From Mycolicibacterium sp. MU0053 (GTDB taxonomy: Bacteria > Actinomycetota > Actinomycetes > Mycobacteriales > Mycobacteriaceae), in contig NZ_OY726397.1 in NCBI RefSeq assembly GCF_963378095.1, forward strand, positions 4,154,001-4,218,000: 64,000 bases of DNA. Direction: 5' to 3'. Shown here piece after piece: positions 1 to 64,000 of this stretch. Below the pieces are notes generated by a model, which was not told the DNA's origin, ran no database searches, and saw only the letters and a program-made list of their open reading frames with translations. Both the position numbers and the translations under genes were made by a program. Position 1 is the first letter of the stretch; every line of letters starts with the position of its first letter.

Positions 1-6
1 ATCAGC

Positions 7-393
7 ATGGAGATACTTGCCAGTCGCGTGCTGTTCCGGCCGGCCGATTACCAACGGTCGGTGCGTTTCTACCGTGACGACATCGGGTTGGCGGTGGCCC
101 GCGAGTACGCGGGCGGCACGGTGTTCTACGCGGGGCAGTCGCTGATCGAGCTCGCCGGCCACGGCGCCCCGCCCGCCGGGACGCCGCCGTTCCCGGGCGC
201 GCTGTGGCTCCAGGTCCGCGACGTCTACGCCGCCCAGTCCGAACTGCAGGGCCGTGGGGTGCCGATCACCCGCGAAGCCCGCCGCGAGCCGTGGGGCCTG
301 CACGAGATGCAGGTCAGCGATCCCGACGGGGTCACGCTGATCTTCGTCGGGATCCCCGAGGACCATCCGTTGCGGCGCGACACCCGCGGCTAG
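7..393 (+). CDS. VOC (glyoxalase/bleomycin-resistance fold) family protein
   Basis: A 128-residue protein that fits a single vicinal-oxygen-chelate module pair. The N-terminal half opens with the strand-helix pattern SRVLFRPADYQRSVRFYRDD, and the C-terminal half ends in VSDPDGVTLIFVG, the usual last strands of this fold. Members are metal-dependent lyases, isomerases or dioxygenases, or drug-binding proteins; the substrate cannot be inferred. The start is an ATG six bases into the window, so a further upstream start cannot be excluded. The stop lies 18 bp before the menE start on the same strand, so the two may be co-transcribed. Confidence 0.85.
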   Translation: MEILASRVLFRPADYQRSVRFYRDDIGLAVAREYAGGTVFYAGQSLIELAGHGAPPAGTPPFPGALWLQVRDVYAAQSELQGRGVPITREARREPWGLHEMQVSDPDGVTLIFVGIPEDHPLRRDTRG

Positions 394-411
394 GATCGTC
401 GCATCGCTACT

Positions 412-1566
412 TTGCGCACACTCGTAGTTCCGCCGGGCCCGTCGGCGCAGTCGATGATGGCCGCGCTGAGCGCCGTCCTGGACGGGAGCGCCACCCCCGT
501 GCTGCCGGTGCCCGGCGGGGACCTGCGCCAATACGAGCTGTTGACAACGTCTTTGCGGGTCGGCGAGGAGATCGACGACGATGTCGCGCTGGTGGTGCCC
601 ACCTCCGGCACGACGGGCACCCCCAAGGGGGCGATGCTCACCGCGCCGGCGCTGATCGCCAGCGCCACGGCCACCCACGACCGCCTGGGCGGTCCGGGCA
701 CCTGGCTGCTGGCGCTGCCCCCGCACCACATCGCCGGCGTGCAGGTGCTGATCCGCAGCGTGGTGGCGGGAACCACCCCCGTCGAGATCGACGTATCGGC
801 CGGCTTCGACGTCGCCGCGCTGCCGGCGGCGGTGTCCGCGCTGATGATGGGTTCGGGCCGCAAGTACGCCTCGTTGGTCGGTGTGCAGTTGGCCAAGGCA
901 CTGGCCGAACCGGCCGCCGGCGCCGCGCTGGCGCAGTTGGATGCCGTGCTGCTCGGTGGCGGACCGGCCCCGGCCTGGGTGCTGGAAAGCGCTGCGGTGG
1001 CGGGAATTTCGGTGGTGCGCAGCTACGGGATGAGCGAAACCGCCGGTGGTTGCGTCTACGACGGGCTGCCGCTGGACGGCGTCCGCGTCCGCATCGACGA
1101 CGACGACCGCATTGTGCTGGGCGGGTCGACGCTGGCCAAGGGCTATCGCAACCCCACCACCCCCGACCCGTTCGGCGAGCCCGGCTGGTTCCGCACCGAC
1201 GACATTGGCGCCCTTGACGATTCGGGGGTGCTGCGGGTCCTCGGCCGCGCCGACGACGCGATCAGCACCGGGGGCCTGACGGTGCTGCCGCAGCCCGTCG
1301 AGGCGGCCTTGAACACCCATCCCGACGTGGTCGACTGCGCGGTGTTCGGCCTCCCCGACGAACGGCTGGGCCAACGGGTCGCGGTGGCCGTCGTGCTGGC
1401 CGAGGCCGCCGCGGCGCCCACCGTCGCCGAACTGCGCGAGCACATCACCCAAACCCTGGACCCCACCGCGGCCCCGCGGGAGGTCCACATCGTCGACGAG
1501 GTGCCGCGGCTGGGCATCGGCAAGGTGGACCGGCGGGCCTTGGTGCAGCGCTTCTCCATCGGCTGA
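412..1566 (+). CDS. menE: o-succinylbenzoate--CoA ligase MenE
   Basis: Acyl-adenylate-forming enzyme that activates o-succinylbenzoate with ATP and CoA for menaquinone synthesis in the cytoplasm. The 384-residue protein shows the AMP-binding P-loop TSGTTGTPKGAML at about residue 64, the hinge-region motif GWFRTDDIG near 260, and the C-terminal catalytic lysine region GIGKVDRRAL near 370. The start is a TTG: an in-frame stop (the TAG of the previous gene) lies 18 bp upstream and no ATG or GTG falls between. menA lies 5.3 kb downstream on the same strand, as expected for the mycobacterial men cluster. Confidence 0.93.
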   Translation: MRTLVVPPGPSAQSMMAALSAVLDGSATPVLPVPGGDLRQYELLTTSLRVGEEIDDDVALVVPTSGTTGTPKGAMLTAPALIASATATHDRLGGPGTWLLALPPHHIAGVQVLIRSVVAGTTPVEIDVSAGFDVAALPAAVSALMMGSGRKYASLVGVQLAKALAEPAAGAALAQLDAVLLGGGPAPAWVLESAAVAGISVVRSYGMSETAGGCVYDGLPLDGVRVRIDDDDRIVLGGSTLAKGYRNPTTPDPFGEPGWFRTDDIGALDDSGVLRVLGRADDAISTGGLTVLPQPVEAALNTHPDVVDCAVFGLPDERLGQRVAVAVVLAEAAAAPTVAELREHITQTLDPTAAPREVHIVDEVPRLGIGKVDRRALVQRFSIG

Positions 1567-1572
1567 TCGAGC

Positions 1573-2199
1573 ATGATGGAGACCATGCGTCGTGAAGTCA
1601 GCACCGCCGAAGACCTGCGCGAGATCGTGGGCCACCCCAACGAGTACGTCGCCAACAAGGTCGGCCGCAAGCTGGCGCCCATCCACCGGGACTGGCTGGC
1701 CCATTCGCCGCTGGGTTTCGTGGCCACCACCGACGCCGACGGGCGCGTCGACGTCTCCCCGAAGGGTGATCCGTCGGGCTTCGTCCAGGTGATCGACGAG
1801 ACCACCATCGCCATTCCGGAACGCCCGGGCAACAAGCGCGTCGACGGCTATCTGAACGTGCTGCAGCGACCACAGGTCGGCACGCTGTTCGTCATCCCCG
1901 GTCGCGGCGACACCCTGCGGATCAACGGTCGGGCCACGGTGCTGGCCGACGCCGACTACTTCGACGCCATGAGCATCGCCGGCAAGCGACCGCTGCTGGC
2001 ACTCGAAATCGCCGTCGAAGAGGTGTTCTTCCACTGCGCGCGGGCCTTCCTGCGCGCCGACGCATGGGTACCGGAGAGCTGGAATCCGACCGCACTGCCC
2101 AGCGTGGCGCAGATGGCGCAGGCGCTGCGGACCGGCATGAGCCTGGCCGAGTTGGAGGCCTACTACAACGAGGACAACATGCGCACAATGCTGTACTGA
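1573..2199 (+). CDS. Pyridoxamine 5'-phosphate oxidase-type FMN-binding protein
   Basis: A 208-residue split-barrel flavoprotein of the PPOX superfamily. The visible core is GFVATTDADGRVDVSPKGDP (about residues 49-68), followed by IAIPERPGNKRVDGYLN and LRINGRATV, typical of the FMN-binding branch annotated as TIGR04025-like. It probably binds FMN or F420 and reduces or protects against an unknown substrate; true pyridoxamine phosphate oxidase activity is not implied. It starts 6 bp after the menE stop on the same strand, suggesting one transcript. A second ATG follows at the fourth codon, so the exact start is uncertain by a few residues. Confidence 0.85.
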   Translation: MMETMRREVSTAEDLREIVGHPNEYVANKVGRKLAPIHRDWLAHSPLGFVATTDADGRVDVSPKGDPSGFVQVIDETTIAIPERPGNKRVDGYLNVLQRPQVGTLFVIPGRGDTLRINGRATVLADADYFDAMSIAGKRPLLALEIAVEEVFFHCARAFLRADAWVPESWNPTALPSVAQMAQALRTGMSLAELEAYYNEDNMRTMLY

Positions 2200-2209
2200 C
2201 GAGCCACGG

Positions 2210-2533
2210 TCACCACACCGACATCAGCGCCACGTACACCGCGGTGCCGACCAGGATGCTCAGCAGGGCGTGACCGCGCCACCAGTGCAGTCCCGCGGTG
2301 ACGACGACGGCGATCACCAGCCACAGCAGGTCCAGTCCGCCCGCCACCGCCCCGGGGCGCAGCGTGTAGATCACCAGCATCACCATGACCCCGAGCGGCA
2401 TGTGCAGGCCGAGGTACTTCACCAGCACGCTGTGGCGCATCGGCGCCAGCCCGGCGAACGGCAGCGCCCGCAGCAGCCAGGTGATGGCCGCGGCGACCAG
2501 CACCAGCACCGCGATGTAGCCGTTGTCGGGCAC
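2210..2533 (-). CDS. azlD: AzlD-type branched-chain amino acid exporter small subunit
   Basis: A 107-residue, very hydrophobic protein with about four membrane segments, starting ITWLLRALPFAGLAP and containing the AzlD-like stretch HSVLVKYLGLHMPLGVMVML. AzlD works with the larger AzlC subunit to export branched-chain amino acids or analogues; the substrate here is inferred from the family. The GTG start lies one base after the azlC stop, so the pair is translationally coupled. It ends 10 bp from the convergent PPOX gene. The gene symbol follows family membership only. Confidence 0.82.
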   Translation of the reverse strand: MPDNGYIAVLVLVAAAITWLLRALPFAGLAPMRHSVLVKYLGLHMPLGVMVMLVIYTLRPGAVAGGLDLLWLVIAVVVTAGLHWWRGHALLSILVGTAVYVALMSVW

Positions 2534-2534
2534 C

Positions 2535-3230
2535 TCAGCCCACCCCGGCCGGGCGCCGCCAGAACCGCACCACGAGCGCGGTGGTGAACGCCGTGAACGC
2601 CACCAACAGCAGCTGCCCGGGCACCACGATCCAGGCGGCGATCGCGCACGCCGCGGCCGTCAGCGCCGTCAACCGGTCCGGTCGTTGCCGGTACGCCTCG
2701 ATCGCCAGCACGATGAACAGCGCGGTGAGCGCGAAGTCCAACCCCTCGAGCCGATCGATGGGCAGCGCCGTCCCCACCAGGGCGCCCAGCGCCGCGGCCG
2801 TCACCCAGAGCCCCTGCAGAAACAGCTGCATGGTCACGATCGGCCGGGTGGTCCACGTCGCGGCCTCCGGGCTCACCGCCACCGCGTAGGCCTCATCGGA
2901 CATCGCGTAGGTGCTGAACAGCTTCACCCACCAGCCGCGGACCCGCTCCAGCGGAAACGACAGCGCGTAGAACACGTGCCGCGAGTTCACGATGAACGCC
3001 GTCAATGCCACGGTCGCCACCGGCGCACCGGTCGCGGCCAGGCCCACCATCAGGAATTCCAGCGAGCCGGCGTAGATCACCGCGGCGAACACCGGGGCCC
3101 ACCACCAGTCCAGTCCCGCGTTCACCACCAGCACCCCCAGCGCCATCCCCAACGGGATGAACGCCAGCCCAATCGGCACCGTGAGCCCCAACACGTCGCG
3201 CAGGGTGTGCCGGGGTGGACGATCGGACAT
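2535..3230 (-). CDS. azlC: AzlC-type branched-chain amino acid permease
   Basis: A 231-residue integral membrane protein of the AzlC/LIV-E family. Residues 10-60 contain VLGLTVPIGLAFIPLGMALG and the conserved segment VIYAGSLEFLMVG; a further family block is AFIVNSRHVFYALSF. The ATG at 3230 (MSDRPPRH) was chosen because the longer upstream extension is proline/arginine-rich and shadows noncoding sequence. It is followed by azlD with a one-base gap. Export of branched-chain amino acids is the known family role; the actual substrate in this organism is not known. Confidence 0.87.
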   Translation of the reverse strand: MSDRPPRHTLRDVLGLTVPIGLAFIPLGMALGVLVVNAGLDWWWAPVFAAVIYAGSLEFLMVGLAATGAPVATVALTAFIVNSRHVFYALSFPLERVRGWWVKLFSTYAMSDEAYAVAVSPEAATWTTRPIVTMQLFLQGLWVTAAALGALVGTALPIDRLEGLDFALTALFIVLAIEAYRQRPDRLTALTAAACAIAAWIVVPGQLLLVAFTAFTTALVVRFWRRPAGVG

Positions 3231-3329
3231 GCCCAACAGTGTCGCGCCCGGCCAGGCGCTCCGGCGAACCGGTGGCATCGACGCAGGTAGTGGAGTTTCG
3301 TCAGGAACGCAAAAGGGTACAGACGGCCC

Positions 3330-4043
3330 ATGACCACGCGGGTTCTCGTAGCCGACGACGACCTCGTCGTCCGCGACATGGTGCGCCGGTACCTGGAACG
3401 CGACGGCATGGTGGTTTCGGTGGCCGGCGACGGCCTGCAGGCGCTGCGGCTGCTGGAGAACGAGCGGGTCGACCTGGCGGTCATCGACGTCCTGCTACCC
3501 GGCTGCAACGGTCTGACGTTGGTGCGGCGTCTGCGCCAGGGGGGCGACTTCAGCGTCCCGGTGATCCTGTTGACCGCGCTGGGCGAGGAGGACGACCGCA
3601 TCGCCGGCCTGGAGGCCGGCGCCGACGACTACGTGACCAAGCCGTTCAGCCCGCGCGAACTCGCGCTGCGGGTGCGTTCGCTGCTGCGCCGTGCCCCCGG
3701 CACCGCGGCCCAGCCCGCGGGCGAACTCACCGCCGGCGCCATCACGGTCTCCACGACGGCCCGCGCCGTCACGGTCGACGGTGAACCCGTCGGCCTGACC
3801 AACCGCGAATTCGACCTGCTGCTGTTCTTCCTCACCCACCGCGAAACGGTGTTCAGCCGCCAGGAGTTGCTCAACCAGGTGTGGCATTGGGACTACGGCG
3901 ATCTTTCGACCGTGACCGTGCACGTGAAGCGGCTGCGCGCGAAGCTCGGCGACCATCACCGCATCCACACGGTGTGGGGCCGCGGCTACTTCTGGCGGAA
4001 CCACGCCGCCATCCGGAACGCCGACAGTCACCGTGCCGGATGA
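3330..4043 (+). CDS. OmpR/PhoB-family response regulator
   Basis: A 237-residue two-component regulator. The receiver domain (about 1-118) has the acidic pocket VADDD, the phosphoacceptor aspartate in AVIDVLLPG and the conserved lysine in DDYVTKPFSPREL. The C-terminal winged helix (about 140-228) contains LTNREFDLLLFF and VHVKRLRAKLG, typical of OmpR effectors. Its last 11 bases overlap the downstream histidine kinase gene, so the two form a coupled operon. The signal sensed is unknown; I do not recognise it as one of the standard named mycobacterial systems. Confidence 0.93.
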   Translation: MTTRVLVADDDLVVRDMVRRYLERDGMVVSVAGDGLQALRLLENERVDLAVIDVLLPGCNGLTLVRRLRQGGDFSVPVILLTALGEEDDRIAGLEAGADDYVTKPFSPRELALRVRSLLRRAPGTAAQPAGELTAGAITVSTTARAVTVDGEPVGLTNREFDLLLFFLTHRETVFSRQELLNQVWHWDYGDLSTVTVHVKRLRAKLGDHHRIHTVWGRGYFWRNHAAIRNADSHRAG

Positions 4044-5052
4044 CCTGATCAAGATCGTCGGGCTGGCGCTGGCCTGCTCGGTGCCCGTGGTGCTCGCCGG
4101 CACCCTGCTGATCCGGCTGGCGCGGTCCTGGTCCTTGGCGGCCAGCATGGTGGCACTGGTGCTGATCCCGTTGGCCGCCACCTTCACCGGGGTGCTGGGC
4201 GTCAGCGGTTTCATGATGAGCGACACGCCGGCCAAGACGGCCGTGGTGGTGGTGATCGTGTCGGTGGTGACGATCCCGGCGGCGGTCATGCTGGGCCGCT
4301 ATCAGGCGCGACGCACGGTGTGGGAGCGCGAGATTCGCGATGCCGAACGCGCCGCCGAGGACTCTCGGCGCAAGCTGGTCGCGTTCGTCAGCCACGATCT
4401 GCGCACCCCGCTGGCCGGAATCCGGACGGTGGCCGAGGCGCTCTCCGATGGCCTGGTGGATCCCGAGGACATTCCCCAGCACGCCAAACACATTGAGCAG
4501 GAATCGATTCGGGTTTCCGAGATGGTCGAGGACCTGTTCGAGATGTCCAAGATCAACGCCGGCGCCATTGCACCGGCGACCGACCTGGTGGAACTGGACC
4601 AGGTCATCGACGATGTGGCCGCCGCCTATCAACTCGTCGCCCAGCGCGCCGAGGTGGCGTTGCGCACGGTGCTGCCCACCGAACCGATCCGCGTCGTCGG
4701 TAGCCACCGCGACCTGACCCGGGTGTTGTCGAATCTGGTCGCCAACGCCATTGCCCACACCCCGGAGCGGGGCTCGGTGACCATGACGCTCGGCTGCGAC
4801 GACGACGCCGCCTGGATCCGGGTGGACGACACCGGCTCCGGTATCCACGACGGGTCGCTGGCCCGGGTCTTCGACCTCGCCTATCGCGGATCCAACGAGC
4901 GGGTGCCGCGCTCGGATCCCTCGCTGCCCAACGGTTCCGGGCTGGGGTTGGCGATCGCGGCCGGCCTGATCACGGCCCACCGCGGCACGATAGCGGCGCG
5001 CAACACCGACACGGGCGCCCGGTTCGAGGTGCGGCTACCGTCGGACTGCTGA
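4033..5052 (+). CDS. Sensor histidine kinase
   Basis: A 339-residue membrane kinase. Two to three membrane segments occupy residues 5-95 with almost no extracytoplasmic loop, which suggests sensing within the membrane. The phosphoacceptor site is FVSHDLRTPLAGI near residue 118, the N-box is SNLVANAIAHTPERG, and the ATP-lid motifs are DDTGSGIHD and GSGLGLAIA. The GTG start overlaps the response regulator by 11 bp. The DLRTPL form of the H-box is common in actinobacterial kinases. It ends only 3 bp from the convergent nitronate monooxygenase-like gene. Confidence 0.93.
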   Translation: MPDDLIKIVGLALACSVPVVLAGTLLIRLARSWSLAASMVALVLIPLAATFTGVLGVSGFMMSDTPAKTAVVVVIVSVVTIPAAVMLGRYQARRTVWEREIRDAERAAEDSRRKLVAFVSHDLRTPLAGIRTVAEALSDGLVDPEDIPQHAKHIEQESIRVSEMVEDLFEMSKINAGAIAPATDLVELDQVIDDVAAAYQLVAQRAEVALRTVLPTEPIRVVGSHRDLTRVLSNLVANAIAHTPERGSVTMTLGCDDDAAWIRVDDTGSGIHDGSLARVFDLAYRGSNERVPRSDPSLPNGSGLGLAIAAGLITAHRGTIAARNTDTGARFEVRLPSDC

Positions 5053-5055
5053 GGG

Positions 5056-6183
5056 CTACTCCGCCAGCGAGCCGGCCAGGCGCTCGGCCGCGGCCACGTA
5101 GTCCTCGATGAACTCCAGCACCACCTCGCGCGCGGGCTTGACCTTGTTCATCAGGCCGACCCCTTGGCCGACGAAGTAGGTCGCCAACGCCTGGGCGCCC
5201 TCGTGACCCGAGGCGGCCAGCTTGTCCACCCGCCGCAGTTCGGATTCGACGAGCATCGACTGCAGCGGCAGGGGCAGCGGCTTCTGCGCCCCCTCGTTGG
5301 GCGCCCACGCATCGGTCCAGTCCGAAACCAATTGGCGCGACGGCTTTCCGGTGCGCCCGGCCGACCTGATGGTGTCGCGCGAGGAGGCCGCCAGAAACTT
5401 CTGCACGGTGTACGGCGCGGTCTCGGCCTCTTCGGTCGTCAGCCACACCGAACCGGTCCACGCACCCGCCGCTCCCATCGCGACGCAGCCCGCCATCTGC
5501 TTGCCGGTCACGATGCCGCCGGCCGCGAGCACCGGTGTGTCGCTGCCCATCTCCGCGAGGGCGGCCAGTACCTCCGGCACCAGCACCAGGGTGGACACCT
5601 CACCGCAGTGCCCGCCGGCCTCGGTGCCCTGGGCGACGATCAGGTCCACACCCGCGTTGACCTGCTTGATCGCATGCTCCTTGGCGCCCACCAGCGCGGC
5701 CACCGGAACACCGGCGGAGCGGCCCGCCTCGATCATGTAGTCCGGCGGCACCCCCAGCGCGTTGGCCATCAGCTTGATGGGGTGCCGAAGCGCCACGTCC
5801 AACAGTGCCTCGCCGGTGTCCCCGGACAGGCTGCTGCCGCCGAGCCGACGATCCTCCTTGACCGGGATGCCGTGGCTGGCCAGCAGTTCGTCGACGTAGG
5901 TCTTGTACTTCTCGGGGATCCGATCGGCGAGTTGGGCACCCGTGACGCCCTCGCCCTTGCCCTCGTACTTGGCCGGCACGATGATGTCCACGCCGTAGGG
6001 CTTGCCCCGGACCTGCTCGTCGATCCAGGTGAGCTCCTGCTCGAGCTGCTCGGGCGTGTACGCGGTGCCACCCAGCACGCCGAGCCCACCCGCGTTGGTG
6101 ACCGCCGCGACGACGTCGCGGCAGTGGCTGAAGGCGAAGAGGGGGAAGTCGATGCCGTACTGCTCGCAAATCGGTGTCTTCAT
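5056..6183 (-). CDS. Nitronate monooxygenase-like FMN enzyme
   Basis: A 375-residue TIM-barrel flavoprotein of the NMO/2-nitropropane dioxygenase family. FMN and catalytic signatures include NAGGLGVLGG near residue 30, the histidine-containing segment AQGTEAGGHCGEVST near 190, VLAAGGIVTGKQM and GAAGAWTGSVWL. These enzymes oxidise alkyl nitronates or, in some relatives, act as enoyl reductases or quinone reductases, so the substrate is uncertain. It is transcribed toward the two-component system and starts about 60 bp from the MTAP-like gene end. Confidence 0.87.
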   Translation of the reverse strand: MKTPICEQYGIDFPLFAFSHCRDVVAAVTNAGGLGVLGGTAYTPEQLEQELTWIDEQVRGKPYGVDIIVPAKYEGKGEGVTGAQLADRIPEKYKTYVDELLASHGIPVKEDRRLGGSSLSGDTGEALLDVALRHPIKLMANALGVPPDYMIEAGRSAGVPVAALVGAKEHAIKQVNAGVDLIVAQGTEAGGHCGEVSTLVLVPEVLAALAEMGSDTPVLAAGGIVTGKQMAGCVAMGAAGAWTGSVWLTTEEAETAPYTVQKFLAASSRDTIRSAGRTGKPSRQLVSDWTDAWAPNEGAQKPLPLPLQSMLVESELRRVDKLAASGHEGAQALATYFVGQGVGLMNKVKPAREVVLEFIEDYVAAAERLAGSLAE

Positions 6184-6241
6184 TCGGCCAGTATGACTTT
6201 ACAGGTGTCAAAAACTCAATCGCCGGCCACCGCATTCGACG

Positions 6242-6844
6242 TCAGGGCAGTTCAACGGGCCGCATCAGGTCCACGTGGGTGCGGCAGTGCGCGCAGGTCC
6301 CGGTGCCGGTCACCCGGCCCAGGGCATCGAACACCAGCCGCTGGAACGGCCTCGGGTGGTGTTGGGATTCGGCGTCCGGGTCGGCCACCAATGCGATGGC
6401 CGCGTAACACATTTCGAATTCACGGGCCAGCGCCGACTCCGGACAGCCGGTCAGGTTGATCAGGGTGCCGCCGTCGGCGACCTCGCCCAACCCGGTCACC
6501 GCCGACCGCAGTCCCGGACAGTACGGGTCCGGCACGACGACGGCACCCGGTCGCAACGTTGCAGTGCGGCTGCCCACCGTGCACGGCCCGAAGATCCGCC
6601 GCACCCCCAGGGAGCGCAACGCCCACATGTTGGCGCGGTAGGGCACCGCGTGCGGCGAGTTCTCGCGGTGGTGGCCGTGGCGGGGCAGGAAGGCCACTTC
6701 GCGATCGCCGACGATGCCGAAGGTGATGGGCCCGCTGGGCAGCCCGTAGGGCGTATCGAGGGTGACGGTACGCGCGTCCGTGCCGAAGAACGAGTAGAAG
6801 CCGCGGCCCCCGATGACTCCGAGCATCCGGCCATTCTGCGGCAT
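6242..6844 (-). CDS. MTAP-type phosphorylase with internal deletions
   Basis: A 200-residue protein clearly related to 5'-methylthioadenosine/purine nucleoside phosphorylases, which normally have about 255-265 residues. The start ([13 protein letters not shown]) and end (CAHCRTH...PVELP) align with the full-length mycobacterial protein as I remember it. The middle jumps directly from GAVVVPD to [10 protein letters not shown] and from DGGT to LINLTGCPE. These junctions remove the usual D-R-T loop and the GPRFSTRAES phosphate/purine-binding segment. The phosphate-loop GGSG is GGRG here. Reading frame is intact. It probably lacks phosphorylase activity. The ATG at 6844 lies 14 bp from divergent menA; an ATG at 6826 is an alternative. 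Confidence 0.8.
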
Positions 6845-6858
6845 GCGACGATCTGTGC

Positions 6859-7728
6859 ATGGCCACCGTCGCGCAATGGATCCAGGGCGCCCGTCCGCGG
6901 ACCTGGACCAACGCCATCGCCCCCGTGATCGCCGGCACCGGGGCCGCGGCCGCGCTGGGCGCCGCCGTGTGGTGGAAGGCCCTGCTGGCGTTGGTGGTCG
7001 CGGTGGCACTGATCATCGGGGTGAATTACGCCAACGACTATTCCGACGGCATCCGGGGCACCGACGACGAGCGCGCCGGACCGCTGCGGCTGGTCGGATC
7101 GCGGCTGGCCACACCGCGTTCGGTGCGCGCGGCGGCGGTGGCGAGCCTGGCGGTCGGCGCGCTTGCCGGGGTGGCGCTGGCGCTGGTGAGCAATCCGTGG
7201 CTGATCGCCGTGGGGGCGGTCTGCCTGGCCGGTGCGTGGTTCTACACCGGTGGTTCAAAACCCTACGGGTACAGCGGCTTCGGCGAAATCGCGGTCTTCG
7301 TCTTCTTCGGCCTGGTGGCGGTCCTGGGCACGCAGTACACCCAGGCGCTGCGGGTGGACGTGGTGGGGCTGGCGGCGGCGCTGGTGATGGGCTTGTTGTC
7401 CTCGGCGGTGCTGGTGGCCAACAACCTGCGCGACATCCCCACCGACACCACATCGGGGAAGATCACGCTGGCGGTGCGCCTCGGCGACGTCCGGACGCGC
7501 CGGTTCTATGTGGCGCTGCTGGTGCTGGCCGCCGCAATCACGGTGGCCCTGGCGTGGGTGACGCCGTGGGCGTTGCTGGGCCTGTTGGCCGCCGCCCTAG
7601 CGGTGCGCGCCGCGCGGCCGGTGGCCTCGGGCCGCACCGGTGCGGCGCTGATCCCGGTGCTGCGCGACACCGGGCTGACGATGCTGGTGTGGGCGATTGC
7701 GGTGGCGCTGGCGCTGGCGCTGGGCTGA
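6859..7728 (+). CDS. menA: 1,4-dihydroxy-2-naphthoate polyprenyltransferase MenA
   Basis: A 289-residue UbiA-superfamily membrane enzyme that attaches the isoprenoid tail to 1,4-dihydroxy-2-naphthoate, making demethylmenaquinone. The first aspartate-rich motif is [20 protein letters not shown] near residue 58. The second magnesium-binding site is [10 protein letters not shown] followed by the [11 protein letters not shown] loop near residue 190. Eight to nine membrane helices are predicted by eye from the hydrophobic blocks. It is divergently arranged with the MTAP-like gene and followed by a hairpin at 7735-7750. Together with menE it marks the menaquinone branch. Confidence 0.95.
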
Positions 7729-7734
7729 GCAACC

Positions 7735-7750
7735 GGCCCGGGCGCGGGCC
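7735..7750. terminator. Hairpin between convergent menA and Clp N-domain gene
   Basis: Perfect 6-bp arms GGCCCG and CGGGCC separated by GGCG, just after the menA stop and before the stop of the convergent gene. There is no T-run, as is usual for mycobacterial terminators. It may serve both directions. The assignment rests on symmetry and position only. Confidence 0.45.
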
Positions 7751-7767
7751 AGTCCCGGCCGGAACGC

Positions 7768-8325
7768 TCAGGCGGCCTGGTTGAGCAGCCCGACAATCGC
7801 GGCGCGCAACTGCACGACGTAGACGTGCTCGGTGATGACGCTCAGGGTGTAGCGGTCCCCGGCCCGCACGATGCCGAGCACCACGTGTTCGGTGCGGATC
7901 TCTTTGCTCTTGTGCGCCAAGGCTTCCCGAAGGGCAAGCTCGAGCGACTTCTTGGCCGACCGGTTGAACGGCAGGTGCCCGCGTCGGCGTCGGCGGCGCC
8001 CGGATTTGCCCAGGGCGGCGTCGAAGGCCCCCGGACCGAAGGACGCGCTGACCGCCTCGCGGACGGCGTGCAGATCGATGCCGATCGCACGCAACGCCTC
8101 GGCGTCATCCTCGGAGACGGCGGAATCGTCGGCCGCGAGCCGGGCGCGCACCCCGTCGGCCGTCAGCCCGTAACCGGCGAACACCGCGGCCAGGTCCTCC
8201 CCCGCGCTTTGCAACGCGCCCACCAACAGATGCTCCGGTCCGATTTCGCCGGCACCGAGGTCGCGCGCCTCCTCCTGCGCCAGCACGACGGCGGCGCGAG
8301 CGCTGCGGCTGAACCGCTCGAACAT
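7768..8325 (-). CDS. Clp N-terminal domain protein (ClpC2-like), no ATPase domain
   Basis: A 185-residue protein that is essentially two Clp repeat motifs: MFERFSRSARAAVVLAQEEA and GEIGPEHLLVGAL at the start, and HLPFNRSAKKSLELALREAL with IRTEHVVLGIVR in the second half. No Walker motifs are present, so it is not an unfoldase. The domain matches the drug- and substrate-binding N-domain of ClpC. In mycobacteria the standalone ClpC2 protein fuses a short HTH segment to this domain. Here the HTH is a separate gene immediately upstream, whose stop is overlapped by this gene's GGAGG ribosome-binding site. Confidence 0.88.
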   Translation of the reverse strand: MFERFSRSARAAVVLAQEEARDLGAGEIGPEHLLVGALQSAGEDLAAVFAGYGLTADGVRARLAADDSAVSEDDAEALRAIGIDLHAVREAVSASFGPGAFDAALGKSGRRRRRRGHLPFNRSAKKSLELALREALAHKSKEIRTEHVVLGIVRAGDRYTLSVITEHVYVVQLRAAIVGLLNQAA

Positions 8326-8328
8326 CGG

Positions 8329-8556
8329 CTACCTCCTCCGGTTGTACTTCTGGTGGACGGCCTGCCGGCTGACATCGAGCGCGTCGGCGATGGCCTGCCA
8401 GCTCCACCCCTGCTCCCGGGCGTTGGCGACGTGCAGCGCCTCGAGCCGTTCCTGCAGCCGCTGCAACGCACCCACCGCGCGCAATCCGACGGCGGGATCG
8501 ATGTCGCCGAGCGCCTGATCGAGACCCGCGTCCTCCGGTTCCGGGACAGCAGTCAT
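8329..8556 (-). CDS. Small helix-turn-helix protein paired with Clp N-domain protein
   Basis: A 75-residue protein whose C-terminus is a compact HTH, WSWQAIADALDVSRQAVHQK, ending in basic YNRRR. The preceding region looks helical (LQRLQERLEALHVANAREQ) and may dimerise. The ATG at 8556 is preferred over an in-frame TTG at 8565 because the TTG lies inside a palindrome with a TTGACA -35-like element. The HTH resembles the segment found at the N-terminus of mycobacterial ClpC2. It likely represses its own operon through the palindromes upstream; this is inference from position. Confidence 0.85.
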   Translation of the reverse strand: MTAVPEPEDAGLDQALGDIDPAVGLRAVGALQRLQERLEALHVANAREQGWSWQAIADALDVSRQAVHQKYNRRR

Positions 8557-8559
8557 AAC

Positions 8560-8605
8560 TGTCAAGCTAACTTGACATGTCGGTTCGTGTCAATGGATGT
8601 TGACA
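8560..8605. promoter_or_regulatory. Clustered TGTCAA/TTGACA palindromes, candidate operator
   Basis: Two inverted repeats stand side by side: TGTCAAG-CTAA-CTTGACA at 8560-8577 and TGTCAA-N6-TTGACA at 8588-8605. The first touches the start of the HTH gene and includes a TTGACA that could act as a -35 box. A weaker related pair (TGACAGATGACAT and ATGTCTGTC) follows around 8620-8655, toward the divergent phosphotransferase gene. The arrangement suggests autoregulation by the HTH/Clp N-domain pair. Confidence 0.6.
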
Positions 8606-8716
8606 GATGCCCGAGGTAGTGACAGATGACATCCAATCTGTAATGTCTGTCGGGCGCGGCCGGGACGGACGTCGGGACGCCCCTGATGTCCGAGCGGCCA
8701 GCTTGAGGGAGAAACC

Positions 8717-9850
8717 ATGGGACGTCCACTGCTGCAGGCACGGTCGGCGCTCGGCTTGGTCGGCCACCTCGGCCGCGGGGTCCAGCGGGTCGCCACCGAC
8801 GCGGTCCTGGGCTCGCGGCTCGGCGCGCCGCGGGCGGTCGAGGATCTCGATGCCGCGACCCTGACCAAGATCATCGGCCGCCGAGTCACCGATGTCGCCG
8901 TGCTCGACGGTGATGCCGGCACCTCGTCGCGGGCGCGACTGGCGCTGACCGGTGACGGGGTGCCCAGCTCGGTGTTCGTCAAGATGCCCGCGAACAACCC
9001 CGCCACCCGGTTGATGGGCGAACTCGGCCGGCTGGCCGACACCGAGGTCCGGTTCTACCGCGAGCTGTCCCAGGAACTCACCGGGGTGCCGCGGGCCTAC
9101 GGCACGTCCTTCGACCCTCTCACCGGCCGGTTCGTCATCGTCCTCGAGGACCTCGCCGTCGGCGGGTGCGAGTTCCCCGACACCTTGCATCCGCTGAGCC
9201 CCGCCCGGGCCGGTCTCATCGTGGAGCTGCTGGCGCAGCTGCATGCCAAGTTCTGGGGTCGGTTGCCGACTGGCCGCGGGCCGTTGGATTGGCTCTACAC
9301 CGCCTCCGGCGACAGCACCTCCCTGCTGACCGGAGCACTGATGAACACCTCGGTGAAGCGGCTGGCCGACCGCACCGAGATCCCGGTCGAGAACGGCCGC
9401 TTCATCATCGACAACTACCGCGCGGTCGCGACCCTGATCGACACACCGCCGCATACCGTCATGCACGGCGACGCCCACCCCGGCAACGTGTACTTCCGCG
9501 ACGGCGCGGCCGGGCTGCTGGACTGGCAGGCCGTCCGGCGCGGGCATCCGTGCCGCGAACTGGCCTACACGCTGATCACCGGCATGACCCCGGAGGACCG
9601 CCGGGCCTGCCAACGCGACCTGCTCGACCAGTACCGCGGGGCGCTGGCCGCCGGGGGCGGACCCGAACTGGCCGCCGACGACCTGTGGCTGCGGTTCCGG
9701 CAGGGTGCGCTGTACGCCTACGTCGCGGCGCTGATCACCGCGGGGCTGGGCGGCATGCAGGTCGAGGACATCGCGATGGAAGGGCTGCGCCGTGCCGTGG
9801 CCGCCCTCGATGACCTGGAGACGGTGGCGGCTCTGCAGGCTGCGCTGTAG
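8717..9850 (+). CDS. Phosphotransferase family protein (aminoglycoside phosphotransferase-like kinase fold)
   Basis: A 377-residue APH/ChoK-like kinase. The catalytic loop is VMHGDAHPGNVYF near residue 255 and the metal-binding segment is AGLLDWQAVRRGHPCRELAY just after it. The N-terminal lobe includes SSVFVKMP, a likely nucleotide lysine region, and IVLEDLAV. A purine-rich site (AGGGAGAAA) precedes the ATG. Mycobacteria carry many such proteins, and the phosphoacceptor here could be a sugar, choline or other small molecule. It is divergent from the HTH/Clp N-domain pair across the palindromic region. Antibiotic resistance should not be assumed. Confidence 0.87.
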   Translation: MGRPLLQARSALGLVGHLGRGVQRVATDAVLGSRLGAPRAVEDLDAATLTKIIGRRVTDVAVLDGDAGTSSRARLALTGDGVPSSVFVKMPANNPATRLMGELGRLADTEVRFYRELSQELTGVPRAYGTSFDPLTGRFVIVLEDLAVGGCEFPDTLHPLSPARAGLIVELLAQLHAKFWGRLPTGRGPLDWLYTASGDSTSLLTGALMNTSVKRLADRTEIPVENGRFIIDNYRAVATLIDTPPHTVMHGDAHPGNVYFRDGAAGLLDWQAVRRGHPCRELAYTLITGMTPEDRRACQRDLLDQYRGALAAGGGPELAADDLWLRFRQGALYAYVAALITAGLGGMQVEDIAMEGLRRAVAALDDLETVAALQAAL

Positions 9851-9857
9851 GCGCGGG

Positions 9858-10169
9858 TCACGACGACGGCGGCGGGTCTTCGCCGCGCAGGCGGGCCTGC
9901 AGCTGTTCCCGGTCCCGGCGACGACGCTCGTCCACCGCGGCGATGCTGGCCGTGGCGCGGCGACGCAGCGGCGCGAACAGCCAGATCCCCAACGGCAGCG
10001 CGATCACCAACGCGAACAGCATGGCGACCACCAACGGGATGTCGCCGACCCCGATCAGGTGCGCGCCGTAGAAGATGACGGCAGTCAGCAGCCCCACCAA
10101 CACCAAGCGCGCGCCGATGTAGGCGAGCACGTCGAGCACCATTGCACCGGTGGAGTCTTTGTCTGCCAC
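9858..10169 (-). CDS. DUF4229-type small membrane protein
   Basis: A 103-residue protein with two to three membrane helices (YIGARLVLVGLLTAVIFYGA; IPLVVAMLFALVIALPLGIW) followed by a basic cytoplasmic tail (RRRRDREQLQARLRG). The length and hydropathy match DUF4229 proteins of actinobacteria; its place next to the MinD/ParA-like gene matches the Rv0531 position as I recall it. The GTG at 10169 (VADKDSTGAMVLD) is chosen because the upstream extension is shadow sequence. It ends 7 bp from the convergent phosphotransferase gene. Function unknown. Confidence 0.78.
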   Translation of the reverse strand: MADKDSTGAMVLDVLAYIGARLVLVGLLTAVIFYGAHLIGVGDIPLVVAMLFALVIALPLGIWLFAPLRRRATASIAAVDERRRRDREQLQARLRGEDPPPSS

Positions 10170-10217
10170 GGGTCCGAGCCTACCGACACCGCGTATCATC
10201 GAACAAAGGAGGTTTAC

Positions 10218-10379
10218 GTGCTCTACCTGCTCGTCATCCTGATCATCGGGGCCCTGGTGTACACCGGTTGGCGTTTCATGCGCGCACAGGCCAACCGGCC
10301 GCCGACCCGCGTCATCGGACCCGATGACGACCCAGAGTTCCTCTGGCGACTCAGTCACGGCGATAACAACCCGCGCTGA
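10218..10379 (+). CDS. 53-residue single-pass membrane protein
   Basis: A short gene starting with GTG: one N-terminal membrane helix (LYLLVILIIGALVYTGWRFM) and a soluble tail ending PDDDPEFLWRLSHGDNNPR. An AAAGGAGG ribosome-binding site at 10205-10212 sits 5 bp before the GTG, which is strong support that it is translated. It corresponds in position and size to the small Rv0530A-type gene. It is divergent from the DUF4229 gene and convergent with the ATPase gene. Function unknown. Confidence 0.78.
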   Translation: MLYLLVILIIGALVYTGWRFMRAQANRPPTRVIGPDDDPEFLWRLSHGDNNPR

Positions 10380-10382
10380 CCA

Positions 10383-10409
10383 CCGGCCGCCGGCGGCGGT
10401 GGCCGGTTT
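10383..10409. terminator. GC-rich hairpin between convergent genes
   Basis: CCGGCC and GGCCGG arms enclose a 12-nt GC-rich loop that itself can pair, and the right arm is followed by TTT. It lies between the 53-residue gene and the stop of the convergent ATPase gene, so it could stop transcription from either side. Confidence 0.45.
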
Positions 10410-11713
10410 CAGGCCGGCCGGAACTCGGCGGGGAACCCGTCGGCGACCACGGCCGCCAATTCGACCAGCGCGTCCCGCGTCGATGGATGCAGCCGGTCCA
10501 GGCTGATCTCGGCACCCTCCTCCAGGTGCGGATCGAACGGCACCGTCCGCACCGCCCGACACCGCCGCGAGAAGTGGTCGACAACCTTCTGCATGTCGAC
10601 CTTGCCCGAGCGCGGCCGCACCGCGTTGACGACGCAGACCGAGTTACGCACCAGCTGCTCGTGGCCGTGCGCATCCAGCCAGTCCAGCGTGGCCGAGGCG
10701 CTGCGCGCCCCGTCCACCGAGCCGGAGCTCACCACGATCAAGGTGTCGGCGGCCGAAAGCACCGCCGACATCGCCGAATGCATCAACCCGGTGCCGCAGT
10801 CGGTGAGCACCAGGCTGTAGAAGCGTTCCAACACCTCCAGCGTGCGGGCATAGTCCTGGGAGCTGAATGCCTCCGAGACCGCCGGATCGGTCTCCGAGGC
10901 CAGCACCTCCAGCCGGCTCGGCGATTGCGAGGTGTACCGGCGCACGTCGCTGTAGCGCTCGATGCCCTCGGCCTCGCGCAGTAGGTCGCGCACCGTCGCG
11001 GGGGTTTCCAGCGGCACCTTCTGGCTCAGGGTGCCGCGGTCGGGGTTGGCGTCCACCGCGACCACCCGGTCGCCCCGGATCGAGGCCAACGTCGCACCGA
11101 GCGTCGCGGTGATGGTGGTCTTGCCGACCCCGCCCTTGAGGCTGAGCACCGCGATCTGATAGCACCCCTGCAGCGGATGGTTGACGTGCGCGATGAGGTT
11201 GCGGCGGTGGGTGTCCTTGGGGCTTTCACCCACGTTGATGGTCTTGCCCGAAAGCACGTAGAGCAGCCGGCGCCAGCCGCTGGCGGGGGCCGGTTTGACG
11301 GGCCGGAGCAGCGCGCTGGTGGCCAGATCCGGATACGGCGTCTGCGGCACTTCCGGCCGGTACGGCGGCGGCAGGACCGCTCCGGGCGGGTGGGCGCCGG
11401 GCGGCGCGGGCGGCCACGGCGCGGGCGGCGGCCCCACGGGTCCCGGTGCACCCGGATAGTGGCCGACGACCGGGAATCCGGTCGGCGGTGTCGGATCGTT
11501 CCATTCCGCCGGCGGGGCCGGCGCACTGAAGCGCTGCTCGTGGCGGAATCCCGTGGGTGCCGGATAGCTGCGCTGCAGATCGGGGTCGGACGGTTCGGGC
11601 GCCGAATGCCGCGGCGCCTCGTCGGCGGACGGCGGGTCCGGCAACCAGGCGGGCGGGTCGTCGTGTTCTCTGCCGTGACGAGCATCCGCGCCGTGCGCCG
11701 GTTGGTCAGACAA
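10409..11713 (-). CDS. MinD/ParA-like ATPase with proline-rich N-terminus
   Basis: A 434-residue protein. Residues 1-130 are a disordered proline-rich segment (for example APWPPAPPGAHPPGAVLPPP). The ATPase half has a deviant Walker A LSLKGGVGKTTI near residue 195, AVDANPDRGTL (Walker A'-like switch), and DCGTGLMHSAM in the position of Walker B/switch II. The architecture resembles mycobacterial Rv0530 and the ESX-associated MinD-like proteins. The first codon appears to be TTG with a GGGGG site upstream. It follows ccsA by about 96 bp on the same strand, so it may be part of the cytochrome c maturation operon. Its cargo is unknown. Confidence 0.85.
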   Translation of the reverse strand: MSDQPAHGADARHGREHDDPPAWLPDPPSADEAPRHSAPEPSDPDLQRSYPAPTGFRHEQRFSAPAPPAEWNDPTPPTGFPVVGHYPGAPGPVGPPPAPWPPAPPGAHPPGAVLPPPYRPEVPQTPYPDLATSALLRPVKPAPASGWRRLLYVLSGKTINVGESPKDTHRRNLIAHVNHPLQGCYQIAVLSLKGGVGKTTITATLGATLASIRGDRVVAVDANPDRGTLSQKVPLETPATVRDLLREAEGIERYSDVRRYTSQSPSRLEVLASETDPAVSEAFSSQDYARTLEVLERFYSLVLTDCGTGLMHSAMSAVLSAADTLIVVSSGSVDGARSASATLDWLDAHGHEQLVRNSVCVVNAVRPRSGKVDMQKVVDHFSRRCRAVRTVPFDPHLEEGAEISLDRLHPSTRDALVELAAVVADGFPAEFRPA

Positions 11714-11809
11714 TGGCCCATTCCCCCTAGTCGATGTCTGGTGCGTGCACCTTATCGCAGGGAACTCCGCCGTCGCGCCCCCGGAAATCTCCGGCGGATA
11801 CCGGTGCCG

Positions 11810-12805
11810 TCAGCCGACGCCGGCGTAGGAATGCAGGCCGACGGTGACCAGATTGATGAAGAACAGGTTGAACACCATCGCCACGAATCCGACCACGTTG
11901 ATCCAGGCCGCCTTCTTGTCGCGCCATCCGGCGGTCGACCGGGCGTGCAGGTAGGCCGCATACACGACCCACGCGATGAACGACACCGTCTCCTTGGGGT
12001 CCCAACCCCAATAGCGTCCCCACGCCTCCTCGGCCCAGATGGCCCCGAAGATCACCCCGAAGCCGAACACCGGGAACGCGAAGATCGTGGTGCGGTAGGC
12101 GATCCGGTCCAGCGTCTGCGCATCCGGCAGCCGCGAGACGATCCGCGACATCACCCCGTCGCCCGAACTCTGGGGGTCGCCGAACCGGGACATCTTCAGC
12201 AGGAACAGCAGACTCGCCACGCCGGCGACCAGAAACACCCCGGAGCCCAGGCTCACCACCGAGACGTGGATCGGCAACCAGTACGACTGCAGCGCCGGCA
12301 TGACCGGGGCGGCGTGGCTGTAGAGCCACTTGCCCGACACCGTCAGCAGGATCAGCACCGGCACCAGCACGAACACCCACAGCGCGCGGTACTGCGGACG
12401 CCGCAGCACCACCGCGGCCGCCGCCAGTCCGCAGAAGCTGGTGAGGTTGATGAACTCGTACATGTTGCCCCACGGCACCCGGCCGGTGGACATGCCGCGC
12501 AGCACTATGCAGGCCAGCAGGAAGACGATGCCGAGATAGACCAGCGCCAGGCCGGTGCGGCCGACCCGGTCGTCCAGAGAGCGGCGCGGGCTGTCGTCGA
12601 CGACGACGCCGGGGGTGTTGCTGTCGGTGCTCACCGCCGCACCCGCCCCGGCGCGCACGAGTTCGCGCTCGTCGACCTTCTTGCTGCGGCTGTAGGCCAG
12701 CTCGACGGCCAGCAACAGCAGGGCCACCGTGAGGACCAGGACCGACGAGGTGAACGCCCAGTCCGAATACCGGGCCAGCTCGAGGTCCACGTGCTCGCTG
12801 TTCAT
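11810..12805 (-). CDS. ccsA: Cytochrome c biogenesis protein CcsA (ResC)
   Basis: A 331-residue polytopic membrane protein that delivers heme to apocytochrome c together with ResB. The tryptophan-rich heme-handling signature YWGWDPKETVSFIAW lies near residue 265, and membrane segments with conserved histidines precede and follow it (for example YLHARSTAGW). The ATG at 12805 shares one base with the resB stop (TGATG). Length agrees with actinobacterial CcsA. It is the last of the four Res/Ccd genes in the operon. Confidence 0.93.
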   Translation of the reverse strand: MNSEHVDLELARYSDWAFTSSVLVLTVALLLLAVELAYSRSKKVDERELVRAGAGAAVSTDSNTPGVVVDDSPRRSLDDRVGRTGLALVYLGIVFLLACIVLRGMSTGRVPWGNMYEFINLTSFCGLAAAAVVLRRPQYRALWVFVLVPVLILLTVSGKWLYSHAAPVMPALQSYWLPIHVSVVSLGSGVFLVAGVASLLFLLKMSRFGDPQSSGDGVMSRIVSRLPDAQTLDRIAYRTTIFAFPVFGFGVIFGAIWAEEAWGRYWGWDPKETVSFIAWVVYAAYLHARSTAGWRDKKAAWINVVGFVAMVFNLFFINLVTVGLHSYAGVG

Positions 12806-14415
12806 CAGACTCTCTCCTTTGCCGCGCCCACTTCGACGACGGCCAACAACCGTTTCGTGAGCCGTTCGAACTCGTCGCCCCAGCCCGAATTGTCGGTGCG
12901 CGCCAACCCGCCCAGCTCGACGTTCACGGTACCGGTGACGTCCGGGTTCGCCGCACCGGCGGCCACGGCCGGGGTGAGGCGCACCCAGATCCGGCGCCGG
13001 CGGATCACCAGCGACACCAACAGTCCGGCCATCATCGTCAGCGAGAACACCAGCACCCACAGCTGACCCGGATCGTGCGACACCTGCAGGTTGACGAACG
13101 GCGTGACCCGATCGAAGCTCAGCACCGAACCGTCGTCGAGGCGCACGTCGTCGCCGACGCGCAGGTTGACCCGGTCGAGTTTCTCGAGGCGGCCCTGGTC
13201 GATGAGCTTCTGGTCGAGGCTGAACAGCGACTGCGGCCGCCCCGAGTCCAGGCCGGTGTCGCCGCGGTAGATGTCGATCGCCACGGCCGGGTTGTTCGGC
13301 GCCGGATAGCTCGAGGACAGCAGCGTGCCGTGCAGTTGTTCGGTGGGTGCCAGCAGACCCTGGACCGCGATCTGCTGTTTGCGGCGTTCGTCGACGTCGG
13401 GGTACATGCCCGCGGGCGGGTCGATCCGCACCACGCCCGAGGACAGCAGCGTGAGCTGGTCGTCGGGCCGCCACTGGATGGTCTGGGAGCGCTGCTCCCC
13501 GTTGGGGAACGTGACGGTGAACGTCGGCGCGTAGCCGTGGCCCTGCAGGTAGACCCGGTCACCGGCGACCCGCAGCGGATGGTTCACCGCCAACGCGTGC
13601 GGCTGCCAGTTGTCGGCGGCCAGCTCGTCGCCGGCCTGATAGGAGACGTTGGCCGCGAACGAGATGGCCTGGCCGCTGGGCAGATACTCCGCGTCGAAGT
13701 CGTGCACGCGCACGCAGATCGGCTCCAGGGACGTGCCGTCGACGGTGTTGCCGGCCCGGAACGAGTCGAAGGCCGCCGGTGAGGCCGAGCAGAACCCCGG
13801 GCCGCCGTCGGCGATGACGATCACGTTGCCCTCGTAGCCGAACATCTTGCCGAACGCGATCGCCACCAGCAGGCCCAGCAGCGAGAAGTGGAAGACCAGG
13901 TTGCCGAACTCGCGCAGGTAGCCCTTCTCGGCCGAGAGTTCGACGGCGCCTTCCGTACCGGCCCCGCCGGGGCGCACCACCTTGCGCCAGCCGCGCAACC
14001 GGCCCGCCATCGCGTCGGCGATCTGGCGCGCATCGCCGACGAGTTCGGCCTCGGCGTGCTTGGGCAGCCGCCCCAGATTGCGGGGCGCCGGCACCGGCAC
14101 CGCGCGCAGCGTGCGGACGTGCTCGATCATCCGCGGCGTCAGACATCCCACCAGCGAGATGAACAGCAGCACGTAGATCGCGGTGAACCAGAAGCTGGAG
14201 AACACGTCGAAGAACTGGAAGCGGTCCAACCACACCCCGAGCGTGGGATGCGCGCCAAGGTACTCGTCGACCTTGCCGGCGTTGAGGCTGCGCTGCGGCA
14301 GCAGCGCACCCGGGATGGCCGCCAGCGCCACCAGGAACAGCAGCACCAGGGCGGTCCCCATGGATGTCAGCCCGCGCCAGGTGTTGCGAATCGTCGCCAG
14401 CACCCGCCGGATCAT
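12805..14415 (-). CDS. resB: Cytochrome c biogenesis protein ResB
   Basis: A 536-residue membrane protein of system II cytochrome c maturation. Three membrane segments lie in the first 200 residues (MGTALVLLFLVALAAIPGAL; AIYVLLFISLVGCLTPRM; FHFSLLGLLVAIAFGKMFGY), a large extracytoplasmic domain follows, and a last helix (LWVLVFSLTMMAGLLVSLVI) is near 450. ResB and CcsA together form the heme transporter and synthetase. The ATG at 14415 is 5 bp after the ccdA stop. The downstream stop overlaps ccsA by one base, indicating translational coupling. Confidence 0.93.
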   Translation of the reverse strand: MIRRVLATIRNTWRGLTSMGTALVLLFLVALAAIPGALLPQRSLNAGKVDEYLGAHPTLGVWLDRFQFFDVFSSFWFTAIYVLLFISLVGCLTPRMIEHVRTLRAVPVPAPRNLGRLPKHAEAELVGDARQIADAMAGRLRGWRKVVRPGGAGTEGAVELSAEKGYLREFGNLVFHFSLLGLLVAIAFGKMFGYEGNVIVIADGGPGFCSASPAAFDSFRAGNTVDGTSLEPICVRVHDFDAEYLPSGQAISFAANVSYQAGDELAADNWQPHALAVNHPLRVAGDRVYLQGHGYAPTFTVTFPNGEQRSQTIQWRPDDQLTLLSSGVVRIDPPAGMYPDVDERRKQQIAVQGLLAPTEQLHGTLLSSSYPAPNNPAVAIDIYRGDTGLDSGRPQSLFSLDQKLIDQGRLEKLDRVNLRVGDDVRLDDGSVLSFDRVTPFVNLQVSHDPGQLWVLVFSLTMMAGLLVSLVIRRRRIWVRLTPAVAAGAANPDVTGTVNVELGGLARTDNSGWGDEFERLTKRLLAVVEVGAAKERV

Positions 14416-14420
14416 GCCGG

Positions 14421-15203
14421 TCAAATCGGCAACCTCACGTCGCTGATGAACGCGTCGCGCACCCAGGAGATGAATTCGTTCCACAGCCCGCTCACGAGCG
14501 CCAGACCGACGAGGATCAGCAACACCCCGCCGATGACCTGGATGGTGCGGGTGTGCCGGCGCAACCAGTCCAGCCCGCCGAAGGCCCACGACGAACCGAG
14601 GGCCAGCAGGATGAACGGGAGGCCCAGGCCCAGGCAGTAGGCGATCACCAGCACCACCCCGCGGGCGATCGTGGTGCCGTCGGTGGCCGAGGCCACGGTG
14701 ATGACGCCGGTCAGGGTCGGTCCCAGACACGGCGTCCAGCCCAGCGCGAAGACCGCGCCGAGCAGCGGCGCCCCGGCGACCGTCGACAGCATCTTGGGGG
14801 TCAGGCGCGCCTGGCGCTGCAGGGTCGGGATGTACCCGATGAACGCCAGCCCCATGATGATGATCACCACGCCGCCGACCCGTTGCAGCACAAGCTGATT
14901 GGTGATCAGGGAGGTCGTCATGCCCAGTACCGCGACGGTGCCCAGCAGGAACACCGCGGTGAAGCCGGCCACGAACAGCAAGGCCGACCCGGCCACCCGC
15001 AACCGTTGCGTGCGCAGCTTGACCGCGCCCGCGGCAGCGTCGGTGTGCTCATCGACGCCGACCACCGCGGCCAGATACGACAGATATCCGGGCACCAGCG
15101 GGACCACGCACGGGGACGCGAACGACACCAGGCCGGCGAGCACGCAGAGCCCGAGCGCCAGCAGCAGCGGGCCCGAGGCGGCGAGTTCGGCGGCCCCGGT
15201 CAC
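14421..15203 (-). CDS. ccdA: Cytochrome c biogenesis protein CcdA (thiol-disulfide transporter)
   Basis: A 260-residue protein with six membrane helices. The two redox cysteines sit in SFASPCVVPLVPGYLS near residue 32 and ALGWTPCLGPTLTGV near 150. CcdA carries electrons across the membrane to the ResA-type thioredoxin, which keeps apocytochrome c cysteines reduced for heme attachment. Its GTG start overlaps the upstream thioredoxin gene in a GTGA junction. Position and family agree with the resA-ccdA-resB-ccsA operon. Confidence 0.94.
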   Translation of the reverse strand: MTGAAELAASGPLLLALGLCVLAGLVSFASPCVVPLVPGYLSYLAAVVGVDEHTDAAAGAVKLRTQRLRVAGSALLFVAGFTAVFLLGTVAVLGMTTSLITNQLVLQRVGGVVIIIMGLAFIGYIPTLQRQARLTPKMLSTVAGAPLLGAVFALGWTPCLGPTLTGVITVASATDGTTIARGVVLVIAYCLGLGLPFILLALGSSWAFGGLDWLRRHTRTIQVIGGVLLILVGLALVSGLWNEFISWVRDAFISDVRLPI

Positions 15204-15820
15204 GGCTGCGGTCCCGGTGCTGGTTCGGCGGCCAGTCGCTGCACGACGGGCAACAGATCCTCGGCGAGCAGTTCACGCAGGAACACCGCGGCCACGCGGT
15301 GCTCGCGGTCCAACACGATGGTGGACGGGATGGCCGAGGTGGGGTACCGGCCGCCGAAGGCGATCATGGTGCGCATCGGCGGGTCGTAGATCGACGGGAA
15401 CGTGATGTTGCGGTCCAGGATGAAGTCCTTGGCCGCGTCGCGGTCGTTGTCACGCACATCGATGCCGAGGAAGGCCACGCCGTCGTCGCGGGTGGCGTCG
15501 TACACCTGTTGCAGCTGGGTCATCTCCGTGCGGCACGGACCACACCACTGGCCCCAGACGTTGATCACCACCACATCGCCGGCGAACTCCGCGACGGAGC
15601 GCTCCCGCTCGGGGTCCATCAGGTCGGGTCCGCGGATCGGTCCGGGCTGTCCGCGGGATTGCGGCGGGTCGTAGAAGATGTCGGTCTTGCCGCCGGGCGC
15701 GACGAACTCGAACGTCCCGCCCTGGGCGACGGCGTCGTCGCCGGTGGCGCAGCCGGTCAGCGCGAGGCAGCCGGCCATCGCCAGCGCCACCAACGCAAAG
15801 ATCCGACCGCGCCGACTCAC
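15200..15820 (-). CDS. resA: Membrane-anchored thioredoxin, ResA/TlpA type lipoprotein
   Basis: A 206-residue protein with a lipoprotein signal: basic start, hydrophobic stretch FALVALAMAGCLALTGC, and a lipobox LTGC with the cysteine near residue 24. The thioredoxin fold follows, with the active site WGQWCGPCRTEM at about residue 95 and the helper GIDVRDNDRDAAKDF. It reduces the CXXCH cysteines of apocytochrome c using electrons from CcdA. It starts at a GTG within a GTGA overlap with the phosphatase gene and ends in a GTGA overlap with ccdA. Confidence 0.91.
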   Translation of the reverse strand: MSRRGRIFALVALAMAGCLALTGCATGDDAVAQGGTFEFVAPGGKTDIFYDPPQSRGQPGPIRGPDLMDPERERSVAEFAGDVVVINVWGQWCGPCRTEMTQLQQVYDATRDDGVAFLGIDVRDNDRDAAKDFILDRNITFPSIYDPPMRTMIAFGGRYPTSAIPSTIVLDREHRVAAVFLRELLAEDLLPVVQRLAAEPAPGPQP

Positions 15821-16428
15821 AAGCCGGCCGCCGGTTCCGAATACGACACGTCGACCAACCGGTCACCGTCGAAGGTGAAGGTGGTCAGCGAGGCCAGGTT
15901 GCACTGTCGGCGACGCGGATCGTGCGCCAGGCGCGTGCCCTGCATGAAGCGGCGCAGCGTCTCGACGGGCAACTGGTGGCTGACGCAGACCGCCTCGTGG
16001 CCTTCGGCCTTGAGTCGGGCCCGGTCCACCGCGGCCGACATCCGCGCGGCGATCACCCGGTACGGCTCCCCCCACGACGGCGTCAACGGGTTGCGGACCT
16101 GCCACCACACCTTGGGGTGCCGCCACACCCCGTCGCCGGGCGACATCCGCTTGCCCTCGAAGTAGTTCGCCGATTCGATCAGGTCCTCGTCGGTGCCCAG
16201 CGACACCCCGTGATAATGCGCGATCGGTGTGGCGGTCTCCTGCGCACGCTCCAGCGGGGAGGCGATCACCACCGCAATGTCATTGTTCGCCAAGGAATCC
16301 GCGACGGCCTGGGCCTGGGCCCGACCCCGTTCGGACAGGTGGTAGCCGGGCAGTCGGCCGTACAACACACCCTCCGGGTTGTGCACCTCACCGTGGCGCA
16401 TCACATGGACACGCGTCTTCGAACTCAC
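15817..16428 (-). CDS. Histidine phosphatase family protein (phosphoglycerate mutase-like)
   Basis: A 203-residue phosphatase of the PGM-like branch 1 family. The phosphohistidine motif is VHVMRHGEVHNP at residue 7, with the supporting residues in ASPLERAQETATPI and the second histidine in VCVSHQLPVETLRR. The GTG start follows the hemL TGA directly with no gap. It lies between hemL and resA, the position of the Rv0525-type gene, and probably has a metabolic phosphatase role; no specific substrate can be assigned. Confidence 0.88.
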   Translation of the reverse strand: MSSKTRVHVMRHGEVHNPEGVLYGRLPGYHLSERGRAQAQAVADSLANNDIAVVIASPLERAQETATPIAHYHGVSLGTDEDLIESANYFEGKRMSPGDGVWRHPKVWWQVRNPLTPSWGEPYRVIAARMSAAVDRARLKAEGHEAVCVSHQLPVETLRRFMQGTRLAHDPRRRQCNLASLTTFTFDGDRLVDVSYSEPAAGL

Positions 16429-17736
16429 TCAGGCCTCCGGGTCGGTAGCGGCAGCCGCGGCGCGGGCCGCCACCGGCAGCGCATCGGCGATTCGGGTGAA
16501 TGCGTCGTCGTCGAGCGCCGCCGAGACGAACCACGCCTCGTAGGCGCTGCACGGCGGGTACACCCCGGCGTCGAGCAGAGCGTGGAAGAACGGCGGGAAG
16601 CGCCAGGTCTGGCTGGCGCGCGCGGCGGCGAAATCGATCACCGGATGCTCGGTGAAGAACACCGACAGCATGTTGCCGGCGCGTTGAACCCGGTGTGTCA
16701 CACCGGCTTCGGCCAGCGCGTCGGTGAGCAATGTGGCCAGCCGGTCGGCGTTGGCGTCGAGCTTGGCGTAGACGGCGTCGTCGGCCGCGCGCAGCGTCGC
16801 CAGGCCCGCGGCCATCGCCACCGGGTTCCCCGACAGCGTGCCGGCCTGATAGACCGGGCCCAGCGGGGCCAGCCGGTCCATCACCTCGGCGCGGCCGCCG
16901 AAGGCCGCGGCGGGCAACCCGCCGCTCATCACCTTGCCGAAGGTGAACAGGTCGGCCTCGACCGGGTCGAGGCCGTACCAACCGCCGCGGCTCACCCGGA
17001 ATCCCGTCATCACCTCGTCGAGGATCAGCAGCGCCCCGTGCTCGGCGGTGATCCGGCGCAGCGCGGCGTTGAAACCCGGCTGCGGCGGCACGCAGCCCAT
17101 GTTGCCGGGGCTGGCCTCGGTGATGACGACGGCGATCTGGGCGCCGTGCTCGGCGAAGGCCGCCTCGACGGCGGCCACGTCGTTGTAGGGCAGCACGATG
17201 GTGTCGGCGGCCGTGGCGCCGGTGACCCCGGGCGAGGACGGCAGGCCGAGCGTCGCCACCCCCGAACCGGCGTCGGCCAGCAGCGCATCGACGTGGCCGT
17301 GGTAGCAGCCGGAGAACTTGATCACCTTGGAGCGGCCGGTGAAGCCGCGGGCCAACCGCACCGCGCTCATGGTGGCCTCGGTGCCGGAGTTCACGAACCG
17401 CAGCTTCTGCACCGGGGCGACGCGGTCGACGATCGCGGCGGCCAGTTCGGTTTCGGACGGGGTCGGGGCCCCGAAGGACAGGCCCTGCCCCGCGGCCGTC
17501 GATACCGCGTCGACGACGGCCGGGTGCGCGTGGCCCAGGATCATCGGACCCCAGGAACACACCAGGTCCACGTAGCGGTTGTCGTCGGCGTCGGTGAGCC
17601 AGCAGCCCCGCGCGGAGGTGATGAAGCGGGGCGTTCCGCCGACGGCGCTGAATGCCCGCACCGGCGAGTTCACCCCACCGGGGATCACCTCGGCCGCCGC
17701 GGCGAACAGCTTGGCGGACTGATCGGTATTGGCCAT
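16429..17736 (-). CDS. hemL: Glutamate-1-semialdehyde 2,1-aminomutase HemL
   Basis: A 435-residue PLP enzyme that converts glutamate-1-semialdehyde to 5-aminolevulinate, the step after HemA. Cofactor features include [17 protein letters not shown] near 115, [12 protein letters not shown] near 240, and the Schiff-base lysine in [19 protein letters not shown] near 265. It is the first gene of an overlapping run with the phosphatase and the four cytochrome c maturation genes, which links heme supply to heme attachment. The rest of the heme pathway lies 13 kb away at 29.8-34.9 kb. Confidence 0.96.
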
Positions 17737-17788
17737 GGCCTCCAGTGTCCCAGCTGCCGTCGCCGGGATCTCCTACAGGGTGTAGTTG

Positions 17789-18184
17789 TTAGGCCGGGGT
17801 CAGCACGAAAACCGGGTGATCGGCCGCGTCGGGCAGCTCACGAAAGTACCCTTCAACGGTCTTTCCGAGCTTGGCGCGGTAGGCCGTCAGCACCGGCGGC
17901 CGCTGTTCGACCGGAATTTCGCTGGCGGTGAAATGCGCGGTTCCGGTGCGGTTGGCCACGCTGACCCGCGCGGTGGCGCGCACATTCTTGACCCAGTGCG
18001 CCTCGCCGCGGGTGGAGACCAGATAGCGCTGGCCGTCCACCAGGACCGTCGTGACCGGGATCTGCTGCGGTTCACCGGTGCTGCGCCGGGTCACCGTGAG
18101 GGTTTCCGCGCCGGCCAGTCCGGTGGCCATCGCGATGCGGTTCAACACCTTGGCGGTGAACCAGTTCTGCTTCAGATAAACCAT
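17789..18184 (-). CDS. Deazaflavin-dependent nitroreductase (Ddn) family protein
   Basis: A 131-residue split-barrel protein. The start MVYLKQNWFTAKVLNRIAM is typical of the F420-dependent Ddn family, and the core has TLTVTRRSTGEPQQIPVTTV, RYLVSTRGEAHWVKNVRA and a C-terminal YFRELPDAADHPVFVL. These proteins use reduced F420 to reduce quinones or nitro compounds; the actual substrate is unknown. The ATG at 18184 is used because sequence upstream belongs to the promoter and the divergent gene. A second member of the same family starts 48 bp away on the other strand. Confidence 0.85.
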   Translation of the reverse strand: MVYLKQNWFTAKVLNRIAMATGLAGAETLTVTRRSTGEPQQIPVTTVLVDGQRYLVSTRGEAHWVKNVRATARVSVANRTGTAHFTASEIPVEQRPPVLTAYRAKLGKTVEGYFRELPDAADHPVFVLTPA

Positions 18185-18232
18185 GTTCGCAGCGTGCCGC
18201 AGCCCTGGTTCTACCGCAATGTCGAGGAGATA

Positions 18233-18622
18233 ATGACCGGCATGCAACTTCCGCAGTGGCTGGCCCGGTTCAACCGGTATGTGACCAATCCCATCCAGCG
18301 GATCTGGGCGGGCTGGGCGCCGACGTTCGGGATTCTCGAGCACGTCGGGCGCAGGTCCGGCAAGACCTACCGGACCCCGTTGACGGTGTTTTCCACCGAC
18401 GAGGGCGTGGCGATCCTGCTGACCTACGGTCCCGACCGGGACTGGCTCAAGAACATCACCGCCGCGGGCGGCGCCCGCATGAAACGCCGCGGCCGCACCT
18501 TCGCCGTGACGGACCCACGGGTGGTCAGCAAGGCCGAGGCCGCCCCGTATGTCCGGGGCCTGGGCAGCGGGCTGTTCCCCAGACTGCCGTTCGAGAACGC
18601 GGTGCTGCTGCGCCGGGTTTGA
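18233..18622 (+). CDS. Deazaflavin-dependent nitroreductase (Ddn) family protein, second copy
   Basis: A 129-residue protein of the same fold as its divergent neighbour but not a close copy. Visible features are LARFNRYVTNPIQRIW, the substrate/cofactor strand ILEHVGRRSGKTYRTPLTVF, and YGPDRDWLKNITAAGGARM, which is the usual W-x-x-N-x-x-A-x-G block. A GAGGAGA site precedes the ATG. The short shared intergenic region suggests co-regulation of the two reductases. Substrate unknown; F420 binding is inferred from family. Confidence 0.85.
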   Translation: MTGMQLPQWLARFNRYVTNPIQRIWAGWAPTFGILEHVGRRSGKTYRTPLTVFSTDEGVAILLTYGPDRDWLKNITAAGGARMKRRGRTFAVTDPRVVSKAEAAPYVRGLGSGLFPRLPFENAVLLRRV

Positions 18623-18640
18623 CCCCAGGCCTCGCCGTCG

Positions 18641-19516
18641 CTAGTGCACCGACAGGAAGTCGGCGAGCGCTGCGGTGATGCCCGTGTGTGCGGGGCCGAT
18701 CCAATGCAGGTGCGTCGGGCTGGTCGTCTCGTAGAGCGTCGCACACCGGATCGTTGCCGCGAAGTTCTGCGCGTGTCGAAATGAAACCGCGCCGTCGGAG
18801 CGAGATGCGGTTATCAGTGTTGGGACGGTCACCAGAGAATGAATGTGGGCACGGTAGTCGCTCAGCTGGCGGGTTGCTTGGCGGATGTCGTTGCCGAAAC
18901 CATAACCCGAACCCATTGCGTTGAACATGGCACGCGCGCTCGCGCGGTCAGTCGGCGACATCTGCGGCCACCACTCGTCGTCGGGTAACCGCGTCAACGA
19001 CTTCATCATCGTCCTCAGGCCGGCGTCGCTGGCCACCAGCCGCCGGATCGCGGCCCACGTCATCTTCTGCGTCACCGACCCGAAAACGCAGCGTGCTGCC
19101 GCACGCTCCATCAGGGTGTCCGGATAGGGCAGCACCGACGGCGCGCAACTGTGCAGAGTGAGTTTCGGGGCGAGCTCGGGCGCCAGTACGGCGGTATGCA
19201 TTGCCTGTAGACCGCCGAAAGAGACTCCGACGGCACCGGCCGAGCGCTCAATACCGAGACGCCGGCACGTTTCGACGACCAGCGCTACAAACTCCGCCGC
19301 GGTCAAGGGGCCAACATCCGTGCCGCCGTATCCGGGACGCGAGAAGCACAGCACCCCGTGGCCGAGCGCGGTGTAGAGACGCTCACCGGTTGGCGTGGCC
19401 GCACTGGTGTGCCCGCCGGGAAACAGCAGTATCGGCGGCTTGGCCGCGGGCAGGTAGCGGACCTCGACCGGTCCTGCGCCGGTATTGACGATCTGCGTTC
19501 CCTCCACCCGGTCCAT
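18641..19516 (-). CDS. Alpha/beta hydrolase
   Basis: A 291-residue hydrolase. The oxyanion region is PPILLFPGGHTSAATPTGE, the nucleophile elbow is GVSFGG near residue 115, an acidic residue lies in TASRSDGAVSF, and the catalytic histidine is probably in SPTHLHWIG near the end. The ATG at 19516 (MDRVEGTQIV) is chosen over an arginine- and proline-rich extension. The substrate cannot be inferred. It converges with the Ddn-like gene, with 18 bp between stops, and has a 360-bp gap upstream. Confidence 0.84.
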   Translation of the reverse strand: MDRVEGTQIVNTGAGPVEVRYLPAAKPPILLFPGGHTSAATPTGERLYTALGHGVLCFSRPGYGGTDVGPLTAAEFVALVVETCRRLGIERSAGAVGVSFGGLQAMHTAVLAPELAPKLTLHSCAPSVLPYPDTLMERAAARCVFGSVTQKMTWAAIRRLVASDAGLRTMMKSLTRLPDDEWWPQMSPTDRASARAMFNAMGSGYGFGNDIRQATRQLSDYRAHIHSLVTVPTLITASRSDGAVSFRHAQNFAATIRCATLYETTSPTHLHWIGPAHTGITAALADFLSVH

Positions 19517-19876
19517 GATGGACCACGATGTCAGAAGCGGTAGCGCAAGACCCACACGCGGCGCCGCGCCTGGGCGCGCCACCGAGCGAAGACTTTAGCG
19601 ATAACCCTTGTGGGCCAGGGTAATAGGGCAGTCTCGGGCGCTTGTGCCCCGAGCTGTCCTTCGACAAGTATCAGCCGCGGGTTGAGTTGGCCACCACATG
19701 CGGATCGCTGAATCCGAAGCCCCGGTATGCCGTCGAACGGATCAAACCGGAAGCGCTGCAAGCACTCTGCTCCACACCGATGCCTGCCGGCGCACATGGC
19801 CATCGCCGACGGGGAGCGCGGCCGGCTGCGGGGACCTACGGCACCGTGCAACGGTGTCGCTGCGCACCGCGGCTAG
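19517..19876. other. 360-bp stretch without a recognisable gene
   Basis: I find no convincing coding region here on either strand: short overlapping frames have biased, arginine-rich translations and no family motif. The part near 19517-19640 should hold the promoter of the hydrolase gene. The part near 19640-19870 could be degraded coding sequence, but I could not match it to a family. Confidence 0.5.
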
Positions 19877-20365
19877 TCATTCGAACGGGCCATCGCGGGT
19901 CACCGCCGCTTCGGGTAGTTGGTGCCACCGATCCAGTACTGCCGGGAGCTCGGCCATCAGAAAGGCATAGAAATCGCGCATCTGGGTCAGGCGCGCACGA
20001 GCCGGGCTGTGATCGTCGGTGACGGCGATGCCGGCATCCGCGGCAGCCTGCATCAACCCCATCGTCTCGTTCTTACTGGTGAACAGGACGGCCCAGGCAT
20101 TGTCCCGCAGCCGGTAGTGGTCACGGCGGCTGCCGGGTGCCGGAACCCGCTCGGCCAACCCGACCGACGTGAGCATCTTGAGCGCCCCCGAAATCGCCCC
20201 GGCGCTCGCATTGAGGGTTTCGGCCAGTTCACCCATCGTGACGCTGGACTGCTCGGTGAACAACAGTGTCGCCAACACCCGTGCGGTCATCCGCTGCAAC
20301 CCGTTGTTGGTCAACACGACGGCGAGCTGCTCGGCCGCCTGTTGCAGATCGAGAGACGCGTCCAC
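19877..20365 (-). CDS. GbsR/MarR-type transcriptional regulator
   Basis: A 162-residue winged-helix protein. The DNA-binding part is MTARVLATLLFTEQSSVTMG, LAETLNASAGAISGALKML and the wing AERVPAPGSRRDHYRLRD. The rest is helical and probably dimerises and binds ligand. It is divergent from a three-gene ABC exporter, a standard arrangement for a drug- or stress-responsive repressor. An imperfect palindrome at 20400-20415 lies between them. The effector is not known. Confidence 0.88.
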   Translation of the reverse strand: MDASLDLQQAAEQLAVVLTNNGLQRMTARVLATLLFTEQSSVTMGELAETLNASAGAISGALKMLTSVGLAERVPAPGSRRDHYRLRDNAWAVLFTSKNETMGLMQAAADAGIAVTDDHSPARARLTQMRDFYAFLMAELPAVLDRWHQLPEAAVTRDGPFE

Positions 20366-20399
20366 CTCGAATCCTCCTCACCCCAATACTCTTCACTAA

Positions 20400-20415
20400 T
20401 TACTGAAAGTTTAGT
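20400..20415. promoter_or_regulatory. AT-rich imperfect palindrome between MarR-type gene and ABC operon
   Basis: TACTGAA-AG-TTTAGTA pairs at six of seven positions in each arm and sits in a locally AT-rich patch (ACTAATTACTGAAAGTTTAG), unusual in this GC-rich window. It is a reasonable operator and promoter region for the divergent regulator and exporter genes. Confidence 0.5.
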
Positions 20416-20510
20416 ACAGTCAGCCTCGGTGTTCCGGGAAGTCTGGTCGGAGATGTTGTAGCTCGCTGTGCGCGGTGCCCGCGCCGACCGGAAAGGCTAC
20501 CGAGAACCCG

Positions 20511-21416
20511 ATGCCCACGACGCCGAGCAGAGTCGCTCCACCACCTACCAGCACCGAAGTGATCCAGGTCGAAGAGCTGACGTTCACCTATCCGAAAGCG
20601 GCCCAACCGGCGGTGCGCGGTATGGATTTCACCGTAGGGCGGGGCGAGGTTTTCGGGTTCCTGGGCCCCAGCGGCGCAGGAAAGTCGACCACCCAGAAAC
20701 TGCTCATCGGACTCTTGCGCGGACACGGCGGCCAGGCCAGCGTGTGGGGCTGCGATCCGCAGGCGTCGGGCCCGGATTACTACCAGCGGGTCGGGGTGTC
20801 CTTCGAACTACCCAACCACTATCACAAGCTGACCGGCCTGGAGAATCTACGCTTTTTCGCCTCCTTGTATGACGGGCCGACCGCAGACCCGATGGCGTTG
20901 CTGGAGTCGGTCGACCTGGCCGAGGCCGCAAATACCCGAGTTGGCAAGTACTCCAAGGGAATGCAGATGCGGCTGACATTTGCACGGTCGCTGATCAACA
21001 ACCCCGAGTTGTTGTTTCTCGACGAGCCGACCTCGGGACTGGACCCGGTCAACGCCCGCAAGGTCAAAGACATCATTCTGGGACTCAAAGCCGAAGGCCG
21101 CACGATCTTTCTGACCACGCATGACATGTCCACCGCCGACGAGTTGTGCGATCGGGTGGCGTTCGTCGTCGACGGCGGCATCGTCGCGCTCGACACGCCC
21201 GCCGAACTGAAGATCGCCCGTAGTCAACGGCGGGTACAGGTGCAATACCGCACCCACGACGGGACATTGGCTACCGCCGAGTTCGCCATGGACGGTCTGG
21301 CCGACGACCCGGCGTTTCACGCCGTGCTGCGCAACCATCATGTCGAGACCATTCACAGCTGTGAAGCCAGCCTCGACGACGTCTTCGTCGAAGTCACCGG
21401 AAGGCAGCTGACATGA
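20511..21416 (+). CDS. ABC transporter ATP-binding protein (drug-export type)
   Basis: A 301-residue ATPase. Walker A is GPSGAGKSTTQK, the signature region is YSKGMQMRLTFARSL (not the canonical LSGGQ), Walker B is LLFLDEPTSGLDPVNA and the switch histidine is FLTTHDMSTAD. A C-terminal extension follows, as in DrrA-like exporters. The set resembles mycobacterial fluoroquinolone exporter ATPases. The ATG at 20511 is preferred; an in-frame GTG at 20475 would add 12 residues. Its end overlaps the first permease by 4 bp (ATGA). Confidence 0.9.
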   Translation: MPTTPSRVAPPPTSTEVIQVEELTFTYPKAAQPAVRGMDFTVGRGEVFGFLGPSGAGKSTTQKLLIGLLRGHGGQASVWGCDPQASGPDYYQRVGVSFELPNHYHKLTGLENLRFFASLYDGPTADPMALLESVDLAEAANTRVGKYSKGMQMRLTFARSLINNPELLFLDEPTSGLDPVNARKVKDIILGLKAEGRTIFLTTHDMSTADELCDRVAFVVDGGIVALDTPAELKIARSQRRVQVQYRTHDGTLATAEFAMDGLADDPAFHAVLRNHHVETIHSCEASLDDVFVEVTGRQLT

Positions 21417-22126
21417 CCCGCCTCGTTACGGCGCTGCGCCTGGAACTGACGCTGCAGACTCGACAGAAGTTCCTGCACGCCGGCCTCTTCTCCGGCCTGA
21501 TCTGGCTGTCCGTGCTGTTGCCGATGCCGCAGCACCTGCGCCCGGTCGCCGAACCCTATGTGCTCGTCGGCGACGTCGCCATCATCGGATTCTTCTTCAT
21601 CGGCGGTGCGGTCTTCTTCGAAAAGCAGGAACGTACCCTCGGCGCCATCATCTCCACACCCCTGCGGTTCTGGGAATATATCTGCGCCAAACTCATTGTG
21701 CTGGTGTCGATTTCATTGTTTGTAGCGATCGCGGTGGCAACAATCGCGGGCGGGTTCGCCTATAACCCGCTGCCACTGATCGCCGGGGTCGTGCTGGGCA
21801 CCCTGTTGATGCTGATGGTCGGGTTCATCACCTCGTTGCCCTTCAGTTCAGTGACCGACTGGTTTCTGGCCGCGACAATCCCGCTGTCGATCATGCTGGT
21901 CCCACCACTGATCTACTACTCCGGGCTGTGGCCGAACCCCGTGCTGTACGCCATCCCCACCCAGGGCCCGTTGCTGCTGCTGGGCGCGGCGTTCGATCAG
22001 GTGGACCTGAGCACCGGTCAGATCATCTACGCAGTGAGCTATCCACTGCTGTGCCTGGCCGGTTTGTACCGGGTCGCCAAGGTGCTGTTCGGCCGGTATG
22101 TCATCGAGAGGTCGGGCGCGTGGTGA
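21413..22126 (+). CDS. ABC exporter permease, first subunit
   Basis: A 237-residue membrane protein with six hydrophobic segments, among them HAGLFSGLIWLSVLLPMP, LVGDVAIIGFFFIGGAVFF and IAGVVLGTLLMLMVGFITSL. The motif EKQERTLGAIISTPLRFWEY is the coupling-helix type sequence found in ABC-2 permeases of drug exporters. It overlaps the ATPase gene by 4 bp and the second permease by 4 bp, so the three are one operon. The substrate is unknown; the family includes drug exporters. Confidence 0.87.
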   Translation: MTRLVTALRLELTLQTRQKFLHAGLFSGLIWLSVLLPMPQHLRPVAEPYVLVGDVAIIGFFFIGGAVFFEKQERTLGAIISTPLRFWEYICAKLIVLVSISLFVAIAVATIAGGFAYNPLPLIAGVVLGTLLMLMVGFITSLPFSSVTDWFLAATIPLSIMLVPPLIYYSGLWPNPVLYAIPTQGPLLLLGAAFDQVDLSTGQIIYAVSYPLLCLAGLYRVAKVLFGRYVIERSGAW

Positions 22127-22881
22127 CGGTCATGACTGGATTTCGTGCAGGCAGAGCCCTCGCCGCGTTCGGCCGCAACGACCTCCTCGGCACCTACCGT
22201 GATCCGCTGCTGGTCATGCTGGTGGTGGCGCCGGTGATCTGGACCACCGCCGTCGCCGTCCTCACTCCGATGGCCACCGATCTGCTGACGCAACGCTACG
22301 ACTTCGATCTGGTGTCCTACTACCCGTTGGTGCTCACCGCATTTCTCCTGCTCACCAGCATCATCGTCACCGGCGGACTGGCAGCGTTCCTCGTCCTCGA
22401 CGAGATCGACGCCGGCACTCTGACAGCACTGCGAGTCACCCCGGTGCCACTGGCGACGTTCTTCGGCTATCGCGCCGGCACCGTCATGGCCGTCACCACC
22501 ATCTACGTCATCGCCACGCTGTCGTTCAGCGGAATTCTGGAACCGGGATTGATCCCGGCGCTGATACCGATCGGGATGGTCGCCGGCCTAGCCGCGGTAG
22601 TAACGCTGCTGATGATCGTGGCGGTGGCGAGCAACAAGATTCAGGGCATCGCGATGGTCCGCGCGCTGGGCATGCTCATCGCCGGACTGCCATGCCTACC
22701 TTGGTTCATAGACTCGGCGTGGCATCTGGCTTTCGGTGTTCTGCCGCCATATTGGGCGGCCAAAGCGTTCTGGGTAGCATCCGACCACGGCACCTGGTGG
22801 CCCTACCTGCTCGGCGGTGTGATCTACAACGTCGCCATCGCCTGGCCGCTGTTTCGCCGCTTCGTCGCCAAGAACACCTGA
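22123..22881 (+). CDS. ABC exporter permease, second subunit
   Basis: A 252-residue membrane protein, also of the ABC-2 type: FGRNDLLGTYRDPLLVMLVV at the N-terminus, then LVLDEIDAGTLTALRVTPVP as the coupling region, and several hydrophobic helices toward the C-terminus. The GTG at 22123 overlaps the first permease stop (GTGA); an in-frame ATG at 22132 is the alternative. Together with the two upstream genes it forms a complete exporter with two different permeases, probably regulated by the divergent GbsR/MarR-type protein. Confidence 0.87.
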   Translation: MTVMTGFRAGRALAAFGRNDLLGTYRDPLLVMLVVAPVIWTTAVAVLTPMATDLLTQRYDFDLVSYYPLVLTAFLLLTSIIVTGGLAAFLVLDEIDAGTLTALRVTPVPLATFFGYRAGTVMAVTTIYVIATLSFSGILEPGLIPALIPIGMVAGLAAVVTLLMIVAVASNKIQGIAMVRALGMLIAGLPCLPWFIDSAWHLAFGVLPPYWAAKAFWVASDHGTWWPYLLGGVIYNVAIAWPLFRRFVAKNT

Positions 22882-22944
22882 CCGGCCACACCCCGGTTCA
22901 TCAGCGCAGGTGGCGGTTGAGGCAGGCCCGCGCCGCGATCCCTG

Positions 22945-23622
22945 TCAGGAGTCGCCGAGCACCCCGTAGATCTCGCGGCGCGCGGTGTCGACGATGTCGA
23001 TGATGCGCTGCTGCTGCTCGGCGGTGGCGGTGTAGGCGGACTGGCCGACGGCGCCCATCAGCTGGGTCACGGCGGTCGTGAGGGTGGCGTGGTGCGGTTC
23101 GTCGTTCTTGGCGTCATCGGCGATCTGTTGCCACGGCGGCGTCTCGATCTTCTCCGCGGCTGCGCGCCCGTCGTCAGTGAGCTCGAAAAGCTTTTTGCTG
23201 CCGTCGCTTTCGACTGAGGCGAGCAATCCCTCGTCGACCAGCAGTTGCAGGGTCGGGTACACCGAGCCGGGACTGGGACGCCACAGGCCCTGACTGCGTC
23301 CGGCGATCTCCTGAATCATCTCGTAGCCGTGCATCGGCCGCTCGGCGAGCAGCGTGAGGATGGCCGCGCGGACGTCGCCGCGGCGGCCGCGGCCGGCCCG
23401 CCGTGGGCCGCGCGGGCCGCCCGGCCCGAATCCGAAGCCCTTGCCGAAACCCCTGCCGAAGCCGCCGAACGGCATGACGGGGATGACGGGGCCGGGGAAC
23501 CCGGCATCGGCGGCCTGCTCCCGGAGGTGGCGCTGACCCTCACGCGCCTGTCGATACAGCGTGCGCGGGTCGACACCGTAAATGCCGAAGCCCCCGGGCG
23601 GGGATCCAAATGGGTTGGTCAT
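22945..23622 (-). CDS. PadR-family transcriptional regulator with glycine-rich N-terminus
   Basis: A 225-residue regulator. The winged helix is in the middle: RAAILTLLAERPMHGYEMIQ, the SVYPTLQLLVDEGLLASVES recognition block and the wing DGSKKLFELTDDGR. The first 85 residues are glycine-, phenylalanine- and arginine-rich (FGRGFGKGFGFGPGGP) and probably flexible. The C-terminus is a helical dimerisation region. An inverted repeat near 23662-23686 upstream of its start is a candidate self-operator. Regulated genes are not obvious from the context. Confidence 0.88.
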   Translation of the reverse strand: MTNPFGSPPGGFGIYGVDPRTLYRQAREGQRHLREQAADAGFPGPVIPVMPFGGFGRGFGKGFGFGPGGPRGPRRAGRGRRGDVRAAILTLLAERPMHGYEMIQEIAGRSQGLWRPSPGSVYPTLQLLVDEGLLASVESDGSKKLFELTDDGRAAAEKIETPPWQQIADDAKNDEPHHATLTTAVTQLMGAVGQSAYTATAEQQQRIIDIVDTARREIYGVLGDS

Positions 23623-23661
23623 GTCGGTTTCCTTCGTCGCGAGGAAACGCCCGAATGCGCT

Positions 23662-23686
23662 CCCGATACATCAACGATATATCGGG
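23662..23686. promoter_or_regulatory. Inverted repeat upstream of padR-type gene
   Basis: CCCGATA and TATCGGG form perfect 7-bp arms separated by 11 bp, located 40 bp upstream of the PadR start. The spacing is compatible with a PadR dimer site and autoregulation. No other gene start is close enough on this side except the convergent end of the PPOX-type gene. Confidence 0.5.
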
Positions 23687-23719
23687 AACTATCGTCTGGC
23701 AATGATTTTCTGTCGTCGA

Positions 23720-24202
23720 TCAGGCGTGCCAGCTGAGCACCTCGCCGGTCCCCTGGGTCAACACGCTGGCGGGCATGACCCGCAATCGCCGGGGGCGCAG
23801 TCGCCAGGCGGCGAACTCCGGCGCGGTGGGCCCGCCCTGCCAGACCGGGATGATCGCGGGGTCGTAGCCGACGGGTTCGGGCGCATTCTTGAGCTTCTCC
23901 CACACCGCGGTGCGTCCGTCGTCGTCGAACACCCACTCCGCGCGGCACTCCGCGCTGCAGGTGTCGTGGTTGGGGGCCCAGTAATTGATCGAGATCTCGG
24001 GCTGCGCCGCGAGGTGGGCCCGCTTGATCGGCGTGGGACCGACGGCGATCCAACCCACCAGGTCGGTGCCGTCGAACTCCCAGAACGGATGCAGGACCCT
24101 GATGCGCGGGCGCCCCTCGGGATCCACGGTGGCCACCGATGCCCACACGATCGAATGGGCCATGTCGACAAACGCCGGCGCGATCTGCTCGAGGGAACTC
24201 AT
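23720..24202 (-). CDS. Pyridoxamine 5'-phosphate oxidase-type protein
   Basis: A 160-residue split-barrel protein. The core reads WASVATVDPEGRPRIRVLHP, then DLVGWIAVGPTPIKRAHLAA and SINYWAPNHDTCSAECRAEW, a pattern of the FMN/F420-binding PPOX superfamily. The ATG at 24202 follows AAAGGGGG; the longer frame upstream has a different composition. It stops upstream of the PadR operator region. The enzymatic role is unknown. It lies 7 bp downstream of the TetR-type gene on the same strand, so they may be co-transcribed. Confidence 0.83.
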   Translation of the reverse strand: MSSLEQIAPAFVDMAHSIVWASVATVDPEGRPRIRVLHPFWEFDGTDLVGWIAVGPTPIKRAHLAAQPEISINYWAPNHDTCSAECRAEWVFDDDGRTAVWEKLKNAPEPVGYDPAIIPVWQGGPTAPEFAAWRLRPRRLRVMPASVLTQGTGEVLSWHA

Positions 24203-24209
24203 GCCCCCT

Positions 24210-24809
24210 TTATACGGAAATGGCCCGCAGCGCCGCAGGCAAGCTGGGCAGAAAATGCGCGGTGGCAAAGGCCCGGATCTCGTCCTCGGTTCCGATCGGC
24301 TGCAGGCTCGGCAACAGCAACGCCATCAACGAATAACGCAGGATCGCGTCCGCGAGCGCGGCCACCGTCGGCGCGCCGACCCGGTCGGCGAAGCCGGCGG
24401 GGAAGATGATGTGCAGGGCCGCAACGATTCTGGCCACCGCGGCAGCATAGTGCTCGTGCGCCAGCTCGAGTGCCAGCGCCGGGTCGTCGATGATCATCCG
24501 GTTGAGCACCCGATGGTCACGGAACTTCATGATGGCCGCCGTGAACGCCTCGATGTAGATATTGGCTTGGGGCCCAGCGCTTTTGATGTGCGCGGCGATC
24601 TCGGTGAACAGCGTCTCGTTCTCCCGGTCGATCACCGCGGCGACCAACTCGTCGCGTCCGGCGAAGCGGCGGTAGATCGTGGTGCGACTGACCTTGGCCC
24701 GGCGGGCGACGTCGTCGAGGGCGACGCGCCGGAAGCCGTGCCGCTCGAACTCCCCCACCGCCGCATCCAGGATGGCGGCGGTGGCCGTGTCGGACTTGCC
24801 GCCGGCTAT
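24210..24809 (-). CDS. TetR-family regulator with apparent ATA start
   Basis: A 199-residue TetR protein. The HTH is [40 protein letters not shown], followed by [13 protein letters not shown], and the remaining part is the ligand-binding domain. No ATG, GTG or TTG occurs in frame at the expected position. An ATA codon at 24809 overlaps the stop of the upstream oxygenase gene as ATAG, in the place where ATGA coupling would be expected. The nearest upstream in-frame GTG lies deep inside the oxygenase. It is either read from the weak ATA, or initiates at a downstream GTG with a truncated first helix. Confidence 0.8.
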
Positions 24810-25672
24810 GGCGTCACACCTTCGCGGGCATACGCCTTCTGGGCGTATTTGTTGTAGCGCACCGACATCGGCAGCCGGTCCCAGATCCAGTTCACCGGCC
24901 TGGAGCGCCACACCGCGGCGAACCGCTGATAGCGCCGCTCCTGCTTCTCGGTCCACGGCAGGTCGAGCATGTCGCGGGCCCGCGGCGGCAGCCCGCCGGT
25001 GGTCAGGAAGGCCGCCATCGGATTGAACACGGGCGCAACCAGTTTCCACACCAGCGGCGAGACCGCTTTGGGCTTGGGGAAGCCCTTGGTGACGTAGCCG
25101 ACGCCATACTGCGCGGTCTTGTGCGGGACGACTACGGTCTCCAGCATCCGGTCCCAGTATGCGGTGAACTCGGCGTAGTCGGCGGGCAGGATGCTGTCGC
25201 TGACGCCGTAGCGGCGGTACCACGTCTTGGATTCGGCGTAGATCTGTTCCCGCTCGGCGTCGGTGAGCCGTTTGACGAAGGTGTCGGCGAAATAAAACAC
25301 CTGCTCGACGAAGGTGGCGTGCGCCCAGAAGTAGGTCTCCGGATTTAGCGCATGGTAGCGCGACCCGTCGGGCATCTCGCCCTTGATGTCGACGTGGTAG
25401 TCGCGAACGTTGAGGCCCGCGTTCTTCTCGCCGGAGCCATACACCGTGTTGAAGATCGGCGGGATGGTCCGCTTGAGCCGTTCGGCGGTATCGGAGAAGA
25501 ACACCGAATGGTCCAGCACGCCCTGCCCGAGTTCGGCGAGCATGTTCTGCAGCACGGCCGGCCGCGGACCGATCAGGTACATCCGGTTGTCGCCGAAATA
25601 GCGCCAGATCAGCGACTGCCCGCCCAGGGGCGCCGCATCGGGACGCGTCTCGGTATCCATCAACTCCGTCAT
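24806..25672 (-). CDS. MpaB-type oxygenase (DUF2236)
   Basis: A 288-residue protein of the latex-clearing/MpaB-like oxygenase family. Visible blocks are [40 protein letters not shown] and [20 protein letters not shown], which carry the histidine, tyrosine and aspartate residues conserved in these heme-type proteins. The ATG at 25672 is preferred over an upstream extension with a cysteine-rich shadow sequence. Mycobacteria carry many paralogues, some linked to mycobacterial fatty acid or mycophenolic acid-like oxidation; the substrate is unknown. Its end overlaps the TetR-type gene. Confidence 0.86.
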
Positions 25673-25819
25673 GCGCACAGTGTTACAGATTTTGCACTCT
25701 GTACCAAGTGTGCGTGAGCGGCAGCACTGCTCGGGCGGGCGTGCGCAGAACCGGACCAAACCACGGCGGGTCGGCCGGGGACACGCCCGCTGGGCTTATT
25801 GGGGGGTGGGGCTGGGGGT

Positions 25820-27994
25820 TTAGCGGAACGCGCGCAACCGCAGGCTGTTGGCCACCACGAGCACCGACGAGGCCGCCATCGCGGCGCCGGCGATCATCGG
25901 GTTCAGCAGGCCGACCGCCGCCAGCGGGATCGCCGCCGCGTTGTAGAAGAACGCCCAGAACAGGTTGACCCGGATGGTGCGCAGCGTGCGCGCCGAGAGT
26001 CGCAATGCCCTCGGCACCGTGCGCAGATCGCCGCGCACCAAGGTGATGTCGCCGGCCTCGATCGCGGCGTCGGTGCCCGTGCCCATGGCCATGCCGATGT
26101 CGGCGGTCGCCAGGGCCACCGAGTCGTTGACGCCGTCGCCCACCATCGCGACGCGCTTGCCCTCGGCCCGCAGCGCGGCGATCACCTCGGCCTTGCCGGT
26201 CGGCAATACGCCGGCGATCACGTTCGACCGGTCGATGCCGACCTCGTCGGCCACCCGCTCGCTGACCGCGGCGCTGTCGCCGGACAACAGCATCGGCGTC
26301 AAACCCATCGCGGTGAGCTCGGCGATCGCCTGCGCACTGCTGGGCTTGACGGTGTCGGCGACCCGGATCGTGCCGCGCACCCGCCCGTCCCAGGCCACCT
26401 CGACCTCGGTGCCGGGCGCCCCCGGCTGCGGCGAGCCCAGCAGGTCGACGCCGGCCAACGTACCCGCGCGCGACACCCGCACCCGCACACCGGCCACGGT
26501 GCCGGCCACCCCGACGCCGGGTTCGTTGACGAAGTCGGTGACCGGCGCAACGGTCAGGTCGCGCTGCCGTGCGGCGGCGACGATCGCCGCGGCCAGCGGA
26601 TGCTCGGAGGCGGCCTCGACCGCGGCCGCGCGGGCCAGCACCTCGTCGCGCTGCTCCCCGGAGTGGGCCTGCACCTCGGCGACGCTCATCGCCCCGGTCG
26701 TGACTGTCCCGGTCTTGTCCAGCACGACGGTGTCGATGCCGGTGACGGTCTCCAGCACCTGCGGGTTCTTGATCAGGATGCCCAGCTGCGCGCCGCGACC
26801 GGTGCCCACCAGGATCGCGGTCGGGGTGGCCAGGCCCAGCGCACAGGGGCAGGCCACGATCAGGACCGCCACCGCCGCGGTGAACGCGGCGCTCACCGCG
26901 CCGCCGAGCAGCAACCAGCCCAGCACCGTCAGCGCCGCGATCACCAGCACGACGGGGACGAACACCGCCGAGATCCGGTCGGCCAGCCGTTGGATCGAGG
27001 CCTTGCCGTTCTGCGCCTCGGTGACCAGCTGCCCCATCCGCGCCAGTTGGGTGTCGGCGCCGACCCGCGTCGCGCGCACCTGCACCCGGCCATAGGTGTT
27101 CACCGCGCCCCCGAGCACCGCAGCGCCGGGGCGCACGTCCACCGGAACCGACTCGCCGGTCATCGCCGCGGTGTCCAAGGCCGAGGCGCCCTCGACCACC
27201 ACCCCGTCGGTGGCCACTCGCTCGCCGGGCCGGACCACGAAGACGTCGCCGACGGTCAACTCCGCCACCGGGATCTGGACCGGTGCGCCGTCGCGCAGCA
27301 CGGTGGCGTCCTTGGCGCCCAGCGACAGCAGTTCGCGCAGCGCCGAGCCGGCCGAACGCTTGGCCTTGGCCTCGGCGTGACGACCGAGCAGCAGGAACAC
27401 CGTGACGACCGCAGCCACCTCGAAGTACAGGTGCTCATGAAAACCGCTGAAGCCGCCGCCGGTATGGCCGGCCACGCTCACCACGGCGTAGAGCGACCAC
27501 AGGTAGGCGGCCAGGGTGCCCAGCGAGACCAGGGTGTCCATGGTCGAGGACCGATGCCGGGCGGCCTGGGCGGCGGCGCGATGGAACGAGTAGCCACCCC
27601 AGAACACGATCGGGGTGGTCAGCGCCAGCAGCACCCACTGCCAGCCGGGAAACTGCCAGGCCGGGATCATCGAGACCAGCACCACCGGCAGCGCCAGCAC
27701 CGCGGAGACGAGCAACCGCGGCCGCAGATCCGGTCCGGTGGCGTCCGGTCCGGCATCCTCGACCGCTGCCCCGCGGCCGATCACCGCGGCCTGGTAGCCG
27801 GCCTGCTCGACGGCGCGGACCAGGTCGGCCTCCGACACCCGTTCGCTGTGCTCGACGTGGGCCCGCTCGACCGCGAAGTTGACGCTGGCGCGCACCCCCT
27901 CGAGGTCGTTGAGCCCACGTTCGACCCGCGCCGCACAGGACGCGCAGGTCATCCCCGAGAGGCGAAGGTCGGTCACCAGGCTGGTTGCGGTCAT
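25820..27994 (-). CDS. Copper-type P1B-ATPase
   Basis: A 724-residue metal pump. One HMA domain at the N-terminus has GMTCASCAARVERGL. The membrane CPx motif is ACPCALGLATP near residue 395, the phosphorylated aspartate is in VLDKTGTVTTG, and the nucleotide-binding/hinge motifs are EHPLAAAIV and MVGDGVNDSVALATADIG. CPC and the HMA domain point to Cu(I) or Ag(I) export. A palindrome with ATACCCC/GGGGTAT arms lies 10 bp before the ATG, in line with CsoR/RicR-type control. The gene lies just downstream of three small membrane genes but on a separate operator. Confidence 0.93.
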   Translation of the reverse strand: MTATSLVTDLRLSGMTCASCAARVERGLNDLEGVRASVNFAVERAHVEHSERVSEADLVRAVEQAGYQAAVIGRGAAVEDAGPDATGPDLRPRLLVSAVLALPVVLVSMIPAWQFPGWQWVLLALTTPIVFWGGYSFHRAAAQAARHRSSTMDTLVSLGTLAAYLWSLYAVVSVAGHTGGGFSGFHEHLYFEVAAVVTVFLLLGRHAEAKAKRSAGSALRELLSLGAKDATVLRDGAPVQIPVAELTVGDVFVVRPGERVATDGVVVEGASALDTAAMTGESVPVDVRPGAAVLGGAVNTYGRVQVRATRVGADTQLARMGQLVTEAQNGKASIQRLADRISAVFVPVVLVIAALTVLGWLLLGGAVSAAFTAAVAVLIVACPCALGLATPTAILVGTGRGAQLGILIKNPQVLETVTGIDTVVLDKTGTVTTGAMSVAEVQAHSGEQRDEVLARAAAVEAASEHPLAAAIVAAARQRDLTVAPVTDFVNEPGVGVAGTVAGVRVRVSRAGTLAGVDLLGSPQPGAPGTEVEVAWDGRVRGTIRVADTVKPSSAQAIAELTAMGLTPMLLSGDSAAVSERVADEVGIDRSNVIAGVLPTGKAEVIAALRAEGKRVAMVGDGVNDSVALATADIGMAMGTGTDAAIEAGDITLVRGDLRTVPRALRLSARTLRTIRVNLFWAFFYNAAAIPLAAVGLLNPMIAGAAMAASSVLVVANSLRLRAFR

Positions 27995-28003
27995 TCCACC
28001 AAT

Positions 28004-28020
28004 ATACCCCTAGGGGGTAT
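28004..28020. promoter_or_regulatory. Copper-repressor-like operator (ATACCCC-TAG-GGGGTAT)
   Basis: Perfect 7-bp arms around a 3-bp centre, immediately upstream of the P1B-ATPase ATG. The arrangement, with TACCC and GGGTA half-sites, is the type bound by mycobacterial CsoR/RicR copper repressors. The repressor gene itself is not in this window. The site probably overlaps the promoter, so copper would relieve repression. Confidence 0.65.
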
Positions 28021-28032
28021 GAAGCGGGGGGT

Positions 28033-28275
28033 TCACCCGGCGGCGCGACGGAGCCGGGCCACGCCCAGAACCGCGAGTACCCCCGCCGCGGCGGCCAATA
28101 ACAGCGACAGCGCCAACAGTGGCGGGTAATAGGTCACCGAGGTGGTGGCCGGCTCCCCCTCGAGCACCGGCGCCACCGGCGTCGTCGTCCCCGCGGCCAA
28201 CCAGGCTGCGACGCAGCCGGCCGCCGCCAGCAGCGCCAAGCCGAGTTCGATCGTCGCGCGACGGCGTGCCGTCAC
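28033..28275 (-). CDS. Small two-helix membrane protein
   Basis: An 80-residue protein with two hydrophobic helices: IELGLALLAAAGCVAAWLAA and PPLLALSLLLAAAAGVLAVL, linked by a 20-residue extracytoplasmic loop. The GTG at 28275 overlaps the preceding gene in a GTGA junction, which supports the start and shows translational coupling. No domain recognised. It is the last gene of the hemB-linked membrane gene run. Confidence 0.75.
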   Translation of the reverse strand: MTARRRATIELGLALLAAAGCVAAWLAAGTTTPVAPVLEGEPATTSVTYYPPLLALSLLLAAAAGVLAVLGVARLRRAAG

Positions 28276-28943
28276 GGGCGCCCGTCGGGGTTGGTGCGGG
28301 CCTCGATCAGCGGGGTCAGCTGCGCCCGCAGCTCGCGATGGTTGCGCGCCCACGCCTGGACCGTGCGCTTCCCCGTGAGCCGCAGCCCGATGCCGGTCCG
28401 GCCGCGCGGGACGCCGGTGAGCTCGCCGAGCGCGCGCGCGGACTGCCACTTCTCCACGGTCGCCCGGTCGGTGTCGGGCGGCCGTTCGCGTTCGGGTTCG
28501 GGCTCGGCGAGATCGGCCGGGTCCAGGCCCGCCTTCTTCATGGCGCGGCTGCTCAACGCGTTGCTCCGGTTGAGCACGCTGCCGTCGTAGTGCCGACGGC
28601 CGCCGTTGACGGGTTCCGGGTAAACCTTGACGATCTCGTCGAGGTTCACCGTCTGGGTGCCCTGCCGCAGGTGCGTGGCGGTCAGCTCGACCGACGTGTG
28701 AATCCGGGCGGCCTTGACCTGCAGGGCGACGAAGCCCGACACCAGGACGAGGAACGCGATCGGCACCACCCATTGGATTCCGAGCCCGCTGGAAAGCTGC
28801 ACCAGCAGCATCGCGAGCGCGGCCACGGGCCCGGACAACAGCCACAGCCAGCTGGCGCCGGGCTCGGCGAACAGGATCTCCGCAGCCGGGGCGTCGGCGT
28901 CGTGGATCTCGGCGCCGTCGGGCATATCGTCCATGTCAGCCAT
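28272..28943 (-). CDS. DUF3093-like membrane protein (uncertain family)
   Basis: A 223-residue protein with an acidic start (MADMDDMPDGAEIHDADAP), two central membrane helices (WLWLLSGPVAALAMLLVQLS; WVVPIAFLVLVSGFVALQVK) and then a soluble, beta-like region with SVELTATHLRQGTQTVNLDE and a tail RTGIGLRLTGKRTVQAWARN. That region looks like a PH-type or DUF3093-type module; I am not certain of the family. Several ATGs near 28934-28952 are possible starts. It overlaps its neighbours on both sides, consistent with one operon. Confidence 0.65.
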   Translation of the reverse strand: MADMDDMPDGAEIHDADAPAAEILFAEPGASWLWLLSGPVAALAMLLVQLSSGLGIQWVVPIAFLVLVSGFVALQVKAARIHTSVELTATHLRQGTQTVNLDEIVKVYPEPVNGGRRHYDGSVLNRSNALSSRAMKKAGLDPADLAEPEPERERPPDTDRATVEKWQSARALGELTGVPRGRTGIGLRLTGKRTVQAWARNHRELRAQLTPLIEARTNPDGRP

Positions 28944-29415
28944 CCGCGCCATCCGTCCCGGTCGTGACCGCCGGGGAGAACCATTGGGCCGCCGCGGGCC
29001 GCCGCAGCAGCATCGCACCGACGATGAGCGGCAGCAACGCCAGCAACGCGACGATATTGGTGCCGATGACCAGCGACAACACCGCCACCAAGACGATCGC
29101 CGCCAGGGCCAGCGCGACCGTCGCGCGCCGGAAGCGCTCGTCGCCGGCGCGGGTCTTGCCCGCCACGAACGCCAGCGCGGCGCCGGCCACCAGGCAGAAG
29201 ACCCCGGCGCCGCGGTGCAGCGTCAGATAGTTGCGCAGCTCCTCGTCGGACATCGCGGCGTCCGCCATGGACCGGACGGTGTCGAAGCTCAGCGTGACCG
29301 ACATCAGCCCGCCGAAGATCAGTAGGACGGCGCCGGCCAGCAGCAGCCAGACCGCGACGTCGACGACGCGGGGGCGCGCATGCGGAGAGGGTGGAGGAAC
29401 CTGTCGATCAGTCAT
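28936..29415 (-). CDS. Four-helix membrane protein
   Basis: A 159-residue protein with helices at VVDVAVWLLLAGAVLLIFGG, FCLVAGAALAFVAGKT, ATVALALAAIVLVAVLSLVI and IVALLALLPLIVGAMLL, and a proline-rich cytoplasmic start. No recognised domain. It overlaps the next gene by 8 bp and is 24 bp after the previous one. The position downstream of hemB with other small membrane proteins suggests a shared transcript but gives no function. Confidence 0.75.
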   Translation of the reverse strand: MTDRQVPPPSPHARPRVVDVAVWLLLAGAVLLIFGGLMSVTLSFDTVRSMADAAMSDEELRNYLTLHRGAGVFCLVAGAALAFVAGKTRAGDERFRRATVALALAAIVLVAVLSLVIGTNIVALLALLPLIVGAMLLRRPAAAQWFSPAVTTGTDGADG

Positions 29416-29439
29416 TGTCGGGTCAGCCTAGCGCGGCAC

Positions 29440-29844
29440 TCAGCGCGTGAAGTAGGCGTGCGACGTCCGTCGATGCAACAGGTAGATGCCGCCCGCCACC
29501 AGCACGGCGCCGAAGATGCCCGTCACCGCGTAGATCGTCGCGCCGAACTCGGATCGCTGCGTGCCGAACAGGTTCATCGTGACGTACACGATCGAGCTGA
29601 GTCCGCCCGCCGTCAGCACCGTGCGGGCCCAGCGGTAACCGGCGCGCATCAGCACCAGGAACGTGCCCACCACCGCGACCAGGATGATCGCCACGAACAC
29701 GGCGAAGGCGATCACGATCGGCACGCCCGTCGGCGCGGTCACCACATCGGTCAGGTAGCTCGTCACCAACAGCGGCAACGCCACCGCCCACAGCCAGAAC
29801 GCGGTGTCGACGTCCTCGGGCCGGTCGGGGGGCTCCGGCGTCAC
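29440..29844 (-). CDS. Membrane protein coupled to hemB
   Basis: A 134-residue protein with four helices ([77 protein letters not shown]). It looks like the Rv0513-type gene that follows hemB in M. tuberculosis. The GTG at 29844 ([13 protein letters not shown]) overlaps the hemB stop as GTGA, which is why it is preferred to an upstream start. Function unknown. Confidence 0.77.
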
Positions 29845-30821
29845 GCCAGCCAGCCGGCGACGTCGGCCGCCCAATAGGTCAACACGATGTCGGCACCCGC
29901 GCGGCGGATGCTGATCAGCGATTCCAGCGCGGCGGCCCGCCCGTCGATCCAGCCGTTGGCGGCGGCCGCGGCGATCATCGAATACTCACCGGAAACCTGA
30001 TAGGCGGCCACCGGTACCGGGGAAACCTCGGCCGCGGCGGCGACCACATCCAGATAGGCCATGGCGGGCTTGACCATCACTATGTCGGCGCCCTCGGCGA
30101 TGTCGAGTTCGATCTCGTGCACCGCCTCGCGGGCGTTGCCGGGCTGCTGTTGATAGGTGCGCCGGTCCCCGGACAAGCTCGAGCCGACGGCCTCCCGGAA
30201 CGGTCCGTAGAACGCCGAGGCGAACTTGGCCGCATACGCCAGGATCACCACATCGGGGTGGCCCGCGGCGTCGAGCCCGTCGCGGATCGCGCCGACCTGC
30301 CCGTCCATCATGCCGCTCGGACCCACCACGTGGGCCCCCGAATCTGCCTGTGCCACCGCCAATTGCACGTACTGCTCATTGGTGGCGTCGTTATCGACGC
30401 GGCCGCGCTCGTCGAGTACCCCGCAGTGGCCGTGGTCGGTGAACTCGTCGAGGCAGGTGTCCGCCATCAGGACCGTGGCATCGCCGAGATCGGCGGCCAG
30501 GTCCCGCAACGCGCGGTTGAGGATGCCGTTCGGATCGATGCCGGCCGACCCGGCGGCATCCTTGTCCTCGTCGCGCGGCACACCGAAGAGCATCAGCCCG
30601 CCCACCCCGGCGTCGACCGCCGCGGCGGCCGCCGTGCGCAACGAAGCCCTGGTGTGCTGCACCACGCCGGGCATCGAGGCGATGGGTCGGGGTTCCTCGA
30701 TGCCGTCGGCCACGAACATCGGCAACACCAGATGCCGTGGCTCGAGCGTCGTTTCGGCGACGAGACGGCGCAGCGCCGGTGTCGACCGAAGCCGGCGCGG
30801 CCGCACCCGGGGATAACTCAT
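29841..30821 (-). CDS. hemB: Delta-aminolevulinic acid dehydratase HemB
   Basis: A 326-residue porphobilinogen synthase that condenses two 5-aminolevulinates. The zinc-site region is [20 protein letters not shown], a Schiff-base lysine is in [19 protein letters not shown], and a second active lysine is in [14 protein letters not shown]. The ATG at 30821 is chosen because the longer frame upstream is antisense-like. It lies 22 bp after hemD on the same strand and closes the hemA-hemC-hemD-hemB operon. Confidence 0.95.
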
Positions 30822-30843
30822 GCGCTCAGCCTGGCCGGGCTCG

Positions 30844-32505
30844 TCAGCGCCTGCGGCTCTTCTTGCGCGGCGGCGGCAACGCACCCTCGGCGCGCAACCG
30901 GGCGGCGTGCTCGGCCAGCGCCTCCACCAACGGTCCGACCGCGGCGGTCTCGGGTTGCACGTCGACGCGCAGCCCGAACTCCGCGGCCGTCTCGGCGGTC
31001 TTGGGTCCGATGCACGCGACGATCGTGCGGGCGTGCGGCTTACCGGCGATGCCGACCAGGTTGCGCACCGTCGAGCTGGAGGTGAAGCAGACCGCGTCGA
31101 AACCACCGGTCTTGATCAGCTCGCGGGTCTGGGCCGGCGGCGGTGCGGCGCGCACCGTCCGGTAGGCGGTCACGTCCTCGATCTCCCAGCCGCGTTCGCG
31201 TAGGCCCTCGGCCAGCGTCTCGGTGGCGATGTCGGCCCGCGGCAACAGCACCCGGTTGACCGGGTCGAAGACGTCGTCGTACGGCGGGAAGTCCTCGAGC
31301 AGACCCAGCGACGACTGCTCGCCGGAGGGCACCAGCTCGGGGCTGATCCCGAAGGCACGGACCCGATCCGCGGTGGCCTCGCCGACGCAGGCAATCTTCA
31401 CGCCGGAGAAGGCGCGCGCATCCAGGCCGAACTCGGCGAACTTGTCCCAGACCGCGCGCACCGCGTTGGTGGAGGTGAACACGATCCACTGATAGCGGCC
31501 GTCCACCAGGCCCTTGACGGCGCGTTCCATCTGCGCCGGGCTGCGCGGGGGTTCGACGGCGATGGTCGGCACCTCGACGGGGGTGGCCCCGTGGGTGACG
31601 AGCCGGTCGCTCATCTCGCCGGCCTGCTCCCTGGTGCGCGGCACCAGCACGGTCCAGCCGTACAGCGCGCGACTTTCCCACCAGTTCAGCTTGGCCCGAT
31701 GGGCCACGGTGCGCCCGATCGTGACCACCAGCGACCCAGTCAGCGGGCCCGCCGGATCGGTGCCGCCGATGGCGGCCCGGTCGGTCAGCGCCGACAGCAC
31801 GGTCTCGACGCTGCGCTGCGCGCAGGTGGTGCCCTGGGCGGTGACGACGCACGGCGTGTTCTCGGCCAGGCCGAACTCGATCAGCGTGCGCGCCGAGTCC
31901 GCCAGATGCTGCGGGGTGGCGTGCAGGATCAGCGGTCCCGGCGCGGCGGCCAGCGCGGCCCAATCCACCTCGGGCGCACGCACATCGGCCACGGTGTGCG
32001 ACGAGCCGAGCGGCAGCCCGGCGTAGGTCGGCACGGCGGTCGAGGCCGGCAGGCCCGGGATGATCTCGAACACCATCTGCGCCTTGGCCACGGCGGTGAC
32101 CTCGGCCAGCACCGAGTCCACCGACAGCGGATCGCCGGCGACCATGCGGACCACGTCCGCGCCGGTCTTGGCCTCGCTGATCAGCAGCTTGGCCACCTCG
32201 GCGGGATCGCCGAGCGCGGGGCGGATATCGGGCCCGATGTTCACCACCGGTGGCTCATCCTTCGCGGGTGCCTCGCCGTTCTTCTCCGGTGCTCCCTTGG
32301 GTTCCGGAGCCGGTGCCGGTCCGGAAGCCGGTGGCAGTTCCAAACCCACCACCGACAGGACCGGTTCAGGCACATCCGGGTCGGTGAAGACCAGCGCGGC
32401 GTTAGCCAGCACGGCTCGCGCCCGCATCGTCAGCAGGCCCGGATCGCCCGGTCCCGAACCGACAAACATGATGCGCCCCGGCTTCGGCTTACGCACTCGA
32501 GTCAT
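30844..32505 (-). CDS. hemD: Uroporphyrinogen-III synthase fused to a divergent methyltransferase domain
   Basis: A 553-residue fusion. The N-terminal part (about 1-250) resembles uroporphyrinogen-III C-methyltransferase: [32 protein letters not shown] and [20 protein letters not shown]. It carries a proline/alanine/glutamate-rich insert ([20 protein letters not shown]) and altered motifs, so methyl transfer is doubtful. The C-terminal half (about 270-530) is Hem[39 protein letters not shown], and [13 protein letters not shown]. HemD cyclises hydroxymethylbilane to uroporphyrinogen III. An AGGAG site precedes the ATG. Confidence 0.91.
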
Positions 32506-32540
32506 CTGCAAACTCCTGCCCTTCCAGGCTTCGTAGGCCG

Positions 32541-33461
32541 TCAGCGACCCAACAGTTCGCGCGCACCCAGCTCGAATAACTCCTCGGTGACCGAGAGCCC
32601 CAGCTCTCGAGCCCGATCGGCCGTCCCGATACCGGACGCGCGGATCATGTCGGATCCGTCCACTGCCGCCACGCATGCGCGCAACGACAGCTCGTCAAAG
32701 ACGTTGCCGTCCTCATCGATGGACTCGACCACTTCCGCGATCGCGCCCACCGGTGCGGAACAACCCGCCTCCATCTCGGCGAGCAGGACACGCTCTGCGG
32801 TGATTGCCGCGCGGGTGTCGGCGTCATCCAACTCCGCCAACAACTGCGCCAACTCGACATCACTGGATCGGCACTCGATCGCCAGCGCCCCTTGAGCCGG
32901 GGCCGGCAACATCTGCACCGGGTCCAGCGTCTCGGTGATCACGTGGAGGCGTCCGATACGGGCCAGTCCCGCCCGGGCCACCACGATGGCATCGAGTTCA
33001 CCGCTGCTTACCCTGTTCAACCTGGTATCTAGGTTGCCTCGTAGGGGGCGAATTTCCAAACCGAGACCCAGTGCTCTAAGCTGTGCCCCCCTGCGGACGG
33101 ACGACGTGCCGATGGTCGAGCCCGCCGGCAGCTCCCCCAGCACCATCCCGTCACGGGCCACCAGCGCGTCCCGCGGGTCCTCCCGGGGCGGGGACGCCGG
33201 AAGCAGGAAGCGGGGGTCCTGCGCGGTCGGCAGGTCCTTGTACGAGTGCACCGCACAGTCGACCCGGCCGTCGGCGATCGCTTCCCGCAACGCGGCGGTG
33301 AAAACGCCGACGCCGATCTCGGCGATGGGTGCCGACGAGAGGTCCCCGTCGGTGGCGATGATGACCAATTCGGCGGGGTGCCCGCGTGCGATCAACGCGT
33401 CGCGGATGGTACCGGCCTGCGTTGTCGCCAAGAGGCTGCCGCGGGTGCCGACCCGGATCAC
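32541..33461 (-). CDS. hemC: Porphobilinogen deaminase HemC
   Basis: A 306-residue enzyme that polymerises four porphobilinogens to hydroxymethylbilane. The start [16 protein letters not shown] is the family N-terminus, [15 protein letters not shown] and [20 protein letters not shown] form the active-site loops, and the dipyrromethane cofactor attaches to the cysteine in [10 protein letters not shown] near residue 235. The GTG at 33461 is favoured by comparison with other mycobacterial HemC proteins; an in-frame TTG at 33506, one base after the hemA stop, would add 15 residues with no family match. Confidence 0.93.
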
Positions 33462-33507
33462 ATCGGGAATCGAGGACGTCAAGTTGGTATTCGAGGTATT
33501 TTCCAAG

Positions 33508-34878
33508 CTACTCGGATGGTTCCGTCAACGCTTCGAAATCCGTTGCAACTAACGGCAATTCGCCAACCGTTGCAACCGCGTCGACGGCGGTGGGGTCTAG
33601 TTCGAACAGTTCGCGCAGCGCCTCGGCGTAGCTGTCGCCGCCGGGCGCACTGGCCAACTGTTTGACGCGGACGGTGGGCGCGTGCAACAGCTTGTCGACC
33701 ACCCGTCGCACGGTGCGGGCCACCTCGTCGCGGTGGGCTGAATCCAGGCTCGGGAGCCGGTTGTCCAGGCGCAGCAGTTCGGACTCGACGACGTCGGCGG
33801 CGCGGCGCCGCAGCGCGGTCACCGTCGGCGTCACCTCCGCCATCCGCTGCCCCGCCAGGTAGGTCGCAAGCTCGGTGGCCACGATGGTGCGGGCCGCCTC
33901 GGCGTCCGCGGCGGCCGCGCGCGCCGACGGCTCGCGCTGGATGCGTTCCATGTCGACGACCCAGACGCCGGGCAGGCCCCCGACCGACGGGTCCACATCG
34001 CGCGGCATGCCGAGGTCGCAGACCACCAGCGGACGCGGCTTCGGCCCGTCGCTGTTGCGCTGGGCCAGCGCGTAGTGCATGTCGGCCAGCGACACGACGG
34101 GACGCACCGCGCCGGTGCTGCTGACCACCACGTCGACGTCGACGAGTGCGGCGGGCAGGTCGTCGAGGCTCATTCCGGTGGCTTCCACGCCCTGCTCACG
34201 CAGGTTCTCGGCCAGCCGCTGGGCCCGTGGCAACGACCGGTTGACCACGTGCACGCGCTCGATGCCCGCGCGCACCAGATGCGCCCCGGTCAGCGCGCCC
34301 ATCGAACCGGCGCCCACCACCGCGGCGGTGCGGCCGGCCAGGCCGCCCAGGCGCGCCTCGGCCATCCCGAGCGCCACCGACACCACCGAGGCGCCCGCGG
34401 CGTCGATCCCGGTCTCGGAGTGCACGCGCTTGCCCACCGACAGCGCCCGCTGCGACAGTTCGTGCAGGGTGCGCCCGACGCTGCGGTTGACCTCGGCGGC
34501 GGCATAGGCGCGCCGCACCTGACCGAGCACCTGCTGCTCCCCGATGACCGCCGAATCGAGGCCGGAAGCCACCGAGAACAGGTGCTCGACGGCCGCCTCG
34601 GCGTAACGGACGTAGGCGTATTTGGTCAGGTCGTTCATCGGCATGCCGGCGTGGTCGGCCAGCACCTGGCCGATCGCGGACAGACCGCCGTGGAAGGCCT
34701 CGACCACCGCGTACACCTCGACGCGGTTACACGTCGAGAGCACCATGGCCTCGGTCACCAGCGAGGATTCCAGTATCCGATCGACGATTTTGGCCTGATC
34801 GGCCTCGTCGGTGGACAGCTGCTCCAGGACGGGTACCGGCGCACTGCGGTGCGAAACCCCGAAAAGCAGGACGCTCAC
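33508..34878 (-). CDS. hemA: Glutamyl-tRNA reductase HemA
   Basis: A 456-residue enzyme that reduces glutamyl-tRNA to glutamate-1-semialdehyde, the first committed heme step. It starts at a [23 protein letters not shown], with the catalytic cysteine in [17 protein letters not shown] near residue 51, an NADPH-binding stretch [18 protein letters not shown] near 190, and a C-terminal helical dimerisation domain. It is the first gene of the hemA-hemC-hemD-hemB operon. Regulation is not evident from the sequence upstream. Confidence 0.95.
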
Positions 34879-35017
34879 GACACCGCCTCAGTCACCAACC
34901 GAGCACTCACCCGCACGCTCCCTTGCCGCTATCAGGTGAAATGAATTCAGCTCATTCTGGTTACAACCGTAGCCGCCCACCTGCGAACTCCCAAATTATC
35001 AGGTCGGTCCCTCGGCG

Positions 35018-35290
35018 TCATCGCACGTCGCCGCGTGCAGCCAGGTCGCGGCGCAACCTCGGCTCGTCGATTTCCCAGTAGCTGTGCTCGGTTCCGTCGA
35101 GTAACACCACCGGCAGCCGGTCGCCGTACTCGGCCCGCAGTTCGGCGTCCCCCGCCCGCGCGGCCTCGTCGACGTCGACGACGCTCAACTCGAAGTCCAA
35201 CTCCCCGGCCAGCGCCGTGAGCTGATCACCGAGCCGACCGCAGATCTGACAGCCGGACCGGACCAGCAGGCAGACCTGCGCGGCGCTCAT
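35018..35290 (-). CDS. Glutaredoxin-like protein (DUF836 type)
   Basis: A 90-residue thioredoxin-fold protein. The redox site is VRSGCQICGRL (CXXC) near residue 14, and the cis-proline position is in YGDRLPVVLLDGTEHSYWEI. It matches the small Rv0508-type gene next to hemA. It probably reduces disulfides using mycothiol or glutaredoxin-like partners, but this is inference. The ATG at 35290 lies 16 bp from the divergent phosphatase gene. It is followed by about 140 bp of promoter sequence before hemA. Confidence 0.86.
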   Translation of the reverse strand: MSAAQVCLLVRSGCQICGRLGDQLTALAGELDFELSVVDVDEAARAGDAELRAEYGDRLPVVLLDGTEHSYWEIDEPRLRRDLAARGDVR

Positions 35291-35306
35291 CTGCCGATGA
35301 TGACAT

Positions 35307-36242
35307 TTGGATAGGGTGACTGAGCAAGTCGAGAGCACAGAACAGGGGGTGTCCGTGGCAGGACCGCAGGCCGAGGGCGGGGACGCCACTGTGCCGGCCG
35401 CCGGCGCGGCCAGCGCCGAACTCGCCGTCGAATCGCTCACGGAGGACTCCGGAGCCCCGCTGCCGCCGCCTGCCGACCTGACCGCCGCGGCGTTCTTCGA
35501 CGTCGACAACACCATGGTGCACGGCTCGTCGTTGGTGCATTTCGCGCGCGGACTCGCCGCGCGCAAGTACTTCACGTACCGCGATGTCCTCGGCTTCGTC
35601 TACGCGCAGGCCAAGTTTCAGCTCACCGGCCGGGAGAACAGCGACGACGTCGCCGAGGGCAAACGCAAGGCGCTGTCGTTCATCGAGGGGCGCACCACCG
35701 CCGAACTCTCCGCCGTCGGCGAGGAGATCTACGACGAGATCATCGCCGACAAGATCTGGCCCGGCACCCGTGATCTCGCGCAGATGCACCTCGACGCCGG
35801 TCAGCAGGTCTGGCTCGTCACCGCCACCCCCTACGAGTTGGCCGCGATCATCGCCGACCGGTTGGGCCTGACCGGCGCGTTGGGCACGGTCGCCGAATCC
35901 GTCGACGGGGTCTTCACCGGCCGGCTGGTCGGCGAGATCCTGCACGGCGCGGGCAAGGCACACGCGGTGCGCGCACTGGCGATCAGGGAGGGTCTGAACC
36001 TGCGCCGCTGCACGGCCTACTCGGACAGCTACAACGACGTGCCGATGCTGACGCTGGTGGGCACCGCGGTGGCCATCAACCCCGACGCCGAGCTGCGGGA
36101 TCTGGCCCGCAAGCGGGGCTGGGAGATCCGCGACTTCCGCACCGCACGCAAGGCGGCCCGGATCGGGGTGCCCTCGGCACTGGCGCTCGGTGCCGCCGGC
36201 GGGGCGCTGGCCGCCATCGCCTCGCGGCGCCACGACAACTGA
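35307..36242 (+). CDS. serB1: HAD-IB family hydrolase, SerB1-like
   Basis: A 311-residue phosphatase of the haloacid dehalogenase subfamily IB. Motif I is [18 protein letters not shown] near residue 60, a motif II-type segment is [16 protein letters not shown], motif III lies near [11 protein letters not shown], and motif IV is [21 protein letters not shown] low-complexity N-terminal tail of about 55 residues precedes the domain. Phosphoserine phosphatase activity is assigned to paralogues, but for SerB1-type proteins the substrate is uncertain. The start is a TTG with GTG alternatives at 35316 and 35349. Confidence 0.8.
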
Positions 36243-36313
36243 GCGACGGGGCACCGGTGCCCGGGTTGATAGGCTGCGCCTGACATTTGCCGAGCAAGGA
36301 TGCACCAGCACAC

Positions 36314-36811
36314 ATGGCCATTGCCGAAGAGATCATCGGGACGCATTACCGCTACCCCGACAAGTTCGTCGTCGGGCGGGAAAAGATCCGCGAATACTCC
36401 GATGCCGTGCTGGACAGCCATCCGGCGCACCACGACGAGGCCGCGGGCCGCGAGCTCGGGCACCCGGGTGTCGTGGCGCCGCTGACGTTCATCGCCGTCG
36501 CGGGGCGACGCGTTCAGCTCGAGATGTTCAAGCAGTTCGACGTGGGGATCAACATCGCCCGCGTCATCCACCGGGACCAGAAGTTCAAGTTCCACCGCCC
36601 GGTGGTCGTGGGCGACGAGCTGTACTTCGATTCGTATCTGGATTCGGTGCTCGAATCGCACGGCACCGTCATCGCCGAGCTGCGCGCCGAGGTCACCGAC
36701 GGCACCGGTGCGCCGGTGATCACCAGCGTCGTGACGATGATCGGTGAGGCCGCCAGCGATTCGGAGGCCAACGAGCAGGTCGCGGCGATCGCGGCGCGCC
36801 TCGGGCTCTGA
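36314..36811 (+). CDS. HadA/HadC-like (3R)-hydroxyacyl dehydratase family protein
   Basis: A 165-residue MaoC-like hotdog protein. The N-terminus [18 protein letters not shown] and the block [19 protein letters not shown] are the family pattern of mycobacterial FAS-II dehydratase subunits A and C. The core has [19 protein letters not shown] and [20 protein letters not shown]. It lacks the second subunit's catalytic D-H pair, so it likely pairs with a partner. It matches the Rv0504c position next to serB1. The ATG at 36314 is used rather than a TTG 27 bases upstream, from the family N-terminus. Confidence 0.86.
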
Positions 36812-36816
36812 CCCCC

Positions 36817-36833
36817 GGGCTAGGGGCTAGCCC
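36817..36833. terminator. Hairpin GGGCTAG-GGG-CTAGCCC
   Basis: Perfect 7-bp arms with a 3-nt loop, 5 bp after the dehydratase stop and overlapping the stop codon of the convergent acyltransferase gene. Good candidate for a shared terminator between two convergent genes, although it lacks a T-run. Confidence 0.5.
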
Positions 36834-37894
36834 AGGAACGTGTTCCGCCGGTCGGCCAGCAGCTGATACAGCGTGTGCTGGATGGTCTCGCGGACGTGGT
36901 CGGTCAGTTCGAAGGTGATCATCGGGTCCTCGGCGGCGGACTCGTCGTAATCGGCGGTCGGGATCGGCGTGCCGAACTCGATGTGCCACTTCGACGGCAG
37001 CGGTACCAGCCCGGCGGGCCCGGCCAGCGGGAACAGCGGCGTGATCGGGAAATACGGCAGCCCCAGCAGCCTGGCCAGCAGTTTGACGTCGGCCATCATC
37101 GGATAGATCTCCTCGGATCCGACGATCGAGCACGGGATGATGGGCGCCTTCGCGCGCAGGGCCGCCGAGACGAAGCCGCCGCGGCCGAACCGCTGCAGCT
37201 TGTAGCGGTCCTTGAAGCGTTTGCCGAGGCCCTTGTAGCCCTCCGGGAACACCGCGGTCAGTTCGCCGCCGTCGAGCAACCGGTGGGCATCGGAGGTGCA
37301 GGCCATGGTGTGGCCGGCCTTACGCGCCGCGTGCCCGAGCACCGGCATGTCGAACACCATGTCGGCGGCCAGCAGCCGCAGATCCCGATTGGTCGCGTGA
37401 TGGTCGTGCACCGCCACCGACAGCATCAGGCCGTCGAACGGCAACACCCCGGCGTGGTTGGCCACCACCAGCGCGGCGCCGTCAGTGGGCAGGTTCTCGA
37501 TGCCGGTGACCTCGACCCGGAACCAGGACCGGAAGAACGGCCGCAGCAACGGCAGGAACACCGCCTCGTTGAGGTGCGGATCGAAGCCGAACTCGTCGAC
37601 CACGTAGTCGCCGGTGAGTCGTTTGCGAGCAAATTCAGCAACGGCGGCGATCTTCTGCGCCAGTTCGTTGGGACCCTCGGCTTCGGCGCCTGCCGCACCG
37701 GAGCCCGCGCGGTGGGCGTCGATGTCCCGGACGACGGCGGCGATCTCTTCGGCCGCGGCCCGGCCACCGGGATCGGTGTGCAGCGACGGATGTCGGCGGG
37801 CCGCCTCGGCGCGCTGAACGGCCCTTCGCGCAGTTGTTGCACGATTCGAATTGCCGTGCAGCGGAATAACTTTGGCTTTGAAATCGCCCGCCAC
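36827..37894 (-). CDS. Lysophospholipid acyltransferase family protein
   Basis: A 355-residue membrane-associated acyltransferase of the PlsC type. The catalytic motif NHAGVLPFDG (N/H-x4-D form) is near residue 145, and the glycerol-phosphate-binding motif is VFPEGYKGLGKRFKDRYKL near 225. The N-terminal 100 residues contain a helical segment rich in basic residues. It transfers fatty acyl groups to lysophospholipids or similar acceptors. The GTG at 37894 follows a GGAGAAGG site; a TTG at 37900 is an alternative. It is the Rv0502-type gene, next to the epimerase gene. Confidence 0.88.
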   Translation of the reverse strand: MAGDFKAKVIPLHGNSNRATTARRAVQRAEAARRHPSLHTDPGGRAAAEEIAAVVRDIDAHRAGSGAAGAEAEGPNELAQKIAAVAEFARKRLTGDYVVDEFGFDPHLNEAVFLPLLRPFFRSWFRVEVTGIENLPTDGAALVVANHAGVLPFDGLMLSVAVHDHHATNRDLRLLAADMVFDMPVLGHAARKAGHTMACTSDAHRLLDGGELTAVFPEGYKGLGKRFKDRYKLQRFGRGGFVSAALRAKAPIIPCSIVGSEEIYPMMADVKLLARLLGLPYFPITPLFPLAGPAGLVPLPSKWHIEFGTPIPTADYDESAAEDPMITFELTDHVRETIQHTLYQLLADRRNTFLG

Positions 37895-37929
37895 GCTCAA
37901 TACCTTCTCCCCACCCGCATATCAGATCT

Positions 37930-38997
37930 CTAGCTACCCCACCGCTGCGCCAATGCAACCGCCCGTTTCTCCGTCGAGCGTACCCACCGGGGATCGATTA
38001 TCGGCGTCAATCCACGACCACGTACGTAGTCATCGAATGCCTCCAGTGTGGTCCATTTCGGCTCGTAGCCCAACTCCGAACGCATCCGCGTGGTGTCCAT
38101 GACCCGGCCATACGTCATGTAGCGAAGTTGGTCGCGATTGATCTCGCTGCCGCCGGCGGCCTTCAGGAGCGAGTCGACGATCCGGACTCCGAACGAGGGC
38201 AGCGGCAACGCCACCCGGCCCGCCCGCCGCACCGCCTGCGACATCATGATGATGCCGTCGGCGCCGATGTTGAAGGTGCCCGCGCGGCCCGCGATCGTCG
38301 CGCGCTCCAGCGCCCCGAGGGCGTCCTGCTCATGCAGCAGTTGCAACCGGGCGTCCCGACCCACGGTGGTCGGCACCACCGGCCCCGCCAGATAGCGCGA
38401 GAGCTGGGTGTCCATCGCCGGGCCGATCATGTTGGCCAGCCGCAGAATGGACACGCTGATATCGGGGCGACGCCTGCCCAAGCCGCGGGCGTACCCCTCG
38501 ATGTCCATGCTGTCGCGGGCGAATCCGGCACCCAGCGGACGCCGGCCGCTGCTGTCTTCGGTGAACATCACCGGGTCGAAGGCGCTCGAGCCGTAGACCT
38601 CGGAGGTCGACTTGAGTACGACGGCACGGACGGTGGGCGCCTTTTGACACGCCGCGAACAGCTGCATCGCGCCCATCACGTTCAATTCCTTGAGCGTGGC
38701 CCGACCGCCGCTGCGGGGCGCATAGGACGCCGCCGCCGCATGCACCACGGTGTCGACGTCCCCGTTGCGGATCACCTTGGCAATGAACGGATTCCGGATG
38801 TCGGCCCGAACGAACTCGGCGCGACCCATCCGGCGGAGCAGATCCTTGCTGGGGGTGATCGCGTCCACGGCGATGACCCGCTCGACGGCCGGGTTGGCGG
38901 CCAGTCGAGCGGTCAGGAAACCGCCGAGAAAGCGACACGCACCGGTGACCAGAACGACCTTCGGATGCGCAGCGTCGGAGGTGTCGTCCGGTCCCAT
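37930..38997 (-). CDS. NAD(P)-binding epimerase/dehydratase-like protein (GalE2-like)
   Basis: A 355-residue extended-SDR protein. The nucleotide loop is VLVTGACRFLGGFLTARLAA, not the usual TGxxGxxG: an arginine replaces the middle glycine. Later signatures are HAAAASYAPRSGGR and VVLKSTSEVYGSS. The expected catalytic YxxxK is GYARG in this protein, with no lysine four residues after the tyrosine. It is the galE2-type gene of mycobacteria. Catalysis may be lost or altered. It is followed, on the same strand, by the acyltransferase gene. Confidence 0.85.
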   Translation of the reverse strand: MGPDDTSDAAHPKVVLVTGACRFLGGFLTARLAANPAVERVIAVDAITPSKDLLRRMGRAEFVRADIRNPFIAKVIRNGDVDTVVHAAAASYAPRSGGRATLKELNVMGAMQLFAACQKAPTVRAVVLKSTSEVYGSSAFDPVMFTEDSSGRRPLGAGFARDSMDIEGYARGLGRRRPDISVSILRLANMIGPAMDTQLSRYLAGPVVPTTVGRDARLQLLHEQDALGALERATIAGRAGTFNIGADGIIMMSQAVRRAGRVALPLPSFGVRIVDSLLKAAGGSEINRDQLRYMTYGRVMDTTRMRSELGYEPKWTTLEAFDDYVRGRGLTPIIDPRWVRSTEKRAVALAQRWGS

Positions 38998-39053
38998 CTG
39001 GCTAGGCTACCGGCCGATCCGGCCGACAGCATGCCCACAGCCGGACGGGACGG

Positions 39054-39155
39054 CTACTTGCCGAGTTTTCTACGCTGCACGCGGGTGCGGCGAAGCAGCT
39101 TGCGGTGCTTCTTCTTCGACATACGCTTACGCCGCTTCTTGATGACTGAACCCAT
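39054..39155 (-). CDS. Small ribosomal subunit protein bS22 (AURKAIP1/COX24 domain)
   Basis: A 33-residue, extremely basic protein ([20 protein letters not shown] at the start, [12 protein letters not shown] at the end). It matches the short actinobacterial 30S protein bS22, also annotated as Rv0500B. A GGAG site lies 3 bp before the ATG. It is too short for routine gene finding but highly characteristic. It sits between the epimerase gene and the HTH gene. Confidence 0.92.
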
Positions 39156-39267
39156 GTACTCCGCTACCTACCGATGCATAGACACGACTTAACCTGGCCA
39201 CCCTACCGAAATCCGCCCGGATATCGAAAACGGGTGCCCAGTCTGACAACGCGGTGATCGACCGGGC

Positions 39268-39534
39268 TCAGCCCGCGTCGAAGTAGGAGGTCTCCAACAG
39301 GTCGTGCACGGCCTTGGCGTGCACGCGGAACGACCGGCCCACCCGCACGGCCGGCAGTTCGCCGTTGTGCACCAACCGGTAGACCGTCATCTTGCTGACC
39401 CGCATGAGCCCGGCCACCTCGGCCACAGTCAGAAACTGTGTCTTGGCCGGCTGCCCGTCTCCCGTTCCTGAATTCCCAGCGTCCCGCTTGGCACTCACCG
39501 AATCCCGTGCCGATGGCCCGTTCATAGACGTCAT
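39268..39534 (-). CDS. Excisionase/BldC-type helix-turn-helix protein
   Basis: An 88-residue protein with a single MerR-type winged helix, FLTVAEVAGLMRVSKMTVYR and LVHNGELPAVRVGRSFRVHA, near the C-terminus; the first 30 residues are flexible. In actinobacteria this class includes BldC-like developmental regulators; in M. tuberculosis the Rv0500A-type gene is next to proC. Starting at the ATG at 39534 or the one three codons later makes little difference. Targets unknown. Confidence 0.87.
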   Translation of the reverse strand: MTSMNGPSARDSVSAKRDAGNSGTGDGQPAKTQFLTVAEVAGLMRVSKMTVYRLVHNGELPAVRVGRSFRVHAKAVHDLLETSYFDAG

Positions 39535-39561
39535 CGCAACCCAATCAATCAGGCACGGCCA

Positions 39562-39589
39562 GTTCCAGTGGCTTCCCCTCCGCTGGAAC
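39562..39589. repeat. Inverted repeat upstream of the BldC-type gene
   Basis: Arms GTTCCAGTGG and CCGCTGGAAC, matching at nine of ten positions, separated by 8 bp. It lies 28 bp upstream of the HTH gene and about 95 bp downstream of the proC stop, so it may be an operator for the HTH protein or a terminator of proC. Confidence 0.4.
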
Positions 39590-39684
39590 GAACGCGTGCA
39601 TACACCCTGGAGAATAGCGGGGCAGATGGGGTTGCTGCGACGGGTGTGGGGTATTCCGTCGAAAATTGGTGAAACCGCCCAGAA

Positions 39685-40560
39685 CTACTCCGTTGTGATT
39701 CCCAACTGCTCAGAGCGGGTTTTTGCGGCGGCCACCGCGTCGGCCACCGCCGCCCGCAAACCGCCGCGCTCGAGTTCGCGCAGACCCGCCGCGGTGGTCC
39801 CCGCCGGGGACGTCACAGTCGCGCGGAGCTGGGCCGCAGTGGTGTCCACACCGGCCGCCACGGCACCGTCGCCGGCGGGCCTACGGGCCTTGTCGAGGCC
39901 CTCCAGCAACATCGCCGCCGAGCCCGCCATGGTCTGCACCACCAGATCGGTGGCCACCGGCCGCGACAATCCCTGCGCCACGCCCGCGTCCACCAACGCC
40001 TCGACCATCAAGAAGAAATACGCCGGCCCGGAGCCGGAAACCGCCGTCACCGCGTCGAGCTGACTCTCGGCGACGGTGAGCACGCCGCCGACACAGTCGA
40101 ACAATTCCGAGACACCCTTGAGCTGTTCGGGGGTCACGAAGCGGCCCTTGGCCAACGCGCTGACGCCGGCGCCGACCAGTGCCGGCGCGTTGGGCATCAC
40201 CCGAACCACCGGGGACCCCGCCGGCAGCTTGGCTTCGAAGAATGCCGTCGTGACACCGGCGGCGACGCTGACGAAGACCTGCTCGGCGCTGTCGGCCTCG
40301 GCCTTGGCCGCGGCCTCGGCGACCTCATCGAGGATTTGCTCGACGTCGGAGGGCTTGACCGCGATCACCACGACGTTCGCGTGCTCGGCGGCATCGACCA
40401 CCGGCGCTACCTGCACCGAATACGTTTCCGAGAGGTGCTTGGCGCGGTCGGGCATCTTTTCCGAGACGACGAGGTCCTTGACCTGCCGGCCCGAGCGCAA
40501 CAGGCCCGCCAACAGGGCCTCACCCATACTGCCGCCACCGATGATCGCGATTCTGGCCAT
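39685..40560 (-). CDS. proC: Pyrroline-5-carboxylate reductase ProC
   Basis: A 291-residue NAD(P)H-dependent enzyme that makes proline from pyrroline-5-carboxylate. The Rossmann loop is IAIIGGGSMGEALLAGLLRS at the start, and the family signature is DAVTAVSGSGPAYFFLMVEA near residue 175, followed by QTMAGSAAMLLE. The ATG is at 40560. Length agrees with the family. Confidence 0.95.
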   Translation of the reverse strand: MARIAIIGGGSMGEALLAGLLRSGRQVKDLVVSEKMPDRAKHLSETYSVQVAPVVDAAEHANVVVIAVKPSDVEQILDEVAEAAAKAEADSAEQVFVSVAAGVTTAFFEAKLPAGSPVVRVMPNAPALVGAGVSALAKGRFVTPEQLKGVSELFDCVGGVLTVAESQLDAVTAVSGSGPAYFFLMVEALVDAGVAQGLSRPVATDLVVQTMAGSAAMLLEGLDKARRPAGDGAVAAGVDTTAAQLRATVTSPAGTTAAGLRELERGGLRAAVADAVAAAKTRSEQLGITTE

Positions 40561-40677
40561 GGACGCAAACCCTATATCCGCGGGTGCGGCGATTCGGGGA
40601 GGAGGCGGGGGGCCCGGCCCGTCGAGGCGGCATCCTGGGGCGTCGAAATTGCCGCCAAGGCGCCGAGATTGCCCTAC

Positions 40678-40747
40678 GGGCGAGAATCCGCGCGGATTTC
40701 CGCCGTCAGCTCAAGCTGGGCGCCGCAGGTTCAATCTCGAACGCCGG
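40678..40747. repeat. 70-bp direct repeat, copy A, with internal palindrome
   Basis: Very similar to 41700-41769 (copy B), same orientation. It contains the perfect palindrome AATCCGCGCGGATT at 40685-40698, a CAGCT-CA-AGCTG hairpin, and ends in TTCAATCTCGAACGCCGG. Two GAxATTGC motifs at 40644 and 40664, exactly 20 bp apart, precede it. The stop codon and last residues of the DUF559 gene lie inside this copy. Confidence 0.8.
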
Positions 40748-41580
40748 AGGTCGATCGCCGCGTTCACCCGTCGCAGCACGCCGGCGGACGAATCCTCCAT
40801 CACGACTCGGATCACGATCCAGCCGAGGCGTTCCAACATCTCCAGCCGCCGGATATCGCGCACGTACTGCTGCCGGTCGGTCCGGTGCTGATCGCCGTCG
40901 TATTCGACCGCGATCATCAGTTCGGGCCAGCCCATGTCCAACCGAGCGATCGGGTAGCCGGCTTCGTCGCGCACCTCGATCTGGGTCTGGGGTGCCGGCA
41001 GGCCGTTGCGGATCAACAGCAACCGCAACGAGGTCTCCTTGGGCGATTCGGACCCCGGGTCGACGAGCGCCAGCACGGCCTCGGCCCGCCGCAGCCCGCG
41101 CACGCCCGGATGCCGAGCCGCCAACCCTTCGACCTCGGTGACCGTCACGCCGGTGGCACGCAGCAGCGCGTCGAGGGCGGCGACCGCGCGGTCGACGGGT
41201 TCGGTCCGCGCGATGTCGAACGCGGTGCGCGCGCCACTCGTGACGGGCAACCGCCCGACAAACGCGACCTCACCGGCCGGCAGTTCATCGTGACGACATC
41301 GAATCCCCTTGGGAGGACGGGTATTCGGATGTACCAGTTCAATGATCGGAGCTGTCACCCAGTGCGCGCCCAGCAGATGCGAGGCCGCCAACCCGGCCAC
41401 CACCGCCGTGCGCCGCGACCAGAGCCAAGCGGCTGCGATCCTGACGTCGAGCGTCGGCGCCGTGGACTTCGCCAGGTAGACGTCCGGGAACACGCGCGCA
41501 AAACGCGTCCGGAGTTGATGGCGGTTCAGCACCCCGTCGGCAATCGCCCGGGATCCCACGAATGGCGCGGTCAAATCCAT
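40711..41580 (-). CDS. DUF559 (Vsr-like endonuclease fold) protein
   Basis: A 289-residue protein. The C-terminal part (about 200-280) is DUF559: SPKETSLRLLLIRNGLPAPQ, DMGWPELMIAVEYDGDQHRT and RDIRRLEMLERLGWIVIRVV, matching the PD-(D/E)XK-like Vsr fold with an acidic residue in VEYDGDQH. The N-terminal 190 residues form a helical region of the kind seen in abortive-infection AbiEi-like proteins. The final residues RSRLNLRRPA and the stop are encoded inside the 70-bp repeat. The ATG at 41580 is chosen, since upstream sequence is repeat motif. The gene is flanked by repeats, suggesting a mobile or domesticated cassette. DNA target unknown. Confidence 0.85.
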   Translation of the reverse strand: MDLTAPFVGSRAIADGVLNRHQLRTRFARVFPDVYLAKSTAPTLDVRIAAAWLWSRRTAVVAGLAASHLLGAHWVTAPIIELVHPNTRPPKGIRCRHDELPAGEVAFVGRLPVTSGARTAFDIARTEPVDRAVAALDALLRATGVTVTEVEGLAARHPGVRGLRRAEAVLALVDPGSESPKETSLRLLLIRNGLPAPQTQIEVRDEAGYPIARLDMGWPELMIAVEYDGDQHRTDRQQYVRDIRRLEMLERLGWIVIRVVMEDSSAGVLRRVNAAIDLRRSRLNLRRPA

Positions 41581-41699
41581 CGGCCCAGCGTGCCAATTCT
41601 CGACAATCGACGCCGACGGCCATCCACAGGCGCCCGTGCGTGCGCCGAGATTGCATCGTGGGCCTCCAGATTGCATTCCCGGCCCTGACATTGCCCCCA

Positions 41700-41769
41700 G
41701 GGCGGAAATCCGCGCGGATTTACGCCGTCAGCTCAAGCTGAGGGCCGTGAGTGCAATCTCGAACGCCGG
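41700..41769. repeat. 70-bp direct repeat, copy B, with internal palindrome
   Basis: Upstream copy, about 120 bp before the DUF559 ATG. It holds the perfect 16-bp palindrome AAATCCGCGCGGATTT at 41706-41721 and ends with TGCAATCTCGAACGCCGG. Three CxGATTGC-type motifs at 41646, 41666 and 41686, again 20 bp apart, precede it; TGCAATCTCG at 41752-41761 is the reverse complement of CGAGATTGCA at 41646. It lies between the DUF559 gene and the thioesterase gene end. Confidence 0.8.
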
Positions 41770-41796
41770 GGGCACCCACGCGCACCCGCCCAAACC

Positions 41797-42642
41797 TCAG
41801 GGCGCGGGCACCATCGCCAGCTGTCGGGTCTGCACCACGATGCGGCCCGTGCTGTCCACCACCAGGTGGTCCTCGTCGAACCAGTCCTGCCCAATCTGGG
41901 TGGTGGTGCACATGATTCGCAGCCAGCCATCGGCGGGCAGACCCCGCAGGTACGCGGTGAGCTGAATGGTGGGCGCCCACCCGGTGCGGCCCACCGCAAA
42001 CGTGACCGGCATCGAGATGTCGCCGCACATCAGCGCGAACAACACATCGGGTGCCTCCGTCCGCGGACGCACCCACAAGCGCGTCACGGGCGATTGTCCG
42101 GCCGGCACCGACCACAGACCGGCCATGTCGGGCCGAATGTCGCATCCCGCCGCGAGGTGATTGATCTCGGCCAACGGGTGTCCCGGTCCGATCGACTCGA
42201 TCTCCGCGGGCGGCTCGGGCGCCATCTCGGCCGGCACCGGGTTGGTCGACAGCAGCGGGGCCGCGTCGTGCTCGGGGGCGGCCAGCGTGACCGAGGTGCG
42301 CACCGCGACGCGCTTGCCCTGAACCAGTTCGACGTCGACGAGGCTCACGGTGCGGCCGCGCTTGCGGATCCGGGCGAGGACCCGCACCGGCCCCGGATCC
42401 GGCGCCGACAAGAAGCTCGCCGACACCGCGACCGGCGCCGGCCCCGCACCCGTGGGGTCGACCGCGAGCCCGGCCGCCTTGGCGCACAGCGCGAGCATCA
42501 CCCCGCCGTGGATCTTCGGCCCGATGGTCCAGTGCAGATTCAACTCCCCATCGAAGGCCACCGCGTCGGCGTCGCCGTCGGACTCCTCGGGGGCGGCCGG
42601 GTGCAGCGTCATGGCCCGGGCGAAGCTCGCGGGTCCCGTCAT
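41797..42642 (-). CDS. Thioesterase-like (double hotdog) protein
   Basis: A 281-residue protein with two hotdog-like halves: FDGELNLHWTIGPKIHGGVM in the first and LWVRPRTEAPDVLFALMCGD, QLTAYLRGLPADGWL in the second. The pattern matches acyl-CoA thioesterase family proteins such as the Rv0499-type gene. It probably hydrolyses an acyl-CoA, with unknown chain specificity. The ATG at 42642 overlaps the upstream stop by ATGA. Confidence 0.84.
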   Translation of the reverse strand: MTGPASFARAMTLHPAAPEESDGDADAVAFDGELNLHWTIGPKIHGGVMLALCAKAAGLAVDPTGAGPAPVAVSASFLSAPDPGPVRVLARIRKRGRTVSLVDVELVQGKRVAVRTSVTLAAPEHDAAPLLSTNPVPAEMAPEPPAEIESIGPGHPLAEINHLAAGCDIRPDMAGLWSVPAGQSPVTRLWVRPRTEAPDVLFALMCGDISMPVTFAVGRTGWAPTIQLTAYLRGLPADGWLRIMCTTTQIGQDWFDEDHLVVDSTGRIVVQTRQLAMVPAP

Positions 42643-43484
42643 CGCAGCAGATACGTTCTGGCGAACTCCAGGGACTCCTTCAGCAGCGCCTCGCGCTCGG
42701 CTTCCGACCGCGCGTCCGAGGTGGTGACCTCCAGGATCACGTGGCCATTGAAGTCGCTGGCGGCCAGCATCTGACACACCTCCACGGTGGGTTGGGTGCC
42801 GCGGCCCGGCACCAGGTGCTCATCGGCGGAGGCGCCGTTGCCGTCGCACAGGTGCAGGTGCACCAACCCCTCGCCCATCCGGTGGGCCATCTCCAGCGCG
42901 TCGGTGCCGGCGGTCGCGGTGTGGGAGAGGTCCAGCGTGTAGTGCGCGTGGTTGCCGTCCAGCGGGTCGTAGGACGGCGCGAACGCCGAGATCCCCGCCC
43001 CGGGCCCGCCGCCGCGTTTGCGCATCCGCTCGATCGATGTCTGGCCGGCCCCGAACAACCGGTCGGCCCGGAACGGGAACATGTTCTCCACGGCCACCAG
43101 GATGCCGCTGGTCGCCTCGAGCTCGGCCACCTGGGTGCTGAACCCCTCGGCATACCGCCGCTGCCATCGGAACGGCGGATGCACGACGACGGTCTGGGCG
43201 CCCAGCTGCTCGGCGGCGCGCACGCTGCGGTCCAGTTTCGCGATGGGGTTCGGGCCCCACACCCGCTGCGAGATCAGCAGACACGGTGCGTGCACCGACA
43301 GCACCGGCATGTTGTACCGCTCGGAGAGCTCCTGCACGGCATCGATGTCCTGGCTGACGGTTTCGGCCCACACCATCAGCTCGACACCGTCGTAACCGAG
43401 GCGAGCGGCGTAGTCGAAGGCCGCCTCGGTCCGTAGCGGGTAGACCGAGGCTGTCGAGAGGCCGACCTTGATCGCGGGGCGCAC
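42639..43484 (-). CDS. Sugar phosphate isomerase/epimerase family protein (TIM barrel)
   Basis: A 281-residue xylose isomerase-like TIM barrel: KVGLSTASVYPLRTEAAFDY at the start, LGYDGVELMVWAE, and metal-ligand candidates in VAVENMFPF, YTLDLSHTATAG and HLHLCDGNGASADEHLVPGR. Such proteins isomerise or cleave sugars or cyclitols; the substrate is unknown. It matches the Rv0498 gene and overlaps the thioesterase gene by 4 bp. Confidence 0.87.
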   Translation of the reverse strand: MRPAIKVGLSTASVYPLRTEAAFDYAARLGYDGVELMVWAETVSQDIDAVQELSERYNMPVLSVHAPCLLISQRVWGPNPIAKLDRSVRAAEQLGAQTVVVHPPFRWQRRYAEGFSTQVAELEATSGILVAVENMFPFRADRLFGAGQTSIERMRKRGGGPGAGISAFAPSYDPLDGNHAHYTLDLSHTATAGTDALEMAHRMGEGLVHLHLCDGNGASADEHLVPGRGTQPTVEVCQMLAASDFNGHVILEVTTSDARSEAEREALLKESLEFARTYLLR

Positions 43485-43496
43485 GAATCGCGAGTG

Positions 43497-44480
43497 CTAG
43501 CTGGCCTGGAGCAGGGCCAGCGGACCGAAGGTGACCAGCGCCCCCACCGCGACGGCGGTCAGCGTGCTGCCGATGTCCTCGGTCTTACGCACGATCCGCA
43601 CCCCGACCACCAGGCCCAGGATGACCAGCACACCGAGCACCAGCGCCACCAGGCTGTTCCATCGCCACAGCTGATTGAAGGCGATGAACAGGCCGCCGCC
43701 GAAGGCCACCGCCAGGATCGACTGCAGGGCGATCCAGCCGCCCCGCACCACCTGCTGCATGCGGGTCAGCGGTTCCTCGTCGGCCAGTTCGATCGCGGCT
43801 TCGGATTCCTCCGACGCCTCGAGTTCGTCCACCAGGTCGTCGGTCTTGCGGCTGCCCCGGCGGGCGGCGTCGTCGGCCACCGAGTCGCCACCGAACAGCG
43901 CACCGGCGTTCGAATGCAGATAGGACGCATCGCCGATGCCGAGTTCGTCGGGGCCGGCCTCGGTCAGGGTGTCGTCGGTGAGCGCGAGTTCGACCTCGGC
44001 GTCTTCGAGGTCGACGGGATCCGGGCTCATCAACTCGGCGCCGGCGCCGCGGTTGCGGGGGCCGCGCTCCGGTCCGGGCCGGTCCCGCTTACGGGTCGGG
44101 CGCGGATAGTGGCTGCGTTCCGGCGCGGTGACCGGACCCCGCCGCGGCAGCGGCTCCGACGTGCGCTGCAGGGGTTCGGGGACCGCGACGTCCTCGTCGG
44201 CCTCGGTGCGCACCGCCTCGGTGACGGGTTCCTCGACCGGCACCGCCGGGGCGGATTCGGTCTCGGCGGCCGTGTCGGTCTCGGCGACCACCGGCATTTC
44301 ACCGGTGCGAATGACGGGGATCTCGCCGGTGAGTTCGGCGACGGTGACCGCGTCGCTGTTGCCGCGCCGACGACGCCGGCGGCCCCCTACCGGTGGTGCG
44401 CCGATGGTGCCGTTCTTGGCAAGCAACTCGGCGACCGATATCGAGCGGGCGCCGGGCTGTCCGTCGTCTGGTCCAGTCAT
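43497..44480 (-). CDS. Conserved mycobacterial membrane protein (Rv0497-like)
   Basis: A 327-residue protein with a disordered acidic N-terminal two-thirds (TAAETESAPAVPVEEPVTEA; VPEPLQRTSEPLPRRGPV) and three C-terminal helices including WIALQSILAVAFGGGLFIAF and LVALVLGVLVILGLVVGVRI. The ATG overlaps the stop of the ppx1 remnant by ATGA, so the ancestral operon junction is preserved even though ppx1 is decayed. It is followed by the isomerase gene on the same strand. No function is established. Confidence 0.8.
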   Translation of the reverse strand: MTGPDDGQPGARSISVAELLAKNGTIGAPPVGGRRRRRRGNSDAVTVAELTGEIPVIRTGEMPVVAETDTAAETESAPAVPVEEPVTEAVRTEADEDVAVPEPLQRTSEPLPRRGPVTAPERSHYPRPTRKRDRPGPERGPRNRGAGAELMSPDPVDLEDAEVELALTDDTLTEAGPDELGIGDASYLHSNAGALFGGDSVADDAARRGSRKTDDLVDELEASEESEAAIELADEEPLTRMQQVVRGGWIALQSILAVAFGGGLFIAFNQLWRWNSLVALVLGVLVILGLVVGVRIVRKTEDIGSTLTAVAVGALVTFGPLALLQAS

Positions 44481-44820
44481 CGTCTATCGCCTCGCCTGTC
44501 GACCGGGGTTTGCACCGCTGCGGTGCCGTCGGCTGCGCTGTCGAGTGAGCGCAGGATCAAGCCGCCCCGCAGCGCCCTCGGGCGACTACTTACCGCTTCC
44601 ATTGATAGCGCTCGCATGCTTGCCTCCGCCACCAGTGCGTCCGCCGCAATCCTGCGGTGCACGCAAGGCGCCGACTCCTTCCAGTTTCTGCACAATCCGC
44701 CGCGGTCATCCTAGAGATCAACGCTATGAGTTTTCTGAGACCGCCGGCTGTCAGTCTCCTCTTTACCCGCAGCTCGCCGCCAGCAGGTGCAGCTGAGGCG
44801 CGACGCGCCGCCGAACACGC
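44477..44820 (-). pseudogene. ppx1: ppx1 exopolyphosphatase remnant (decayed)
   Basis: Not an open gene. The minus strand still encodes two matching pieces of the C-terminal end of the mycobacterial Ppx1 (Rv0496-type) exopolyphosphatase, in different frames. One is IAADALVAEASMRALSMEAV then RALRGGLILRSLDSAADGT (44477-44650). The other is SAAPAGGELRVKRRL, TAGGLRKLIALISRMTAADC in another frame (about 44690-44810), with a short LEGVGALRAPQ piece between. Two apparent single-base insertions separate them. The N-terminal two-thirds are missing. The gene ends with TGA overlapping the next ATG, as in the intact operon. Confidence 0.82.
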
Positions 44821-44878
44821 AGCATAGCCAGCCGCGCTGTTGGGCCGAAGGGCGCAACGTCGTCTACCGTTGGTGGGT

Positions 44879-45658
44879 GTGGCAGATAGCGCTTCTCCCG
44901 GTGAGGTCGAGCTGGACTTCCCGCGCGAGTGGGTGGAGTTCTACGACCCCGACAACGACGAACATCTGATCGCCGCCGACCTGACCTGGCTGCTGTCGCG
45001 CTGGACCTGTGTCTTCGGCACGCCGGCCTGTCAGGGCACCGTGGTGGGGCGACCCGACGACGGTTGCTGCTCGCACGGCGCCTTCCTTACCGACGACGAC
45101 GACCGCGCCCGCCTCGACGACGCCGTGCAGCAACTGAGCGCCGAGGACTGGCAGTACCGGGACAAGGGTCTGGGCCGCAAGGGCTACCTCGAGATGGACA
45201 GCTATGAGGACGAGCCGACGCTGCGGACCCGCAAGTACAAGGGTGCCTGCATTTTTCTGAACCGTCCCGGGTTCGAGGGCGGTATCGGCTGCGCCCTGCA
45301 CAGCAAGGCGCTGAAGATCGGCGTCGAGCCGCTGACCATGAAGCCCGAGGTGTGCTGGCAGCTGCCGATCCGGCGGACCCAGGAGTGGATCACCCGGCCC
45401 GACGACACCGAGATCCTCAAGACCACCATCACCGAATACGATCGCCGCGGCTGGGGGTCCGGCGGCGCGGACCTGCATTGGTACTGCACCGGAGACCCGG
45501 CGGCGCACGTCGGCAGCAAACCGGTCTTCGAATCCTACGCCCCCGAGCTGACCGAACTCCTGGGCGATAAGGCCTATGCCGAGCTGGCGGCAATGTGCAG
45601 GCGGCGTGCGGGTTTGGGGCTGATCGCCATCCACCCGGCGACCCGCGCCGCGCAGTAG
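44879..45658 (+). CDS. Rv0495c-like conserved protein with cysteine cluster
   Basis: A 259-residue protein with [20 protein letters not shown] at the start and cysteines in [53 protein letters not shown] and LHWYCTGD. The arrangement suggests a metal or Fe-S binding protein, such as a YkgJ-like chelating domain, but I am not certain of the family. The GTG at 44879 is preferred over upstream extensions. It converges with the methyltransferase-like gene. Its 5' side abuts the decayed ppx1. Confidence 0.8.
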
Positions 45659-45666
45659 TCGGCCGG

Positions 45667-46392
45667 TTACCGCTCGGCCGCCCGCAGCAAATCTCGCACC
45701 CCCGCGGGGCTGGCGATCTTGAGTTGATGTTCGTCGGCGAGCTTGCGTTTGACCTCGGCGGTGGCGGGCCAGCCGCGCGCGTGTACGGCCGCCACCATCG
45801 TGGTCCCACCGTGCACCTCGAGCGGGTAGGCCGCCACCACCGACATCTGCACCGCCGCCAGCATGGCGCTCAGCGCCGTCAGCGTGTAGTACGCGAAGTG
45901 ATTGTGCGACAGCAGCTCCCAGTGGGCTTTCCGAACCATGTCGGCCACCGATTCGAACTGCATCAACAGCACGCCCTCGGGTGCGGTGGCCGCGGCCAAC
46001 TGCGCAATCGCCGCACGCTGGTCTCGGTCGTGCATGGCGCCGAAGCAATCCACCACCACGTCGGCGGTCCCGGCGTAGACGGGTGTGAAGCCCAACTGCA
46101 TCAGCAACGGCAGCCAGCTGCCGCCGTGCGTGCCACCGAACTGCCGCACCGCGTCCCCGCGCAGCAGGTCGGCGGCGTCGGCGGTGCGCACCGCCTGGGT
46201 GACGTGTTCGGACCGGGCCCGGATGCCCGGGTGACACGCGGGGGTGCCGATGACCGTCCCCTCCCCCGGGTGCACGGGCAGTTGCACCAGACCGCAGTCC
46301 TCGCACAGCACCACGGTCAACTCGCCGCGCACCAGCACCTGATGCAAACCCCCCGCCCCACAAGCGCGGCACGGCACGGCATCGATCCCCAT
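45667..46392 (-). CDS. Methyltransferase-like protein with zinc ribbon, truncated SAM domain
   Basis: A 241-residue protein. The N-terminus is a zinc ribbon (CRACGAGGLHQVLVRG and VLCEDCGLVQLP) as in NDP-sugar C-methyltransferases. The central part has VVVDCFGAMHDRDQRAAIAQ and APEGVLLMQFES, resembling the later strands of a SAM fold, and the C-terminus has VHGGTTMVAAVHARG like the family's GGSLRV tail. The usual G-x-G-x-G motif I is not visible and the length is short (family about 400), so it may be non-catalytic. The start ATG at 46392 is preceded by a G-rich site. Confidence 0.72.
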   Translation of the reverse strand: MGIDAVPCRACGAGGLHQVLVRGELTVVLCEDCGLVQLPVHPGEGTVIGTPACHPGIRARSEHVTQAVRTADAADLLRGDAVRQFGGTHGGSWLPLLMQLGFTPVYAGTADVVVDCFGAMHDRDQRAAIAQLAAATAPEGVLLMQFESVADMVRKAHWELLSHNHFAYYTLTALSAMLAAVQMSVVAAYPLEVHGGTTMVAAVHARGWPATAEVKRKLADEHQLKIASPAGVRDLLRAAER

Positions 46393-46472
46393 GTCCGGCT
46401 CCCCCCCGAACGTAACCCCCGTCGGGCGTGACGCCCGATGGGCGAACACTAGCAAAAGTGCCGAGCCGGCCG

Positions 46473-47159
46473 TCAGCCTTCCAGCTTGTATCCCAGGCCG
46501 CGCACGGTGACCAAAAGCACCGGATTCGCCGGATCCGGCTCGATCTTGGAACGCAGTCGTTTGACATGGACGTCCAGCGTCTTGGTGTCCCCGACGTAGT
46601 CGGCACCCCAGACCCGGTCGATGAGCTGCCCGCGGGTCAGTACCCGGCCACTGTTGCGCAGCAGATACTCCAGCAGGTCGAACTCCTTGAGCGGCAACGT
46701 AATCGGCTCGCCGCCCACGCTGACCACATGACGTTCGACGTCCATCCGCACCGGGCCGGCCGCCAACACCCCGACGTCGGAGCCCACGTCGTCGACCTCC
46801 CCGCCGCGGCGCAGCACGGCGCGGATCCGGGCGATCAGTTCGCGCGCCGAATACGGTTTGGTCACATAGTCATCGGCGCCCAACTCCAGGCCGACGACCT
46901 TGTCGATCTCGCTGTCCCGTGCGGTCACCATGATCACGGGCACGCTGGACCGGGCCCGCAGTTGTTTGCACACGTCGGTGCCGCTCATCCCGGGCAGCAT
47001 GAGGTCCAGCAGCACGATGTCGGCCCCGGACCGTTCGAACTCGGCCAGTGCGCTCGGTCCGTCGGTCACCACGGTGGCTTCGAAACCCTCCTTGCGCAAC
47101 AGGAACGCCAAGGGATCGGCCAGCGACTCCTCGTCCTCAACGATCAGCACACTGGTCAT
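46473..47159 (-). CDS. regX3: Response regulator RegX3
   Basis: A 228-residue OmpR-family regulator. The receiver has SVLIVEDEESLADPLAFLLR, the phosphoaspartate in IVLLDLMLPGMSGTDVC, and the lysine in DDYVTKPYSARELIARI. The winged helix ends with LDVHVKRLRSKIEPDPANPV and VRGLGYKLEG. RegX3 is the phosphate-starvation regulator partnering SenX3. Here the intergenic space from senX3 is only 30 bp; the MIRU-type repeats known between these genes in M. tuberculosis are absent. Confidence 0.95.
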   Translation of the reverse strand: MTSVLIVEDEESLADPLAFLLRKEGFEATVVTDGPSALAEFERSGADIVLLDLMLPGMSGTDVCKQLRARSSVPVIMVTARDSEIDKVVGLELGADDYVTKPYSARELIARIRAVLRRGGEVDDVGSDVGVLAAGPVRMDVERHVVSVGGEPITLPLKEFDLLEYLLRNSGRVLTRGQLIDRVWGADYVGDTKTLDVHVKRLRSKIEPDPANPVLLVTVRGLGYKLEG

Positions 47160-47189
47160 CGCAGCAACGGTCCTCTCGTCAAACGTGCC

Positions 47190-48359
47190 TTACTCATCAA
47201 CTAACCCTTCATCGCGGTAGGCCGGTACCGACAGCGTGAACGTCGATCCGGTGCCCGCTTTGCTCCACAACCTGATCGAACCGTTGTGATTGACCGCAAC
47301 GTGTTTGACGATCGCCAACCCCAGCCCGGTGCCCCCGGTCGCGCGCGACCGCGCCTTGTCCACCCGGAAGAACCGCTCGAAGACCCGCTCCTGATCCGGC
47401 GGCGCGATGCCGATCCCGCGGTCGGTCACGGCGATCTCCACATTGCCGCCCCGACGGGATCGGGTGATCGAAACCGTGGACCCCCGTGGCGAATACGCGA
47501 TGGCGTTGGAGATCAGGTTGGCCACGGCGGTGACCAAAAGCGGTTGGTTGCCCACCGCGTGAAGACCGGTGGGCGCATCGGTGGCGATCGTGATATCGGC
47601 ATTCTCGGCCGCCAATCTGTAGCGCGAGATCGCCTCGGACACAACCAGATCGATGTCGACGGAATCGAAGCTGGGCAGCTTCTCGGCGCCCTGCAGCCGG
47701 GAGAGTTCGATCAGCTCGCCGACCATGTCCGCCAGCCGCTTGGACTCGCCGAGCACCTGTGCACCGAACCGGCGCACCGTCTCGGGATCGTCGGCGGACT
47801 CCAGGATCGCCTCGGCCAGCACCCCCATGGCGCCGACCGGCGTCTTGAGTTCGTGGCTGACGTTGGCGACGAAGTCGCGACGGGTGGCCTCCATGCGCGC
47901 CTGCTCGGACTGGTCGTAGACGAAGATCACCGCGAAGGTGCTGTCGTCGGCCAGTCGGCGGACGTGGCCGCGGATCGACATGCCCGGCCGGCTGATCGCG
48001 CTGCGGCGCCGCGGCGACAAATCCACCTCGTTGTCGGCCCCGGTGGCCAGTGTGCGCTGCACCGCCGCCCAGGCGCGGTCGTCGAGCAGTCCGTCGTGCA
48101 CCGGACCCAACTCGCCGTGCCGGGCCCGTTCGTTGGTGAACACCACGTTGCGATACCGGTCGACGACGACGACGCCCTGGGGGGCAAGTTCGACGATGTG
48201 CCGGAGCATCTGCGCGATGGCGAATCCGGCTAGTTCGGCGGAACGCCGCTGCCGGCGCCCGACGACGCGGGGCCACAGCCAGGCGCCGATCGCGACTCCC
48301 ATCGCCAGCGCCAACACGGCGACGACCCCGGCCAGGGTCAGTGCCGACACCACACTCAC
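47190..48359 (-). CDS. senX3: Phosphate-sensing histidine kinase SenX3
   Basis: A 389-residue kinase: N-terminal membrane segments ([20 protein letters not shown]), a PAS-like sensor, the H-box [20 protein letters not shown] near residue 165, N-box [16 protein letters not shown], and ATP-binding motifs [20 protein letters not shown] and [11 protein letters not shown]. It phosphorylates RegX3 under low phosphate. The GTG at 48359 gives the family N-terminus ([11 protein letters not shown]). A PHO-box-like repeat lies upstream at 48453-48470. Its TAA stop lies 30 bp upstream of the regX3 start codon. Confidence 0.94.
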
Positions 48360-48452
48360 GCGATGATCGTACGCAGATGAGTGAACGTCATCCCAGCAGC
48401 AAGCGGCCAAAACGCGACAACTCACAGTCCCCAGACCAGGAGTTTGGGCGCC

Positions 48453-48470
48453 GTTCACCCGCGTTCATGT
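48453..48470. promoter_or_regulatory. PHO-box-like direct repeat upstream of senX3
   Basis: GTTCACCCGC followed by GTTCATGTGA, two related half-sites 10 bp apart on the plus strand (GTGAAC-type on the coding strand of senX3). A further GTGAAC occurs at 48381-48386. This fits the direct-repeat sites bound by RegX3 and actinobacterial PhoP. It could mediate autoregulation of senX3-regX3 or control gpmA; its strength is unknown. Confidence 0.5.
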
Positions 48471-48518
48471 GAAGTTTGCCAACCGCTTGCCCAACGCGGG
48501 CCGCGGTGCCCCAGGACG

Positions 48519-49265
48519 CTACTTGCTGCCCTGGCTCGCCACCGCCGCGGCGCCGGCCGCGGCGGCCTCCGGGTCCAGGTAGGTGCCGCCGGGCAACTTG
48601 GGCTTGAGATTCTCGTCGAGGTCGTAGCGCAGCGGGATGCCGGTCGGGATGTTCAGACCCACCACGTCCTCGTCGCTCATCCCGTCGAGGTATTTCACCA
48701 GCGCGCGCAGCGAGTTGCCGTGCGCGGCGATCAGCACGGTCTTGCCGGCCTTGAGGTCCGGCTCGATGGCCCCGGTGTAATACGGCACGAACCGCGCCAC
48801 CACGTCGGCCAGGCATTCGGTCAGCGGGCCGCCGCCGATGTCGGCGTAGCGCGGGTCGGCGTCCTGGCTGAACTCGCTGCCCTTCTCGATGGGCGGCGGC
48901 GGCGTGTCGTAACTGCGCCGCCAGGCCATGAATTGTTCCTCGCCGTACTTCTCTTTGGTCGCGGCCTTGTCCAATCCCTGCAACGCCCCGTAGTGCCGCT
49001 CGTTGAGCCGCCAGTCGCGGCGCACCGGGATCCACAGCCGGTCGGCGGCCTCGAGCGCCAGATGCGCGGTGGTGATGGCGCGTCGCAGCAGCGAGGTGTA
49101 GAGCACATCGGGCAGGACGCCCTGTTCGGCCATCAATTCGCCGCCGCGGACCGCTTCGGCCCGGCCCTGGTCGGTGAGGTCGACATCGACCCATCCGGTG
49201 AACAGGTTCGACGCATTCCATTCGCTCTGGCCGTGCCGGAGCAGCACCAACGTGGAGTCAGACAT
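48519..49265 (-). CDS. gpmA: Phosphoglycerate mutase GpmA
   Basis: A 248-residue 2,3-bisphosphoglycerate-dependent mutase of glycolysis. The phosphohistidine motif is [20 protein letters not shown] at the start, with [20 protein letters not shown], and the second active-site histidine in [19 protein letters not shown] near residue 175. The ATG at 49265 is clear. It lies between senX3 and the YbjN-like gene, as in other mycobacteria. Confidence 0.95.
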
Positions 49266-49313
49266 GCCCCGAATCCTCTCATGACCGCCGCGGCGCGGCG
49301 TGCGACCGGACCG

Positions 49314-49823
49314 CTATTCGTCGATCAGGTGCTCGAATGCCTCGAGGTTCTTCAACGACTCGCCGCGGGCCACCCGCCACGCCCATTCCTTCTGGATGGA
49401 GGACCGGAATCCCAGCTCCAACAAGGTGTTGAAGTCCGAATCGACGGCCTCGAGCACCTGTCCCAGCACCCGGTCGATCTCGTCGGCGGTGACCAGCTCC
49501 AGCGCCATCCGGCCCACCAGATAGATGTCGCCGACGTTGTCCAGGGTGTAGGCCACGCCGTACAGCCGGCCGTTGCGCTTGAGCAGGAACTTGTAGACCG
49601 CTTCGAAGTCCTCGTCGGGCCGGCGGCACACGAACGCCTCCACCCGCACCGAATGCTTGCCGATGCTCAGGATGGTGTTGGTGGTGAGCTTGCGCTCGCC
49701 GGGCAGCTGCACCACCAGGCCCGGCAGCCCGCCGTGGGCGCCCTCGTGGCGGGTGTAGCTCAGCTCCCGCTCGTCGAGTGCCTGCTCGATGAGCTTCTGC
49801 ACGTCCTCGGATTGCGCGCTCAT
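49314..49823 (-). CDS. YbjN-domain protein
   Basis: A 169-residue cytoplasmic protein: [60 protein letters not shown] and [20 protein letters not shown]. This is the YbjN fold, resembling type III secretion chaperones. It is the Rv0487-type gene between gpmA and mshA; its ATG overlaps the mshA stop by ATGA. Function is unknown. Confidence 0.87.
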
Positions 49824-51115
49824 GCGCGCACTCCCCGCCGCCGGGTCCAACGCCGCCCGCGGCGCACCGACGACACCGAGAGCGTGTCGCGGGCCACCCG
49901 TTGGTGGGCCAGGTCGTAATCGGTGATGGCGCGGCGGTAGGCGCTCAGCAGCGCGTCGACGGTGTGGTCCCAGGAGAACGTCGACGCGTGCGCCACCGCG
50001 GCCTGGCTCATCGCGGCCAGATCGCCGTGCTGCAACAGCTCGCCCAGGGCGGCAGCCCACCGGTCCGGATCGTGGCCGTCCACCAGCGCACCGGTGTGCC
50101 CGTCGCGCACCGCCACCGGCAGACCGCCCACCGCGGCGGCCACCACCGGGGTGCCGCAGGCTTGGGCCTCCACTGCCACCAGGCCGAAGGATTCCGAATA
50201 GCTCGGCACGGCCACCAGGTCGGCCGCGCGGTACACGTTGACCAGGTTGTCGCGGGTCTGCGGCGGTAGGAACGTCACGCGGTCGCCGATACCCAGGTCG
50301 TCGGCGAGCCGCATCAGCCCGTCGGGGGCGGCCAGACCGCTGCCGGACGGCCCGCCGGCCACCAGTACCCGAACCCCGGGCAGCTTGGCCGCCGCGCGCA
50401 GCAACACATCGGGGGCCTTGAGCGGCTGGATCCGCCCGACAAACGCCACGGTGGGCCCGTCGGGCAGTCCCAGCGCGGCTCGCGCGGCGTCCTTGTCACC
50501 GGGGGTGAAGACCTGTAGGTCCACTCCGGGGTGGACGATGTCGATCCGCGACGGGTCGGCGTTGTGCAACGAAACCAGTTGGTTCGCTTCATCTTCGGTG
50601 TTCACAATGAGTCGGTCCGCCTCGTCGACCACCTGCTGCTCGCCCACCGCACGCAACGCGGGTTCGGGGGCGTCGCCCTCGGCCAGCGCGGCGTTCTTCA
50701 CCGCGGCCAGCGTGTGGGCGGTGTGGACCTGCGGCACCGCCCAGCGGTCCCGGGCCAACCAACCGACCTGGCCGGAAAGCCAATAGTGCGAATGCACGAT
50801 GTCGTAGTAGCCCGGCTCGTGGGTGGCCTCGGCGCGCAGCACACCCGCGGTGAACGCGCACAGTTGAGTGGGCAGGTCGTATTTGTCGAGGCCCTCGAAC
50901 GGCCCGGCGACCACGTTGCGCACCACCACGCCCGGGGCGACCCGCACCAGGGGCGCATCGGTCGACGAGGTCGCGCGGGTGAAGATCTCCACCTCGACGC
51001 CGCGCTGCGCCAGGTGCAGCGCGGTCTGCAGGACGTAGACGTTCATGCCGCCGGCATCGCCGGTGCCCGGCTGGGCCAAGGGCGAGGTATGGACCGACAA
51101 AACCGCGACGCGCAC
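49820..51115 (-). CDS. mshA: D-inositol-3-phosphate glycosyltransferase MshA
   Basis: A 431-residue GT4 enzyme that transfers N-acetylglucosamine from UDP-GlcNAc to 1-L-inositol-1-phosphate, the first step of mycothiol synthesis. The N-terminus [20 protein letters not shown] with [14 protein letters not shown] is the family start. The C-terminal domain has [20 protein letters not shown] and the EX7E-like [20 protein letters not shown], plus a basic tail. The ATG at 51115 is used. Mycothiol is the main actinobacterial thiol. Confidence 0.95.
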
Positions 51116-51158
51116 ACTTCATCCTTACACCAGGGCTCGGCGGCGCAGGTAAGCGCGG

Positions 51159-52415
51159 TCAGCGTGCGACCGCAGCCACCCGTGGGCGGGTGGCGCGCCG
51201 CAGCGCGCCCACCGGATCGGCGTAGAGCGCACTGAGCGACACCACGCCGGCACCGACCTCCTGCACCCGGTTGCCGAATGCGCTCACCCGGATCTCGCGC
51301 GGCGCCAGCACCGAGCGCCGGGCGAAGGCCTGTTCGACCCCCTTGACCGTGTCGCCGTACTCGGTGAAGGCCTGGCCGCCGACCACCAACTCGTCCGGGT
51401 TGAACAGATCCCGCAGCAGCGCCACCGCGTCGCCGAGCACCCGCGCCCGCTCGGCCAACAACCGGTGCGCCGCATCGTTGCCGCGCCGCGCGGCCGTCAC
51501 CACCGCGGCGACGGTACCCACCTCCGAGCCCTGGCCGGACCCGATCCCGAGTCGACGGGCCGCGGCCACCACCGCCTCGTCGCTGACAGTGGACTCCAAA
51601 GCGCCTGAGCCACCGAGCAATTCCGATTGCACCGGCAGTGTGGCGATGGTGCCGGGACCGCTGCTGGGGCTGTGCACGCGGCCATCGATGATCAGGGCGT
51701 ACCCGACGGTCTCCCGGGCGTAGACATAGAGACTGGTCGACGGCGCGGCCGAGCGACGCACGCCCAGCAGCAGTTCGGCCGCGCCCATCGCGTCGACGTG
51801 GGAAGCCACCGACACCGGCAGCCCCAGGGTGTCGGCGAGCACCGGGCCGACCGGCGCCTCCTGCCAGCCCAGCCGCGGATGGTCGACGGTGCCGAGGCCG
51901 GCGTCGACGATGCCGCCAGTCGCCACCCCCACCCACAGGGTCTGACGGCGATGCCAGCGGCTCAGGTAGCGCTGCACGCTGGCCGCCAGCGCCGCCAGCG
52001 CCTGGCCCTGCGCGCCGCGCGGCGTGGGGGTCTCGACGGCGTCGAGCGTGCGGCCGAACAGGTCGGTGGCCACGATGCTCGTGGTCTTGGCGCCGATGTG
52101 CACGCCGACCGTCAGGTACGGCTCATGGTTGACCTCCACCGGGACCCGGGGCCGGCCGATGGCACCGGAGGTGGCGAGGTCGGCGCGCTCACGCAGCAGT
52201 CCCGCCTCCAGCAACGCGGTGACCTGCCGATTGACGGTGGCTATCGAGAGTTTGGTGTTGCCGGCAATGGCGTCGCGGGCCACGGGGCCGCGCAACCGCA
52301 CCGCGGCGAAGACCGCCGCGGCCGCGCCCTCGGGCAGTCGCAGGGCCGCCGGCACGACCTGATGCCGGGAGCGCAGCGCATGAAGATGGGAAACGGGGGC
52401 AAGGGTGGTACGCAC
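51159..52415 (-). CDS. ROK-family regulator lacking the zinc motif
   Basis: A 418-residue protein. The N-terminal HTH is SIATVNRQVTALLEAGLLRE near residue 55. The ROK (sugar kinase-like) body follows: VGVHIGAKTTSIVATDLFGR, LWVGVATGGIVDAGLGTVDH and VASHVDAMGAAELLLGV. The typical zinc motif (CxCGxxGCxE) is absent: the segment after SPSSGPGTIATLPVQS reads ELLGGSGALESTVS. It matches the Rv0485-type regulator. A perfect palindrome at 52532-52547, in the region shared with the divergent SDR gene, is a possible operator. It starts at a GTG. Confidence 0.86.
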   Translation of the reverse strand: MRTTLAPVSHLHALRSRHQVVPAALRLPEGAAAAVFAAVRLRGPVARDAIAGNTKLSIATVNRQVTALLEAGLLRERADLATSGAIGRPRVPVEVNHEPYLTVGVHIGAKTTSIVATDLFGRTLDAVETPTPRGAQGQALAALAASVQRYLSRWHRRQTLWVGVATGGIVDAGLGTVDHPRLGWQEAPVGPVLADTLGLPVSVASHVDAMGAAELLLGVRRSAAPSTSLYVYARETVGYALIIDGRVHSPSSGPGTIATLPVQSELLGGSGALESTVSDEAVVAAARRLGIGSGQGSEVGTVAAVVTAARRGNDAAHRLLAERARVLGDAVALLRDLFNPDELVVGGQAFTEYGDTVKGVEQAFARRSVLAPREIRVSAFGNRVQEVGAGVVSLSALYADPVGALRRATRPRVAAVAR

Positions 52416-52531
52416 GATTGTGTCCTAAGGGGTCCGGTTCGGTTGGGGCGTCGAGGAAACCGCGCCAACCCGACCGAAGTCAGGACTCGTCAGACGCGGT
52501 GAGCACCGGGACAACAACACGACAGCGCCCT

Positions 52532-52547
52532 GCACGCCATGGCGTGC
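52532..52547. promoter_or_regulatory. Perfect 16-bp palindrome between ROK regulator and SDR gene
   Basis: GCACGCCATGGCGTGC is perfectly self-complementary and lies in the divergent intergenic region, 117 bp upstream of the ROK gene and 72 bp upstream of the SDR. It is a good candidate operator for the ROK regulator, although the repeated GC-rich arms could also form a DNA or RNA hairpin. Confidence 0.5.
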
Positions 52548-52618
52548 GGAGCCGATGTTGCTCCCAGGAACCGGTTGGACACAAAGCAGAATTTAACACA
52601 GGAATTAGAGTTGGCACG

Positions 52619-53386
52619 ATGAGCGAGAACCGTGACGGGACCCAGAGGGTCGCTGTGGTCACCGGAGCCAGCTCCGGGATCGGCGAAGAGACCGCGAAAA
52701 CGCTTGCCGCCCTGGGCTTTCACGTGGTGGTTGCGGCGCGGCGGCATCAGCGGATCGAGGCGTTGGCCGCCGAGATCGGCGGCACCGCGGTGGTGACGGA
52801 CGTCACTGACGACGCCTCGGTGGCGGCGTTGGCCGAGACCGTGCGGCGCCTCCCCGGCCCGCTGGCCGTGCTGGTGAACAACGCCGGCGGCGCCAAGGGC
52901 CTGGAACCGGTGGCCGACGCCGACCTCGAGCACTGGCGCTGGATGTGGGAGACCAATGTGCTGGGCACGCTGCGGGTCACCCGGGCGCTGCTGAACCAGC
53001 TGATCGATTCCGGCGACGGCCTGATCGTCACGGTCACCTCGATCGCGGCGTTCGAAACCTACGACGGCGGGTCCGGCTACGCCGCGGCCAAACACGCCCA
53101 GGGTGCGGTGCACCGCACCCTGCGTGGCGAACTGCTGGGAAAGCCGGTGCGGCTCACCGAAATTGCGCCGGGCGCGGTGGAAACCGAGTTCTCGCTGGTC
53201 CGCTTCGACGGCGACGAGAAGCGTGCCGATGCCGTCTACGCCGGCATCACGCCGCTGGTCGCCCACGACGTCGCCGAGGTGATCGGATTCGTCGCCGCCC
53301 GCCCCGCGCACGTCAACCTGGATCAGATCGTGATCCGACCCCGGGACCAGGCGCCGCACGGGCGGTTCAACCGCCGGACCCCGTAG
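52619..53386 (+). CDS. Short-chain dehydrogenase/reductase
   Basis: A 255-residue classical SDR. The nucleotide loop is [20 protein letters not shown] near residue 12, the NNAG motif is [11 protein letters not shown], and the active site is [13 protein letters not shown] (YxxxK) near residue 155, with [10 protein letters not shown] supplying the serine. The ATG at 52619 is chosen over an upstream extension lacking motifs. Substrate unknown. It is divergent from the ROK regulator and its 3' end overlaps the convergent transpeptidase gene by 20 bp. Confidence 0.89.
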
Positions 53387-54704
53387 GCACCGGCGCCTGC
53401 GTCGTCGCGGGGGCTTCGGTGGTCGGGGTGCCCGACAACGTCGGCGCATCCGTCGGTGTGGCCGGCGCGGTACTGGGCAACTGCTCGGTGGCCTCGGCAT
53501 CGGACAGCGCCGACATCGCCTGCCAGTCGGGCCAGGAGATCACCCAGTCCCAGATGTCGCCGTCGGCGTAGGACAACTCGATGCGCGTGCCGGTGACCTC
53601 GACGGGATCGCCGTAGAGCGCCGAATGGAAGTACTGCTCGGCATCCTCGAGCGACAGATTGATGCAGCCGTTGGTGACATTGGCGCTGCCCTGGGCGCCC
53701 AGGCTCGCGGGGTTGGCGTGAATGAACTCGCCGTTGTTGGAGATCCGCACCGCGAACCGTTCCCGCAGGTTGGCGTAACCGGCGGCGGGATTGGTCATGT
53801 AGAAGTCCTCGTACTTCTCGGTGACCACGTGGATGCCGCTGCGAGTCACGTTGCGATCCACGTCGCCCTCGCCGTAGCTGCACGGGAAGTCCATGATGAC
53901 CCCGACGTCGGTGAGCACCTGGAGCCGGTGACTGTTGGCGTCGGCCCGGACCACCTGGCGGCGGCCGATCGCGAAGTCCAGGGTCGAGTCGGCCGCCCCG
54001 TAGGCGCCGTCCCCGAAGTGCACGCCGTAGAGCGGGGCGTCCACGCGCACGGTCGCGCCCGCCGGGAGGTACTCCCGGGTGCGCCAATGCACCCGGGCGC
54101 CCCCGGCCTCGTCCGGCAACCAGGCCCAGCCGCCCTCCACCGGGGGTGCGACGCAGACCCGCAGCGCCCGCTCGACGGCCGCCTTGTCGCTGATCGCCCC
54201 GTCGAACTGCAGGATGATCGGCGCGGCCACCCCGACGGTCTGACCGTCGGCCAGCTGGAACTGGCCGCTGATCACCCGGCTGGGGGCCACCGTGGTGAAG
54301 CTGCCCGACACCGGGACCGCTCGACCGTCGCCCCCGATCACGGCACCGTCCCAGGTATAGGTCACGCCGTAACCGAGCGGCTCGGTGGTCATGAAGCTGG
54401 TGCGTTCGCGATCCAGCACGCCGGCGACCACCCGCCCGTCCGGGATTCGCAACGCGATTCGCTGAAACCGTCCGTAGCGGACCTGCAGGCGCACCGGCGA
54501 GGTCGGCAGCACATCGGTGGCGTCGACGGCCGGGGTGAACTCCACCTCCGGGGCCGGCGGCGCCCCGTCGTCGCCACCCGGTCCGTCCGGACCTCCGACG
54601 CAGGCGGCCAATGCCGCCGGGGCCAGCGCACCCAGTGCCAGCACACCGATCGCTCGTCGTCGCGTCACCGACGGCGGTAGCGCGGGATCGCGCGCGGGAC
54701 TCAC
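53367..54704 (-). CDS. lprQ: L,D-transpeptidase lipoprotein, LprQ type
   Basis: A 445-residue secreted enzyme that forms 3-3 peptidoglycan cross-links. The signal peptide contains [20 protein letters not shown] and a lipobox LAAC; the arginine triplet is compatible with Tat-type export. Two immunoglobulin-like regions follow, then the YkuD domain with the catalytic [20 protein letters not shown] (HxN...NGC) near residue 360. This is the LdtMt5-like enzyme (Rv0483). A GTG at 54704 is preferred; an earlier GTG at 54728 is possible. It overlaps the SDR gene by 20 bp. Confidence 0.89.
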
Positions 54705-54738
54705 ACCATAAAAGGGTACGGCCCCCACCGGCGCACGG

Positions 54739-55800
54739 TCAGATCACCGCGCCGATGATCACCGGTTCGGGCTCCAGCCGGATGCCGAAGGTCGCCAGCA
54801 CACCGTCGCGCACCCGCCGCGCCAACGCGACGATATCGGCGCCGGTGGCGCTGCCTCGGTTGGTCAGGGCCAGCGCATGCTTGGTGGACAGCCGCGCCGG
54901 CGCGTCGGCCCCCGGGAAGCCCTTGCCGAAGCCGGCGGCCTCGACCAACCAGCCGGCGGCCAGCTTCACCTCGGCGCCGGCCGGATAGTGCGGGACGGCA
55001 CCGTCGGCCTTCGCGGCGACGGCCTCGAAGGCCGCGCGGCTGACCACCGGATTGGTGAAAAACGAACCGACGCTCCAGGTGTCGTGGTCGGCCGCGTCCA
55101 GCACCATGCCTTTGCCGCGGCGCAGTGCCAGCACGGCCTCTCGCACCCGCGCCGGCTCCACCCGGTCACCGGCCGCGGCGCCCAGCGTGTCGGCCAACTC
55201 CCCGTACCGCAGCGGCGCGCTGCGACCCCGGTCGTCCAGCGCGAACTCGACCTCCAGCACCACGTGGTTGCCCGCGTCGGGTCCGTGCTTGAGCACACTG
55301 GTGCGATAGCCGAAACGCAGCGCCTCGGGACCCACCCAGGACACCTCGCCGGAGCGACGGTCCAGCAACCGGACGCGCGTGATGGTGTCGGCGACCTCGG
55401 CCCCATAGGCTCCGACGTTCTGCACGGGCGTGGCACCCGCCGAACCGGGGATGCCGGACAGGCATTCGAGCCCGCCCAGCCCCGCGTTCAACGACGCCAC
55501 CACCACGTCATCCCAGGCGGCGCCGGCCTCGGCCCGCACCAGGTTGCCGTCGACGGCGATGTGGTCGGTGGCCACTCGCACCACCGTCAGATCCGCCCGA
55601 TCACCGGTCAGCACCACGTTGGAGCCGCCGGCGAGCAGCAGAACCGGCTCGTCCCGCAGCGCGTGCAGGGCCGCCACAATCTGCTCGGTTTCGACCGCCG
55701 TGACGAGCCGACGCGCCACCGGCCCCACCCGCAGGGTGGTCAGGGACGCCAGCGGCACCTGCTCGGTCACCGCCGCGCCCGCGAATTGTGAACCGGCCAC
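54739..55800 (-). CDS. murB: UDP-N-acetylenolpyruvoylglucosamine reductase MurB
   Basis: A 353-residue FAD enzyme of peptidoglycan synthesis. The FAD-binding part has [20 protein letters not shown] near residue 52 and [20 protein letters not shown] near 110, the catalytic serine region is in [13 protein letters not shown], and the C-terminal glutamate is near [14 protein letters not shown]. It begins at a GTG. It is 10 bp upstream of the transpeptidase gene on the same strand, linking two cell-wall steps. Confidence 0.95.
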
Positions 55801-55826
55801 GGGCCGTAACGGTAGCGTGACCAGTC

Positions 55827-56336
55827 ATGCCGCGTTCATTCGACTTGTCGGCCAACTACCAGGGCAACGTTGCGCAGGTGCATTCGGCGTTCGCCGACGA
55901 GCAATTCTGGCTGGCCCGGCTCGACGACTCCGGCGCCGACGACGCCACCCTGGATGCCCTCGTCATCGCCGCGGACGGCGCGATCGACGTCACCACCACC
56001 CAGGTGCTACGGGCCGATCGGCTGCCCGGTTTCGTCACCCAGTTGTATCGCGGCGACCTGCACATCACGCGCAAGGAGTCCTGGAGTGCGGTCGTCGCGG
56101 ACCGCTCGACCGCGGCGATCGCGGCCCACATCCCCGGCGCTCCGGTGGCGGCCACCGGAGCCGGCAATCTCTACCCGGACGGCGCGGGCGCCAAGGTCGA
56201 TCTGACGATCACGGTGGAGGTCAAAATCCCGCTGCTGGGCGGCAAGGTCGAGGGGTTCATCGGCAGTCAGCTCGCCGAGCTGCTGATCAGCGAGCAACGA
56301 TTCACCACGGCCTGGATCCTGGACCGGCAACACTGA
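55827..56336 (+). CDS. DUF2505 protein (polyketide cyclase-like fold)
   Basis: A 169-residue protein starting MPRSFDLSANYQGNVAQVHS and containing TTTQVLRADRLPGFVTQLYR and DLTITVEVKIPLLGGKVEGF near the C-terminus, which match DUF2505 of the START-like group. It is the Rv0481c-type gene. It probably binds a hydrophobic ligand. Its TGA overlaps the CTG that appears to start the next gene. Confidence 0.87.
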   Translation: MPRSFDLSANYQGNVAQVHSAFADEQFWLARLDDSGADDATLDALVIAADGAIDVTTTQVLRADRLPGFVTQLYRGDLHITRKESWSAVVADRSTAAIAAHIPGAPVAATGAGNLYPDGAGAKVDLTITVEVKIPLLGGKVEGFIGSQLAELLISEQRFTTAWILDRQH

Positions 56337-57133
56337 GCGGCAAGCCGACGCCGCATCGCCCGATCGGACAGCCGACCCGCGGCACCACCGGACACAACCG
56401 GTTGCGGCGGGCCGACCGGTGGCTGGTGCATTCACCGCGGGTGGTCGCGGCGCTGGCCGCGGCCGCCGATCCGCTGGTGGTCGACCTGGGCTACGGCGCC
56501 CTGCCGGTGACGACGTTGGAGTTGGCGGCCCGGTTGCGCGGGGTGCGTCCCGATGTCCGGATGGTCGGACTGGAGATCGATCCCGAGCGGGTCCGCGCCG
56601 GGCGCGCCGCCGCCACCGGTGCGGTGGACTTCGCGTTGGGCGGCTTCGAGCTCGCCGGCCTGCATCCGGTGTTGGTGCGCGCGTTCAACGTGCTGCGGCA
56701 GTACCCGGCCGAAGAGGTCCCCGGCGCGTGGTCAACCATGCGGGCCGCGCTGGCCCCCGGTGGCCTCATCGTCGACGGCACCTGCGACGAGTTGGGGCGA
56801 CGGTCGTCCTGGGTGCTGTTGGACCGCGACGGCCCGGTGAGCCTGACGCTGGCGTGCGACCCGCGGCACATCGAACGCCCCTCGGATCTGGCCGAGCGGT
56901 TGCCGAAGGTGCTGATCCACCTCAACGTGGCTGGGCAACCGGTGCACGAGTTGCTCACCGCCGCCGACCGGGCCTGGGCGGCCACGGCCGCCCACGGCGT
57001 CTTCGGGCCCGGGGAACGCTGGCGGGCCATGCTGACCGCGCTGCAGGACGCGGGGGTGCCGCTGCAGCCGGTACGGCGCAAGATCCGCGACGCGGTGCTG
57101 ACCGTGCCGTGGTCCGTCGTCGCCCCCGCCTGA
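56333..57133 (+). CDS. SAM-dependent methyltransferase with apparent CTG start
   Basis: A 266-residue class I methyltransferase: VVDLGYGALPVTTLELAARL (motif I), VGLEIDPERVRAGRAA (motif II), and a VRAFNVLRQYPAEEVPGAW core. The N-terminal PTPHRPIGQPTRGTTGHNRL, then RRADRWLVHSP, is a conserved family start. It lies upstream of the first in-frame TTG at 56402, so translation must begin earlier. The only plausible codon is CTG at 56333, overlapping the preceding TGA as CTGA. No ATG, GTG or TTG is in frame before it. Substrate unknown. Confidence 0.8.
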   Translation: MSGKPTPHRPIGQPTRGTTGHNRLRRADRWLVHSPRVVAALAAAADPLVVDLGYGALPVTTLELAARLRGVRPDVRMVGLEIDPERVRAGRAAATGAVDFALGGFELAGLHPVLVRAFNVLRQYPAEEVPGAWSTMRAALAPGGLIVDGTCDELGRRSSWVLLDRDGPVSLTLACDPRHIERPSDLAERLPKVLIHLNVAGQPVHELLTAADRAWAATAAHGVFGPGERWRAMLTALQDAGVPLQPVRRKIRDAVLTVPWSVVAPA

Positions 57134-57150
57134 GCCGGACTTCGGTCACC

Positions 57151-57169
57151 ATATCTTTGCCTAGCCTAA
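57151..57169. promoter_or_regulatory. Possible IdeR/iron-box-like sequence
   Basis: Read on the minus strand, the 19-bp stretch matches the IdeR consensus TTAGGTTAGGCTAACCTAA at 14 of 19 positions (starting TTAGGCTAGGCAAAG). It lies just after the methyltransferase stop, 235 bp before the leader ORF of the MarR gene. The match is partial and the consensus is recalled from memory, so confidence is modest. Confidence 0.35.
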
Positions 57170-57404
57170 TTAACATTTCCGTCAGCCGCTGCACCGGTCG
57201 TGACTACGGATGTTCTCATTGCTGTCCGGCAGGCAAATTAGAAGATTGCTCAAATAATTCACTCACCTGCGCCCGAGTTCTCGATACCGGCGTTAAGCTA
57301 CCGGACATGCGCGAAGGAACGTGTTCTAGTACGCCACGGCAGCCCTGCTCCCGCCGCGTCGGCCAGACCCGTAGTCAACTTTGCCAGAAGGGGTGATTAC
57401 GACA

Positions 57405-57476
57405 ATGAACAGCGACTTTTCGTCACGCTGCGCATTGCGGGCGGCCGTCCTCGGACGGCGACCCCATGACTTCTAG
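57405..57476 (+). CDS. 23-residue leader ORF overlapping the MarR start
   Basis: ATG-initiated peptide MNSDFSSRCALRAAVLGRR plus PHDF, ending in TAG inside the MarR coding region (overlap of 11 bp). An AGAAGGGG site precedes it by about 11 bp. The downstream MarR gene has no strong ribosome-binding site of its own visible, so coupling or attenuation is plausible. Short ORFs of this sort are easily false; conservation would be the test. Confidence 0.5.
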   Translation: MNSDFSSRCALRAAVLGRRPHDF

Positions 57477-57999
57477 CGTGCTGCGTGAATACGACACCCC
57501 GTCTGAGGATCCGGCCGGTTCACCGGCGCAACTCGACGCCGCCGAGCAGCAGTCCTGGCAGCGGTTCCTGGACGCGTCCACGCTGCTGCTCGAGACGTTG
57601 AACCGCGAACTCAAAGCCGTACACCAGCTCACCCTCTACGACGTCCTGCTGCTGGACCGGCTCGCCAAGTCCGAGGGTGGCGCCGCCCGAATGAGCGACC
57701 TCGCCAATGACCTGGTGCTCATTCCGAGTCGGGTGACCGCGCAGATCCGCCGGCTGGAGACCCAAGGCTTGGTACATCGGCAGGCGTGCCGCAACGACCG
57801 CCGCAGCGTGATCGCCCGCATCACCGAGCGGGGCCGGTCTCGGCTCGGGCCGGCGCTTCGGACCTACGCCGAGGGCGTCCGCGCCCTGTACTTGAACCCA
57901 CTCTCCCGCCAGCAGGCCGGGGCCCTCGGCGATAGCTGCCGCCGCGTCAGCACGGGTCTGAAGGCATCGGGATTGTTCCTGAAACCACCTCCTTCCTAG
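57466..57999 (+). CDS. MarR-family transcriptional regulator
   Basis: A 177-residue winged-helix protein. The recognition part is ARMSDLANDLVLIPSRVTAQ and IRRLETQGLVHRQACRNDRR, the wing is VIARITERGRSRLG, and a leading helix is LDASTLLLETLNRELKAVHQ. It begins with an ATG preceded closely by the end of the leader ORF. It lies 90 bp before the nitrilase gene on the same strand. The ligand is unknown. It has no counterpart next to the nitrilase gene in my memory of the M. tuberculosis order. Confidence 0.88.
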   Translation: MTSSVLREYDTPSEDPAGSPAQLDAAEQQSWQRFLDASTLLLETLNRELKAVHQLTLYDVLLLDRLAKSEGGAARMSDLANDLVLIPSRVTAQIRRLETQGLVHRQACRNDRRSVIARITERGRSRLGPALRTYAEGVRALYLNPLSRQQAGALGDSCRRVSTGLKASGLFLKPPPS

Positions 58000-58089
58000 T
58001 GCGGTGCGCTGGGCGCCCGACCAAGGCGGGTGGCCTCCGGCCCGCCGCTGACCGTCCTGGCCGCCGGGGTCCGCGTCTAGCCTGAAACC

Positions 58090-58905
58090 ATGCGTATTGC
58101 TCTCGCCCAGATCACCACCGGTACCGACCCGGCGGCCAACCTGGCGACCGTCGAGGAGATCAGCCACCGGGCCGCGGCCGAGGGCGCGAGCCTGGTGGTG
58201 TTCCCCGAGGCCACCATGTGCCGATTCGGGGTGCCGTTGGGACCGATCGCGCAGCCCCTCGACGGGCCGTGGGCCGACGGGGTGCGGCGGATCGCGGCGG
58301 CGGCCGACCTCACCGTGGTCGCGGGCATGTTCTGCCCGGCGCCCGATGGCCGGGTGACCAACACCCTGATCGCCGCCGGACCCGACGTCGATACGCATTA
58401 CGACAAGATCCACCTCTATGACGCCTTCGGGTTCACCGAGTCGCGCACGGTGGCACCCGGCTTCACCCCGGTGACCATCGAGGTCGCGGGCGTCACGGTC
58501 GGCCTGACCACGTGTTACGACATCCGTTTCCCCGAGTTGTATGTCGAGTTGGCGCGTCGCGGTGCGCAGCTGATCACGGTCAGCGCCTCCTGGGGGTCGG
58601 GCCCCGGCAAGCTCGAGCAGTGGACCCTGCTGGCCCGGGCCCGCGGGCTGGACACCGCCGGCTACCTCGCCGCGGTGGATCAGGCCTATCCGGGCGACGA
58701 ACTCGCGGCGGCCGGGCCCACCGGCGTCGGCGGCAGCCTGCTGGTCGGTCCGTACGGCCAGGTGCTGGCCGCGGCGGAGGCGGATCCGCAGCTCATCGTC
58801 TGCGACGTGGACGTCGAGACGGTCGCCAAGGCACGCGACGCGTTGGCCGTGCTGACCAACCGCTCGCCCTTCACTCAGCTCGATAGGGCAGAATCGCGCG
58901 GGTGA
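58090..58905 (+). CDS. Carbon-nitrogen hydrolase (nitrilase superfamily)
   Basis: A 271-residue hydrolase with the catalytic triad glutamate in VVFPEATMCRFG, lysine in HYDKIHLYDAFGF and cysteine in LTTCYDIRFPELYVELARRG. These enzymes hydrolyse amides or nitriles; members of the omega-amidase branch look similar, and the mycobacterial Rv0480c-type protein belongs here. The ATG at 58090 is used. Its stop overlaps the next gene as GTGA. Confidence 0.9.
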   Translation: MRIALAQITTGTDPAANLATVEEISHRAAAEGASLVVFPEATMCRFGVPLGPIAQPLDGPWADGVRRIAAAADLTVVAGMFCPAPDGRVTNTLIAAGPDVDTHYDKIHLYDAFGFTESRTVAPGFTPVTIEVAGVTVGLTTCYDIRFPELYVELARRGAQLITVSASWGSGPGKLEQWTLLARARGLDTAGYLAAVDQAYPGDELAAAGPTGVGGSLLVGPYGQVLAAAEADPQLIVCDVDVETVAKARDALAVLTNRSPFTQLDRAESRG

Positions 58906-59912
58906 CGAATCCGCCGCAGGGCAACGACCCGACGTGGGCCCGCCCCCCGCAAGGCACGCCCCCGCCCGAGTCCTTCAATCCCACCGAACGCATGAGCACC
59001 GCCCCGGGCGCCGAGGCCCGGCCCACCGAGCGGATGGAGCGACCCGCACCGGAACCGGATCCGGCCACCCAATACATCCCACGCCCGGATGCGCCCCCGC
59101 CGGGCGCGCCGGGAACCCCGCCGCCGGGCGCGCCGGGAACCCCGCCGCCGGTCGAACCGGAGCGGGGCAGCGCGCTGCGCAGGTTCTTCCGGGACCCGCT
59201 GTCGATCGTGCTGGTACTGGTGATCGTGGCCGCGTTGTCGATCGCCGGCGTGCTCGGCGGCGAGCTGTACGCCCGCAAACGCGCCAATAGCATTGTGGCC
59301 CAGGTGACTTCGTGCGTAGTGCAGGACGAAGCCACCGCGTCCTTCGGGGTGGTGCCGCCGTTCCTGTGGCAGCACGTCCGCGGCGACTACACCAATATCT
59401 CCATCGAGACCGCCGGTAACCAGGTCCGCGACGCCAAGGGCATGAAGGTCAACATCGAGATCGAGGATGTCCGGCTGCAGGAGACCGCGAACTCCGGGGG
59501 CACCATCGGATCGCTGGTGGCGACCATCACCTGGACCGCCGAGGGCATCAAGCAGACCGTGCAGGACGCGATCCCGCTGTTCGGGGGCATCATCTCGAGC
59601 GCCCAGACCAACCCGAACGACGGCACCATCGAACTGCGTGGCGCGCTGGGCAGCGTCACGACCAAACCGCGGGTCGAGGACGACGGCCTGGCGCTGGAGG
59701 TGCTCAGCGTCAGCGGGCTCGGGTTCAGCCTCCCGCGCGAAACCGTGCAGCCTGCGCTGGACATGTTCACCTCGCAGCTGACCAAGAACTACCCGATGGG
59801 TATCCACGCGGACAGCGTGACCGTCACCGACACCGGCGTGACGGCCCAGTTCTCGACCACCAACGCCGACATCCCGCTGAGCAACGAGGATCCCTGCTTC
59901 GCCGGTCTGTGA
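58902..59912 (+). CDS. DUF2993 (LmeA-like) membrane-anchored protein
   Basis: A 336-residue protein. Residues 1-85 are a proline-rich cytoplasmic tail with a tandem 24-bp repeat (PPGAPGTPPPGAPGTPPP) at 59098-59145; a membrane helix follows (LSIVLVLVIVAALSIAGVLG), then a DUF2993 domain beginning YARKRANSIVAQVTSCVVQD with beta-rich repeats. Family members such as LmeA bind phospholipids and act in cell-envelope lipid or mannan processes. The GTG overlaps the nitrilase stop (GTGA). Converges with deoC. Confidence 0.86.
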   Translation: MTNPPQGNDPTWARPPQGTPPPESFNPTERMSTAPGAEARPTERMERPAPEPDPATQYIPRPDAPPPGAPGTPPPGAPGTPPPVEPERGSALRRFFRDPLSIVLVLVIVAALSIAGVLGGELYARKRANSIVAQVTSCVVQDEATASFGVVPPFLWQHVRGDYTNISIETAGNQVRDAKGMKVNIEIEDVRLQETANSGGTIGSLVATITWTAEGIKQTVQDAIPLFGGIISSAQTNPNDGTIELRGALGSVTTKPRVEDDGLALEVLSVSGLGFSLPRETVQPALDMFTSQLTKNYPMGIHADSVTVTDTGVTAQFSTTNADIPLSNEDPCFAGL

Positions 59913-59922
59913 CAGGCGGCCG

Positions 59923-60600
59923 TCAGGAAAGGCCGTCGAGCACCGCGGCGGTGCCCGACAACCCGAGCCGGGTGGCGCCGGCCTCGAGTAGCGCGATCGC
60001 ATCGGCGGCCGTGCGGATCCCGCCGCTGGCCTTGACGCCGAGGTCGGCACCGACCGCGGCCGCCATGATCGAGATCGCGGTCACCGACGCTCCGCCGGCG
60101 GGGTGAAACCCGGTCGAGGTCTTGACAAAATCGGCGCCCGCGTCGGCCGCGGCGCGGCACGCCGACGTCAGGGTGTCGGCGTCGGCGAGCGAAAGCAGCG
60201 CCGCGGATTCGACGATGACCTTGAGCACGGCCGTCGGCACCGCCTTGCGGACCGCGGCCACCTCGGCGGTCACCGCGGCGAAATCCCCGCTCAGCGCGGC
60301 TCCGACGTCGAGGACCATGTCGACCTCGGCAGCGCCGGCGGCCACCGCCAGCGCGGCCTCGCGGGCCTTGATCTCGCGCAGATGCTTACCGGAGGGGAAA
60401 CCGGCCACCGTGGCAACGGTCAGGTCGGCCGGGGCCGCCGCGACTGCGGCGTCGACCATCGACGGCGACACGCACACCGCGAAGGCGCCCACCGCCACGG
60501 CCTCGGCCACCAGCGCCGTCACCGCCGCGGTGGTGGCCTCGGGTTTGAGCAGGGTGTGATCGACGAGCGCGGCCACCCGCTCGCGGGTCCAATCCGACAT
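59923..60600 (-). CDS. deoC: Deoxyribose-phosphate aldolase DeoC
   Basis: A 225-residue class I aldolase. The Schiff-base lysine is in [18 protein letters not shown] near residue 160, the proton relay lysine in [15 protein letters not shown], and [10 protein letters not shown] near the start is a family motif. It cleaves 2-deoxyribose-5-phosphate. The ATG overlaps the previous stop by one base (TGATG). Rv0478-type gene, converging with the DUF2993 gene. Confidence 0.94.
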
Positions 60601-61022
60601 CAGAAGGGCTCCTGGGTGCCGCCGGGGTTGCAACCGGTCTCGATCATGGTCGCGGGATCGACCTGAGGACGCCACGGCTCCAGATTCCAACTGGACTTGC
60701 CGGGGTGCGCGAACTCCGCCAGTTGCCAGTGGCACCGGAACTGCTCGTGCATCCCGGGGATGTCGGCCTCCGGTGCGGCCGCGAGCACCTGGCGCCACGC
60801 CGCCTCGCCCACGGCCCGGTTGCGCAACTGGCCGGCCTCGGCGCGGCCCACCGCGGTGGGGTACACGCGCAGACTTTTCAGATCCCCCCACTGGGCCCAC
60901 TCGGCGTGCTCGATCAATGCCGGCGTCGGTGCGGCCTCGTCGGCGCCGGCGGTGGCGAGCGCCGGGCACATGGCGAGGCCGGACAACACCGCCAGGGTCG
61001 CGGTGACCAACGGCAGGCGCAT
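60600..61022 (-). CDS. Secreted DUF2599 protein
   Basis: A 140-residue secreted protein with a signal peptide ([20 protein letters not shown] then ATAGADE) and a mature part [43 protein letters not shown]2599 proteins have cysteines ([10 protein letters not shown] and [10 protein letters not shown]) that may pair. The Rv0477-type gene. It is coupled to deoC by one base of overlap. Function unknown. Confidence 0.84.
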
Positions 61023-61027
61023 CGCGC

Positions 61028-61312
61028 TCAGCGCGACTTTCCCTGGATCTCGAGGAGTTTGGGCTTGACGTCGACGAGGTAGACGCCCGCGGCCGTCGCA
61101 CAGATCGCGGCCCCGAAGATGCCCTGGAACAGCAGCAGCAACAACAACCCGCCGCCGAGGATCAGCAGCCAGACCGGCTTGGTGAGCTTGTCGACTGCGG
61201 GGTAGGCGTCGGCGCCCTGCATAGCGGCGTGCACAAACGCATAGAGGCCGGCGCCGGCTGCGGCGATCATGACGACCAACACAATGACGCCCATTAGGTT
61301 GGCAAGAATCAC
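61028..61312 (-). CDS. DUF2516 membrane protein
   Basis: A 94-residue protein with two or three helices: [20 protein letters not shown] and [20 protein letters not shown], with a short basic tail [12 protein letters not shown]. It matches DUF2516 and the Rv0476-type gene. It lies between hbhA and the secreted protein gene on the same strand. Function unknown. Confidence 0.86.
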
Positions 61313-61385
61313 CTCACCACCCTAATCGGGCGTCATCGGCTGGTCGACTCCAGGCTGTGCCGCTTCGTCGACCCGGCTACGGGTT

Positions 61386-62063
61386 TTACTTCTGGGTGAC
61401 CTTCTTGGCCGGCGCCTTCTTGGCCGGAGCCTTGGCGGCGGCAGCCTTCTTGGCCGGCGTCTTCTTGGCCGGGGCCTTCTTGGCGGGCGCCTTCTTGGCG
61501 GCCTTCTCCACGGCGATCTCGGCTTCCAGCACGGCGTCATCGACGCGGCCGGGCAGATCGACACCGACCAGCTTGGCCGCCCGCTCGCCTACGGCACGGG
61601 TCTGCGCCGCAACGGTGCCCAGCGCATCCTGGGTGACCTCGACGGCCTGGCCCACGTAGCCCTCGGCACGCCCGGCGGCGTCCTCGATGACCGGCTGGTT
61701 GCGCAGCCGCTCAAGGGCGGCCTCGCCGCGCTCGACGAGCCGGTTGTAGGTGGTCTGTGCCTGCTCGGCGTAGCCCTCCGCGACGCGGCGGAGCTCGTCG
61801 GCGGTCAGCTTCTCACGCAGGTCGCCGAACTCCTTGGGCAGCTCTTCCTGCAGCTGCACCAACCGGTCCCGCGCCTCGTCGACGCGCCCGGTCAGCTTGG
61901 CGCGACGCTCCTCCGCGCGGCTGCCGACGTCGGTGCGGGCCCCTTCGGCACGCTCGCGCAGGGTGACGACGATCTCGTTGACGGTGGCCAGGGCCAGATC
62001 GGCGGCGCCGACGGCAGCCAGCAACGGGGTCTTCAGCTCTTCGATGGTCGGGTTCTCTGCCAT
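61386..62063 (-). CDS. hbhA: Heparin-binding hemagglutinin HbhA
   Basis: A 225-residue surface adhesin. The N-terminus [20 protein letters not shown] is the family start, the middle is a long coiled coil ([39 protein letters not shown]), and the C-terminus is a lysine/alanine/proline repeat ([18 protein letters not shown]) that binds heparan sulfate and is methylated in M. tuberculosis. The ATG at 62063 follows GAGAGG. HbhA mediates epithelial adhesion and may carry lipids. Confidence 0.94.
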
Positions 62064-62135
62064 GTTGATCATTCCTCTCGGTCGCAAAATCTGTGGTTTC
62101 CGGTGTTGGGCGGGTGTGCTTCGGTCGCGCTGTGG

Positions 62136-62552
62136 TTATTCAGTGGCCGACTCCTCGCCTGCGACGATCGCGTCCTGCTCAAGCGCCGCTTCGTTCTGTT
62201 GGATGAACGAGTTGTAGATGTCCAGTAACACCTGTTTCTGCCGCTCGGTGATCGCGGCATCGGTGACCACGGCGTCCCGCACCGCGTTGCGCTCGCCGGG
62301 TTCGAGAATTCCGGCCTGGACATAGAGCACTTCGGCCGAGACGCGCAGCGCCTTGGCGATCTGGTTGAGCACCTCGGCGGACGGCTTGCGGAGACCCCGC
62401 TCGATCTGGCTGAGGTAGGGATTGCTCACCCCGGCCTTCTCGGCCAACTGCCGCACCGAAACCTGCGCCGCCTCCCGCTGACTGCGGATGAAGCTGCCGA
62501 TATCGGAGGCAGCATGGGTCACCACAGCGGCAAGATTTTCGTCCTGCGTCAT
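62136..62552 (-). CDS. XRE-family HTH regulator upstream of hbhA
   Basis: A 138-residue protein with a Cro/C1-type HTH: FIRSQREAAQVSVRQLAEKA, VSNPYLSQIERGLRKPSAEV and LNQIAKALRVSAEVL. The C-terminal part is helical and acidic. It is the Rv0474-type gene. It lies 72 bp before hbhA on the same strand and likely controls it or itself; an inverted repeat upstream (62647-62666) is a possible site. Confidence 0.89.
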   Translation of the reverse strand: MTQDENLAAVVTHAASDIGSFIRSQREAAQVSVRQLAEKAGVSNPYLSQIERGLRKPSAEVLNQIAKALRVSAEVLYVQAGILEPGERNAVRDAVVTDAAITERQKQVLLDIYNSFIQQNEAALEQDAIVAGEESATE

Positions 62553-62646
62553 GGCTTCCCTCTCGTCGGTGTGGGTGTCGCGGTTGCGGAGCGCATCGGG
62601 ACAAAACCCGCTGTCACAACCTGACAGATTCCCACCCTACGACGGG

Positions 62647-62666
62647 GTGCTAACAATTGCAAGCAC
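62647..62666. promoter_or_regulatory. Inverted repeat upstream of the XRE regulator
   Basis: GTGCT and AGCAC arms around a 10-bp AT-rich centre containing CAATTG, 95 bp upstream of the XRE gene and just after the DUF445 stop. It is a candidate operator for the XRE regulator or part of its promoter. A shorter CTAGCTAG palindrome follows directly. Confidence 0.4.
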
Positions 62667-62679
62667 TAGCTAGCGCAGG

Positions 62680-63978
62680 TCAGAATATGATTTGGGCCAC
62701 AGAGTAGATGACCAGGCCCGCCAACGCACCCACCACGGTGCCGTTGATTCGGATGAATTGCAGGTCGCGGCCCACGTGTAATTCGATGCGCCGGCTGGCG
62801 TCCTCGGCGTCCCAGCGCTCGATCGTCTCGGTGATGATCGAGGTGATCTCGACGCCGTACTGGCCCACCAGATGCTGGGCCGCGCGCACGATCCAGCTCT
62901 CGACCTTGTCGCGGAGTTCGGGGTCGTCGCGCAGGGATTCCCCGATGCGCACCACCGTGTCGGCGATCCTGGTCCGCAGCGCGCTGGAGGGGTCGTCGAC
63001 GCCGTCGAGGACCAGCCGCTTGAGCGTCTTCCACGCGGTCTCGGCCGCCCGCGCGACCTCGTCGCGGGCCATCAACTGTTCCTTGACGTTCTCGGCCTTA
63101 CCGATGGTGGCCGCGTCGTTCTGCAGGTCGTCAGCGAACTCGAACAGGAACCGGGTCGCCGACCGGCGCAGCTCGTGATCCGGATCGCGCCGCACCTTGT
63201 CGGTGAAATCCATCAGCTCCCGGTGGATGCGGTCGCCGACGAGTTGATCGACGAACTTCGGCGACCAACTCGGCGAATCCCGCGTCACCACGCGCTCGAT
63301 GGTCTCGCCGGCGTTCAGCGACCACTGGAAGGCCCGGTCGCACAGCAACTGCAGCAGAGCCTCCTGTCGGTGCTCGGCGAGCAGTTGGGCGAGCACCCGT
63401 CCGACCGGCGGACCCCACTGCGGTTCGGCGATCCGACGGACGATCATCCGGTCGATGATCTGCTGGACGTCGTCGTCGTTGAGCAACTCCACGAGCACCC
63501 GCAACACGGTCGCGGATTCCTCGGCTACCCGGTGGGCGTTGGCGGGCTCGGCCAGCCACTTGCCCACCCGGCTGGGCACCTGCGCGTCCCGCAGCTTCGT
63601 CTCGACGACGTCGGGCGACAGGAAGTTCTCCCGGACGAACGTGCCCAACCCCTCGCCGAGCTGGTCCTTCTTGCGGCGGATGATCGCGGTGTGCGGAATC
63701 GGTATCCCGAGCGGATGCTTGAACAGTGCGGTGACCGCGAACCAGTCCGCCAGCGCCCCGACCATGCCGGCCTCGGCCGCGGCGCGCACGTAGCCCACCC
63801 ACTCCGGGGCGGTGCCGTCGCGTTGCGCCCAGGTGCAGACCAGGAAAATCACCGTCGCGCCCAGCAGGAAGCTCAGCGCGACCAGCTTCATCCGGCGTAA
63901 ACCGCGCTGGCGTTCCTCGTCGCCGGCCGGATCGGCTCCCGCGATGGACTGCACCAGCGAACCCCGCGCCTGCGACAT
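62680..63978 (-). CDS. DUF445 membrane protein
   Basis: A 432-residue protein starting MSQARGSLVQSIAGADPAGD. Membrane segments are at LVALSFLLGATVIFLVCTWA and VVGALAGLVIYSVAQIIF at the far ends; between is a helical body with repeated GADWFAVTALFKHPLGIPI and DKVRRDPDHELRRSATRFLF. DUF445 is a conserved bacterial membrane family of unknown function; the Rv0473-type gene. A TTG at 63996 would extend it, and the true start may lie beyond the window edge. Confidence 0.86.
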   Translation of the reverse strand: MSQARGSLVQSIAGADPAGDEERQRGLRRMKLVALSFLLGATVIFLVCTWAQRDGTAPEWVGYVRAAAEAGMVGALADWFAVTALFKHPLGIPIPHTAIIRRKKDQLGEGLGTFVRENFLSPDVVETKLRDAQVPSRVGKWLAEPANAHRVAEESATVLRVLVELLNDDDVQQIIDRMIVRRIAEPQWGPPVGRVLAQLLAEHRQEALLQLLCDRAFQWSLNAGETIERVVTRDSPSWSPKFVDQLVGDRIHRELMDFTDKVRRDPDHELRRSATRFLFEFADDLQNDAATIGKAENVKEQLMARDEVARAAETAWKTLKRLVLDGVDDPSSALRTRIADTVVRIGESLRDDPELRDKVESWIVRAAQHLVGQYGVEITSIITETIERWDAEDASRRIELHVGRDLQFIRINGTVVGALAGLVIYSVAQIIF

Positions 63979-64000
63979 CGCGGTGGCTCCCGCCAACAGC

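Follow-up and report, generated by a model that had tools for sequence, protein, structure and literature searches.

A nuclease gene is bracketed by two copies of a symmetric element

The window, by which we mean the whole 64-kb stretch of DNA analysed here, is carried by a mycobacterial chromosome of 5.45 Mb that forms a single contig. Within it, a gene for a protein with an AbiEi-like DNA-binding domain and a Vsr/EDxHD-like nuclease domain (the focus gene) is bracketed by two copies of a repeat element (Table 1). Counted from the ATG at 41580, its product has 289 aa; the open frame reaches an upstream ATG at 41691, within the right element, from which the product would have 326 aa. An antisense open frame of 450 codons (40336-41688, forward strand) spans the focus gene and is probably a GC-rich artefact.

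Table 1. Positions of the features at the focus locus, in window coordinates.
Feature	Position	Strand	Basis or remark
Neighbour: pyrroline-5-carboxylate reductase (P5C reductase)	39685..40560	-	empty-site edge in relatives
Left element, 96 bp	40644..40739	+	forward motifs +0, +20; inverted motifs +68, +88
Motif CGAAATTGC	40644	+	left element, first 20-bp unit
CGAGATTGC motif, exact	40664..40672	+	left element, second 20-bp unit
Perfect palindrome AATCCGCGCGGATT	40685..40698	.	left element
Focus gene, AbiEi-like DNA-binding domain + Vsr/EDxHD-like nuclease	40711..41580	-	ORF, Pfam, fold search
Right element, 116 bp, three-unit form	41646..41761	+	forward motifs +0, +20, +40; inverted +108
CGAGATTGC motif, exact	41646..41654	+	right element, first 20-bp unit
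Motif CCAGATTGC	41666	+	right element, second 20-bp unit
Motif TGACATTGC	41686	+	right element, third 20-bp unit
Perfect palindrome AAATCCGCGCGGATTT	41706..41721	.	right element
Neighbour: acyl-CoA thioesterase-like	41797..42642	-	other empty-site edge

The segments 40678-40747 and 41700-41769, which an earlier note on this DNA had described as near-identical 70-bp repeats in the same orientation, are indeed identical at 61 of 70 bases in direct orientation, yet the elements are wider than 70 bp, at 96 and 116 bp. In particular, the extended repeats 40638-40750 and 41660-41772 are 79% alike at a spacing of 1022, and against a direct-repeat score of 62.5, the 2754 comparable placements drawn at random across the window scored 30 at most. 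The left element sits past the 3′ end of the focus gene and includes its stop codon (40711-40713), as the earlier note had read it, and the right element lies upstream of the likely gene start. All five motifs that had been placed at 20-bp spacing are found there, but only two carry the exact CGAGATTGC, the remaining three deviating by one or two bases, and the closing motif of the left copy reads TTCAATCTCG, that of the right copy TGCAATCTCG. Both flanks have a perfect GC-rich palindrome, but it is not kept in the dispersed copies described below, which keep the motif lattice. The window has no Rfam match at gathering scores.

The focus protein joins an AbiEi-like domain to a Vsr-like nuclease

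In fold searches, the N-terminal domain of the focus protein matches AbiEi, and the nearest solved structure to its nuclease domain is the homing endonuclease I-Bth0305I, with NGO0050 tied. The nuclease domain has a Vsr/EDxHD catalytic fold with conserved acidic and histidine active-site residues, and the focus protein is both an AbiEi-type winged-helix protein and a Vsr-fold protein. The DUF559 assignment of the earlier note survives narrowly: the Pfam match to DUF559 (E 3e-4) is barely over its cut-off (20.9 of 20.6 bits), whereas MTES_1575 matches with a better E-value (7e-8) yet stays below its own cut-off (32.9 of 38.2 bits). A Pfam scan of the focus protein and its ten paralogs found no HUH/Y1 transposase domain at the limits used; one paralog (L041) has a single HTH_21 match, below cut-off. 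Among five proteins scanned with the NCBIfam vsr model, the focus protein has no listed match, and L041 scores 14 bits against a cut-off of 97.85.

The focus element is dispersed in its own genome and nearly private to it

Sixteen copies of the focus element from the own genome, the two flanks and 14 others, were compared. Their forward motif, CGAGATTG, occupies offsets +0 and +20, with a third at +40 in some copies, a spacing that the search pattern sets for most copies, and the inverted motif, whose position was free, lies with at most two mismatches at +88 (two-unit form) or +108 (three-unit form) in 15 of the 16 copies; copy L229 has one arm only. Specifically, the left flank and ten dispersed copies, 11 two-unit copies in all, form a gap-free alignment over 96 columns at a mean column identity of 74%, with conserved blocks of motif plus GGC(G) at a 20-bp period. 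Near position 4792350 of the own genome, a tandem GC-rich repeat of GGCGAGCGAAGCGCGCGC type (L231:1072-1211) adjoins a focus-family element, and the genes there are called convergent.

A hairpin model for the focus element was rejected, as 71.7% of cells pair against 72.5% in shuffles and the spacers are mostly unpaired across the dyad; pairing exceeds that of versions slid by 1-3 columns, as expected from motif symmetry alone. The focus element therefore resembles a symmetric array of putative duplex binding sites and not a hairpin.

The pattern CGAGATTG-N12-CGAGATTG, with at most one mismatch, has 19 matches in the own genome, some of them the two arms of one element, and 0-2 matches per genome in the other 147 congeneric genomes (one or two in 13 of the 147); the same pattern read backwards has zero matches. 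The focus repeat is nearly private to its own genome. The earlier note had held that repeats occurring widely without such a gene would count against a link between the two; solitary focus copies do exist, but they lie in the gene-carrying genome itself.

Of the 14 dispersed focus sites examined, 11 are clear of called genes and three (L234, L240 and L242) overlap a called frame. Among the 12 with both neighbours called, 8 lie between convergent genes, compared with 137 of 610 gaps (22%) in the loci of relatives, counting gaps of 20 bp or more. This preference for convergent-gene gaps would suit bidirectional transcription terminators selected at gene ends, as would a further pattern match (L239) with a hairpin that is conserved in the closest relative and resembles an ordinary terminator; L239 was left out of the focus family because it shares that hairpin with the closest relative. 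However, the two stretches scanned, 40500-41900 and the solitary copy L246, contain no U-tract terminator that the scan could find, and terminators do not require a gene-specific sequence common to both sides of a gene, and we consider this explanation extremely improbable.

Paralogs in the same genome are bracketed by different repeats

The own genome carries 11 related genes in three sequence groups: group A (the focus gene and L032-L035), group B (L036-L038) and group C (L039-L041). Ten of the 11 are bracketed by repeats, nine of them above the random-placement control and L039 from a separate flank comparison; L032 has no matching flanks. Repeat families differ between most of these paralogs, most of which are bracketed by a family other than the focus one. 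Dispersed copies were detected for eight of the ten bracketed paralogs: 14 for the focus type, at least 36 besides the two flanks for the L038 type, for which scoring covered 40 of 116 candidates, three clear copies with two weaker ones for the L034 type, and low numbers for the L036 and L033 types (three and one, respectively), while the three group C spellings together make up 26 palindromes, flanks included. For the L035 and L037 types, no dispersed copy was among the matches listed. The L038-type repeat (GCGAGCG..GTCCCCGGCCGACACGCCG..GCACxCTCGC; for example L319 and L321) is high-copy in the own genome and recurs in the closest relative, G012.

Group C repeats, searched as TTTCGGYGYG-N15..40-CRCRCCGAAA, are palindromes of nearly always 45 bp among the places listed, and a hairpin fits them: the search pattern itself dictates the outer ten pairs, and of the inner ten, seven are changed on both sides, with 18 of 120 cells unpaired. 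One own group C palindrome (L244:986-1030) lies within a long open frame under a simple gene rule, unlike the other four examined. The pattern occurs in 55 of 148 genomes, with at most 50 copies in each, a number reached in G081, and control matches number 0.

In line with a link between gene and repeat, palindromes are present in 43 of the 66 genomes that carry a group C gene (profile E <= 1e-60) and in 12 of the 82 that do not, although the Fisher p of 1.8e-10 overstates independence because the genomes are related. Additionally, palindrome-bearing genomes hold 13 of the 15 group C loci with matching flanks and 4 of the 14 without (p 0.002; 29 loci, one per genome, counted by hand at a raw flank score cut of 29). 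The 12 genomes with palindromes but no group C gene are a real exception to that link; among them, G012, G054, G040, G098, G043 and G008, the last of these incomplete, each hold 9 to 19 copies.

Bracketing recurs among relatives

The protein family is found in 147 of 148 genus genomes (E <= 0.001) and, in a phylum-wide sample of 246 genomes, in 61 (E <= 1e-30), a count that takes in the own genome and four others of its genus. From a scan of named genomes, the best 80 of 556 relatives were taken for bracketing, and among the 77 testable ones, judged against 1900 control placements within the same loci, flanks match at p<0.01 in 36 and at p<0.001 in 15, and 41 miss p<0.01. Outside the genus, 25 loci were fetched, two of which were too short to test; 12 of the other 23 have matching flanks at p<0.01. 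A cross-locus control gave 0/28 and 0/29 at p<0.05 for two groups of own-genus loci (99% points 215 and 211), and was judged unsuitable for such loci because orthologous flanks inflate its scores.

Over 787 non-syntenic pairs of 43 bracketed genes (39 from relatives, four own), repeat similarity tracks protein identity with a rho of 0.32, a value reached in 0 of 500 permutations. This bears on the possibility that an unrelated transposase moves the repeats as REP- or MITE-like elements and that the nuclease genes were merely caught between two copies. Solitary copies without an adjacent nuclease gene, the genomes that have palindromes but no group C gene and the stem-loop sequence families reported earlier in M. 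tuberculosis and M. leprae, in the passages of PMC2267715 cited here, are all compatible with caught genes, and as those families are already published, some of the present repeats may be catalogued. Yet different paralogs in one genome have different matching repeats, repeat similarity follows protein similarity, and bracketing recurs across genera, which makes chance capture very improbable.

In the 38 loci shown, the right copy starts at most 60 bp from the stop codon in 36, and the distance from the end of the left copy to the first conserved codons ranges from -17 to 128 bp. An autoregulated regulator or defence gene, whose repeats are operators of the AbiEi domain, whose dispersed copies are a regulon or relics and whose nuclease targets phage or other foreign DNA, would account for the upstream copy, which is placed as an operator would be; the N-terminal AbiEi match agrees with this, as AbiEi and Rv2827c bind inverted repeats at their own promoters according to the cited part of PMC7319586. 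On the other hand, a second matching copy at the gene end is not expected of an operator, the dispersed focus copies prefer convergent gaps over promoters, and no DUF1814 (AbiEii) toxin gene lies directly beside the focus gene, whose immediate neighbours encode P5C reductase and acyl-CoA thioesterase. We regard this reading of the locus as unlikely.

A recent jump of a whole unit between species was sought among 149 loci and not found: the most similar loci are syntenic, and the best non-syntenic pair is 74.5% alike. Carriage on plasmids or phages was set aside, the matches being seven plasmid records and one phage record, all partial and below 60% identity. Comparison of close relatives gave 122 candidates for insertion polymorphism, the clearest being L049 against L054, which are about 95% alike; the right element of L054 lacks the inner 71 bp (L049:10916-10983 region) and its gene reading has an in-frame stop, and decay or slippage fits this difference as well as movement does.

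The focus unit is an insertion relative to other species

A query of the joined flanks, with the unit removed, matches in 148 of 148 genus genomes. Among 29 loci fetched, 28 were measurable, and in all 28 the focus unit is absent, with 13 to 134 bp separating the flanks; in G012, the closest relative, this gap is 13 bp long and holds no focus element. The focus unit is therefore an insertion relative to its relatives, and empty sites, which the earlier note had raised, do exist. No target-site duplication is visible at these sites, which are diverged. Among the 14 dispersed focus sites compared with G012, four have a single match across the junction. Of eight sites aligned, L237 and L240 show a clean absence in G012; at L235 the element is missing too, but the alignment is messy. 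L239 is the hairpin that both genomes share, L238 has unrelated sequence in G012, L234 corresponds to an apparent solitary L038-type repeat (by eye), L236 is diverged, and the right flank of L230 is unmatched. At the proC site, G093 and G018 hold solitary group C palindromes. Two other species carry another intergenic repeat, of CAGGGCGAGCGAAGCGACGGGGG type, in the proC-thioesterase gap (L128:2063-2153 and L133:2063-2161), so this gap collects repeats.

These sites also bear on whether the focus gene is homing-endonuclease-like, cutting palindromic sites spread by other means and copying itself alongside during repair. The kinship of its nuclease domain to I-Bth0305I (NGO0050 tied) would fit, and I-Bth0305I binds as a dimer to nearly 60 bp of target DNA according to the cited part of PMC3943268. 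However, the focus repeats are nearly private to the gene-carrying genome, the empty site of the closest relative has no such element, and full elements rather than half-sites stand on both sides of the gene; homing in this form seems quite improbable.

A proposed model in which the nuclease helps spread its own repeats

Taken together, we think it rather likely that the locus is a REPtron-like module, in which an AbiEi-Vsr/EDxHD protein, not an HUH transposase, recognises and helps spread its own dispersed repeats. In such a module, two copies of a cognate repeat would frame the enzyme gene, and non-autonomous copies would be dispersed mainly in intergenic DNA. Protein subunits would bind the 20-bp units, one per two helical turns and pointing inward from both sides, a geometry in which the nuclease domains would meet near the dyad centre and may nick or cut the element there or close by. 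Repair or strand transfer of the cut element would then seed copies at new sites. The fusion of AbiEi-like and I-Bth0305I-like folds beside a symmetric element of 96 to 116 bp suggests, by analogy, that the protein assembles on the element and cuts it centrally, and binding at the upstream copy probably also represses the focus gene. The earlier note's structured, self-linked unit with a protein that may recognise its flanks fits the private repeat, the insertion, the paralog-specific repeats and the tracking of protein similarity by repeat similarity, and its protein-driven movement is kept here as a proposal.

More broadly, we give an even chance to the reading that AbiEi-Vsr nucleases, several different ones to a chromosome and each with private co-evolving intergenic repeats, are a second, independently evolved class of repeat-dispersing enzymes in actinobacteria, one group reading its repeats as duplex arrays and another reading them as hairpin-forming palindromes. 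In the passages of PMC8266576 cited here, the spread of REP-like repeats by the known enzyme class is still unsettled. If the reading is true, the layout of a gene with its own repeats arose more than once, via an unrelated nuclease class. Part of the mycobacterial intergenic repeats would also be explained, and the family would offer natural protein/DNA pairs for studies of recognition, the ten bracketed paralogs in one genome allowing comparison of cross-reactivity. We found no published description of AbiEi-Vsr genes with their own repeats in the open-licence literature, an absence that is not proof of novelty.

Comparison with known systems

The C-terminal domain of the focus protein resembles the MTES_1575 and DUF559 Vsr-like domains in its Pfam matches. 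PMC3710099 names the Vsr restriction-endonuclease fold for domains of this type, and its cited passages describe fusions to HEPN and other domains and do not mention repeats. Compared with AbiEi of type IV AbiE systems, and with Rv2827c, the focus protein adds a nuclease domain, and its gene lacks an adjacent DUF1814 gene and has repeats on both sides and dispersed. Unlike EDxHD homing endonucleases such as I-Bth0305I, its nuclease domain is fused to an AbiEi-like domain, the gene is not seen in an intron or intein, and the cognate repeats are dispersed over the genome.

The closest likeness in layout is to REPtrons (tnpA_REP/RAYT with REP/REPIN), as described in the cited parts of PMC8266576 and PMC3116915: an enzyme gene stands beside cognate palindromes, copies occur genome-wide and are mostly intergenic, copy number correlates with presence of the gene, and mobility of the enzyme gene itself is without evidence there and without recent sign here. 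Specifically, cognate repeats flank 10 of the 11 own paralogs and 36 of the 77 relatives, and same-repeat copies are many and mostly intergenic, with the L033, L034 and L036 types low-copy. Nevertheless, the present system is not a member of the REPtrons, because the enzyme fold differs and an HUH domain was not found. No GTAG/CGTC tag was noticed by eye at the aligned element ends, among which CGAGATTGC and TTTCGG are conserved. Distinct from REPtrons, the enzyme is an AbiEi winged-helix protein with a Vsr/EDxHD nuclease, the focus element arrays 20-bp units over 96 or 116 bp, and one genome holds ten bracketed paralogs.
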